From: Herpetosiphonaceae bacterium
GTDB lineage: Bacteria; Chloroflexota; Chloroflexia; Chloroflexales; Kallotenuaceae
Direction: 5' to 3'
Length of the DNA: 37,686 bases
Assembly (NCBI GenBank): GCA_036374795.1
Contig: DASUTC010000048.1
Span: forward strand, 1-37,686
Each line of letters opens with the position of its first letter. The first letter of the stretch is position 1. Below the pieces are notes generated by a model. That model was given only the letters and a program-made list of their open reading frames with translations. It did not search any database and was not told the origin of the DNA. The position numbers were made by a program, and so were the translations under genes. This document shows positions 1-37,686 of this stretch, piece after piece.

Positions 1-1242
1 AAGCTGGTGCAGATCGTCACCGATGCGGCTACCGAGCTGATCGACGCGCAATTTGGAGCGTTTTTTTATAATGTCGTCGATCAGGTCGGCGAGCGCTATA
101 CACTCTATACCCTTTCGGGCGCGCCCTACGAGGCGTTTGCCACATTTCCCATGCCCCGCAACACGCCGATCTTCGGCCCGACCTTTCGCGGCGAGCGCGT
201 GATTCGGCTGGACAACGTGCGCGAAGATCCGCGCTACGGCAGCAATCGGCCCTATGCGGGCATGCCGCCCGGACACTTGCCGGTGACAAGCTATCTGGCC
301 GTTCCCGTCGTCTCCCGCTCCGGCGAAATTATCGGCGGGCTGTTCTTTGGTCATTCCGAGCCGGGAGTCTTTACCGCGCGCGCCGAGCGGCTCGTGGTGG
401 GGCTGGCCGCCCAGGCAGCGATAGCTATGGACAATGCGCGGCTCTACCAGGAGGCACGGCTGGCGATCAGCACGCGGGATGAGTTTCTATCGCTGGCTGC
501 TCACGAGCTTAAAACACCCATCACCTCGATCATGGGCTATACCCAGGTGCTCCAGCGCCGCATCAAGCGCGATGGTGGTGCCGGTGGGCGCGACGACCGC
601 GCATTGCAGATCCTATTTGAGCAGGCGACGCGCCTCAATCAACTGATCGGCTCCATGTTCGATCTGTCGCGGATTCAGACGGGCCAGCTTACGCTTGATC
701 AACAGAGCGTCGATCTGGGAGTGCTCGTCCAGCGGATTGTCGGCGAGATACAATCGACGCTGGAGCATCACACGCTGAAGCTGAGGCGGAACACCAAGCG
801 GATGCTGCTGGTTCACGGCGATCCGCTGCGGCTAGAGCAAGTGGTGCAGAATCTACTCCACAACGCGATCAAGTATAGCCCGCATGGCGGCCCGATCGAT
901 GTGCAGTTGAGTGTCAGCGATGGCCTGGAATCACAAATTCCGGCGATGCTCTGCCTGACGGTTGCCGATCAGGGCATTGGCATTCCCAGCGATGCCCTGC
1001 CGCTGATCTTTCGACGCTTCTACCGCGCCGCTAATGTCAAGCCGAATCATATCGGCGGTGTTGGCGTGGGGCTGTATGTCGCTCACAAGATCGTCACGCT
1101 GCACGGCGGCACGATCACCGTCGATAGCACCGAGGGAGTCGGTAGCACGTTCCGCGTTTGCCTGCCGCTCGCTCCAGACGTACACGCCGTGGACGCTCCC
1201 GCGCACGATCGCCCTCCTGATGAACACCCCACCACAAGATAA
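1..1242 (+). CDS. GAF-domain sensor histidine kinase (5' end cut by window)
   Basis: This is the C-terminal part of a two-component sensor kinase that autophosphorylates on histidine and passes the phosphate to a response regulator. The frame is already open at base 1 and the visible protein starts inside a GAF domain (about nt 1-440), so the true start lies upstream. A HisKA dimerisation domain follows, with the H-box AAHELKTPITS near nt 500. The HATPase_c domain has an N-box (QNLLHNAIKYSP), G1 (DQGIGIP) and G2 (GGVGVGLYVAHK), so catalysis looks intact. No membrane segment is visible in this part, which suggests a soluble or GAF-sensing kinase. No response regulator gene lies in the window. 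The tail after the ATPase domain is short and charged. The signal sensed cannot be told. Confidence 0.93.
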   Translation, partial: KLVQIVTDAATELIDAQFGAFFYNVVDQVGERYTLYTLSGAPYEAFATFPMPRNTPIFGPTFRGERVIRLDNVREDPRYGSNRPYAGMPPGHLPVTSYLAVPVVSRSGEIIGGLFFGHSEPGVFTARAERLVVGLAAQAAIAMDNARLYQEARLAISTRDEFLSLAAHELKTPITSIMGYTQVLQRRIKRDGGAGGRDDRALQILFEQATRLNQLIGSMFDLSRIQTGQLTLDQQSVDLGVLVQRIVGEIQSTLEHHTLKLRRNTKRMLLVHGDPLRLEQVVQNLLHNAIKYSPHGGPIDVQLSVSDGLESQIPAMLCLTVADQGIGIPSDALPLIFRRFYRAANVKPNHIGGVGVGLYVAHKIVTLHGGTITVDSTEGVGSTFRVCLPLAPDVHAVDAPAHDRPPDEHPTTR

Positions 1243-1244
1243 TT

Positions 1245-1278
1245 GACCAGGCACCTGCTTCGGTGCAGGCGCTTGGTC
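1245..1278 (+). terminator. Imperfect hairpin after the kinase gene
   Basis: The inverted repeat starts 3 nt past the kinase stop. GACCA (1245-1249) pairs with TGGTC (1274-1278) and CCTGC (1254-1258) with GCAGG (1265-1269), around a TTCGGT loop. There is no clear T-run, so termination is an inference. Confidence 0.45.
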
Positions 1279-1356
1279 GTCTCATGGTGCAGCCACAGGC
1301 GCCGCGCCTCATCACGCCTATAGGCCGCTCCCTGATACGATCCATCAATGCCCTGC

Positions 1357-1385
1357 TTGACGAAACCAGCCGATACACGTATAGT
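1357..1385 (+). promoter_or_regulatory. Sigma70-type promoter of the zinc-binding lipoprotein gene
   Basis: A -35 TTGACG (1357-1362) and a -10 TATAGT (1380-1385) are separated by exactly 17 nt. The predicted transcript start is near 1392, about 33 nt before the chosen ATG. This gives the gene its own promoter, separate from the kinase upstream. Confidence 0.7.
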
Positions 1386-1396
1386 ACTCAAGCTAT

Positions 1397-1411
1397 TGAT
1401 ACAGCATATCA
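1397..1411. promoter_or_regulatory. Candidate operator palindrome (TGATA-N5-TATCA)
   Basis: A 15-bp inverted repeat with 5-bp half-sites lies just downstream of the predicted transcription start and ahead of the ribosome binding site. Uptake genes for zinc or manganese are commonly repressed by Zur, MntR or DtxR-type proteins binding palindromes at this position. The match to any specific regulator is not established. Confidence 0.35.
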
Positions 1412-1424
1412 TTTGGAGAAGACC

Positions 1425-2426
1425 ATGCTTTCGATAATTGGCTGGAGACGCTGGCTCGCGCTCGTGCTCTGCTGCGGCCTCCTGGCCGCGTGCGGCAGCC
1501 CCAATACATCTCTCAGCGGCGCGGAGGGTCTGCCTGCGCGGTCTACCGGCGTCGCCGCCGCGACTGGCAGCAGCGCCGTCAATGTGATCGCCACCACCAG
1601 CATCATCGCCGATCTGGTCAAGAACGTCGGCGGCGAGCGCGTCAACGTGCATGTGCTGCTGCCGCCCGGCACCGATCCGCACACCTACGCGCCCACGCCA
1701 AGCGACGTGCAGGCGATTGCTGAGGCGCAGATCGTGTTCGAGAATGGGCTAGGCCTCGAAGCCTGGCTCGAAGAGCTAACGCGCAATGCCGGTGGATCGC
1801 GTCCGATCGTCGCGGCGACGCAGGGCATCACGCCGCTCGCCAGCGGAGACGAGCACGCCGACGAGGGCAAGCACGCCGACGAGGACGAGCACGCGGAGGG
1901 CGATCCGCATATGTGGTTCGATGTGCAAAACACGATGCGCTACGTCGAAAATATCCGCGACGGTCTTAAGCAGGTCGATCCGGCCAGCGGGAGCGCGTAC
2001 GACGCCAACGCCGCCGCGTACATCGAGCAGCTCAGGCAACTGGATGCCGAGATCGTCGCGCAGGTCGCGGGGGTTCCCGCCGAGCGCCGCAAGCTGATCA
2101 CCAACCACGATACCTTTGGCTACTTCGCCAAGCGCTACGGCTTCGAGGTCGTCGGCAACGTCTTTGAGGGCGTTTCTACGGAGCAGGAGCCTTCGGCGCA
2201 GCAGATCGCGCAACTGGTCCGCCTGATCGAGGAGCAGCGCGTACCGGCGGTCTTTACCGAGAACACGGTTAACCCGCGCCTGGCCGAACAGGTTGCCAGC
2301 GAGGCGGGCGTCAAGGTTGTCACCACGCTTTACACGGATGCGCTCGGTCCTGCGGGTAGCGAGGGCGATACCTACATCAAGATGATGCGCTTCGACGTAC
2401 GGCAGATCGTCGAGGCGCTGAAGTAA
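1425..2426 (+). CDS. znuA: Zinc/metal ABC transporter substrate-binding lipoprotein (ZnuA/TroA family)
   Basis: This is an extracytoplasmic metal-binding protein that would deliver zinc (possibly manganese) to an ABC importer. The start at 1425 has GGAG 6 nt upstream and gives a lipoprotein signal with lipobox LLAAC (Cys23); the frame is open further upstream but without a ribosome site. Likely metal ligands are H86 (GTDPH), H162 (DPHMWFD), H228 (TNHDTFGYF) and D305 or E279. A histidine- and acid-rich loop at residues 141-162 (H144, H150, H156, H162) precedes the second ligand, as in ZnuA proteins. The length of 333 aa is normal. No ATPase or permease for this importer lies next to it: a kinase fragment is upstream and lipA converges downstream. 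The partners must be elsewhere. Confidence 0.9.
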   Translation: MLSIIGWRRWLALVLCCGLLAACGSPNTSLSGAEGLPARSTGVAAATGSSAVNVIATTSIIADLVKNVGGERVNVHVLLPPGTDPHTYAPTPSDVQAIAEAQIVFENGLGLEAWLEELTRNAGGSRPIVAATQGITPLASGDEHADEGKHADEDEHAEGDPHMWFDVQNTMRYVENIRDGLKQVDPASGSAYDANAAAYIEQLRQLDAEIVAQVAGVPAERRKLITNHDTFGYFAKRYGFEVVGNVFEGVSTEQEPSAQQIAQLVRLIEEQRVPAVFTENTVNPRLAEQVASEAGVKVVTTLYTDALGPAGSEGDTYIKMMRFDVRQIVEALK

Positions 2427-2435
2427 GCGGGACAA

Positions 2436-2478
2436 GCAAAGAACAGAGAACATGCGGTTGCTGTTCTCTGTTCTTTGC
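2436..2478. terminator. Perfect 17-bp hairpin between convergent genes
   Basis: The 17-nt arm at 2436-2452 is perfectly complementary to 2462-2478, with a 9-nt loop. It sits between the zinc-binding gene (+) and lipA (-) and could stop transcription from both sides. The arms are built of the GAACA/AAGAACA words that recur in other intergenic regions of this window. There is no long T-run. Confidence 0.65.
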
Positions 2479-2498
2479 TCCGGTATGCTTTGTACTCG

Positions 2499-3395
2499 CT
2501 ACGCCGCAACCTCATTCTGCACATGCTCATGCGCATGGTACGACGAGCGCACCAGCGGCCCGGACTCGACGTGCTTGAAGCCGCGCTTGAGGCCCTCCTG
2601 CTTCAAGAAGGCAAACTCGTCAGGCGTGTAGTAGCGATCCAGCGGCCAGTAATCGCTGGCGGGCGGTAGATACTGCCCGATCGTCAGCACGTCCACATCC
2701 ACGCTGCGCACATCGTCCATCACCTGCAACACCTCGTCGATCGTCTCGCCCGCGCCGACCATCAGGCCGCTCTTGGTGCGCAGATTGGCATCGAAGCGCC
2801 GCGCCCGATGCAGCAGAATCAGCGATTGCTCGTAGGTCGCCTTGGGGCGGAAGCGCGGGAAAATCCGCTTGACGGTTTCGATGTTATGGTTGAGCACATC
2901 GGGCCGCGCCTCAAGCACCATCCGAAGCGCCTGCGCATCGCCCATGAAGTCGGGGATCAGCACCTCGACGTTACAGCCGGGGATGTACTCGCGGATCAGC
3001 CGGATCGACTCGGCGAAGATATGCGCGCCGCCGTCAGGCAGATCGTCGCGGTTGACCGAGGTGAGCACCGCGTGGCGCAGCTTGAGATGCTGCACGGCCC
3101 GCGCCACGCGCTCCGGCTCGTCCTCGTCGAGCGCCTGCGGCTTGCCCTTGCCGATCGCGCAGTAGCGGCAGCCGCGCGTACATGTATCGCCCAGCAGCAA
3201 AAACGTCGCGGTGCGAAAGTTCCAGCACTCGCCGATATTGGGACAATGCGCCTCCTCACAGACTGTGTGCAGGCCGAGGTCGCGCATCAACTGGTACACG
3301 TCTTCGTAGTTCTCACCGGCGGGCATCTTCGCCTTGAGCCACGGCGGGCGCTGCAGACGCGCCTTGGGCTTGTCGAGCAGTTGTATATCAGCCAT
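2499..3395 (-). CDS. lipA: Lipoyl synthase LipA
   Basis: This radical SAM enzyme inserts two sulfurs into the octanoyl chain on lipoyl-dependent proteins such as pyruvate dehydrogenase E2 and GcvH. Both cluster sites are visible: C46, C51 and C57 ([13 protein letters not shown]) for the auxiliary [4Fe-4S] cluster, and C72, C76 and C79 (CTRGCRYC) for the SAM cluster. The conserved RSSYHA motif lies near the C-terminus. The start at 3395 (MADIQLL) has GAGG 5 nt upstream. A start at 3431 would only add residues translated from the heptad-repeat element and is rejected. The 298 aa length is typical. It lies just downstream of lipB on the same strand, so the two probably form an operon for de novo lipoate attachment. 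Confidence 0.96.
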
Positions 3396-3405
3396 TCTAT
3401 CCTCG

Positions 3406-3526
3406 TTCCGAGTTTCGAGTTCAAAGTTCAAAGTTCAAAGTTCCAAGTTTGGAGTTCTCTTCCCGACCCCTGACCCTCGCCCCCTGATATCTTGTTCCTT
3501 TGTTCTTTTGTTCTCTTGTTCTTCCG
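3406..3526. repeat. Composite heptad-repeat element between lipB and lipA
   Basis: Three blocks with 7-nt periodicity follow one another on the + strand. Seven units of the TTCAAAG/TTCCAAG type fill 3406-3454. Three units of the CCCCTGA type fill 3467-3487. A TTGTTCC/TTTGTTC run occupies about 3492-3526. Copies with the same block order flank rsgA (13652-13733) and follow the VanW gene (30171-30237, inverted orientation). The lipB stop codon (3421-3423) lies inside the first block. Confidence 0.8.
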
Positions 3527-4185
3527 TCCCCCGCGATCATCTCCACATCAAAGACCTGTCCAAACGCGGCGACGGTACGCTCCACCACCTCATCCAGCGC
3601 CACGTGCCGCCCCACCAGCGCGCCGATCGAGCCGACGCCCTTGTTGCGAATCCCACACGGCACGATCTTGGCGAAGTAGCCGAGATCGGTCGTGACGTTC
3701 AGCGCGAACCCATGCTGCGTGATGCCATGCACATCGACTTTCGTACCAATCGCCGCCAGCTTCTCGTCGCCCACCCAGACGCCAGTGAGATGGCGCACAC
3801 GCGCCGCAGCCAGGCCATAGCCCGCGCACACGGCGATCAGCACCGCCTCAAGCGCGCGCATGTAGCTGACGGCATCGAGGTGATGCTCCGCCAGCCGCAG
3901 GATCGGATAGCCGACGAGCTGGCCGGGACCATGATACGTCACATCGCCGCCTCGATCCACATCCAGCACCGCAACGCCCGCAGCTTCCAGCTCAGCCCGT
4001 GGTACCAGCAGATGCTCGTGCGCGCGTCTGCCGCGACTACCGAAGGTGTAGGTGTGCGGATGCTCCAGCAGCAGCAGCGTATCGTCGATCCGATCCGCCG
4101 CGCGCTGCGCTGCCAGCTCCTTTTGCAGCGCCCACGCCTCGGTATATCCGATCTGGCCTAGCCAATGCACCTGACAACGTTTCAT
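3421..4185 (-). CDS. lipB: Octanoyltransferase LipB with a repeat-derived C-terminal tail
   Basis: LipB moves the octanoyl group from acyl carrier protein to lipoyl domains, the step before LipA. The family motifs are present: [30 protein letters not shown], the lysine K142 in KLAAIGTKV and the acyl-bearing cysteine C177 in [11 protein letters not shown]. The ATG at 4185 is chosen over a GTG one codon earlier. No Shine-Dalgarno is visible, and a TATAAT-like -10 sits at 4195-4200, so the mRNA may be leaderless. The family core ends near residue 213. The remaining roughly 40 residues are Arg/Lys/Gly-rich and largely read through the intergenic heptad element, ending at a TGA made by the heptad itself. 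Function of the core is near certain; the tail is probably unstructured. Confidence 0.94.
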
Positions 4186-4194
4186 CACGACTAC

Positions 4195-4200
4195 ATTATA
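4195..4200 (-). promoter_or_regulatory. -10 element close to the lipB start codon
   Basis: TATAAT on the minus strand lies 9 nt upstream of the lipB ATG, so transcription would start at about the start codon. No convincing -35 box was found at the usual spacing. This fits a leaderless lipB transcript but is weak on its own. Confidence 0.4.
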
Positions 4201-4230
4201 CGTCTATTCGGCGCGTCCGCTGGTGCAACA

Positions 4231-5037
4231 TCAAGCCACGGTCGGCGCGCGCTGCTGCAACGTGAGCATACATTCGTCGTACACCGCGACGCGCTCGAAG
4301 CCGAGCCGCTCGTAGCAGGCCAGCGCGCTGGCGTTATCCGCCTTCACGTTCAGCCCAACATGATCGACCGTCTCCAGCAGCGCGTGGCACAGCTTGGCGC
4401 AGACCCGCGTGCCGAGGCCCTGCCCGCGTAGCTCCGGATGCGTGGTAACGTTGCCGAGCGCCGCGACGCGGTAGTGCCGCGAGTATACATGCACGCCCGC
4501 CACGCTGACCAGCCGGTCGCCGCGCCGAATGCCGTAGTAGTGGCCGGTTTCCAGCATACGCGGGTCGAACCAGTTGCCGGGATAGCTCGCCTGGTAGAGC
4601 GCGGTCAGATCATCGAGATCCGCCGCCGATAGCAGCGCCGCCTCCGATATGTCGATGCCGCTCAGGTGTGTGGGCCGTGTCAGCGCCATCTTGTAGTGCA
4701 GCCCGTGCTGCTGCACGTGGTAATCTTCGGCAAAGACCGGAATCACGTCGGGGCTGAGATGCGCGTACACCTGTCGCGGAAGCAGCGGCAGGATCGACCG
4801 CAGCAGCATCGGCATCAGCGCTACCGGCTCCTCGTTAAACGCTAGCAGCGTGGGCACGGACGTGCCGGAGTAGAGCAGCACAACATGCTGGATCTGCTCG
4901 TTCTGCCTCAGGCCGTACCACGTGGTGTGCTGCCAGAAGAAATCGTCAAGATCGCCGAGCGCGTAGAGATGGACAAATGGATTGCGGCGTAAGACCGCCT
5001 CGATCTCGTCTTTGACGTGTAAGCAGACCGCCTGCAC
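4231..5037 (-). CDS. GNAT family N-acetyltransferase
   Basis: An acetyl-CoA-dependent acyltransferase of unknown substrate. The C-terminal half holds the GNAT acetyl-CoA-binding motif (VTTHPELRGQGLGTRVC) followed by a CYERLGFERV-type segment. The N-terminal half (FVHLYALGDLDDFFW and on) is a family-specific region seen in FR47-like acetyltransferases. The GTG at 5037 is chosen because AAGGAG lies 5 nt upstream; the frame stays open to 5121 without a better signal. The protein is 268 aa. It is upstream of lipB on the same strand, with 45 bp between, and may share a transcript with it, but nothing ties it to lipoate metabolism. Confidence 0.85.
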   Translation of the reverse strand: MQAVCLHVKDEIEAVLRRNPFVHLYALGDLDDFFWQHTTWYGLRQNEQIQHVVLLYSGTSVPTLLAFNEEPVALMPMLLRSILPLLPRQVYAHLSPDVIPVFAEDYHVQQHGLHYKMALTRPTHLSGIDISEAALLSAADLDDLTALYQASYPGNWFDPRMLETGHYYGIRRGDRLVSVAGVHVYSRHYRVAALGNVTTHPELRGQGLGTRVCAKLCHALLETVDHVGLNVKADNASALACYERLGFERVAVYDECMLTLQQRAPTVA

Positions 5038-5098
5038 CGCTGCTCCTTTCCTTGGTCGCGTCTGGCCTATCGTACCACCAAACCGCGCAGCATACGGC

Positions 5099-5128
5099 AG
5101 GGCATGCGCCCGCTCCGGCACATGCCCT
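5099..5128 (-). terminator. Hairpin after the permease gene
   Basis: AGGGCATG (5099-5106) pairs with CATGCCCT (5121-5128) around a 14-nt loop, about 25 bp past the permease stop on the minus strand. There is no T-run, so its terminator role is an inference. Confidence 0.4.
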
Positions 5129-5152
5129 CGATAGGATTATGTCAACCTCTAT

Positions 5153-7084
5153 CTACCCGCCGACATGAACCGCCGGACGCCGCTCAGGATCAGGCTCGGC
5201 CCGGCGCAGGATCTCATGCGTCACCGGCGCGATGTCGCCCTCGCCGAAGAGGATAAAGCGCAGCAGATACTTGACCGGATTGCCCTCCGTCCAGCCAAAG
5301 TAGACGTGCGGAGTGCGGTCGGTTCGATCGCGGAGATGCAGCAGAAACGAAGCGATGGCGTTGGGCACCGCCGAGCTTTCGGCGCGCAGAATGCGGTAGC
5401 CGCCAACCTCTACGCCTTTGACTTCGAGCACATCCTCGAACTCCGAGGCGTCGCAGACCGTCACCTCCAGAAACAGAATCGGCTCGTTCGGCGGCAGGTG
5501 CGTATCCTCGCGCACTTCCTTCTCCTTGAGGTAATACTCCTGCACATCGCCCGCATCCAGCTGATTGGCGATCAGCCGAATCTCGCGCCTGCCAACCTCA
5601 TTGAGAAAGCGCTCGGCCACCGGATCGATCTCGACCCGCTCGGTCCGTAGCTCGGTCGAGCGCCAGACCCGCGAGATCAGCGAGGTGACAATGATCGCGC
5701 CGATGAAGAAGGCGGCGATCTTGATGCCATCGGGCCGCTCGACGACGTTCACCAGGGTTGTGTAGATAAAGATCAGCGTAATCAGGCCGAACGCCAGCGT
5801 CAGCCATCGCTGACGCTCACGCCACGCAGACAGCGTTACCGCGACCGCCGCCGAGCCCATCAGGGTCAGCACGCCGGTGGCATACGCGCCGCCCTGCGCG
5901 TCCACATCTGCCCGAAAGAGGTAGGTGACGACGAAGCAGACCGCCGTGAAGATGAACACCAGCGGACGAGTAGCGCGCGCCCACTCCGGCGCCATGCCAT
6001 AGCGCGGCAGATAGCGCGGCACAATATTCAGCAGACCGGCCATTGCCGAGGCACCGGCAAACCACAGGATCGCAATCGTGCTGAGGTCGTAGAGCGTGCC
6101 AAAGATGTCGCCCAGGTAATGATGGGCCAGATACGCCAGCGCGCGACCGTTGGCCTCGCCGCCTTCCAGAAATTCGGCGGGCGGTATCAGCAGCGTGGTG
6201 ATAAAGCTGCTCGAAATCAGCATCACGCTCATAATCAGCGCCGCTCCCATCAGCAGCTTGCGCGTATTGTGGATGCGCCCTACAGGCCGCTCGTCGGTGT
6301 CGCCGGGATAGCCTCGCACCAGCGGCATCACGACCACACCCGTCTCGAAGCCGGAGAGCCCAAGCGCGAGCTTTGGAAACAGGATCAGGGCCGTGCCGAT
6401 CATCACAAAAATATTGCCGTGAGTCGTGAACAGCGCACGCTGCCAGTTCGTCAGCACCTCCGGGTGTTGTACAATCTGGTACAGTCCAACGCCGACGACG
6501 ACCAGGCTCAGCGCGATGTAGGCGGCTACCACGCCAACCGCGATTCCGATCGCCTCCTTGAAACCTTTAAGGAAGACCGCGCCGAGCAATGCGATCAGCA
6601 CGATCGTCACGGCGACCGGATGATCGAGCCAGCGAGGAACCAGCGGATTTTCAATAATATGCGCGGTCGCGTCGGCGGCGGAGAGGGTGATCGTGATAAT
6701 GAAGCTGGTGGTAACGAAGCCGATCAAACACAGAACAAACAGCTTGCCCTGCCACCATGAGAGCAGGCGCTCAAGCATCGAGATCGAGCCGTCGCCGTGC
6801 GGGCTTTCGGCTGCGACGCGATTATACATTGGCAGCGCGCCGAAGAGCGTCAGCAGCACCAGCACAATCGTTGCCAGCGGCGAGAGCGCACCCGCCGCCA
6901 GCGCGGCGATGCCGGGCTGATAGCCAAGCGTGGAGAAGTAATCCACGCCCGTGAGACACATCACCTGCCACCAGGGATGCGTATGGTGCTCGCGCTCCTT
7001 CTCATACGGCCCTTCCATCTCCTTGGGCTGGTCTCCGAGCAGCCAGCGTGTCAAGCGATTGTTGGAACTGATCGGTCGCGCCAT
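5153..7084 (-). CDS. APC-superfamily permease with soluble C-terminal domain
   Basis: A multi-pass inner-membrane transporter of the amino acid-polyamine-organocation superfamily. The motif [17 protein letters not shown] opens the membrane domain, which has about twelve hydrophobic segments over residues 45-480. A soluble domain of about 160 residues follows (from [14 protein letters not shown]), of the kind often regulatory in this superfamily. The 643 aa length is long for a plain amino acid permease. The start at 7084 (MARPISSN) has AGGAG about 9 nt upstream. The substrate cannot be told: amino acids are the default, but potassium carriers (KUP/KimA) are distant relatives and remain possible. 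The upstream gap holds a nested inverted repeat that might act in its leader. Confidence 0.85.
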
Positions 7085-7193
7085 GTACCTGTGCTCCTTT
7101 ATCATTGTTCGCCGCATGTGAGCCTGCGATGCTGAACGTAACGCGGTGATGTCGTCGTCAAGCACCACGTTCTAGCCGTCCTCACTACGAGGC

Positions 7194-7278
7194 GGCTGGC
7201 GGTATAGTTGCATACGACATGCCAGCAGTTCAGCGATCAGGATACCCCGATCGCTGCGCAATACAACTGCCGCCAGCC
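7194..7278. other. Nested inverted repeats upstream of the permease
   Basis: GGCTGGCGG (7194-7202) pairs with CCGCCAGCC (7270-7278), AGTTG (7206-7210) with CAACT (7264-7268), and CAGCGATC (7231-7238) with GATCGCTG (7249-7256). Together they could fold an 85-nt structure between the Cys-rich gene and the permease. It may be the terminator of the first or a 5' leader of the second. It matches no riboswitch class I can recall. Confidence 0.5.
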
Positions 7279-7347
7279 CCTCCAGCATATATCGCTGAAT
7301 TGGGACCGGCGGCAATCATACACCAAGTTCGCTATATCACAGAGCAG

Positions 7348-7812
7348 CTAGCCCATCAGCGGGATCATGTCCTTATCGCCGAAGACCGTGTGCGGGATCT
7401 GTGCTGGCGGCGTGAACGGCGCAACCCGCGCGCCGACTGGCGCGGGCTTCGTCTCGGCCCAGTCGAGATACTCGTCGGTCAGCGAGCCGTTGAAGTAGAC
7501 ATGCACCACCTGATTCTGCGTGATCCGGTTGACGGCATCCCAGACCTCGTTGTCGTCGGGCGAGTGGACCACGAGCATGCCGCGCTCAGGAACGTACTCG
7601 TCTTCGCCCGGCGGGATCACAAACGCCAGCCACTCGTTCGGGTAGCGCTGCTCGACCGCCGCGATCTCTTCGATCTTGCCTTTCTCGTCCATTCCCGTGT
7701 ACGGGCAGCCACAGTCGCAATCGACGCCGCACTGGCCGACGCTACACGCGCTGCCGCCGCACGCCTTATTGCCGCCATGCGCGGCGCTGGTCAGTTGTAT
7801 CATCACAGGCAT
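7348..7812 (-). CDS. Hypothetical protein with six-cysteine N-terminal segment
   Basis: Function not recognised. Residues 18-36 carry six cysteines in the pattern C-x4-C-x4-C-x3-C-x-C-x-C, with H12 just before, which suggests a small metal- or cluster-binding site. The rest (about residues 45-115) is a compact alpha/beta-looking stretch, including NEWLAFVIPPG and a GMLVVHSPDDNEVWDAV segment, loosely like DUF5678. There is no signal peptide or membrane segment, so it is probably cytoplasmic. The ATG at 7812 has AAAGGCG about 6 nt upstream, and a strong promoter (7844-7872) lies just upstream, so the gene is probably transcribed alone and actively. Codon use is like its neighbours. At 154 aa with a good promoter it is very likely a real gene. 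Confidence 0.8.
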   Translation of the reverse strand: MPVMIQLTSAAHGGNKACGGSACSVGQCGVDCDCGCPYTGMDEKGKIEEIAAVEQRYPNEWLAFVIPPGEDEYVPERGMLVVHSPDDNEVWDAVNRITQNQVVHVYFNGSLTDEYLDWAETKPAPVGARVAPFTPPAQIPHTVFGDKDMIPLMG

Positions 7813-7843
7813 AGCTGTCGCCTTTCGTATCTTTGATCACTCA

Positions 7844-7872
7844 ACTATACCGCAGCGCACCACGTTTCTCAA
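7844..7872 (-). promoter_or_regulatory. Sigma70-type promoter of the Cys-rich gene
   Basis: On the minus strand a -35 TTGAGA (7872-7867) and a -10 TATAGT (7849-7844) are spaced by 17 nt. Transcription would start about 25 nt before the ATG at 7812. Confidence 0.65.
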
Positions 7873-7891
7873 GCATCGATCGGCTCGGATC

Positions 7892-7932
7892 AACAACACA
7901 GCCCACGGCGCAAACCGTGAGCTGGTGTTGTT
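7892..7932 (-). terminator. Long hairpin after the ABC permease gene
   Basis: A 17-18 nt arm (7892-7908) pairs almost perfectly with 7915-7932 around a 6-nt loop. It lies about 60 bp past the ABC permease stop and ends the long minus-strand gene string. The T-run is poor (TGTTGTT). Confidence 0.55.
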
Positions 7933-7990
7933 ACTCCTTGTTCTGGGTGTGCCCAAAGGGTACCCGGTTCTTGGGTCTTCTTTCCCCGCG

Positions 7991-8845
7991 CTACCCGTTG
8001 CGCTTCAGCCGCCCGGTGCGCTTGGCGAAGCGCTCAGCGGTGATAAAGACCCACAGGCCGGACGGCACCGCGATCAGACCGATGATCAGCAGCGGCAGCA
8101 CATACGCCTGCGCCAGGCTCAGGACGCTGGCATTTGCCAGCAGCGCCTCGCGCATCCCGGCCAGCACATAGTACGCGGGTGAGAGCAGGCTGATCGTCTG
8201 CATCCAGCCCGGCAAGACCGCGATTGGAAAGTACACGCCCGACACCAGCAGGATCAGCGCTTTAATCACGTTGGTCATCTGCGCGCCGCGCTCAGGAAAG
8301 AGCAGCGGCAGCACCGCCGCGAAGATGCCCATGCCCACAAACGAGAGGCTGCCGACGATCAGCAGCACCATCGCGCCGACAAAGTTGGCCTGCGCCAGGC
8401 TGACATCAAAGAAGAACGAGACTACGGCCAGAATGACCGCCGTGTGCAGCACGCCGTACAGGATCGCGAAGAGCGTCGCGCCCAGCAGATGCGTCAGCCG
8501 CGAGATCGGAGCCATGAAGGTGTACTCGATCGTGCCTTCCCAGCGCTCCCAGGTGATCGTTTCGCTGATCGCGTCGAAGACCACCGCCAGATAGTTCCAG
8601 ACCAGCGTTCCAACCAGCAGGTACAGGATGAACGCATCGACCTTCGCCGACGTGAACTCGACGCCGGTAATTTCGGGCGATGCCTTGGCGATGAACGTGA
8701 TCGACAGCGCGTTGACGATCGAGTAGAGCAGGAAGACAACCTCCCAGCCCCAGTAGCGCTTCACAAGGTTGATGTTGCGCTCGACAAACGCATACGATGC
8801 CTTCGTCTCGCGGAATAGCGAGCGTCCAAGTCCAGCTACAGTCAT
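7991..8845 (-). CDS. ABC-2 type transporter permease
   Basis: The membrane half of an ABC exporter of the ABC-2/DrrB type, with about six transmembrane segments (VVFLLYSIVNALSI, FILYLLVGTLVWNYL, AILYGVLHTAVILAVV, VGAMVLLIVGSLSFVGMG, and two C-terminal). The motif WERWEGTIEYTFMAP is typical of ABC-2 permeases. The start at 8845 has GGAG 6 nt upstream. The 284 aa length is normal. No ATPase is adjacent. The only ABC ATPase in the window lies 6.7 kb upstream on the same strand (15520-16407) at the head of the same gene string, so it is the likely partner. A GGGCTC/GAGCCC hairpin (8859-8875) sits just before the ribosome site. The cargo is unknown: drugs, lipids or peptides. Confidence 0.9.
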   Translation of the reverse strand: MTVAGLGRSLFRETKASYAFVERNINLVKRYWGWEVVFLLYSIVNALSITFIAKASPEITGVEFTSAKVDAFILYLLVGTLVWNYLAVVFDAISETITWERWEGTIEYTFMAPISRLTHLLGATLFAILYGVLHTAVILAVVSFFFDVSLAQANFVGAMVLLIVGSLSFVGMGIFAAVLPLLFPERGAQMTNVIKALILLVSGVYFPIAVLPGWMQTISLLSPAYYVLAGMREALLANASVLSLAQAYVLPLLIIGLIAVPSGLWVFITAERFAKRTGRLKRNG

Positions 8846-8916
8846 ACAGATCTCCAAGGGGCTCAGGCAGAGCCCTGCGTGATACGTTCTCGATTGAGCG
8901 GGCACAACCGCGCGAT

Positions 8917-9450
8917 CTAGCGGTTGCGCCGCGCCTCCCACTCCGAGCGCAGCATGCCCATGAGCACTACGTCGTAGTAGGAGCCGTTAAAATAGGCCTG
9001 CTCGCGCAGACGGCCTTCTTCGACAAAGCCTACCGCGCGGTAGCAGCGGATCGCCCGCTCGTTGACCGACCACGTTTCGAGCCAGATGCGGCGGAAGTTT
9101 TGCACCAGAAAGGCCCAGCGCAGCAGCACGTCGATCGCGTCGCGTCCGTAGCCTTTGCCGAGGTAGTCGCGCTCGTAGATCGCAATGCCGAACGCCGACG
9201 CGCCGATCCGTCGATCGCGATGATGCAGCCCCACTGAGCCGATCACCTTGCCGTCGACCTCGATCACGAACCAGCTTCGATCTTCGTTCTCGACATGTTT
9301 ATCAAAGTCCTTCTCGATCGTCGCCAGCGGGATCGGCTGCCAGTTGCCGTCGGCCAGCAGCACCAGATCGAGATCGCGCTCCAGCGCGTGCAAGGTTTTA
9401 AGATCGTCACGCTCGACAGCGCGCAAGAGTACTTTTTCGCCTCGTAACAT
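8917..9450 (-). CDS. GNAT acetyltransferase, RimJ/RimL-like (third single-domain copy)
   Basis: A 177-aa single-domain acetyltransferase. The acetyl-CoA site is in the YLGKGYGRDAIDVLLRWAF region, followed by LETWSVNERAIRCYRAVGF, typical of the RimJ/RimL/SpeG branch. Members acetylate protein N-termini, polyamines or small amines; the substrate here is unknown. The start at 9450 has GGAG 6 nt upstream and lies only 2 nt past the stop of the preceding GNAT gene, so the two are probably translationally coupled. Large parts match the neighbouring 9453-9995 product (for example GFVEEGR and LLRWAF), showing they arose by duplication. Confidence 0.92.
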   Translation of the reverse strand: MLRGEKVLLRAVERDDLKTLHALERDLDLVLLADGNWQPIPLATIEKDFDKHVENEDRSWFVIEVDGKVIGSVGLHHRDRRIGASAFGIAIYERDYLGKGYGRDAIDVLLRWAFLVQNFRRIWLETWSVNERAIRCYRAVGFVEEGRLREQAYFNGSYYDVVLMGMLRSEWEARRNR

Positions 9451-9452
9451 GT

Positions 9453-9995
9453 TCAGCTCCCTGAATGGCGCTCCAGCCATTCGCGGCGCAGCACGCCCAT
9501 CTGGACGGTATCGATATGTTTGCCCGCAACCCAGATGGCCTCGCGCATGCGTCCTTCCTCGACAAAGCCCGCCGCCCGGTAGCAGCGCAGCGCGCGCTCG
9601 TTCGTCGCCCACGTCTCCAGCGAGATCCGATGGTAGTTTTCGATCACAAACGCCCAGCGCAGCAGCGTGCGGAGCGCGTCGCGTCCGTAGCCTCGTCCAA
9701 GCTGCTCGCCGTGCAGCACGATCCCAAGCCAGGCGTGCTGCGAGCGCCGGTCGATGTGCTTGAGCGAGATCGAGCCGATACAGCGTCCATCGTGATCGAC
9801 CGCAAAATGAACTTCGCTGTCCGGCGAGGCGTTCTGGATGAAGTGCCAGCGCTGACGCGCCGCCTCAGCCGTATAAGGCACCCACGTACCCCTTCCCAAC
9901 AGCGCTACCTCGACGTTGTAGGCCATCATTCGATACCAGGCGTCGAAGTCCTCCTCGCGGAAAGGCCGCAGGATGATATGCTCACCCTTCAGCAT
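9453..9995 (-). CDS. GNAT acetyltransferase, RimJ/RimL-like (second single-domain copy)
   Basis: A 180-aa single-domain acetyltransferase, paralogous to the next gene. The acetyl-CoA motif is QLGRGYGRDALRTLLRWAF, with LETWATNERALRCYRAAGF after it. The ATG at 9995 (MLKGEHIILRPF) aligns with the paralogue start (MLRGEKVLLRAV) and has AGGAG 9 nt upstream; an ATG two codons earlier (10001) would be only 3 nt from that site. Its 5' end overlaps the 3' end of the upstream GNAT gene by 14 nt, a sign of one operon. The substrate is unknown. Confidence 0.92.
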   Translation of the reverse strand: MLKGEHIILRPFREEDFDAWYRMMAYNVEVALLGRGTWVPYTAEAARQRWHFIQNASPDSEVHFAVDHDGRCIGSISLKHIDRRSQHAWLGIVLHGEQLGRGYGRDALRTLLRWAFVIENYHRISLETWATNERALRCYRAAGFVEEGRMREAIWVAGKHIDTVQMGVLRREWLERHSGS

Positions 9996-10587
9996 TGCCA
10001 TGTTCTCCTAGCAACCTGACCATCCCGCTCATCCGCGATAGGTCAAGCTCATCGCGCGTCACATCCATCAGCACCCTGTCGTAGCGCTCGCCGCCGATAC
10101 AATAGCTCTTGCGCCAGCGGCCCACCTCGCGAAAGCCAGCCCTGCGATACGCCCGATGCCCGCGCTCGTTGAATGCGACAAACCACAGACAGATGCTGGA
10201 TAGATTTTTGAAAAAGCAGCCGTACTCCGCCATCAGCCGTACCGCCTCGGAGCCGTAGCCGCAGCCCCACGCCGTCTTATCGCCGATCAGAATGCCTAGC
10301 TCGGCGCTACCGTGCGCGTGGTCGATATGCATCAGCGACACCGAGCCGATGATCCGCTGCGTCTCGCGCACGACGATGCCAAACACCACCTGATCGGTCT
10401 GCCTGGCAAGGTTGTCGTACCACTCCTGCTCCTGCTCGATCCGAAAGAAGGTGCCAACCATGCCCAGGTAGGCCGTCGTCTCCAGGTCGTTGAACCATGC
10501 CGTCATCAGCGGCACGTCCTCTTTGAGCAGGGTAGTTAAGAAAATGCGTGTTCCAGGCACAATCTCAGGCCGAGTCGTGGGTGTCAT
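9982..10587 (-). CDS. GNAT acetyltransferase, RimJ/RimL-like (first single-domain copy)
   Basis: A 201-aa acetyltransferase. The conserved core has the GSVSLMHIDHAHGSAELGI strand, the acetyl-CoA loop TAWGCGYGSEAVRLM and the segment FNERGHRAYRRAGF. It is more divergent from the two copies downstream than they are from each other. The start at 10587 has GGAG 6 nt upstream; a start five codons earlier lacks this. About 110 bp separate it from the double-GNAT gene before it, and it overlaps the next GNAT gene. The substrate is unknown. Confidence 0.92.
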   Translation of the reverse strand: MTPTTRPEIVPGTRIFLTTLLKEDVPLMTAWFNDLETTAYLGMVGTFFRIEQEQEWYDNLARQTDQVVFGIVVRETQRIIGSVSLMHIDHAHGSAELGILIGDKTAWGCGYGSEAVRLMAEYGCFFKNLSSICLWFVAFNERGHRAYRRAGFREVGRWRKSYCIGGERYDRVLMDVTRDELDLSRMSGMVRLLGEHGNAEG

Positions 10588-10696
10588 AGCTGGCTCCTTC
10601 ATCGCGCCCGGTACGCTTGGGGCGTTCCACAGCGGCTTGCAGATTTATAGACTCCGTCGCAGCGTATGGCATACGCCGCATGAGCACCGCACTGCG

Positions 10697-11656
10697 CTAG
10701 ATCGCTTTGTCAAAGGCGATCGATGTGCGGTACTCGCGGAAGCCAGCCGATTCGTAGAGTCGGGTTGCGCCCGTGGGACTATCCGCATCCACGCCAAGCA
10801 GCGCCGTATCCAGACCATCCGCCGCGAGTCGCCGCAGGCCAGCCAGCAGCATCGCGCGGCCCAATCCAAGCTTGCGATACCCCCGGCGCGTGCCCAGCAG
10901 CGAGATCAAGCCTTCGTGGCGGCTTGTGCGCTTGTTCTGCTCAGGGTTGATCAGGCACTTGCAGAACGCCGCAAAGGTGCCATCCGCCGCCACCGCGATC
11001 AGGTCATCCTCAGCGCGGTAGTGCGACTCGGTCAGCCAGTGCATGCGCTGCTCGACCGTCAGATCGTGATGGTTCCAGTGGTCGATGAACGACAGGTTGA
11101 ACATGTCCACCCACGCGGGCACTTCGTGCGGCCCGGCCAGGTGCCGCAGCGTAAAGCCCGCCGGAAACTCCGGCTCCGGCAGCGGCTCGGAGAGCGGGCG
11201 CGTCATATCCAGAAAATAGCGTACCGGCCTGAATCCATGCTGCTCCAGCATCGCGATCCGATCGACATTGGTCGAGATCGAGCCGGTCCGCAGCACGACC
11301 GTGACGCCGCGCTGCCGCCCAACCTCACGCAGCCGCGCGCTCGCCCAGGTGAATATCTCCGTCTCGACGCCGCAGCCGCGCGCGGCAGGATGCACCCTGA
11401 ACCACACGTAGCCCGTCAGATCATCGCCGAGCAGCGGAATACCGATCTGCGCATATCCAATCAGCGCCCCATCGGCATCTGCCCACAGACTAACGTCGCG
11501 GACCAGATCGAGCGTCGGGTCGCTTAGCTCCTCGCGCTTCTCGGCGATCGACGTGCCGAAATCCATCTTATCGACCGCCTCACAGGCGTTGATCAGATCG
11601 ACGATGTGCGGCAGATCATCCTCGCCCACGTAGGGGCGCATCGTTAGTGTCGCCAC
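10697..11656 (-). CDS. Double-GNAT acetyltransferase (second tandem copy)
   Basis: A 319-aa protein made of two GNAT folds in one chain, the architecture of mycothiol synthase MshD. The C-terminal domain has the stronger acetyl-CoA motif (LLGTRRGYRKLGLGRAMLL). The N-terminal domain is more degenerate (VHPAARGCGVETEIF). It is clearly paralogous to the adjacent 11690-12670 product, sharing NLSFIDHWNHH and LIAVAADGTFAAFC. The GTG at 11656 is chosen for GGAG 6 nt upstream; an upstream GTG at 11677 lacks a ribosome site. Mycothiol is not known outside Actinobacteria, so the MshD likeness is one of shape only and the substrate is unknown. Confidence 0.9.
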   Translation of the reverse strand: MATLTMRPYVGEDDLPHIVDLINACEAVDKMDFGTSIAEKREELSDPTLDLVRDVSLWADADGALIGYAQIGIPLLGDDLTGYVWFRVHPAARGCGVETEIFTWASARLREVGRQRGVTVVLRTGSISTNVDRIAMLEQHGFRPVRYFLDMTRPLSEPLPEPEFPAGFTLRHLAGPHEVPAWVDMFNLSFIDHWNHHDLTVEQRMHWLTESHYRAEDDLIAVAADGTFAAFCKCLINPEQNKRTSRHEGLISLLGTRRGYRKLGLGRAMLLAGLRRLAADGLDTALLGVDADSPTGATRLYESAGFREYRTSIAFDKAI

Positions 11657-11689
11657 AGTCAGCTCCAGGTTATGCACAAATTGATCGTG

Positions 11690-12670
11690 TTAGGCGGCGT
11701 CGAGCTTCAGATCCCTGGTAAACTTGGCCCAGGTCTGCACGCGATCGAAGCCCGCCGCCTCATACAGCCGGGTTGCCCCGGTCAGGCTTTGCGCGTCCAC
11801 GCCGAGCCTGACGGTTTTCATGCCGCACGCCTGCAAGCGGTGCAGGCCACTCAGCAAGATCCCACGGCCAAGCCCGATTCGGCGAAAGCCGCGCCGCGTG
11901 CCGAGCAGGTGAACCCAGCCGAGGCCTTGCCCGGTGCGCTCGTTCTCGGTCGGGTCGAACCCGGCCCAGCAGAACGCCGCGAAGGTGCCGTCCGCCGCCA
12001 CCGCGATCAGATTGAGTTCGGGGTGATAGTCGGGATCGCTAAACCACGTCTGCCAGCGCTCAAGCGTCAGCGGATGGTGATTCCAGTGGTCGATGAACGA
12101 CAGATTGAACATCTCCACCCAGGCCGCGCCATCCTCCGCGCTAACCTCGCGGAGCGTAAATCCAGCGGGAAGCTGCGCCTCCGGCAGCTCATCGAGCGGA
12201 CGAGCCATCACCAGGGTGTAGCGCTCGATGCTCAGGCCGTGGCGCTCCATCAGCGCCAACTCCTCGTGCTGCGTATCGCGCACCGCGCAGCCCAGCCTGG
12301 CCGGTAGCCCGCGCTCGCGGCTGAGATCGCGGAGTCGCTCCTCGGCCCAGGCGATGATCTGCGACTCAAGGCCGCGCTGCCGGTGTTCGGGATGGACCTG
12401 ATATACCAGGCGGCTCTGGATCTCGTCGGCTGAGTTGGGCGTCCAGATCTGCCCAAAGCCGATCAGCGCGCCGTCGGCATCTTCCCACAGGCGTACGTTG
12501 CGCTCGGTGTCGAGCCAGGGATCGGCGAACTCCACGCGCAGTTGATTGACAGAGGTACCCTCGCCCACCTGATCGACCGCCTCGCAGGTATTCCACAGCT
12601 CGACGATCGCGGGAAAATCGGCCTCGCCAGCAAACGGACGCGCCGACAGTTGGACATCTATCATCGTCAT
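11690..12670 (-). CDS. Double-GNAT acetyltransferase (first tandem copy)
   Basis: A 326-aa protein with two GNAT folds. The N-terminal domain contains VHPEHRQRGLESQIIAW and the C-terminal domain LLGTRRGFRRIGLGRGILL followed by GATRLYEAAGF. Sequence and order match the next gene throughout, so the pair is a tandem duplication. The start at 12670 has GAGG 7 nt upstream and lies 28 nt past the rsgA stop. In such proteins one domain is usually catalytic and the other structural; here the C-terminal domain looks the active one. The substrate is unknown. Confidence 0.91.
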   Translation of the reverse strand: MTMIDVQLSARPFAGEADFPAIVELWNTCEAVDQVGEGTSVNQLRVEFADPWLDTERNVRLWEDADGALIGFGQIWTPNSADEIQSRLVYQVHPEHRQRGLESQIIAWAEERLRDLSRERGLPARLGCAVRDTQHEELALMERHGLSIERYTLVMARPLDELPEAQLPAGFTLREVSAEDGAAWVEMFNLSFIDHWNHHPLTLERWQTWFSDPDYHPELNLIAVAADGTFAAFCWAGFDPTENERTGQGLGWVHLLGTRRGFRRIGLGRGILLSGLHRLQACGMKTVRLGVDAQSLTGATRLYEAAGFDRVQTWAKFTRDLKLDAA

Positions 12671-12698
12671 AGGTCATCCTCTATTGGCTATCGATCGT

Positions 12699-13625
12699 TT
12701 AGCGCGCCACTGCCACCGTAGCCAGCTCCTCACGCAGGCGGACATAGCTGTCGTAGCGCATCTCGTCAATCGCGCCTTGATTCATCGCCTCACGAACCGC
12801 ACAGTCTGGCTCGTGGAGATGGCTGCACGGCTGGAAGTAGCACTCCTCGATGTACGGACGAAACTCGCGAAAGCCCCAGTCCAGCTCGCTCGGCGGCACC
12901 TGCCACAGGCCCAGCTCACGAATCCCAGGCGTGTCCGCCACATAGCCGCCGCCGACCAGCGGGATCAGCTCAGGCGCGACGGTGGTATGCCGTCCTTTGT
13001 TGAGGTTCGCGCCCGCGCTGCTGACCGCGCCCGTGCGCAGCGCCAGGCCGGGCTGGACCGCGTTGAGCAGGCTGGACTTGCCCACGCCCGACGGCCCGCT
13101 GAGCGCCGAGATTTTGCCAGTCAGCCGCGCCCGTAGCTCGTCCACACCCACTCCCTGCCGTGCGCTGGTAAACAGAACCGTGTAGCCAATCGCCTGGTAC
13201 GGCGCGAACAAGGCCGCTACGTCGTCGCGGGAGCGCAGATCGCATTTATTGGCGACGATCACTACGTCGAGATCGTTCAGCTCGGCGTTGATCACGTATC
13301 GGTCGAGCATCCGCAGATGTGGCTCTGGCTGAGCGACAGCAAAGACCGCCACGAGTTGATCGAGATTGGCGACAAGAACGTCTTCCTTCCAGATGCCTTT
13401 CGGCCCCGCCGCGCGCCGCGCCAGCTTCGACTGACGGGGCAGCACCTCTTCGATCGCGCCTTCGCCGGGCATCGTCGGCGTGACGCGCACCGCATCGCCA
13501 AGCGTCGCAATATCGCTGGCAACCCGGCTCTTCTTCAGTCGTCCGCGCAGCGTGCAGCGCAGCGTCGTCTCATCCGTCGCCACCCAGAAAAACCCACTTT
13601 GGGCCTTCACTACCGTTCCTATCAT
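12699..13625 (-). CDS. rsgA: Ribosome small subunit-dependent GTPase RsgA
   Basis: RsgA is a late 30S assembly factor that hydrolyses GTP when bound to the small ribosomal subunit. The order of GTPase motifs is permuted as expected: NKCD (126-129), then the P-loop GPSGVGKSS (177-185), then DTPG (231-234). An OB-fold precedes them. The C-terminal zinc site C-x4-C-x-H-x5-C is complete (C262, C267, H269, C275). The start at 13625 has GGAG 6 nt upstream. The open frame upstream of it is only translated repeat. The 308 aa length is usual. It is set inside a run of acetyltransferase genes, between an Eis-like gene and two double-GNAT genes, with a repeat element in front. Confidence 0.96.
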   Translation of the reverse strand: MIGTVVKAQSGFFWVATDETTLRCTLRGRLKKSRVASDIATLGDAVRVTPTMPGEGAIEEVLPRQSKLARRAAGPKGIWKEDVLVANLDQLVAVFAVAQPEPHLRMLDRYVINAELNDLDVVIVANKCDLRSRDDVAALFAPYQAIGYTVLFTSARQGVGVDELRARLTGKISALSGPSGVGKSSLLNAVQPGLALRTGAVSSAGANLNKGRHTTVAPELIPLVGGGYVADTPGIRELGLWQVPPSELDWGFREFRPYIEECYFQPCSHLHEPDCAVREAMNQGAIDEMRYDSYVRLREELATVAVAR

Positions 13626-13651
13626 GCGGTTCTCCTGAACAACATTACGAG

Positions 13652-13733
13652 TTTCAAGTTCCAAGTTTCGAGTTCCAAGTTCCAAGTTTCAAGCTTCGAG
13701 CTATTCCCTTGTTCCTTTATTCCTTTGTTCTCC
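13652..13733. repeat. Composite heptad-repeat element upstream of rsgA
   Basis: Seven perfect-register heptads of the TTCCAAG/TTTCAAG/TTTCGAG type fill 13652-13700. A TTGTTCC/TTTATTCC/TTTGTTC run follows to about 13733. The block order and orientation match the lipB-lipA element, without the CCCCTGA block. It lies downstream of the Eis-like gene and upstream of rsgA on the minus strand. Confidence 0.8.
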
Positions 13734-13750
13734 GTCGACCTGGCAGCACC

Positions 13751-14950
13751 CTAGCTAAAGTACGCCGCAAACGACCAGTGCGGATAGTCTTCGGGAAACA
13801 GCACCTCGATCAGCCGCTGCGCCTCGCTGCCATAGACGAACACGCCCGACAGACCAAGCAGATCCCCGATCGGTTGGTAGCCTGCAATCAGCGGGCCGAG
13901 CGCGTGGAACGGCAGCGTGACCACGTTCGGCGGAGTGCCCTCCACCAGCTCCACCCGCCCATGATCGGCATGCAGCGTTGCCCGCCCAACCGGCGACTCC
14001 AGCCGCACGTCGCTGCGACGCGCGGCGAACTCGGAGCGTGCCACGCGCCGCTGTAGCTCAGGCAGGATCGCCTGGAGCAGCGCAGGCAGGTCCAGCACGC
14101 GCACCATGCCAGCGCCCCCACCTGATCCGACGCACACATGCGCGCCGCGCCTGAAGGCTAACCGGCTCCAACGATTATCGGGTGTTGCCGTAGCTCGGAT
14201 CTCGGTGACACCGCGCTCACGCGCCAGGTAGAGCAGCCGGTCGAAGAGCGCCTGCGCCGCGCCGCCGTCCATCGCCGCGATCTCGCCGACATGCAGGCGC
14301 TCCGCCTCTGCCGTAATCCGCGCATAGCCCCGGATCACACCAGCCGGATCGATCGCCACCTCGATCGTCGTGTTGGACTTGTAAGGCCGCCACTCCCACG
14401 GCTGATCGGAGCGAACCTCGGCCAGCGTTGTCGCTGCGGTTTCGGCGTTGTAGACCTGCATCAGCGCAGGCACATCGGCGGGCGTGTAGGATCGCAGCGT
14501 GTAGGCTTTATCGCCAAACGGCTGGAGGCTGGCCGGAATGTGAACGGTGTAGCTTTTGATCCCTGGCGCGTAGCCGTAGCGCGGATAGAGCCAGGTGTGC
14601 CCCCACAGCATCGACAGGTGAAAGCCGTGGGTCCGTGCCCAATCGAGCGCATCGCGCATCAGCGCCGAGCCGACTCCGGTGTTCTGATGAGCCTGCGCGG
14701 TAGCCAGCGGCGCGACGATCGCGCAGCGCACCTGAGCCGTCCCGATATGTACCAGCCGATCGATCAGGCCGATCATGCCGACGATCTGCCCGTCGCGCTC
14801 GAAAACACGCAGATGTTCGGGATGAAAGCGAGGATCTTCCCGCACCGTCGCGGCGGTGATGACCCAGGCTTCATCGCCGGGCTCGAAGGTCTGCCTCACC
14901 AGCTCGATGATCTGATCGTACTCTGCGGGACGCGCCGGACGAATGCTCAT
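13751..14950 (-). CDS. Eis-like GNAT acetyltransferase with SCP2-type C-terminal domain
   Basis: A 399-aa protein of the Eis family, whose best-known members acetylate aminoglycosides at several positions. The N-terminal GNAT domain has the acetyl-CoA loop near QNTGVGSALMRDAL and the family signature LWGHTWLYPRYGY. A second GNAT-like domain (about 150-285) and a sterol-carrier-like C-terminal domain (about 290-399, with the LFPEDYPHWSFAAYFS end) follow. The start at 14950 has GAGG 6 nt upstream and is 3 nt past the preceding stop, so it is coupled to the membrane-protein gene. Resistance to a drug is a reasonable guess for this family, but proteins, peptides or other amines are also known or possible substrates. 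Confidence 0.9.
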   Translation of the reverse strand: MSIRPARPAEYDQIIELVRQTFEPGDEAWVITAATVREDPRFHPEHLRVFERDGQIVGMIGLIDRLVHIGTAQVRCAIVAPLATAQAHQNTGVGSALMRDALDWARTHGFHLSMLWGHTWLYPRYGYAPGIKSYTVHIPASLQPFGDKAYTLRSYTPADVPALMQVYNAETAATTLAEVRSDQPWEWRPYKSNTTIEVAIDPAGVIRGYARITAEAERLHVGEIAAMDGGAAQALFDRLLYLARERGVTEIRATATPDNRWSRLAFRRGAHVCVGSGGGAGMVRVLDLPALLQAILPELQRRVARSEFAARRSDVRLESPVGRATLHADHGRVELVEGTPPNVVTLPFHALGPLIAGYQPIGDLLGLSGVFVYGSEAQRLIEVLFPEDYPHWSFAAYFS

Positions 14951-14953
14951 GCG

Positions 14954-15517
14954 CTACCTCACCTCTGCAAGACCAAGCCGCGACAGCTCACGCTTGAGCG
15001 GCTCGACCGTATTCACAATGAGCGGGATCGAGTCCCATCCATTGGGATTACTCCGAAAAAGCACCTGTGTCGTGTGAATATTTTTGCCGCCGAGCAGCAG
15101 CCGGAGCTGCTTCGTGGGCGCAAAGCCGCCATAGATATGCAGGCGTACCGGCTCTGCGTAGGTCATCTCCACCAGCAGGCCATTGCGCTCGACAACCTTC
15201 CAGGTTTCATCGGAGAAGCCAAGCGCCGCGTGCCGATAGCCCTGCTGGATCGTCTCGTTGAAGGCGGCGGCGATCGGCGCGAACGCTGGATTGCTTGGGT
15301 CTAGCTCCGTGCGCTGCCCGCGATCAACGATCGCGATCTGCCGGGGCTGCGCGTCGAACGACGATCGAAACCACAGCCAGTCGTCCGAGATCAGCGCCGC
15401 GTAGAGATAGTAGAATAAGACAATCCCAAGCGCGAGGATCGCGATCAGGCTGAGAAGATTGCCCAGACTAAAGCGGTTCTGAGGCTGCGTCGTGGATCGC
15501 TTGGCTGCGCGCGCCAT
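14954..15517 (-). CDS. Single-pass membrane protein of unknown function
   Basis: Not recognised. The 187-aa protein has a short basic N-terminus, one transmembrane segment (LLSLIAILALGIVLFYYLYA, about residues 21-40) and a roughly 145-residue domain predicted outside the membrane. The outer domain has no cysteines or clear catalytic motif. The gene is wedged between the ABC ATPase (2 nt upstream) and the Eis-like gene (3 nt downstream), so it belongs to the same transcript. It could be an accessory or sensing subunit of the exporter, which is an inference from position only. Confidence 0.85.
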   Translation of the reverse strand: MARAAKRSTTQPQNRFSLGNLLSLIAILALGIVLFYYLYAALISDDWLWFRSSFDAQPRQIAIVDRGQRTELDPSNPAFAPIAAAFNETIQQGYRHAALGFSDETWKVVERNGLLVEMTYAEPVRLHIYGGFAPTKQLRLLLGGKNIHTTQVLFRSNPNGWDSIPLIVNTVEPLKRELSRLGLAEVR

Positions 15518-15519
15518 CG

Positions 15520-16407
15520 CTAGTCTTCCTCTTCAATATCATCGTCGAGCGACCGACCGGTCAGCGCCAGGAACACGTCTTCCATCGTGGTCTGCCCGTT
15601 GCGTCCGTTTCGCGCGCCGACCATCTGCTTGAGGCCGTTGGGCGTATCCAGCGCCACAATCCGCCCGCCGTTGATGATCGCGATCCGGTCGCACAGCCGA
15701 TCGGCCTCATCCATATCGTGCGTCGTCAGAAACACGGTGGTGCCGTGCTCTTTACGCATCCGCTGGATAAACACCTGCACATCCTTCTTGGAGCGCGGGT
15801 CCAGGCCGGTGGTCGGCTCGTCGAGCAGCAGCAGCAGCGGCGAGGTCAGCAGGCCGCGCGCAATCGCCACCTTCTGCTGCATCCCCCGCGACATATGCTC
15901 CAGCGGCTCGACGAAGCGTTTTTCGCTCAGTCCAAGCTCCTGCAAGATCCGCAGCGCCTCGCGCCGGGCCTGAGCAGGCGGCAGCCCATACAGACGCGCG
16001 CCGTACATCAGGTTCTCGGCTGCGCTGAGCTTCTTGAAGAAGGATGCCTCGACGGATACGCGGTTGATCAGCCGCTTCACCGCTTTCTCATCGGCCTGGA
16101 CATCGTGCCCGAAGACCGTAATGCGGCCAGCGTCGGGGATCAGCAGCGTCGAGATCAGCCGGATCAACGTCGATTTACCGGAGCCGTTCGCGCCCAGCAG
16201 CCCAAAAATCTCACCCTGGCGGACGCCGAGGCTAATATGATCCACCGCTTTAACCGGCTCTTTGGCTGGTTGCCTGGCCCAGGGTAGTCGCGGCTTCTCG
16301 TCGCCGAAATATTTGACAACATCGTCAATCACCAGGGCCAGCGCATGAGCATCGACGTACGTCGAACGGGGTGCTTCATATGGGGCGTCAACGAGTGCAG
16401 CATTCAT
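15520..16407 (-). CDS. ABC transporter ATP-binding protein (DrrA/CcmA-like exporter ATPase)
   Basis: The energy-coupling half of an ABC-2 exporter. Walker A is GANGSGKST (72-80), the signature is MSRGMQQK (172-179), Walker B is LLLLLDEP (191-198) and the H-loop is in TTHDMDEAD. All are intact. The start at 16407 has GGAGG 8 nt upstream. This start overlaps the end of the small upstream ORF by 20 nt, pointing to translational coupling. The 295 aa length is normal for drug- or lipid-export ATPases of the DrrA type. The nearest ABC-2 permease (7991-8845) lies at the far end of the same run of genes. Confidence 0.95.
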   Translation of the reverse strand: MNAALVDAPYEAPRSTYVDAHALALVIDDVVKYFGDEKPRLPWARQPAKEPVKAVDHISLGVRQGEIFGLLGANGSGKSTLIRLISTLLIPDAGRITVFGHDVQADEKAVKRLINRVSVEASFFKKLSAAENLMYGARLYGLPPAQARREALRILQELGLSEKRFVEPLEHMSRGMQQKVAIARGLLTSPLLLLLDEPTTGLDPRSKKDVQVFIQRMRKEHGTTVFLTTHDMDEADRLCDRIAIINGGRIVALDTPNGLKQMVGARNGRNGQTTMEDVFLALTGRSLDDDIEEED

Positions 16408-16570
16408 GAGCAAAACCTCCTCGCCTATTCTCCGGCGACGCAATATATCTAGTGTAGATGTCGGCCTCTGCTGAGACATCCGGCAAAGGCGAAACAGAAG
16501 ATCGGTCTTTTGTCCAGGCAGGGTCGTCCCCGCCCATCGTCAACGGCATCGTGATCGGCATTCGGCGCAT
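16388..16570 (-). CDS. Small ORF (60 aa) overlapping the ABC ATPase start
   Basis: A 60-residue peptide of unknown function. Its ATG (16570) has an ideal GGAGG 5 nt upstream, and its end overlaps the ATPase gene by 20 nt in another frame, so ribosomes finishing it could restart on the ATPase. The peptide begins MRRMPITMPLTMGGDD, has a charged middle and ends GGFAHECCTR with a Cys pair. There is no membrane segment. It could be a leader peptide controlling the ATPase, a small structural protein or a peptide precursor. A strong ribosome site with no recognisable homology gives moderate confidence. Confidence 0.5.
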   Translation of the reverse strand: MRRMPITMPLTMGGDDPAWTKDRSSVSPLPDVSAEADIYTRYIASPENRRGGFAHECCTR

Positions 16571-16597
16571 GATGACCTCCTTACGGTTCGGGCGAAG

Positions 16598-16702
16598 CTA
16601 GCGCCGCAGCAAGCGGGCCAGCTTTGCCCAGAACGAACTCAGCCGCGAACGGTTTGGCCGTGCGGGACGATCTAGGCGTCCGTTTGGTTCTAGGATCAGC
16701 AT
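16598..16702 (-). CDS. Small ORF (34 aa), basic peptide at the head of the ABC/GNAT gene string
   Basis: A 34-residue peptide beginning MLILEPNGRLDR and ending SSFWAKLARLLRR. The ATG at 16702 has AGGAGG 5 nt upstream, as strong as any ribosome site in the window. It carries nine Arg/Lys against two acidic residues, and its last 14 residues would form a basic amphipathic helix. It ends 27 nt before the next small ORF. Possible roles are an arrest or attenuation leader peptide, a membrane-active peptide exported by the ABC system, or a chance ORF. No family is recognised. Confidence 0.5.
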   Translation of the reverse strand: MLILEPNGRLDRPARPNRSRLSSFWAKLARLLRR

Positions 16703-16794
16703 ACGGTCCTCCTGCTCAAAACAATGCCCTCAGGCTCTACGCATCAGTCTATCAGTCGATTGTGACAGCTACATTCACAGGCCTTCCACAAACA

Positions 16795-16869
16795 GATCGC
16801 CGTGGGTGGGTACCCACGGCGATCGATATAAACTAATCGACCGTGGGCTTTTCTTGGAGCCCACGGTCG
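16795..16869. promoter_or_regulatory. Two adjacent related hairpins with a shared CCGTGGG core
   Basis: The first hairpin has a perfect 13-bp stem (16795-16807 with 16812-16824) and a GGGT loop. The second has a perfect 11-bp stem (16838-16848 with 16859-16869) and a 10-nt loop. Both stems contain CCGTGGG on the left and CCCACGG on the right, with 13 nt between hairpins. They lie about 90 nt upstream of the 34-aa ORF start, in what is likely its leader or promoter region. Confidence 0.7.
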
Positions 16870-17307
16870 GAAACTATTGGTATGTGATGCTAGCGCATCA
16901 TACTCTAAGTCTCCGTCCTATGGGCACACTGCTCCCCTGGACACCAGCGAAAACGGGCGCGCAGGTGCGCATACGGAATCCCTGCGCGCAGATCGGGGCT
17001 GCGAAGGACACAGCACGGCTAACAGCAGAGCTGATGCCGCTGAGAAGCCAGGTGGTAATATGTCGCATCATGATGTTCATCATTGCTTCAGTTCCGTTAT
17101 TATGGGTTGCACATCTGGCAGTGTATCCTTCCAACTCGATTGCAAGCAGGAGCCTATACTTCAGGCCGCAGCCAGCATAGCATAGCCGCTCGTGCCGTGT
17201 CAAGGGGTTAATCGACGAATTTGCTGGCGATTTTGTACCTGTGTCTCCGTATTGGCTCTTTCCTTGCAGTGCCCAACACGGTACACTAGAGACATTGAGC
17301 TACCTGA

Positions 17308-17335
17308 TTGACGTGCAAGCGACCAAATATATAGC
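17308..17335 (+). promoter_or_regulatory. Promoter of the sigma factor gene
   Basis: TTGACG (17308-17313) and TATAGC (17330-17335) are spaced by 16 nt, about 60 nt before the sigma factor ATG. The -10 region is AT-rich, with an overlapping TATATA as an alternative. Confidence 0.5.
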
Positions 17336-17394
17336 TTTTTTATAAAGCGCGTATCTTTTTCCGCCGTGGAGCGGTTAGACAGTTGAGGGTGTGC

Positions 17395-17967
17395 ATGGAG
17401 CTTCCATCGGACGCGGACATCGTGTCCTTGGTACGCGGCGCACAATCGCACGATCCCCTTGCGTTTGATCGGCTATATGAACATTTTGCTGATCCGTTGT
17501 ACCGCTATTTTTATTATCGCTCCGGCGATCAGTATGTCGCCGAGGAGCTGGTCAGCGAAGTATTTCTGCGAATGGTCGAAGCGATTGTACAATTCCGCCT
17601 ACCGGAGCGCGCCCAGGCACGCGCGTTCAGCGGCTGGGTTTTTCGGATCGCCTACACCCGCCTGGTCGATTACTATCGGCAGCAGAAGCGCCAATCGGTT
17701 GAGCTGGATGAGTCGATCGCCGCACCCTTTTCCGCCGACGAGGTCGTCGACCGCTCTTTGGAGCACGAAGAGCTACGCGCGGCCATCCGGCAGCTGACGC
17801 CCGAACAGCAGCAGGTGGTGCTGCTGCGGTTTGTGGAGCGGCTTAGCACCGAAGAAGTAGCGACCATTACGGGCCAGACGATTGGAGCCGTCAAAGCGAT
17901 GCAGCATCGGGCGCTCAATGCGATGGCAAAGATGTTAGGAACTCCACGCAACACCCGCGAAGCGTAG
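17395..17967 (+). CDS. ECF-type RNA polymerase sigma factor
   Basis: A 190-aa alternative sigma factor. Region 2 covers about residues 15-95 (AFDRLYEHFADPLYRYFYYRSGD, then VAEELVSEVFLRM and the FSGWVFRIAYTRLVDYYR promoter-melting segment). Region 4 covers about 130-185 (RQLTPEQQQVVLLRFVERLSTEEVATITGQTIGAVKAMQHRAL, read with its helix-turn-helix). The ATG at 17395 has AGGG 5 nt upstream; an in-frame TTG four codons earlier is less likely. The membrane protein starting 16 nt downstream is the probable regulator. The target promoters are unknown; the divergent ABC/GNAT genes are candidates by position. Confidence 0.93.
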   Translation: MELPSDADIVSLVRGAQSHDPLAFDRLYEHFADPLYRYFYYRSGDQYVAEELVSEVFLRMVEAIVQFRLPERAQARAFSGWVFRIAYTRLVDYYRQQKRQSVELDESIAAPFSADEVVDRSLEHEELRAAIRQLTPEQQQVVLLRFVERLSTEEVATITGQTIGAVKAMQHRALNAMAKMLGTPRNTREA

Positions 17968-17983
17968 AGGCAGCGATGGTATT

Positions 17984-19264
17984 ATGATGCAGAATTGGCG
18001 ACTCACAGAGCGGCTTGATACGATCTTAGATCGATCGATCGACCGGCTGGACGAGGACACTCCAGAAGACATCGTACACGACTACCCACAGTCGGCCAAT
18101 CAGCTTGCTCCGATGCTCCACGTGGCGGATGCCCTGCGCGAGCTGGGGCGTGTCAAGATGCGACGCGCCGCGAAAGAGGTCGGTCGAGCACGGCTGCGGC
18201 AAGCAGTTCTGGCCCGGCAGCAGCGGCGGAGCGGCTGGTTCGGTGTGCCAGGCGGGCTGCGCATGGCGGCCTGGGCAGTGCTGTTCCTGGTTGTTTGCAT
18301 TGGTTCGTTATCGAGTATAACCGTTGTATCAGCACAAGCCCTACCGAACGAGCCGCTGTATGGCTGGAAGCGCACCAGCGAGCGAATCTGGCTGAGCATC
18401 CAGTCGAATCCTGAGCGCAAGATCGCGGTTTCGCTCGCCCTGGCGGATCGGCGCGTGGAAGAAATACGTCAGCTCCATCGACGATCGGGGTCGGTGAGCC
18501 GGGATGTGATTGTTCAGCTTCGGGCCGACTATATACGAACGCTCGAACTGATCGCCGCACTCCCAAACGACCAGGCGAAGCCGCTGCTTGAGCAGGCCCA
18601 CGCGCTTAGCGCGCAGCACGAGCAGGAGCTGATGGCGCTGGCCGAGCAGGCGACCGGCTCGCAGCAGCAGATGATCTTATCTGCGGTGCAGGCCAGCCAA
18701 TGGGTACAGAGCGCGACACCTGATGGTCCCGTCGTGCCGCCCACACCGATTCCCGCCGAGCCGAGTATGGGAGCGCCGCCGACGACGATCGAGCCGGGAT
18801 CGCCGGATGCGGCACCGAAGCTGCCACGGCCCAGCCCGAAGAACCCGCCGACGAGCGCGCCGATCGAGCCACCGGCGGCTGTCGCTCCGGGGGAACCGGC
18901 GGCACCCAAGCCGACGCAAGCGCCCGCGCCGCCCGCGCAGCCGGGGACCGATAGCCCACCGGCGGCACCCAAGCCGACGCAAGCGCCCGCGCCGCCCGCG
19001 CAGCCGGGAACCGATAGCCCGCCGGCAGCGCCACAGCCGACCGATGTGCCAGAGCCGCCCAAGACACAGCCGACCGACGCGCCGGTGCCGACGCAGCCCG
19101 GCCCACCGGATAACCCACCTGGGCAGGGCAATCCGCAGCCTCCGGGTCCGCCCAGCACGCCACCCGGCCAGGGCTATCCCCCGCCGGGATCGCCAAACGA
19201 ACCGCCGGGCAACCCTCAGCCGGGGCCGCCCGACGACCCGCCGGGGAAGGGCAAAGACAAGTAG
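17984..19264 (+). CDS. DUF5667-like membrane protein with Pro-rich tail, probable anti-sigma partner
   Basis: A 426-aa one-pass membrane protein. The cytoplasmic N-terminus (1-90) is helical and charged. A transmembrane segment lies at about 92-112 (AAWAVLFLVVCIGSLSSITVV). An external helical domain (about 113-235, LPNEPLYGWKRTSERIWLSI and on) is of the DUF5667 type. The last 190 residues are Pro/Gly/Ala-rich and low in complexity, with a 21-residue unit repeated twice. The gene is 16 nt after the sigma factor gene, the usual place for an anti-sigma factor, and sequestration of the sigma factor by its N-terminus is inferred. The Pro-rich tail probably spans or contacts the wall. Confidence 0.85.
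   Translation: MMQNWRLTERLDTILDRSIDRLDEDTPEDIVHDYPQSANQLAPMLHVADALRELGRVKMRRAAKEVGRARLRQAVLARQQRRSGWFGVPGGLRMAAWAVLFLVVCIGSLSSITVVSAQALPNEPLYGWKRTSERIWLSIQSNPERKIAVSLALADRRVEEIRQLHRRSGSVSRDVIVQLRADYIRTLELIAALPNDQAKPLLEQAHALSAQHEQELMALAEQATGSQQQMILSAVQASQWVQSATPDGPVVPPTPIPAEPSMGAPPTTIEPGSPDAAPKLPRPSPKNPPTSAPIEPPAAVAPGEPAAPKPTQAPAPPAQPGTDSPPAAPKPTQAPAPPAQPGTDSPPAAPQPTDVPEPPKTQPTDAPVPTQPGPPDNPPGQGNPQPPGPPSTPPGQGYPPPGSPNEPPGNPQPGPPDDPPGKGKDK
18895..19020 (+). repeat. Two tandem 63-bp repeats in the Pro-rich tail
   Basis: Units 18895-18957 and 18958-19020 are almost identical and encode AAPKPTQAPAPPAQPGTDSP-type 21-residue repeats. A partial third unit follows. Near identity at silent positions suggests a recent duplication by slippage, and copy number may vary between strains. 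Confidence 0.85.
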
Positions 19265-19278
19265 CCTATCAGATTATC

Positions 19279-19312
19279 GATCCGCCGCTCCTCGATCAAA
19301 GGGCGGCGGATC
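19279..19312. terminator. Intrinsic terminator between convergent genes
   Basis: GATCCGCCGC (19279-19288) pairs with GCGGCGGATC (19303-19312), followed by TGCTTTTA. It closes the sigma/anti-sigma operon and may also serve the opposite-strand gene ending at 19323. Confidence 0.8.
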
Positions 19313-19322
19313 TGCTTTTAGC

Positions 19323-20978
19323 TCAGCGCTTACGGCGAGCGGCGGCGATCAGCGCGGTACCGGCAGCGCCAACCGCCAGCCCTGCCAGACCCGGCCAGAT
19401 CCGAGATGGTCGCAGATCGCGGAGGACGACGCCCGCCGTGTTATAGCCCGACGCGGCGAAAACACCGCCGCCGGGATGGGTCGACGCGCCTGTCAGGTAC
19501 AGCCCGGCGATCTGCGGCACTTTATACGCCGATAGCTCAGGCAGGGGCCGGAAGCAAAACATCTGATCGAAGGACATCTCGACGTGCATCACGTTGCCGC
19601 GCAGCAGCCCCAGCTTACGCTCCAGCTCCAGCGGCGTCTGGATATAGCGATTGGTGATCGCGCCGCGCATATTGGGAGCGTAGCGGTAGACCACCTCCAG
19701 CAGCTTGTCGGCCTCCCGCTCGGCGATACGGTCCCAATCTTCGCCGCTGCTCAGCTCGTAGGGATGGTACTGCGCCCATACAAAGAGCGTATGCTTGCCC
19801 GGCGGCGCAACATCCGGGTCGATCGCCGAGAAAGTCATGGCGATGGCGGCTGGCGCGCGGGCCGGAATGCCGCGCCGGAAGTCTTCGTAGGCGCGATTGA
19901 GATACTCCAGCGAAGGACACAGCAGTTGCAGGCCATGATGGCTGAGATGCGGCTTCCCGCCCGACGGAGCGGCGATATAATCCGGCAGCGCGTCCGCAGC
20001 ACAGCGGATCGTCATGCCGAAGCCGTTGCCGACGCGAATCCGCTGCACGCGCTGCGCGAGATTGCCCGGCAGCTGGCCCGGACCAACCAGCTTGAGCAGC
20101 GTGGTCTGAATATGCGCGTTCGAGACGACGCAGCGCGCGGCGAGTACCTCGCCGCTCTGTAACTCCACGCCCCGCACGTTGCCGCCCTGAACTACGATCC
20201 GCTCGACTTCGGCATCCAGCCGCACCTCGCCGCCGTGGTGCTCGAAGCAGCGCTGCATCGCCTGGGTGAGCATGCCGGAGCCGCCGCGCGGATGCTTCGC
20301 GCCGCTGCGGTGGAGCATCGCGTGCCAGCCCGCGAAATCAGCCGTACCGATCTCGTCGGGCGGCGGTCCCGACTGTGCGGCCAGCCAGGCCAGCGCCGTG
20401 CGCATCGCATCGCTCTCGAACCACTCGGTGATCAACTGCCCGTACGAGGTAAAGATCTTGCGCAGCGTATCGAGCGAGCCGCCCATGCTGCCGTTCTCGG
20501 CGCGACTGAACTGGCCGGTCATCATCGTCGCGACAAGGTTGCCGGGCGTTGGCGGCTTCAGAAAGACCTTGAAGACGCCCTCGTTGATCGCGCCCCAGAA
20601 CTCGACAAAGCGCCGGTACGCTTCGGCATCGCGGGGCGAAACCTTTTCGATCGATGCGCAGGTCTTGTCGAGGTCGCGCCAGAACTCGATCGCGCCGGAG
20701 CCGTCGGGCAGCGGAAAGAACGCGAACGGGTCCATATCGATGTATTGGAGGCCGAAGCGCTCCAGCTCAAGGTCGCGGACGACCGGCGTGAGATGAATCA
20801 TGATATGCGCCGACGAGCCGACATCCATGCGGTAGCCGCCGAACATCGTCTCAGTACAGACCGCGCCGCCGACGATCGGACGACGCTCCAGCACCAGCAC
20901 GCGCAGACCGGCCTTTTGCAGATAGCAGGCGCAGGTCAGGCCGTTATGTCCACCACCGACCACAATCACATCGTACAT
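19323..20978 (-). CDS. FAD-dependent oxidoreductase of the phytoene desaturase/CrtO/PYROXD2 type
   Basis: A 551-aa flavoprotein. The dinucleotide-binding motif VVGGGHNGLTCACYLQKAG is at residues 6-24, and the C-terminal FAD motif is LYLTGASTHPGGGVFAASGYNTAG. The GGGHNG form and the length fit the branch holding carotenoid ketolase CrtO and human PYROXD2 rather than classical CrtI. The last 25 residues (IWPGLAGLAVGAAGTALIAA then basic residues) form a possible C-terminal membrane anchor. The start at 20978 has GGAG 6 nt upstream. No other carotenoid gene is nearby, so the substrate (carotenoid or another isoprenoid) cannot be settled. Confidence 0.87.
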   Translation of the reverse strand: MYDVIVVGGGHNGLTCACYLQKAGLRVLVLERRPIVGGAVCTETMFGGYRMDVGSSAHIMIHLTPVVRDLELERFGLQYIDMDPFAFFPLPDGSGAIEFWRDLDKTCASIEKVSPRDAEAYRRFVEFWGAINEGVFKVFLKPPTPGNLVATMMTGQFSRAENGSMGGSLDTLRKIFTSYGQLITEWFESDAMRTALAWLAAQSGPPPDEIGTADFAGWHAMLHRSGAKHPRGGSGMLTQAMQRCFEHHGGEVRLDAEVERIVVQGGNVRGVELQSGEVLAARCVVSNAHIQTTLLKLVGPGQLPGNLAQRVQRIRVGNGFGMTIRCAADALPDYIAAPSGGKPHLSHHGLQLLCPSLEYLNRAYEDFRRGIPARAPAAIAMTFSAIDPDVAPPGKHTLFVWAQYHPYELSSGEDWDRIAEREADKLLEVVYRYAPNMRGAITNRYIQTPLELERKLGLLRGNVMHVEMSFDQMFCFRPLPELSAYKVPQIAGLYLTGASTHPGGGVFAASGYNTAGVVLRDLRPSRIWPGLAGLAVGAAGTALIAAARRKR

Positions 20979-21034
20979 GCAGCGCTCCCGGCATCAAAAG
21001 CAGACCACCTCTTTTTGATTGTAGTCGAAAAGCA

Positions 21035-21060
21035 ACAGAGCGGGAGGATTCCCGCTCTGT
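21035..21060 (-). terminator. Intrinsic terminator after the GHL10 gene
   Basis: A perfect 11-bp stem (21035-21045 with 21050-21060) with a 4-nt loop. On the minus strand it is followed by TTGCTTTT. It lies 28 bp past the stop of the GHL10 gene. Confidence 0.8.
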
Positions 21061-21088
21061 GCCCTGGGCCAGATTGACGACCGACCGC

Positions 21089-23335
21089 TTACTCCCACGG
21101 AGCCGAGCCGTAGCGCCAGCGCCAGTAGTGCTGCCCGACGTTGCCCATCTCGACGCGATACTGCGCCGCGTTGGCGGGCGTGTAGGTCAGGACGCGCCGC
21201 TCGTAGACCTGGATCAGCACATCTCTGGGCTGTCCGCCGACGCTGACGCGCGCCCAGTAGGGCTCGGTGATCGGATAGCCCAGCGCAAAGACCCAATCGA
21301 CCGGCAGCGTCTTGAAGTAGTCGGCGAAGACATTAGGAATGTTATGGCCTAGCTCGTTGTTATAGACCGTGTTGCGCACGCCATAGCGCGTTAGCTCCTG
21401 ATTGAAGCCCAGCGAGCCATCGCGATTGATCGTCTGGGCGACCGTCGCGCCGACCGCCGGATTTGCGCGCCGATCGCCGTCGAGCGATGCGCGCTCCCGA
21501 AACGAGGCGTAGGTTGGGCTGTTCGGATCGTTGGGATCGCCCGCGACGGGCACGCTGGCGGGCGAGCGTGTGACGAACGCGCTATTGCCGATCTGGGCCT
21601 TGCCGCTGATCAGCTCTTTCGTCAGCAGGCCGTTGGTGACAAACCAGAGCTGGCTACGATCGCCGTTGGGATTCGTGATCTCCATACGGCTCTTGTCCCA
21701 GTACTGGACCAGCCGCTTGCCGCCGGGCGCTTCGGCATAGCGCTCGGTGCCGGTCGCGAACGACGTCGGCCCCCAGGTCCACGAGCGCGCGGCACGATTC
21801 TGAGCCACCGACAGATCGGTGCGGTTCCAGAGCGCGCCGAATGCGCTATCCGCGCCTGCTGGCGTCCACTCACCGGCGGGATCGCCCTGTGGGAAGGTCA
21901 TACGTAGAAACGCCACGCCGCCGGGACTGACCGTAAAGCTCGCGCCGACATCCGCGCCGCTGAGCGGATCGCGCAGCGTCAGGGAGTAGCCGCCGGGCGG
22001 CAGATCGACCGCGCCAAAGATGCCGTTTGCATCGGTCGTGGTGTGGCTATCGGGCTGGCCGTTGCCGCTGATCCGAATCGCCGTGTTCTCGGCTGAGGCG
22101 CCATTCACCAGCACATGGCCTAAAAGATGCCCGGTCGACGGCTGCGTCTTCCAGCCAAAGACCGGCGCGGGAGCGCTATCGCCCCACAGCTCGGCGCGCA
22201 ACCGATCGAGAAATCTGTTGCGGTCGCCGATGACGGGAATCGCATACGAGTAGAGCACCGTGCCGATACCCGCGCTCGCGCCACGGCGGATCTGCGCCAG
22301 ATTTTGATCGGCATTGTTGAGCCAGACGCCCACACCGATCGCCGCCGCGCGCCGCCCATGATTGTCGCGGACATAGTTGACCCAGCTATCGAACCAGGCT
22401 TGCTGCTGGCCGCCGTCTTCTTTGTCGTAGACCATCGGCACGACAAAATCGACGTAGCCCGCGTTGAGCCAGCCGTTCCAGTCTTGCAGCGTGCGCTTGA
22501 AGGGCGAGCTATTGGCGAAATCGCCGTTCTGCGGCCCCGCGCCCCAGGCAATCGCGGCGACGGAGAGCGCCATGCGCGGCTTGACGGCGTTCAGGTTGAG
22601 ATAGATACGCTTGACCAGCTTCGTCACCTGATCGCGCCGCCACTGCATCCACTGCGCATCTTCGGGCGCGGGCGTGTCGCTGCGGCCCGTGGCGGCCTGG
22701 AAGCGCGCCAGGCTGGTCGGGTTATAGCCAAAGCGCGGGCTGGGATAGCGGATATAGTCGAGGTGCAGGCCATCGAGGTCGTAGCGCCGCGCGAGATGCA
22801 TCAGCGCGTTGACGGTATACTCCGAGACGGCAGGATGACCGGGGTCAAGAAAATAGCTGCAATCGTTGGGAGCGGCGCACTCGCCCGCGCGACCGTCGAC
22901 GTCGCGGGTAAACCAGTTATTCCAGCCGGCTTTGTCGGGGCCGTGCTGGTACCACACGTGCGAGCGATTGGGCTGCTGATAGCCGTCCTTCCAGGCCGGC
23001 AGCGTGACGGCCCAGGCATGAACCTGCATGTTGCGGGCACGCGCCTGCGCGATCACATCGGCCAGGGCGTCGTAGCCGGGCTGCATATCGGCGGCGATCG
23101 GCTCGACGGTATCGCGGAAATAGCTATCGGCGCGGCGGCGGACCTGCACAAAGAGCGCGTTCGCGCCCGCGTGCTGGGCATCGGCGATCAGGCGGCGGGT
23201 CTGATCGGGCGTTTTGATCCCTTCGTGAAAGGCATCGACCCAAAAGCCGCGCAGCTGCGGCGTAGCGGCCTGGGTCGAGCGGGCAGGCAGGAGCAGACTA
23301 GCCAGGAGGACAAGAAATACCAGGATTCGGGGCAC
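21089..23335 (-). CDS. Secreted glycoside-hydrolase-like GHL10 protein
   Basis: A 748-aa exported protein. A signal peptide spans residues 1-23 (LVFLVLLASLLLPARSTQAA). Residues 26 to about 360 form a GHL10 (DUF187, PF02638-like) TIM barrel with RGFWVDAFHEG, LDGLHLDYIRYPSPRFG and VDFVVPMVYDKEDGG. Related proteins act on bacterial wall glycans or other polysaccharides; the substrate is unproven. A carboxypeptidase-regulatory-like beta domain follows (about 410-475). The C-terminal region of about 250 residues, with paired RYAEAPGGKRLVQYW and YWARVSVGG segments, resembles uncharacterised extracellular domains of Chloroflexota. The GTG at 23335 has GGAG 6 nt upstream. It is probably transcribed alone, with a terminator after it. 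Confidence 0.88.
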   Translation of the reverse strand: MPRILVFLVLLASLLLPARSTQAATPQLRGFWVDAFHEGIKTPDQTRRLIADAQHAGANALFVQVRRRADSYFRDTVEPIAADMQPGYDALADVIAQARARNMQVHAWAVTLPAWKDGYQQPNRSHVWYQHGPDKAGWNNWFTRDVDGRAGECAAPNDCSYFLDPGHPAVSEYTVNALMHLARRYDLDGLHLDYIRYPSPRFGYNPTSLARFQAATGRSDTPAPEDAQWMQWRRDQVTKLVKRIYLNLNAVKPRMALSVAAIAWGAGPQNGDFANSSPFKRTLQDWNGWLNAGYVDFVVPMVYDKEDGGQQQAWFDSWVNYVRDNHGRRAAAIGVGVWLNNADQNLAQIRRGASAGIGTVLYSYAIPVIGDRNRFLDRLRAELWGDSAPAPVFGWKTQPSTGHLLGHVLVNGASAENTAIRISGNGQPDSHTTTDANGIFGAVDLPPGGYSLTLRDPLSGADVGASFTVSPGGVAFLRMTFPQGDPAGEWTPAGADSAFGALWNRTDLSVAQNRAARSWTWGPTSFATGTERYAEAPGGKRLVQYWDKSRMEITNPNGDRSQLWFVTNGLLTKELISGKAQIGNSAFVTRSPASVPVAGDPNDPNSPTYASFRERASLDGDRRANPAVGATVAQTINRDGSLGFNQELTRYGVRNTVYNNELGHNIPNVFADYFKTLPVDWVFALGYPITEPYWARVSVGGQPRDVLIQVYERRVLTYTPANAAQYRVEMGNVGQHYWRWRYGSAPWE

Positions 23336-23588
23336 GTACGTCTCCTTCTACAGGCACAGAACGACAGTATCATCGGCAATCGCGCGATCATCACGAGATG
23401 ATCGCATGGTAGAGCAGCGCAGGAGATTGCACCTGCGCCAATTGTACTCATCGATCTCAGCCAAAAGAATGTGAAGTATATGACAATCGCGTTACGGAGT
23501 GGCACAATAGAGCTGAAGGGTCACACGGGCAATCGGCAGGAATTGTGCTATGATTAAAAACTGCATGAGGCCGTAGCAGGAGCAACGA

Positions 23589-24266
23589 ATGACTCAACTT
23601 CTTCTAATCCGCCATGCCGTCAACGACGTGATGAAAGCCAAGAAGCTGGCGGGTTGGATGCCCGACGTACATATCAACGAAGAAGGCCGTCAGCAGGCCG
23701 AGGCCATCGCCGAGCGGCTGCGCGATCTGCCAATCCGCGCGATCTACAGCTCGCCGCTGGATCGAACGCGCGAAACCGCCGAGCCGCTGGCGCGGGCGCT
23801 CAACCTTGAGGTTCAGCTCCGCGATGGATTGGGCGAGGTCCGGTACGGCGAGTGGACCGGCAAGTCGCTGGAAGAGCTCTCCAAGCTCGACGCCTGGAAA
23901 GTCGTACAGATCTATCCGAGCGGCATGCGCTTTCCGGGCGGCGAGGCGATCCGCGAAATGCAGGCGCGCATCGTGTCCGAGCTGGAGGCGATCAGCGCCG
24001 ATCATCCACGCGATATTGTCGCGATCTTCTCGCACGCCGACGTGATCAAGGCCGCGCTTGCTCACTACCTGGGTGTTCATTTAGACTTATTCCAGCGCAT
24101 CGTGATCAATCCCACGGCGGTAAGCGTCGTGCGGCTCTCGCCGTACGGGCCGCAGGTACTTCGCGTCAACGACGACGGCCCGCTGAAGCTGGAGCCGGAA
24201 AAAGAAGCGGTCAAAGAGCAAGTCGGGGGCGTCACCGTCGAAAAAGAAGAGCAACCACCACAATAA
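23589..24266 (+). CDS. Histidine phosphatase, phosphoglycerate mutase-like (MSMEG_4193 type)
   Basis: A 225-aa member of the histidine phosphatase superfamily. The catalytic RH pair is R8-H9 in LLLIRHAVND (Ala replaces the usual Gly after His). The SSPLDRTRETAEPLA motif, the acidic residue in EVRYGEWTG and the second His in IFSHADVIKAALAHYL complete the site. The C-terminus is a charged tail. AGGAG lies 6 nt before the ATG. With the next two genes it forms a trio also found in Actinobacteria (TIGR03848, TIGR03847, TIGR03843 families; in M. tuberculosis Rv2135c-Rv2133c, as I recall). The substrate of this branch is unknown. Confidence 0.9.
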   Translation: MTQLLLIRHAVNDVMKAKKLAGWMPDVHINEEGRQQAEAIAERLRDLPIRAIYSSPLDRTRETAEPLARALNLEVQLRDGLGEVRYGEWTGKSLEELSKLDAWKVVQIYPSGMRFPGGEAIREMQARIVSELEAISADHPRDIVAIFSHADVIKAALAHYLGVHLDLFQRIVINPTAVSVVRLSPYGPQVLRVNDDGPLKLEPEKEAVKEQVGGVTVEKEEQPPQ

Positions 24267-24271
24267 TGTGT

Positions 24272-24330
24272 GAATGTCGAATAGCGAATGTCTGCGGGCA
24301 ACCGCCTCCGACATTCGACATTCCTCATTC
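24272..24330 (+). terminator. Hairpin built from 7-nt units after the phosphatase gene
   Basis: The left arm is three heptads, GAATGTC, GAATAGC, GAATGTC (24272-24292). The right arm is GACATTC, GACATTC, CTCATTC (24310-24330). The apex is a GCGG-GCAA-CCGC mini-hairpin (24294-24305) with a GNRA-type loop. It starts 6 nt past the stop codon and likely acts as a terminator or mRNA-end structure. Confidence 0.6.
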
Positions 24331-24470
24331 GAGGATTTGTCAACGACTGCCAGCTAAAGCAGGCAGCTTGCAGCTACGGGAGATGACCGTGCCACATCCA
24401 AACAGCGTTCATGCTCACACTGTTCTGGCGGGAGTTCCACCCGCTGGCCGGTTGACGCCGGTGCGGTCCC

Positions 24471-24614
24471 AGACGGCGGCCCGTCACGAGCAAGAGATGC
24501 CAACCGCAGATCCCAGCATCCAGCGATCACTCACTGCATGCCTGCTCGTGCATGTTCCGGTGCGTGAGGCCGGTTGCCAAACCGGAGGCATCTCCCGCAG
24601 GAGCGCCGTTGTCT
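24471..24614 (+). ncRNA. Candidate structured RNA or riboswitch-like element
   Basis: Complementary pairs seen are ACGGCG (24473-24478) with CGCCGT (24604-24609), GAGATGCC (24494-24501) with GGCATCTC (24587-24594), CACGAGCA (24485-24492) with TGCTCGTG (24543-24550), CATGC (24537-24541) with GCATG (24550-24554), and CCGGTT (24570-24575) with AACCGG (24580-24585). The second and third pairings cross, so they form a pseudoknot or exclude each other. This is the pattern of a switching RNA, but it is read from one sequence and unsupported by covariation. Confidence 0.35.
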
Positions 24615-24660
24615 ACGCATCTCTAGTTTACCGCATTCCAATGCGAAATACAAGCCCTGA

Positions 24661-24718
24661 AAGGAGGGTGCCGCCTTCCCCTGTCGCCTGAACGCGACAG
24701 TTCCCTGCGGCCTTTTTT
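24661..24718 (+). promoter_or_regulatory. Distant ribosome site, bridging hairpin and T-run ending at the DUF3090 start codon
   Basis: A strong AAGGAGGG (24661-24668) lies 50 nt before the ATG at 24719. Between them GCCGC (24670-24674) pairs with GCGGC (24707-24711), and CTGTCGC (24681-24687) with GCGACAG (24694-24700). TTTTTT (24713-24718) directly precedes ATG. The hairpin plus T-run is a good intrinsic terminator. If the hairpin forms without termination, it loops out 42 nt and leaves the ribosome site 8 nt from the ATG. Either way it probably controls DUF3090. Confidence 0.65.
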
Positions 24719-25258
24719 ATGGCAGAGTTTCGCTACGATTTCGATCCCGTCGATCGCATTACCACCGGGGCGATCGGACAGCCGGGCAACCGCACCTTTT
24801 ACCTGCAAGCGCGCCGAGGAACCGAGAGAATCTCGCTGGTCGTAGAGAAGGAGCAGGTCAACGCGCTGGCCGAGGCTGTCGAACAGTTACTAGAAAACCT
24901 GACCGAGCGGAATCCGCTGCTCAGCACATCGGAGGATCTGCTGACCTTCCACGATATGTCGCTCGAAGAGCCGATCGAGGAGACATTTCGGGTCGGGCAG
25001 CTAGGCCTGGGCTACGACGAATCGCGGGATTTGCTGGTGATTATCGCGCAGGAGCTAGGCAGCGGAGAGGCCGGGGAGGAGATGGATGTCGTCCGGCTCA
25101 CGATGTCGCGCGAGCAGGCGCGTGCGCTGGCGCGTGAGGGCGCCGAGGTTGTCACCAAAGGCCGCAAGCGCTGCCCGCAGTGTACCGAGCCGATGGACCC
25201 AAGCGGGCATTTTTGCATCAAGAAAAACGGGTATCCTACTGTTACATACGACGTTTGA
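24719..25258 (+). CDS. DUF3090 family protein with C-terminal zinc-ribbon-like Cys motif
   Basis: A 179-aa conserved protein of unknown function (TIGR03847/DUF3090 type). The N-terminus YDFDPVDRITTGAIGQPGNR and TFYLQARRG fit the family and fix the start at 24719. The C-terminus carries CPQCTEPMDPSGHFCIKKNGY, three cysteines plus a histidine, a probable small metal site. It is cytoplasmic, with no membrane segment. It is the middle member of the phosphatase-DUF3090-SCO1664 trio. The next gene starts 24 nt on, so these two are co-transcribed. Translation control is unusual (see the hairpin touching the start codon). Confidence 0.9.
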   Translation: MAEFRYDFDPVDRITTGAIGQPGNRTFYLQARRGTERISLVVEKEQVNALAEAVEQLLENLTERNPLLSTSEDLLTFHDMSLEEPIEETFRVGQLGLGYDESRDLLVIIAQELGSGEAGEEMDVVRLTMSREQARALAREGAEVVTKGRKRCPQCTEPMDPSGHFCIKKNGYPTVTYDV

Positions 25259-25282
25259 TCCACGTTGTCGGGCAGGTTAAGT

Positions 25283-26053
25283 ATGGATGATCAGCCGAGC
25301 GAGCGCACAGATGAGCCGCGATCGTCAGCCGCCGTGCCGGTCGAGCGCGTGATCGCGCTGCTGACGCACGGCACGATGGAGATCGAAGGCTTGATGCCGG
25401 ATTCCAGCAACTACACGTTTCTAGCCAGCATCGCCGACGACGATCTGCAAGGTCTGGCGATCTACAAGCCGCGCCGGGGCGAGCGTCCGCTCTGGGATTT
25501 TCCACGGGGCACGCTCTGCCAGCGCGAGGCGGCGGCCTATCTGGTGAGCGAGGCGCTCGGCTGGGCGATCGTGCCGCCGACGGTGCTGCGCGACGCGCCG
25601 GAGTACGGCGTCGGCTCGGTGCAGCTTTTCATCGACGCCGATCCGGAGGTCCACTACTTCACCCTGCGCGGCAGCGACCACGATGCCTTCAAGCGCATCG
25701 CGGCCTTCGATCTGATCGTCAACAACGCCGACCGCAAGGGCGGTCATATCCTCCAAGACCGCGACGGCCATCTGTGGGGCATCGATCACGGCATCACATT
25801 CCACACCGATCCCAAGCTGCGCACGGTGATCTGGGAGTACGCCGGGCAGCCGATCCCGGAGCCGCTGATATCCGACATTCAGCGCCTCGCGCAGCGGGTA
25901 GAAACGCCGAACGACGACCTGACAGCCGCGCTGGACGCGCTGCTGGCGCGGGTCGAGCTGGACGCGCTGCGCCGCCGGGTCGAGCGCGTGCTGCGACGAG
26001 CGCAGTACCCGGAGCCGACGGGCGGGCGCTCGATGCCCTGGCCGCCGATCTAA
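25283..26053 (+). CDS. SCO1664 family protein, PI3/4-kinase-like fold
   Basis: A 256-aa protein of the SCO1664 (TIGR03843) family, which shares a remote fold with phosphatidylinositol 3/4-kinases. Kinase-like motifs are [16 protein letters not shown] (ATP-binding lysine region), [14 protein letters not shown], the catalytic-loop-like [17 protein letters not shown] and the DFG-like [10 protein letters not shown] phosphotransferase activity is plausible but unproven, and the substrate is unknown. The ATG at 25283 is preferred; the frame is open from a TTG at 25265. It is the third gene of the conserved trio. Pairing a phosphatase with a kinase-like protein in one cluster hints at opposing reactions, which is an inference. 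Confidence 0.88.
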
Positions 26054-26249
26054 GCCCGGTGCTCACCGCCAGATACCAGAAGCGCGTCGTCTGCGACCCG
26101 CCTCTTTTGGCTGGGCATATTGGAGCCAACCCGCAGCGCGAGAATCCTATCGCAGGCCAGCCGGGAGCGTGGGCACTGCGGTTGCTGTATGCTCCTCCGA
26201 TAGCGCGACCGTGTTGCACTGCGTGTGCATGTTACCCAAAGGGACAACG

Positions 26250-27629
26250 ATGGCGACAGCAGCACAGCCGGTTCAGATGCGTCCGAGCCGGGGCATCACC
26301 AACATCGACGAGGCGATTGAGCAGATCGGCGTGGGGCGCTTCCAGTGGCGGCTTCTGCTGGTGAACGGCCTGACCTGGGCGGCAGACGCGATGGAGGTCC
26401 TGATCGCGGGCTTTGTGCTGCCGGGCGTGATCGCGGTGTTCGGGCTTCAGAATAGCCCGGCGCGGCAGACGCTCTTTCTTTCGGCGACGTTCACCGGCAT
26501 GTTTATCGGCGCGCTGGTGTGGGGCGCGCTCGCCGATCGCTTTGGGCGGCGCAACGTGTTTCTGCTGACGGTGCTGCTCGACGCGGTGTTTGGCCTGGCC
26601 TCGGCGCTCGCGCCCTCGTACGGCCTGCTGGTCGCATTCCGCTTTCTGACCGGCTTCGCCGTGGGCGGGACACTGCCGGTGGACTACTCGCTGCTGGCAG
26701 AGTACGTTCCGGCCAAAGATCGCGGGCGCTTCCTGGTCTATCTTGAGAGCTTCTGGGCGCTGGGCACGATCGCGGTGGCGGCGATCTCGTGGTTCATGTT
26801 CGCGCGGTTCGTTCCGGCTGAGGCGTGGCGCTGGGTGCTGGGCGCGTCGGCGATACCCGGCCTGATCGGCTACTGGATTCGGCGGCGCGTGCCGGAGTCG
26901 CCGCGCTACCTGCTGATCCAGGGCCATCCGACAGAGGCGCGACGGGTGCTGGAGACGATCGCGCGCGAGAACGGCAGGCCAGTCGAGATCGGGGAGCTGG
27001 AGCCGATCCAGGGCGCGGCGCGGGTGCCGCTGGCGGCGATCTGGCGCGGAACGCTGGCGCGGCGCACGTTCTTCCTGTCGATCGTCTGGTTCTCGCTGTC
27101 GCTGGGCTACTACGGCATCTTCACCTGGCTGCCGCGCTTCTTCCAGGCGCAGGGCTACGCGCTGCTTCCGGCCTATCAAAACACGCTGCTGCTGGCGATC
27201 TCGCAGATCCCCGGCTATGTGCTGGCGGCCTACCTGATCGATCGGATCGGGCGGCGACCGACGCTGGCGCTGTATCTGTTTGTGAGCGCGATTGCCAGCT
27301 TCTTGTTTGCCGTGGCGACAAGCACGACCGCGATCGTGATCACCAGCAATCTGCTCTCGTTCTCGCTGCTGGGCGCGTGGGGCGCTCTCTACGTCTTCTC
27401 GCCGGAGCTGTACCCGACGGATGCCCGCACGACAGGCATGGGCTGGGTCAGCGCGATGGCGCGGCTCGCCAGCATCTTCGCGCCCTCGGTGGGCGGGGCG
27501 CTGCTGGGCTACTCGCTGGCGCTGGCGCTGGGCGTGTACGCCGCCTTCTTTATCCTGGGCGGGATCGCGGCGCTGCTGATGGGCACCGAGACGCGCAACC
27601 AGCGGCTCGCTGATGTGACCCCTGTGTGA
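26250..27629 (+). CDS. MFS transporter (sugar/SV2/NiaP-like branch)
   Basis: A 459-aa major facilitator superfamily carrier with about 12 transmembrane segments. The first has [17 protein letters not shown], close to the SV2/NiaP and aromatic-acid branches. The conserved loop [15 protein letters not shown] between segments 2 and 3, its counterpart [13 protein letters not shown] in the second half, and [14 protein letters not shown] are family hallmarks. The ATG at 26250 has AGGG 6 nt upstream; the frame is open to 26169 without a better site. The substrate cannot be assigned: organic acids, niacin or sugars are all possible. The preceding 196 bp show no clear promoter. Confidence 0.9.
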
Positions 27630-27661
27630 TCCTGGTTTTGAGTTTCGAGATGAGGCCCTCA

Positions 27662-27703
27662 CCACGCCGGGTGCCCTTTGGGCATGGCCCCCCGGCCTCG
27701 TGG
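27662..27703. terminator. Compound hairpin after the MFS gene
   Basis: CCACG (27662-27666) pairs with CGTGG (27699-27703), CCGGG (27667-27671) with CCCGG (27691-27695), and TGCCC (27672-27676) with GGGCA (27680-27684). A TTGTTC-type repeat remnant follows (about 27712-27740). Terminator role is inferred from position. Confidence 0.45.
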
Positions 27704-27726
27704 CGCTGTGTTCCCTTGTTCTTCGC

Positions 27727-27755
27727 TTGGTTCTTGGTTCGTCGTGGGTTACAAT
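27727..27755 (+). promoter_or_regulatory. Promoter of the endonuclease III-like gene
   Basis: TTGGTT (27727-27732) and TACAAT (27750-27755) are spaced by 17 nt. The predicted start is near 27762, about 14 nt before the ATG. Confidence 0.5.
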
Positions 27756-27775
27756 AGGCGGCAGAAGGACTGTCT

Positions 27776-28585
27776 ATGAGCGAGACGCTGACCGATCAAC
27801 TGCTTGACATCTACGACCGGCTGCACCGACATTACGGCCACGAGGCGCACTGGTGGCCGATCTTCACCCAGAACTGGCGCTGGGAGATCGTGCTGGGATC
27901 GATCCTGGTGCAGCAAACCCAGTGGGAGCGCGTCGAGCAGGCGATCCAGGCGCTCGACGCGCTGGGCCTCGTCGACGAGCACGCGCTCGCAAACGCGCCG
28001 GTCGAGACGATCGTCGAGGCGATCAGGTCGGTCGCCTACTACAATGCCAAAGCGCCGTCGATCAGGCACCTGGCGCAGTACGTCGTCAGACGCTACGGCG
28101 GCGATGTTGCCAGGATCTTCGATCGTCCGACCGCCAAAGTGCGCCAGGAATTGCTTGCGCTGCCGCATGTCGGGCCGGAGACAGCCGACACGATGCTGCT
28201 CTACGCCGGACACCACGCCAGCTTCGTCGTCGACGCCTACCTGCGCCGGGTTTTTGGCCGCCTGGGCACGCTGCCCGACGTGGCGACGCTGAAGTACGAG
28301 GCGCTGCAAGCGCGGTTCGAGGATGCCCTGCCGGACGCTCTGGATCTTTCTGCGTATCCGCATCTGCAAGGCAGCCGCGCGCGATTGTTCTGGGACTTTC
28401 ACGCGCTGATCGTCGAGCACGGCATTCACCACTGCCTGCTGCGCCGCCCGCGCTGCGACGATTCGAGCGCGCCGCGCCGCGCGTTCACGCAGCCGATCAA
28501 GTGCGCCGACCATTGCCCGCCGTGTGACGGCTGCCCGCTGCGCGACGTTTGTACCGCGTATCATGCCTTCGCAGCGTCGAGCTAA
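27776..28585 (+). CDS. Endonuclease III-related HhH-GPD DNA glycosylase
   Basis: A 269-aa base-excision repair protein. The helix-hairpin-helix is LPHVGPETADTML (129-141) and the catalytic aspartate is D153 in FVVDAYLRR. A [4Fe-4S] site is complete: C243-x6-C250-x2-C253-x5-C259. At the position of the endonuclease III catalytic lysine (LPGVGRKTA) this protein has E135 (VGPETA), so it lacks the lyase lysine and is expected to be a monofunctional glycosylase, as in related archaeal and Thermotoga proteins. The damaged base it removes is unknown. The ATG at 27776 has AAGG 7 nt upstream and a promoter just before. Confidence 0.88.
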   Translation: MSETLTDQLLDIYDRLHRHYGHEAHWWPIFTQNWRWEIVLGSILVQQTQWERVEQAIQALDALGLVDEHALANAPVETIVEAIRSVAYYNAKAPSIRHLAQYVVRRYGGDVARIFDRPTAKVRQELLALPHVGPETADTMLLYAGHHASFVVDAYLRRVFGRLGTLPDVATLKYEALQARFEDALPDALDLSAYPHLQGSRARLFWDFHALIVEHGIHHCLLRRPRCDDSSAPRRAFTQPIKCADHCPPCDGCPLRDVCTAYHAFAASS

Positions 28586-28651
28586 CGATCATATCCTATC
28601 TACACATAGTCCTTTATCAGGTGTGTATCAGGTCATTCCGGCTAGGGCCGG

Positions 28652-28679
28652 GGTTGACGTGACCCCTAACTCAACTATA
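28652..28679 (+). promoter_or_regulatory. Strong sigma70-type promoter of the VanW gene
   Basis: TTGACG (28652-28657) and a consensus TATAAT (28674-28679) are spaced by 16 nt. The transcript would start near 28686, about 37 nt before the GTG start. This is the best -10 box in the window. Confidence 0.75.
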
Positions 28680-28722
28680 ATTTCTGAAAGACTCTTAACC
28701 CTGATGTGAAGAGAGGCCACCT

Positions 28723-30165
28723 GTGTCCCACCGTACTTACCGCACGCTGCTCCTTGCGCTAGCCCTGCTGCTGGCTGCGGGAACGTTCGGCAGCGTTGTT
28801 CCTCGCGCTGCCGCCGCGCCAGCTTCGCCAGCCGATTCCGGCCCGTTCCGCTACTTCAAGGAAACCGGCCACAACATCGGCACCCGCATCAAGGCGTTCT
28901 ACGAACAGAACGGCGGCATTCCAATCTTTGGCCTGCCGCTGACCGAGGTCGTCCGCGAGGGCAACCTCGAAGTGCAGTATTTCGAGCGCGCCCGCTTTGA
29001 GCTGCATCCTGAGTTCGAGCCAGCCTTCTATGTGTCGATCACGCAGCTTGGTCGGTCGCTGATCGAGGGCCGCACCGAGCCAGCGTTTGCGCCGCAGCTC
29101 GCCGAGAACGACGCGAACACGACCTACTTCCCGCAGACCGGCCACAGCATCCGCTTTGGCTTCCGCGCCTTCTGGCTCAAAAACGGCGGCCTGCCGATCT
29201 TCGGCTATCCGCTGTCCGAGGAGTTCACGGAGGTCAGCCCCGACGACGGTAAAGAATATACCGTGCAGTACTTCGAGCGGATCAAGCTTGAGTATCATCC
29301 CGAAGATCCGCAGAGCCAGATCAAGCTTTCCCGGCTGGGCGCGCAGGCGCTCGATCGCTCAGGGCTGCCCGAGTCGGTGCGGCGTCCCGTTCCGGCGATC
29401 TCGCTGCTGAGCACGGCGACCACCGGCTACTTCGGCTCGATCGCGGAGCGCGTCAACAACATCGCGCGCGGCGCTGCCCGCATGAACGGGCTGATCATCG
29501 CGCCGGGCGCGACCTTCTCGTTCAACAACGCGCTCGGCTCAGCGGGCACGGAGGACGGCTTTGTCGAGGGCTATGCGATCGTCAACGGCCAGCTCGAAAA
29601 AGTGACCGGCGGCGGTATCTGCCAGATCTCGACCACGATGTACCGCGCGGTGTTCAACGCGGGCCTCGATATTGTCGATCGGCGGCCACACTCGTATGTG
29701 ATCAACTTCTACGAGAACATCGACGGCTTCGACGCGACGGTCTTCGCGCCCTACGTCGATTTCAAGTGGCGCAACGACACGGGCGGCCCGATCTACATGA
29801 TGGCCGCGACCAATCCCAAGGCTGCGACCGTGACCTTCTGGTTGTACGGCTTCAACGATGGGCGCAAAACCCAGATGGTCGGACCATTCTCGAAGAACGT
29901 CAAGAGGCAGGGCATCGCCAACTGGCAGTACGATCCGTCGCTCAAGCGCGGCCAGGTGATCCAGCTTGTCCACGGACGGCCCGGCAAGGATGTTGAGATG
30001 CAGCGCATCGTGACGGCGGCGAACGGCAAGATCCTGCACAAGGATAACCTGTCGAGCAAGTATCGCCCGTGGGAAGACTTCTATGCCTACGGTCCCGGCG
30101 TAACGCCTCCCAAGGGCGTGAACATCATTCCGGCCAAGACCAAGGCGAAAGCGCCGTCGCGGTAG
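28723..30165 (+). CDS. Secreted VanW family protein with two N-terminal repeats
   Basis: A 480-aa exported protein. A signal peptide spans about residues 1-32 (LLLALALLLAAGTFGSVV then PRAAAA). Two repeats follow (about 43-105 and 133-205), each reading roughly YF-ETGH-I, F-NGG-PIFG-PL-E and VQYFER, likely wall- or surface-binding modules common in Chloroflexota. The VanW domain is at about 245-380 (GATFSFNNALG, TGGGICQISTTMYRAVFNAGL, RPHSY). VanW is a cell-surface domain whose activity is not established. The GTG at 28723 has GAGAGG 6 nt upstream. A strong promoter precedes it and a terminator follows. Confidence 0.9.
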   Translation: MSHRTYRTLLLALALLLAAGTFGSVVPRAAAAPASPADSGPFRYFKETGHNIGTRIKAFYEQNGGIPIFGLPLTEVVREGNLEVQYFERARFELHPEFEPAFYVSITQLGRSLIEGRTEPAFAPQLAENDANTTYFPQTGHSIRFGFRAFWLKNGGLPIFGYPLSEEFTEVSPDDGKEYTVQYFERIKLEYHPEDPQSQIKLSRLGAQALDRSGLPESVRRPVPAISLLSTATTGYFGSIAERVNNIARGAARMNGLIIAPGATFSFNNALGSAGTEDGFVEGYAIVNGQLEKVTGGGICQISTTMYRAVFNAGLDIVDRRPHSYVINFYENIDGFDATVFAPYVDFKWRNDTGGPIYMMAATNPKAATVTFWLYGFNDGRKTQMVGPFSKNVKRQGIANWQYDPSLKRGQVIQLVHGRPGKDVEMQRIVTAANGKILHKDNLSSKYRPWEDFYAYGPGVTPPKGVNIIPAKTKAKAPSR

Positions 30166-30170
30166 GCGGG

Positions 30171-30237
30171 GAACGAACAGAGAACAAAGAACAAGGCAAA
30201 ACCTTGAACTTTGAACTCGGAACGTTGAGCTTTGAAC
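30171..30237. repeat. Composite heptad-repeat element after the VanW gene (inverted copy)
   Basis: GAACAGAGAACAAAGAACA-type units at about 30171-30195 are followed by five heptads CTTGAAC, TTTGAAC, TCGGAAC, GTTGAGC, TTTGAAC (30203-30237). Reverse-complemented, the block order equals that of the copies at 3406 and 13652. Relative to transcription, all three copies lie downstream of a gene and read the same way. Confidence 0.8.
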
Positions 30238-30251
30238 TTCGCCCGCCCCTA

Positions 30252-30288
30252 GACCAACCGCCGTCTCGTTTTCGAGCGGCGGTTGGTC
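30252..30288. terminator. Bidirectional intrinsic terminator
   Basis: A 12-bp stem (30252-30263 with 30277-30288) is extended by CTCG-TTTT-CGAG at the apex. It sits between the VanW gene (+) and the small basic protein gene (-), which converge. Confidence 0.75.
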
Positions 30289-30292
30289 GTGC

Positions 30293-30649
30293 CTACTTGC
30301 GGCGGCGTCCGTGCCCGTTCCCCTGGTCGGGCGGACGCGGATCGCGGCGGGGCGGCTGCGACGATCCGCCGGAACGCTGCTCAGAGCCGCCCGCGCCGAG
30401 CCGCCGCAGCTCGTCGAGGCGCTGGCGAATAAAGCTGCTCTCGCGGTCGAGCATCATCTCGGTCGCGGCGGCAATGTCGGCTTTGCGCACGTCTTGCAGC
30501 GCGAGAAAGAGCAGCCGCGCCGACGCGCCAAAGATGCGATAGGCCGCGTAGCCGCGCGGCCCCAGGCGCGCTTCGAGCGTCTCGCCCTCGGCCAGCCCGA
30601 TCACCTCGACATCGTTTTCGGGATGAGACAGATCGACGGTGATTAACAT
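30293..30649 (-). CDS. Small hypothetical protein with basic tail, downstream of eno
   Basis: Not recognised. The 118-aa protein has an N-terminal half with regular strands and a helix (MLITVDLSHPENDVEVIGL, LFLALQDVRKADIAAATEMM). Its last 40 residues are Gly/Pro/Arg-rich (ending RRRK) and probably disordered. The start at 30649 has GGAG 7 nt upstream. It lies 81 bp after eno on the same strand and may be its last operon member. The basic tail might contact nucleic acid, which is only an inference. Confidence 0.7.
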   Translation of the reverse strand: MLITVDLSHPENDVEVIGLAEGETLEARLGPRGYAAYRIFGASARLLFLALQDVRKADIAAATEMMLDRESSFIRQRLDELRRLGAGGSEQRSGGSSQPPRRDPRPPDQGNGHGRRRK

Positions 30650-30730
30650 GAGACGACTCCTTTCCTCGTACGCGGACAAGGGGCACGGCAGGCCGTACCC
30701 CTCGCGGATCACACAGGCAGGCCGTTGGGA

Positions 30731-32032
<1,302 letters not shown>

Positions 32033-32075
32033 TCAGCACGCCGCCGCGCCGATCGACTCCATGCCGCGCCGCGGC

Positions 32076-33557
32076 CTATTGATCTCCTGCCCTGGCCTGC
32101 TCAATCATCTGAATCGCCTCGACGATATGCGGGTCGCGCGCCTCGCTAAAGCGCATCCAGTCCACGCCGATCGAGCGATCCGGCAGCACGCCCCGGCCTT
32201 CAAGATTCGAGCCGTCTTGAAGCCTGAACCCCTCCTGCGCGACCCACAGCCGCGAGCCGTCGTCAAAATCGTAGGCATAGATCGTCTCGGTGTTGCCTGC
32301 CGTGTTGACGCCGACTACGCTCGCGCCGCGCTGCGCCTGAAGCACGGCGGCGAAGATCTCGGCGTAGCTTTCCGTCTCGCGATCGACCAGCACCACCAGC
32401 GGCAGATCCTTGAGCGATGGAGACAGCTCGCTCGGCGTGATCGTCAGCGGGTAGCTCTCCTCCTGGCTATAGAACGCCCCGACCTCACCAGCGACAAAGT
32501 GCGATAGCAGCCCTTCCAGCACGCTGCGCCAGCCGCCGCCATTGCCGCGCACATCGACGATCAGGCCATCCAGATGCCCTTCGTCGGCCACAAGCCGCTG
32601 CACACCGACCCGCACACGATCGGCCATATCGTGCGCCCAGAACGACTGGACCAGCACATAGCCGACGCGCGTCTCCGGCAGGCGATAGGCTTCGGGCACA
32701 TACTGCGCCAGCACCGGACGCCGCTCAAGCGTCAGCGTCCGCGCCTCGCCGCCGGGCGTGTACACCTCCAGTTCGACGCGCGTATTCGCCGGGCCGCCGA
32801 TCTCCGGCAGCGCGCCATCGCCCGCGACCGGCTGCCCATCGACGGCGACGATCATATCACGACGCTTCATGCCAGCGTTCGCCGCCGAACTATTCGGAAA
32901 GACCGTCGTCACCAGCAGGCCGTCGTCGTACTCCACCGTCAAGATCCCAACGCCGACATAGGCATCGGTGCCGGAGGCTATCGCCCGCTGCGTGAACGCG
33001 GTCTGCGGATCTTCAAAGCGCGAGTGCTCGTCGCGCAGCTCGTCGATCATCTCCGATAGGGTAGCATAAAATTCGGCGGGCGCTGCGGCCTCAAGCGCGC
33101 GCGACTCATACCTCGCCTTGATCTCGACCCAGTTGACGCCGCCAAAGTCGGCGTACAGATAATGATCGGCGACCGTCTGCCAGACCTCATCGAACAGCTC
33201 GGAGCGGCGAGTCCGATCCAGCGCGGGCAGCGTCGGCGTGGGCACCGGCGTCAACTGCGACGGATCGATCGTCGGTGTGGCCGTGGGCGTTGGCACGTCC
33301 GGCGTTGGGCTGACGGCAACCGAAGTCGGCGTCTCGGCTGGCAGGGGCGTGTCGGTCGGCGTGGACGTGGGAGCGGCGAGCGGCGACGGCGCGAGCGTGG
33401 CGGTGGCGGTCGGCTGCGGCAGCGAGACGACAACCTGCGGTGGTGGCGTGCAGCCTGCTAAGACAACCAGCAGCAGCGCCAGCCAGCGCAACCGAGGATA
33501 GCCTCGGCGCGTAGAAGAAGGCAAATCAGATTGGCCGATCGATAGCTGTTCGGACAT
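32076..33557 (-). CDS. S41 family peptidase lipoprotein with PDZ domain
   Basis: A 493-aa C-terminal-processing-type protease anchored as a lipoprotein (lipobox VLAGC near residue 36). A Thr/Pro-rich linker of about 70 residues follows. A PDZ domain (about 195-285, VGVGILTVEYDDGLLV and SSAANAGMKRRDMIVAVDGQPV) precedes the protease domain, with DVRGNGGGWRSVL and the nucleophile Ser in VDRETESYAEIFAA. The usual catalytic lysine motif (TFGKG) reads TAGNTE here, so the Ser-Lys dyad seems absent. A conserved DEHSRF histidine may serve instead, as in tricorn-like members. The start at 33557 lacks a clear ribosome site and is the least certain point; an ATG at 33587 is possible. Confidence 0.87.
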   Translation of the reverse strand: MSEQLSIGQSDLPSSTRRGYPRLRWLALLLVVLAGCTPPPQVVVSLPQPTATATLAPSPLAAPTSTPTDTPLPAETPTSVAVSPTPDVPTPTATPTIDPSQLTPVPTPTLPALDRTRRSELFDEVWQTVADHYLYADFGGVNWVEIKARYESRALEAAAPAEFYATLSEMIDELRDEHSRFEDPQTAFTQRAIASGTDAYVGVGILTVEYDDGLLVTTVFPNSSAANAGMKRRDMIVAVDGQPVAGDGALPEIGGPANTRVELEVYTPGGEARTLTLERRPVLAQYVPEAYRLPETRVGYVLVQSFWAHDMADRVRVGVQRLVADEGHLDGLIVDVRGNGGGWRSVLEGLLSHFVAGEVGAFYSQEESYPLTITPSELSPSLKDLPLVVLVDRETESYAEIFAAVLQAQRGASVVGVNTAGNTETIYAYDFDDGSRLWVAQEGFRLQDGSNLEGRGVLPDRSIGVDWMRFSEARDPHIVEAIQMIEQARAGDQ

Positions 33558-33577
33558 CGTACGCAAGGACTTTCTGC

Positions 33578-34147
33578 ATGGATGCACTGTTGAACGTTTT
33601 TAGCGCGTTCGGTTTATCGAGCGCCGCCGGACTAAACGCCTACATCCCCCTGCTGGCCGTGGGCCTGATGGGCCGCTTCGAGTACCTGACACTGCAAGAG
33701 CCGTACTCGATCTTAACTTCAACACCCGCACTGGTTATTGTAGCGCTTCTGGCGCTGATCGATTTTGTGGCCGACAAGGTGCCTGCCATCGACCACGCCG
33801 CGCATGTCGTCGGCGCGTTCGTCCACCCGATCGCCGGAGCGATTGTCTTCGCCGGTCAGCAAAACCTGATCACCGATATTCACCCGGCGATTGCGCTGGG
33901 CGCGGGCTTTGTGATGGCTGGCGGCCTTCATGCCACGCGCGCCGCGATCCGCCCGGTGGCGACGGCGACGACCGCAGGCATGGGCAATCCGGTCGTCTCG
34001 TTCGCCGAAGACGTGCTCTCGCTGGTGATGAGCCTGCTGGCGATCTTCATTCCGATCCTGGCCTTCGTCCTCTTTGTGCTGCTGCTCTTCCTCGTCGTCC
34101 GCTCCTGGCGCACCATCCGCCGCCGCGTTGGCGCGATCCGGCGCTGA
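33578..34147 (+). CDS. DUF4126 family membrane protein
   Basis: A 189-aa inner-membrane protein with about five hydrophobic segments and a basic C-terminus (RSWRTIRRRVGAIRR). The N-terminus GLSSAAGLNAYIPLLAVGLMGR and the segment GGLHATRAAIRPVATATTAGMGNPVVSFAEDV are typical of DUF4126, whose function is unknown. The ATG has AAGG about 9 nt upstream. It is divergent from the S41 peptidase gene, only 20 bp apart, so their promoters must overlap each other or the genes. Confidence 0.88.
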   Translation: MDALLNVFSAFGLSSAAGLNAYIPLLAVGLMGRFEYLTLQEPYSILTSTPALVIVALLALIDFVADKVPAIDHAAHVVGAFVHPIAGAIVFAGQQNLITDIHPAIALGAGFVMAGGLHATRAAIRPVATATTAGMGNPVVSFAEDVLSLVMSLLAIFIPILAFVLFVLLLFLVVRSWRTIRRRVGAIRR

Positions 34148-34267
34148 AGAGCAAAGAACACCGAGAACCCAATCCCCGCTCCTATCTTAATGGGAGAGGG
34201 GTGCTGAGCGCAGCGAAGCGGGGTGAGGGCCTGAACGCGAAACTCAGAAGGTTGAAGCTGAGATGAA

Positions 34268-34294
34268 AAAGGCACGGTTGCAACCCGTGCCTTT
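34268..34294. terminator. Bidirectional intrinsic terminator
   Basis: AAAGGCACGG (34268-34277) pairs with CCGTGCCTTT (34285-34294) around a 7-nt loop. It is flanked by A-rich and T-rich ends (five T on the minus strand). It lies between the converging DUF4126 and M20 peptidase genes, after a gap with GAACA-type repeat remnants and an imperfect CCCC/GGGG hairpin. Confidence 0.8.
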
Positions 34295-34319
34295 CGCTCT
34301 GCCTCGACGATTCTCAGAC

Positions 34320-35396
34320 CTACGCTTCCAGCAGCGCAAAGACCAGCCGCGCGCACTTTTCGAGATCGGCGATGGCGATATGCTCGTTGGTCGAATGAAT
34401 CTCCTTGTAGCCGACGCTCAGATTGACCGCCTCGATCCCGTGCATGTTGAAGATATTGACATCCGAGCCGCCGCCCGTCTCAATCAGGTAGGGCTTCAGG
34501 CCGCTGCGCTCGGCGGCAGCCCGGCACAACTGCACGATCGGCGCTTCGGGCGAGATCTTCTGCGCGCCATAGGCCCGGAACTCCTGAAAATCCACCTTCG
34601 CACCGTGCCGCTGCGCCGCCGCCTCGAACGCCTGGCGCATCGCCGCCGTCTGCCGATCCAGCTTAGCCTCGTCGCGGCTGCGCGCCTCGCCGACGATCTT
34701 TACCTGCTCCGGCACGATGTTGCGCGCCGCGCCGCCGCTGATCGTCCCGATGTTGGCGGTCGTCTCGGCGTCGATCCGGCCCAGCGGCATGCGGCTGATC
34801 GCCTCGGCAGCCACGACGATCGCGCTCACACCTGTCTCAGGCGCGACGCCAGCGTGTGCAGCTTTGCCGGTGATCGTCACCGTGAGCTGGGAGTGCGCCG
34901 GAGCGGCGACACAGATACCGCCGACCTCGCCGTTCAGATCGAGCGCCACGCCCTGCCGAGCCGTCAGCTTGCCGAAGTCGAGCGAGCGCGCGCCGTTCAA
35001 GCCTACCTCTTCCTCGACCGAGAAGACGATCTCGGCGGCTCGATGCGGCTCATTGCTCTCCATGCGCGCCGAAACCCCTTCGAGGATCGCCGTGACACCG
35101 GCCAGATCGTCCGCGCCCAGCACGGTATCGCCGCTGCTGCGCACGGTATCGCCGTCCACAACCGGACACTTCCCGACCGCCGGAGCGACGCTGTCCATGT
35201 GCGCGCTCAGCAGCAGCGGCTGGCCCTGGCCGGGCACCCGCGCGATCACGTTGCCTTTCGCGTCTTGCTCAGGCTGCAAGCCGCGCTCGCGCAGCATACC
35301 GACGATCGTCTGGGCCATCGCCTGTTCTTGACCGGAGGGGTTATCCACTCGAACCAGCGTCAAAAAGGTATCGAGCAATCGGTCGGAGTTGATCAT
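34320..35396 (-). CDS. M20 family metallopeptidase (peptidase T-like)
   Basis: A 358-aa zinc aminopeptidase-like protein, probably cytoplasmic, releasing residues from small peptides. Metal-binding motifs are present in order: SAHMDSV, VLGADDLAGVTAIL, the catalytic glutamates in VEEEVGLNGA, the Asp in ALDLNGEVG and the C-terminal His in EIHSTNEHI. The dimerisation domain is inserted around residues 180-270 (HAGVAPETGVSAIVVAAEAI). The ATG at 35396 has AAAGG about 9 nt upstream. PBP gene on the same strand ends 44 bp upstream, so the two may be co-transcribed. The exact substrate is not known. Confidence 0.92.
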   Translation of the reverse strand: MINSDRLLDTFLTLVRVDNPSGQEQAMAQTIVGMLRERGLQPEQDAKGNVIARVPGQGQPLLLSAHMDSVAPAVGKCPVVDGDTVRSSGDTVLGADDLAGVTAILEGVSARMESNEPHRAAEIVFSVEEEVGLNGARSLDFGKLTARQGVALDLNGEVGGICVAAPAHSQLTVTITGKAAHAGVAPETGVSAIVVAAEAISRMPLGRIDAETTANIGTISGGAARNIVPEQVKIVGEARSRDEAKLDRQTAAMRQAFEAAAQRHGAKVDFQEFRAYGAQKISPEAPIVQLCRAAAERSGLKPYLIETGGGSDVNIFNMHGIEAVNLSVGYKEIHSTNEHIAIADLEKCARLVFALLEA

Positions 35397-35440
35397 GAAT
35401 ACGAACCTTTCATACGCCTAGCAAGCAGTTCGATTGCTTG

Positions 35441-37252
35441 TTAGCCCAGAATTTCAAACGCCGCCTTGAGGATCTCACCGACGGCAGCAGCGCCGACGCC
35501 AGCGCCGTCACGACCGTTTTCGATCTGGACATAGACGACATAGCGCGGCTCGTCGACCGGCGCGACCGCCAGAAACGCGGCGTGAATGATGTTGTTGCCG
35601 GCCTCGCCGGAGCCGGACTTGCCGCCGCTGCCGTTGACATTCGCCGCCTTGCCGAAGCCGATCGTCACGCCCTCGCGCATCATCTGCCGCATCTGGCGCG
35701 CCACCTCGGTCGAGATCACCCGCCGCGAGTTCAGCAGATTGGTCGGCGGGCGATGCTGGTAGATGACCTCGCGCGAGTCCTCCGGATCGGTGACATTTTC
35801 GACGATGTAGGGCTGCGGCATCACGCCGTCGTTGGCGATCGTCGCGCCCATCAGCGCCATCTGCATCGGCGTCAGCAGCAGCTCGCCCTGGCCGTATGCG
35901 CTGGCCGCTAATCCGCCGAGCCTGCTCAGGAAATCGGGATCTTGCGGCGATGTCAGCAGACTTGGCTCGGTCGGCAGATCGGTGAAATCGCTGCTCTGGT
36001 CGGGCGCGTTCTGCGGCATGTAGAAGTGGAAGCGCTCCGCCAGCTCGATAAACTTCTCGGTGCCGAGACGCACGCCAAGCTGGGCAAAGGCCGTGTTGCA
36101 CGAGAAGGCATACACGCCCGACAGATCGACCTGGCGCTTGGTGCCCTGGCGAATGATCGACTCCAGCGATGGCTGCTCAGGGCGATTCGGCGGCCCCACG
36201 GCGTTGACCACCGGCGGCTCGTACTCGACGGGCCGATACTCGTTGGGACAGTCGATCGGCTTGGGATTGCGCAGGATCTCAGGATTTTCGAGCGCGCCGA
36301 TCGCCGTCAGCGTCTTGAAGGTCGAGCCGGGCACGTACTGGCCGCGCAGCGGACGATTGATCAGCGGGCGATTTTCGTTGGCGTTGATCTCGGTCCAGGC
36401 CGCCTCGATGCGCTGGTTCTCCTCCTCGTCGGTGCCCGCCGGGTTGAGCGTCAGGCTTTGCGGATCGAAGCCGGGCGTGCTCGCCAGCGCCAGCACCGCG
36501 CCGCTGCGCGGGTCCATCACCACCGCAGAGCTAGGCTTGCCCTGGCCGACCTGATTCAGAATATTCCAGACGCGAGACTGGAGCTGCGCGTCGATCGTCA
36601 GCCGCAGATTGTTGCCGACCTGCGCGCGGTTGTAGAGATCGTTCTCCAGGGAGCGCAGCGCCTGGCCGCGCTCGCCGCTCAGGTAGCCATCCCACTGCTT
36701 CTCGATGCCGAACTGACCATAGCGCGATGAGGAAAAGCCCAGGATGTTGGAGAAGGCGCGAATATCGGCCTGCTGCGCGATCGGATAGGTCCGATGGGCC
36801 AGGCCGTTGGGCGCGCGCTCGCTGCCGGCCAGCACGGTATTGTTGCGATCGACGATCATGCCGCGCTGCACGCGCAGCGAGCGGATCACCGGACGGCTAT
36901 TGCCGAAGACCGTGCCATCGTCTAGCGTCTCGGAGCGATTGTAGATGCTCTGGGCGTAGATAAACTCCGTGCGCAGCAGTTGCAGCGTCAGCACCACAAA
37001 CAAGATCGAGAAGACCAGCGACAGGTTGAGCAGGCCGGGCCGCACGCTGACGCGCGAGCTGATCGATTGCAGCGCCGGGAGCGAGGCCCAGGCGGCAAGG
37101 CCCAGCAGGAACGCACCGCCCCACAGCAGCGCAATCCAGCGCCGGTCGTCGACGAGCGGCACCAGATACGGCTGATACGACTGGGGCAGCAGCCCATAGA
37201 TCAGCAGGCCGAGGCCGCCAAAAAGACCGATGATTCGTAAAAGAGCGCGCAT
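35441..37252 (-). CDS. Penicillin-binding protein, transpeptidase (FtsI/PbpA-like)
   Basis: A 603-aa peptidoglycan D,D-transpeptidase acting outside the membrane. Catalytic motifs are S310-TFK313 (GSTFKT), S384-C-N386 and K545-S-G547 (KSG where KTG is more usual). A PBP dimer-like region (SLRVQRGMIVDRNNTVLAGS) precedes them. The N-terminus has three hydrophobic segments (about residues 4-22, 39-58 and 75-93), more than the single anchor usual in class B PBPs. The start at 37252 (MRALLRIIG) is chosen as the first hydrophobic start; no Shine-Dalgarno is seen because a hairpin occupies that place. No rodA/ftsW partner is adjacent. Confidence 0.93.
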   Translation of the reverse strand: MRALLRIIGLFGGLGLLIYGLLPQSYQPYLVPLVDDRRWIALLWGGAFLLGLAAWASLPALQSISSRVSVRPGLLNLSLVFSILFVVLTLQLLRTEFIYAQSIYNRSETLDDGTVFGNSRPVIRSLRVQRGMIVDRNNTVLAGSERAPNGLAHRTYPIAQQADIRAFSNILGFSSSRYGQFGIEKQWDGYLSGERGQALRSLENDLYNRAQVGNNLRLTIDAQLQSRVWNILNQVGQGKPSSAVVMDPRSGAVLALASTPGFDPQSLTLNPAGTDEEENQRIEAAWTEINANENRPLINRPLRGQYVPGSTFKTLTAIGALENPEILRNPKPIDCPNEYRPVEYEPPVVNAVGPPNRPEQPSLESIIRQGTKRQVDLSGVYAFSCNTAFAQLGVRLGTEKFIELAERFHFYMPQNAPDQSSDFTDLPTEPSLLTSPQDPDFLSRLGGLAASAYGQGELLLTPMQMALMGATIANDGVMPQPYIVENVTDPEDSREVIYQHRPPTNLLNSRRVISTEVARQMRQMMREGVTIGFGKAANVNGSGGKSGSGEAGNNIIHAAFLAVAPVDEPRYVVYVQIENGRDGAGVGAAAVGEILKAAFEILG

Positions 37253-37265
37253 AATGTGTCGTTTT

Positions 37266-37297
37266 CGAGCGGCAGTATGCGGGATACTGCCCGCTCG
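37266..37297 (-). promoter_or_regulatory. Hairpin in the PBP leader next to the start codon
   Basis: CGAGCGGCAGTAT (37266-37278) pairs with ATACTGCCCGCTCG (37284-37297) with one bulged C and a 5-nt loop. It ends 13 nt upstream of the PBP start codon, where a ribosome site is missing. It could influence translation or be the end of an upstream transcript. Confidence 0.5.
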
Positions 37298-37456
37298 CGT
37301 AGAATCCGTATGATCTGGCATTATACCCCAGGGCACGACCTGGGCCAACTGGCCGCGCAGGGTTGCCGCTCAGGACGCGGCGTGCTACTATGCCCTCAGC
37401 ACCGCACATCGTGTGCAGCACTAGAGCAATCCTTGCATGCATTCCGTCAGGGTATT

Positions 37457-37686
37457 ATGCGAATTTCAAGTAAAGGCGATTACGGACTACGCGCGCTGTT
37501 CGATCTGGCGCTGCATTACGGACAAGGCCCCGTGCGCAGCCGCGAGATTGCCGAGCGCCAGGCGATCGATGAGCATTACCTGAATCAACTGCTGATTCAG
37601 CTACGTCGCGCCAGTCTGGTGCAGAGCTTACGCGGGCCGCAGGGCGGGCATCTGCTGGCACGAGCGCCGGGCGAGATCACGTTGCT
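37457..37686 (+). CDS. Rrf2 family transcriptional regulator (3' end cut by window)
   Basis: The first 76 residues of an Rrf2-type winged-helix regulator. MRISSKGDYGLRALFDLALHYG is the family start, followed by the helix-turn-helix (REIAERQAIDEHYLNQLLIQLR) and the wing (LVQSLRGPQGGHLLARAPGEITL). Rrf2 proteins often sense iron-sulfur clusters or cysteine status through later cysteines, which lie outside this window. The ATG at 37457 has AGGG 4 nt upstream. The gene is divergent from the PBP gene. Many Rrf2 genes precede cysteine desulfurase genes; what follows here cannot be seen. Confidence 0.9.
   Translation, partial: MRISSKGDYGLRALFDLALHYGQGPVRSREIAERQAIDEHYLNQLLIQLRRASLVQSLRGPQGGHLLARAPGEITL

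Follow-up and report, generated by a model that had tools for sequence, protein, structure and literature searches.

Polar composite elements built from heptad repeats lie behind many genes of a Herpetosiphonaceae bacterium

The spacers of a Herpetosiphonaceae genome contain interspersed elements that are mosaics of 7- or 8-base repeats plus GC-rich hairpin modules, arranged with one polarity and placed close behind stop codons. We lean toward the explanation that these heptad-repeat mosaics owe their spread to slippage, ectopic recombination or template switching and are tolerated in 3′ UTRs, with one sense favored. Heptad repeats at bacterial gene ends were noticed decades ago, and their seven-base unit, their siting at stop codons and their spread lack explanation. 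The host studied here offers by estimate some thousand elements with strictly ordered modules and a sense bias, as well as one close relative whose dialect differs and others that hold almost no elements. Origin and function are hence testable through sister strains and single-array deletions.

The window, by which we mean the whole stretch of 37,686 nt that was analyzed, is one contig (C48) of a draft genome of 7.75 Mb (373 contigs, GC content 63.5%). Its tandem repeats were located with TRF, which scored the arrays at 30–79. The elements are composed of six modules with one polarity, namely B, D, the E and F hairpins, G and A, four of which read as follows.

Module B: (GAACAAA/G)n
Module D: (CAAGAAC)n
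Module G: GGGGTGAGGGCC
Module A: (T-Y-G/T-R-AAC)n

The features of the window that bear on the analysis are the following.

2440–2474, no strand: two B units, AGAACAGAGAACA...TGTTCTCTGTTCT, facing each other as an inverted pair in a convergent gap (sequence)
2499–3395, minus: lipA (lipoyl synthase), downstream of the first element (TIGR00510, 361 bits)
3406–3526, minus: composite element in the lipB–lipA gap (sequence and TRF)
3421–4185, minus: lipB ORF (NCBIfam lipB match stops at residue 213–223 of 255)
7938–7980, minus: fragment TTGTTCTGGGTGTGCCCAAAGGGTACCCGGTTCTTGG (b, E-type hairpin, d) (gap sequence)
13650–13733, minus: composite element between the 13751–14950 gene (minus) and rsgA (sequence and TRF)
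27640–27740, plus: reverse-sense element (a, g, E, b, d) behind the MFS gene at 26250–27629 (sequence)
30171–30239, plus: composite element behind the VanW-domain gene at 28723–30165 (plus) (sequence and TRF)
30253–30287, plus: terminator-like hairpin, ACCAACCGCCG...CGGCGGTTGGT, that follows the third element (sequence and G001 ortholog)
34160–34232, plus: D, F hairpin and G modules behind the 33578–34147 gene (sequence)

A sequence-only reading of the window had claimed three composite copies, beginning at 3406, 13652 and 30171, that share block order and sense relative to the upstream gene, together with fragments behind other genes. Sequence and TRF recover all three copies, order and sense agree in each, and the fragments are those at 2440–2474, 7938–7980, 27640–27740 and 34160–34232. 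Read along the upstream gene, the B block comes first and the A heptads last. On the minus strand, the 3406–3526 copy consists of a B block (3491–3523), a TCAGGGG-type block (about 3466–3488) and A heptads (3406–3457); the second copy has its B block at 13704–13731 and its A heptads at 13650–13702. The third, with a B block at 30174–30194 and A heptads at 30200–30239, is the reverse complement of the 3406–3526 order. In the gene direction, the A heptads read GAACTTT, GAAACTT or GGAACTT, and the B block reads GAACAAA/GAACAAAG with a period of 7 or 8. The proposed 7-nt period therefore holds only in part: it is found, but the TTGTTCC-type B block of the lipB–lipA copy has a period of 8 by TRF, and both periods occur genome-wide. 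Similarly, the CCCCTGA heptads described for that copy are present as a block around 3466–3488, but the block is imperfect and the heptads are not among the strongly over-represented words in the word count of a 1.157-Mb sample.

At its 3′ end, the lipB ORF runs into the lipB–lipA element. The last ~30 codons of lipB come from the element, with the stop codon TGA inside a CTTTGAAC heptad; the C-terminus of lipB in a close relative, G001, is different and ordinary. As seen at lipB, an element at times takes the place of a gene's final codons or of an older spacer.

The wider sample comprised 18 contigs, the window and 17 more, in which genes were called with our own hexamer-model caller on this one assembly and elements were defined as clusters of over-represented 10-mers. 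It contains 187 elements, covering about 1.1% of its bases; 150 of them have no coding overlap at all, and coding sequence makes up 8.3% of element bases versus 85.8% of the sample. Because the contigs are a non-random set, mostly chosen for size among contigs with repeat matches, densities scale to the whole genome only roughly, and by extrapolation the genome would hold some thousand elements. The most over-represented words in the sample are AAGTTCCAAGTT, AACAAGGGAACA, GTTCTTGGTTCT, GGTGAGGGCC and GGGTGCC. In non-coding DNA, GTTC/GAAC shows 261 recurrences at a distance of 7 nt, where 10.4 would be expected, and 150 at 8 nt, with no such recurrence at 6 or 9 nt. The TTGTTCY octad pattern is found at 430 places in the whole genome with at most two mismatches, versus 93 for the mirror pattern. 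In the pattern search for A arrays, by contrast, the mirror is not a valid control, since the reversed A pattern matches these arrays too. The recurrence at lags 7 and 8, the word over-representation and the octad versus mirror counts rule out a chance origin of the repeats.

The module order is strict. Once all gaps are turned to put A in sense, a B, D, E, F or G module stands ahead of A in each of 90 cases, with no exception, and whole elements that face the other way show this order back to front (a, g, E, d, b). Further co-directional gaps hold B...b inverted arrays without A. Counted per gap in co-directional gaps, sense exceeds antisense by 42:12 for A, 30:8 for D, 48:20 for B and 13:4 for G. 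The repeats had been described as sharing one sense relative to transcription; the bias is real, but at about 2.4:1 to 4:1, depending on the module, it is not absolute.

The elements are also tied to gene ends. In 101 co-directional gaps, they start a median of 9 nt past the upstream stop codon and end a median of 35 nt ahead of the following start; for 85 of them the stop is the closer of the two codons, for 16 the start (sign test, 1.5e-12), a bias to which the room taken by the ribosome-binding site contributes. The upstream ORF extends into the element in 19 of the 101. Density is 1.5 elements/kb in convergent gaps and 0.44/kb in divergent gaps, which adjoin no gene 3′ end. The link to gene 3′ ends and to orientation that had been suggested is thus borne out, with placement far from random. 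Gaps with an element measure 159 nt and, once the element is subtracted, 55 nt, as compared to 77.5 nt for ordinary gaps; the elements add length to ordinary short spacers.

A rival reading, which we consider possible but doubtful, is that the elements function in 3′ UTRs. Arrays would fold or bind a protein at spaced GAAC sites, thereby protecting or ending the upstream mRNA, and selection would keep order and sense; folding would join B to b and, more loosely, A to B or D, and the protein could bind RNA or DNA. The start a median of 9 nt past the stop, the sense bias and the strict module order are consistent with this reading. So is the fold z-score, with a median of −1.8 versus −0.4 in control gaps and equal values on both strands, and so is the scarcity of other hairpins outside the element (6 of 101 co-directional gaps versus 14 expected for matched lengths). 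Neighboring A units point the same way, in that their AAC core is steadier than the spacer whichever anchor word is used. However, this pattern is not clearly seen in B arrays, and the variable spacer sites in A arrays are often CpG/TpG, so that the lower core variation could be mutational. It may reflect either recognition or CpG decay, and GAAC as a recognition core was rejected because B arrays are unclear and CpG decay could explain the A arrays.

The arms of B...b arrays pair well and those of B...A weakly, and GC-rich perfect hairpins occur in just 4 of 101 co-directional elements. An element's own arms beat arms swapped between elements only slightly (in all three classes, p lies at about 0.07–0.085), and arm covariation as proof of RNA hairpins was rejected on these values. 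Some elements lie in divergent gaps, and many are missing at the orthologous genes of close relatives. The implied role at RNA 3′ ends lacks support at 30171–30239 and 34160–34232, where a terminator-like hairpin still follows downstream of each (30253–30287 in the first case). Given the shortage of ordinary hairpins in element-bearing gaps, some elements, such as that at 27640–27740, may nevertheless have assumed a 3′-end role.

Comparison with relatives, all draft genomes in which presence at window gaps was judged by eye, indicates turnover of the elements. G001 is mostly 74–88% identical at the DNA level in these gaps; G002 and G003 are more distant. The matching gaps of G001, G002, G003 and G004 (three congeners and one member of another genus) lack the lipB–lipA element, and no element is found at the G003 gap that corresponds to 13650–13733. 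At the site of 30171–30239, the host and G001 bear different B-type arrays, each upstream of a terminator-like hairpin, that of G001 being similar to 30253–30287; G002 and G003 have no array there. At the site of 27640–27740, G001 has an ordinary terminator-like hairpin in place of the element, and the gap that spans window positions 4185–4231 holds an array in G001 alone. Across 66 gaps, elements occur in both the host and G001 in 8, in the host only in 8, in G001 only in 5 and in neither in 45 (odds ratio 9, Fisher p = 0.0015). With G003, 4 gaps have an element in the host only, 18 in neither, and none is shared. These patterns indicate that elements were gained in the host and G001 lineages, often at the same gene ends and with different modules. 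The elements are young, lineage-specific additions to spacers; the sharing of sites between the host and G001 could reflect site preference or function.

The units themselves differ between genomes. G001 uses TAGAACC heptads beside CAAGAAC and GAACAAA and has F and G modules; A and E modules are not found in it, and its module order relative to G is loose. This separate dialect, with no A module, implies that units are homogenized within a genome. The arrays are patchily distributed across relatives: A arrays are absent from 59 other genomes of the order and abundant (56 matches) in G263, a distant member of the phylum, and B arrays are found in G001 and in G048 (another family of the same order; 80 matches) and are rare or absent elsewhere. 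The D-to-E junction has a sole match in 84,980 named genomes, the congener MAG JAFAYS01, which is labeled Chloroflexota and has a DNA identity of about 80% with the host genome. G048 also has octad inverted arrays, (TGACAAGA)n, at L177:1683-1774 and 5218-5259, and heptad (GCAATCC)n arrays beside GAAC arrays at L177:1096-1137; several unrelated families of 7–8 nt therefore have the same layout. In G263, AGTTCCA arrays of up to ~20 units face CTTGGAA arrays ~60–120 nt away (L178:7799-7962, L179:8962-9287).

The favored explanation, spreading mosaics tolerated in 3′ UTRs, accommodates this turnover. Slippage in replication would continually rebuild arrays internally, as suggested by the near-identical units that the arrays hold. 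Spread between loci is implied by their common dialect, and elements may be both spread and rebuilt when dispersed copies undergo template switching or recombine ectopically. The closest element pairs are about 80% identical over 130 nt, and there are no long near-identical cassettes, which argues for rebuilding rather than recent transposition; recent cassette transposition was rejected on this ground. Elements would persist almost only right behind stop codons, where neither gene nor promoter is broken. In the favored sense, the purine-rich strand, with GAAC on top, is the coding strand; the bias is observed, and it may stem from which elements persist. Most elements are probably neutral or mildly tolerated, and B...b inverted arrays, which can form long hairpins in 3′ UTRs, may have the side effect of stabilizing or attenuating certain transcripts. 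Pure slippage predicts neither the 90:0 order nor the sense bias, and an ordered ancestor, whole-unit copying or selection is thus needed in addition.

An unlikely alternative is a mobile element of the non-autonomous kind, similar to MITE, BOX or REP sequences, with set polarity and a transposase acting in trans, whose decayed, slippage-prone ends would be the arrays. The single polarity in both orientations and the presence/absence polymorphism relative to relatives fit this idea, as does a modular build that resembles BOX elements of Streptococcus pneumoniae, which are modular, polar, non-coding, variable in the number of internal modules and thought to be parasitic (PMC3049150). The host elements are likewise modular, polar, non-coding and interspersed; however, BOX has longer modules and recognizable termini (PMC3049150), whereas host modules are heptad arrays for which no ends and, in the search for Y1 enzymes, no mobilizing transposase were found. 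No cassette copies exceed about 80% identity over at least 100 nt, and the few empty sites inspected by eye (lipB–lipA, C123:4073, C349:6734) show no target-site duplication. Unlike REP/BIME sequences with their RAYT, the host genome has only a 52-aa Y1_Tnp fragment, broken by a stop, and no intact Y1/RAYT transposase. RVT_1 was not found in the host (G000), G001, G048 or G263, and spread by RAYT or reverse transcriptase was rejected since these searches turned up no intact enzyme.

We give little credence to a process new to the literature and linked to transcription that would write polar NNN-GAAC heptad arrays behind stop codons, with B/D on the gene side and A on the far side. Spacers would then carry lineage dialects, no known transposase or reverse transcriptase would be needed, and the arrays would constitute a genome-wide 3′-UTR code for one binding factor. 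It is highly improbable that the elements are ordinary intrinsic terminators, if of an unusual, AT-rich type: position, the hairpin potential of B...b arrays and the replacement of a G001 terminator-like hairpin at 27640–27740 agree with such a role, but an element lies between lipB and lipA, others lie in divergent gaps, A-ended elements yield weak stems only, GC stems are few, and the hairpins downstream of 30171–30239 and 34160–34232 indicate that the repeats are not simply terminators.

Several known repeats invite comparison with the spreading mosaics that we favor. The STRR of heterocystous cyanobacteria (Calothrix/Nostoc) are tandem heptanucleotides dispersed between genes; we take their unit sequences to be different from those of the host, a member of the Chloroflexota. 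Mycobacterial MIRU are intergenic repeats in operons that have the sense of the flanking genes and overlap stop and start codons. Host repeats are likewise intergenic, mostly share the sense of flanking genes and can overlap a stop; MIRU units are tens of bases long and are not known to form heptad arrays. Rehm et al. (2015) described heptameric intergenic repeats, GGGAATC in Xanthomonas and GGGGA(T/C)T in Nostoc, at well over 100 loci that are about 90% intergenic; they found no function and cited the hypothesis that polymerase slippage accounts for the seven-base unit (PMC4692102). The host elements are similar in that seven-base tandem units are over-represented in intergenic DNA, with period 8 in addition, and in that they lie close behind the upstream ORF, form inverted pairs, are scarce between divergent genes and vary in sequence and length between relatives (PMC4692102). 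In contrast, the host units are A-rich GAAC heptads or octads, and B, D and A have no regular GGG tract, whereas the Xanthomonas/Nostoc repeats are G-quadruplex formers; the host repeats are of the same kind but form another family. The host elements also join several unit families and GC hairpins in a fixed polar order and are sense-biased, whereas the Xanthomonas repeats are about equal on either strand (PMC4692102). The composite layout at gene ends had been called distinct; placement is shared with these repeats, and the fixed polar order of multiple modules is what sets the host apart. The literature searched contains no description of the unit sequences or of the composite. The new part is the polar composite grammar; the distribution matches that of the Xanthomonas and Nostoc heptamers.

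Other repeats were also observed. A separate interspersed palindrome, (G)TGCAGAATC...GATTCTGCAC, at C342:25993-26034 and C344:32326-32368 is unrelated to the heptad mosaics, and the palindrome GGGGCGTGATNNATCACGCCCC recurs between genes in G001 and G002 (L190, L193, L167). Within the window, a 63-nt tandem repeat of 2.3–2.6 copies lies at 18895–19060 inside the ORF at 17984–19264, whose G003 counterpart has a repeat-rich tail of other composition.

Follow-up and report, generated by a model that had tools for sequence, protein, structure and literature searches.

In phage T4 genes 25 and 38, a structured spacing between the Shine-Dalgarno (SD) sequence and the AUG is established. The linear spacing there is 22-27 nt, mutation and probing support the effect, and the structure shortens the spacing from 27 to 11 nt and from 22 to 5 nt (PMC3014915). 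IS200/IS605 elements of the IS1341/TnpB kind, such as ISDra2, carry subterminal hairpins at both ends and insert, with no target duplication, immediately 3' of a fixed short motif (PMC8612924). Their right end is linked to the guide RNA of TnpB, defined as the reRNA in the same work (PMC8612924). The IStron is an IS200/IS605-type element that is made harmless by self-splicing, in which a group I intron splices the element out (PMC4227781). Transposons that remain harmless spread further, and IStron splicing is one known route for the IS200/IS605 family.

The window, which is the whole 37,686-nt stretch of DNA analyzed here, contains an insertion in front of a DUF3090 gene. The features at this locus are as follows.

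24331 to 24335, plus strand: ancestral SD of DUF3090, GAGGA, based on the relatives L003, L005, L006, and L007.
24339 to 24718, minus strand: 380-nt non-autonomous IS200/IS605-type (TnpB-family) element, antisense to the operon, identified by spacer comparison and end matches.
24339 to 24393, minus strand: right end of the element, containing a palindrome at 24347-24366.
24339 to 24344, minus strand: 3' arm of a guide-RNA pseudoknot, GTTGAC on this strand, at the tip of the right end, from covariation.
24451 to 24456, minus strand: 5' arm of the guide-RNA pseudoknot, GTCAAC on this strand, from covariation.
24625 to 24653, minus strand: weak inward promoter-like stretch (TTGTAT, 17 nt, TAAACT), from sequence, at the position of the tnpB promoter site in relatives.
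24660 to 24668, plus strand: outward SD-like block AAAGGAGGG, kept beside the hairpin in related elements.
24670 to 24711, plus strand: left-end hairpin read outward, from folding, sharing its architecture with the copies at C125 and, upstream of tnpB, C300.
24713 to 24718, plus strand: U-tract (TTTTTT) at the left-end tip, from sequence; such T-runs occur mainly in this genome's copies.
24719 to 25258, plus strand: DUF3090 gene, whose first ATGG is the reverse complement of the element target CCAT.

The product of the gene at 24719 is a DUF3090 protein (PF11290, E 3.6e-52). ATG 24719 is the right start because the N-terminus (MPEFRYD/MAEFRYD) is conserved among relatives and the upstream frame closes at a TGA (24689-24691), which also led to the rejection of an upstream in-frame start inside the element. 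Among about 70 Chloroflexota loci, the great majority share the gene order phosphomutase, DUF3090, SCO1664-like gene. Upstream of DUF3090, the window has a spacer of 452 nt and the rest of the family one of 76-152 nt. In the nearest relative, L003, whose DUF3090 protein is 90% identical, this spacer ends in CATTCGAGGATATATGCC; in the window it ends in CATTCGAGGATTT, followed by 380 additional bases and then ATGGC.

These bases, 24339-24718, are missing from relatives L003-L007. When they are removed, the window reads GAGGATTT followed by ATGG, and this aligns without gaps to GAGGATAT followed by ATGC in L003, an empty site that also shows the insertion to have caused no target duplication. GAGGA lies a few nucleotides before the orthologous ATG in L003, L005, and L006 (same genus) and in L007 (same family). 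The gap-free joined flanks therefore mean that the insert split the ancestral GAGGA from its ATG, and this native site is now 383 nt away. A 380-nt element is inserted exactly between the DUF3090 ATG and its native ribosome site. The target reads CCAT on the strand of the element and ATGG on that of the gene, and the hairpin adjoining the DUF3090 start is the left end of the element. An imperfect inverted repeat of 26 nt at 24272-24330 (GAATGTCGAAT...ATTCGACATTC) also lies in the phosphomutase-DUF3090 spacer. It is partly conserved in L003 and belongs to the ancestral spacer, outside the element.

Both ends of the insert match tnpB elements. The 55-nt right end is 89% identical (E 2.4e-13) to the end behind tnpB of G000:C86 in the same genome, and it also matches ends behind tnpB in other bacteria (G118:C5 and a Gloeobacter plasmid transposase). 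The last 50 nt match, reversed, the left end before tnpB at C300 of the same genome. The left-end pattern, consisting of the outer stem and the AGGGNAC / GGGAA internal loop, occurs at three places in this 7.7-Mb genome: the window (C48), C125, and C300, where the copy sits directly upstream of a tnpB gene. The exact pattern had no match in 399 other Chloroflexota genomes, and the reversed pattern, used as a control, had none in the window's own genome. Neither the insert, the strict left-end pattern, nor TnpB had a match in phages and IMG/VR. The copy at C125 (G000:C125:12277-12330; L129 about 1468-1521) is a solo left-end hairpin that immediately follows an IS630-like transposase fragment, and no recognizable right end was seen there.

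The insert thus resembles IS200/IS605 elements of the ISDra2 type (PMC8612924) in its imperfect hairpins near both ends, common to tnpB-encoding copies, and in the fixed short motif that adjoins the insertion without target duplication. It differs from them in three respects. Its target is CCAT rather than TTGAT or TTAC, its left end bears an outward AAAGGAG block, and the window copy lacks tnpA and tnpB. Because 24339-24718 contains no tnpA or tnpB ORF, the element is filed only as a non-autonomous derivative. A consensus promoter scan gave no match for the promoter-like stretch at 24625-24653.

An earlier note on this DNA had described AAGGAGGG 50 nt before the DUF3090 ATG, a 42-nt hairpin in between, and TTTTTT running directly into the ATG. 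All of this is present: the block at 24661-24668, the hairpin at 24670-24711, and the T-run at 24713-24718, followed by ATG 24719. The hairpin has an outer stem of 5 bp, a 6x6 internal loop, and an inner stem of 7 bp. Its minimum free energy is -20.1 kcal/mol compared to -8.7 +/- 2.4 for shuffled sequences (z -4.8), and none of 200 shuffles was as stable. Leaving the hairpin out puts AAAGGAGG 9 nt from the ATG; the earlier note had given 8 nt for the looped-out spacing. As in T4 genes 25 and 38, the SD is too distant for normal initiation, and a stable intervening structure would bring the spacing into the 5-11 nt range. Unlike in T4 (PMC3014915), the linear distance among these elements is 46-65 nt, the arrangement sits on a mobile element, and it is inferred by comparison.

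To place the left end in context, about 35 tnpB elements were gathered, and 27 left ends, from Chloroflexota and one Gloeobacter plasmid, were clear enough to be tabulated, read outward. The layout begins with AAAGGAG and the outer stem, continues through a short pyrimidine internal loop to the inner hairpin, and returns through an internal loop and the outer stem to a stretch of mostly 3-9 nt, after which the tip is nearly always followed by ATGG, ATGA, or GTGA. About 20 related elements hold this SD-hairpin-ATG order. The hairpins are 42-54 nt long; leaving them out shortens the SD-to-start spacing from 46-65 nt to mostly 5-11 nt. Of 20 non-redundant left ends, 14 share at least 5 nt with the anti-SD complement within the 14 nt that precede the hairpin. 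This compares to 4% of windows farther upstream and to 1.4 of 20 in shuffles, with a maximum of 5 in any of 500. Information content is highest at -8 to -2 from the hairpin and mostly near zero farther upstream. The hairpin architecture is likewise kept, as the earlier note had proposed to check: the outer stems vary yet pair, the 17 distinct 5' arms scoring 0.98 with their own 3' arm versus 0.48 between elements, a test with some circularity, because pairing, along with the conserved internal loops, had served to locate most of the hairpins. This pairing test replaced a left-end covariance model, the alignment being one column out of register between subgroups. The tips of L244, L247, L248, L274, L282, L225, and L227 themselves end in ATG or GTG, giving tandem in-frame starts (for example, TTATG followed by ATGG).

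At nine of the 27 left ends, the element adjoins what appears to be a genuine start codon, with the gene oriented away from it.

Window: DUF3090.
L222: ABC ATPase.
L227: peroxiredoxin-like ORF, partial.
L282: membrane protein, 229 residues.
L272: RAMP/Cmr-like protein.
L286: peptidase S11.
L251: NB-ARC/HTH protein.
L247: 96-residue protein.
L096, Gloeobacter plasmid: HlyD-type adaptor.

A further locus, L232 (GTG start), is a member of a wider group without the SD block. In most of the readable start-abutting loci, the displaced native SD lies past the opposite end of the element (p 0.0015 versus non-start sites). The left-end SD is better kept at real starts than elsewhere (p 0.006, or 0.012 once similar ends are collapsed, in a small sample). 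The start-codon share far exceeds that expected from random ATGR sites (about 3.6%); against a null that excludes gene bodies (20%), the excess is not clear (p 0.07). Both nulls are rough estimates by the analyst. The left-end statistics as a whole are post hoc and come from a small set of related elements with start codons judged by the analyst; they lend support rather than proof.

From the conserved order, we consider it fairly probable that the left-end SD and the folded hairpin act as a split ribosome site that lets the interrupted gene stay translated. The element inserted antisense, immediately 5' of the ATGG that starts DUF3090, cutting off the native ribosome site. Read outward, its left end carries one of its own: AAAGGAGG, a hairpin of 42-54 nt, a few nucleotides, and the ATG or GTG. 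A message from the upstream phosphomutase gene would read through the element, and the folded hairpin would act as a spacer, leaving about 9 nt between the ribosome site and the start codon. The 30S subunit would then bind AAAGGAGG and initiate at ATG 24719, so that a gene hit at its start codon could go on being translated. The earlier note had likened the site to T4 gene 25. That likeness gains from the roughly 20 related elements that keep the order and from the better-kept SD at real starts, though the note had missed that the hairpin is an IS200/IS605-type left end. A looped-out ribosome site of the T4 gene 25 kind is thus plausible as a portable transposon feature.

The same block and hairpin may instead owe their conservation solely to recognition of the DNA by the single-strand transposase TnpA; the ribosome-site match and the adjacent start would then be side effects of the CCAT target. 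IS200/IS605 elements use subterminal palindromes as their DNA signal (PMC8612924), the insertion site alone would explain the ATG after the left end, and some left ends of the same lineage sit at ATGs that are not starts. This explanation is nevertheless unlikely. Located outside the hairpin, upstream of the stretch that resembles the tnpB promoter, the block has the spacing of a ribosome site to the ATG once the hairpin is skipped, and it is less well kept at copies away from gene starts.

It is similarly doubtful that the hairpin and TTTTTT are mainly an intrinsic terminator of phosphomutase transcription through the element, leaving DUF3090 silenced or in need of another promoter. The left hairpin of IS200 is a transcription terminator. 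In the window, a stable hairpin precedes six T, and T-runs recur at the left ends of this genome at C300 and C184 (5 T each) and C125 (4 T). Read as a terminator, however, the layout is a 5-bp outer stem, a C, and then U6, with the stem broken by the 6x6 loop. The consensus terminator scan does not list the hairpin among its matches, probably because the internal loop interrupts the stem. Most related left ends lack the T-run, which is largely limited to this genome's copies, and termination would cut off an operon gene that is kept throughout the phylum. What the earlier note had called a credible intrinsic terminator therefore keeps its stable hairpin and six T, while the interrupted stem, the scan, and the restricted U-tract make termination a possible but secondary role. 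The U-tract speaks for some termination and could still stop transcription before DUF3090.

It is improbable that DUF3090 is translated without an SD, whether through weak SD-independent initiation or from a leaderless message whose 5' end is close to or at 24719: the native SD is distant, U-rich leaders can permit SD-independent initiation, and related tnpB genes look leaderless themselves, with a -10-like box close to the ATG, but the consensus scan gives no promoter-like site just upstream of 24719, and in the nearest relatives a clear SD precedes the orthologous gene.

Folding also bears on how well the proposed split ribosome site would work. In the predicted ensemble, the window SD can pair with the U-tract, each base being 56-84% paired, and such pairing would reduce the efficiency of the ribosome site. 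The 5' internal loop of the left ends (TTCCT/TTCCC; for example, 24675-24680) is complementary to the SD block. The block could be conserved for pairing with this pyrimidine-rich loop rather than for ribosome binding, and an alternative fold that hides the SD in this way would be a possible two-state switch.

More tentatively, a TnpB lineage that targets the complement of the start codon may swap the gene's ribosome site for its own while the gene stays expressed. With equal reserve, such an element might be called a translational counterpart of the self-splicing IStron. The IStron is the conceptually closest relative of the proposed device: both are of the IS200/IS605 type, and in both an RNA-level device would render insertions harmless (PMC4227781). 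Unlike in the IStron, the proposed device would act at translation initiation, and a search of 24250-24800 against Rfam, with E values up to 5 allowed, gave no group I intron. If the proposal holds, supplying a ribosome site at the targeted motif would be a second route to harmlessness, at translation initiation. It would also provide a natural repeated experiment on looped-out ribosome sites, for which two phage T4 genes are otherwise the best demonstration. Titles, abstracts, and term counts of the open-access papers searched gave no description of a TnpB element with an outward ribosome site at a start-codon target. For annotation, a hairpin adjoining a start codon can be a transposon end.

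HEARO/IscB elements (RF02033) resemble the insert in being mobile, in having a structured guide RNA, and in a similar palindrome at one end. Unlike them, the insert has no RF02033 match, and its ends match TnpB elements. A plus-strand HEARO/IscB omega RNA, whose 5' end looked alike, was rejected on the same grounds, the left end matching tnpB elements; other HEAROs of this genome score 53-107 bits against RF02033. Two copies of such elements occur in the genome, as IscB genes with HEARO RNAs at G000:C347 and G000:C123 (L158, L163), the HEARO of G000:C123 being shortened (52.9 bits, below the gathering score). A T-box leader, considered for the T-box-like AGGGTGCCGCC, and a cobalamin-like riboswitch in 24430-24480 were also rejected, with no Rfam match.

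The right end carries a six-base pseudoknot, GTCAAC...GTTGAC, that covaries in nine of 10 elements, including the window copy, as would be expected of a TnpB guide RNA. The element is possibly a solo TnpB guide RNA that the TnpB from C300 could use. The guide that 24339-24480 (minus strand) would carry, taken from the flank, is AAATCCTCGAATGAGG.
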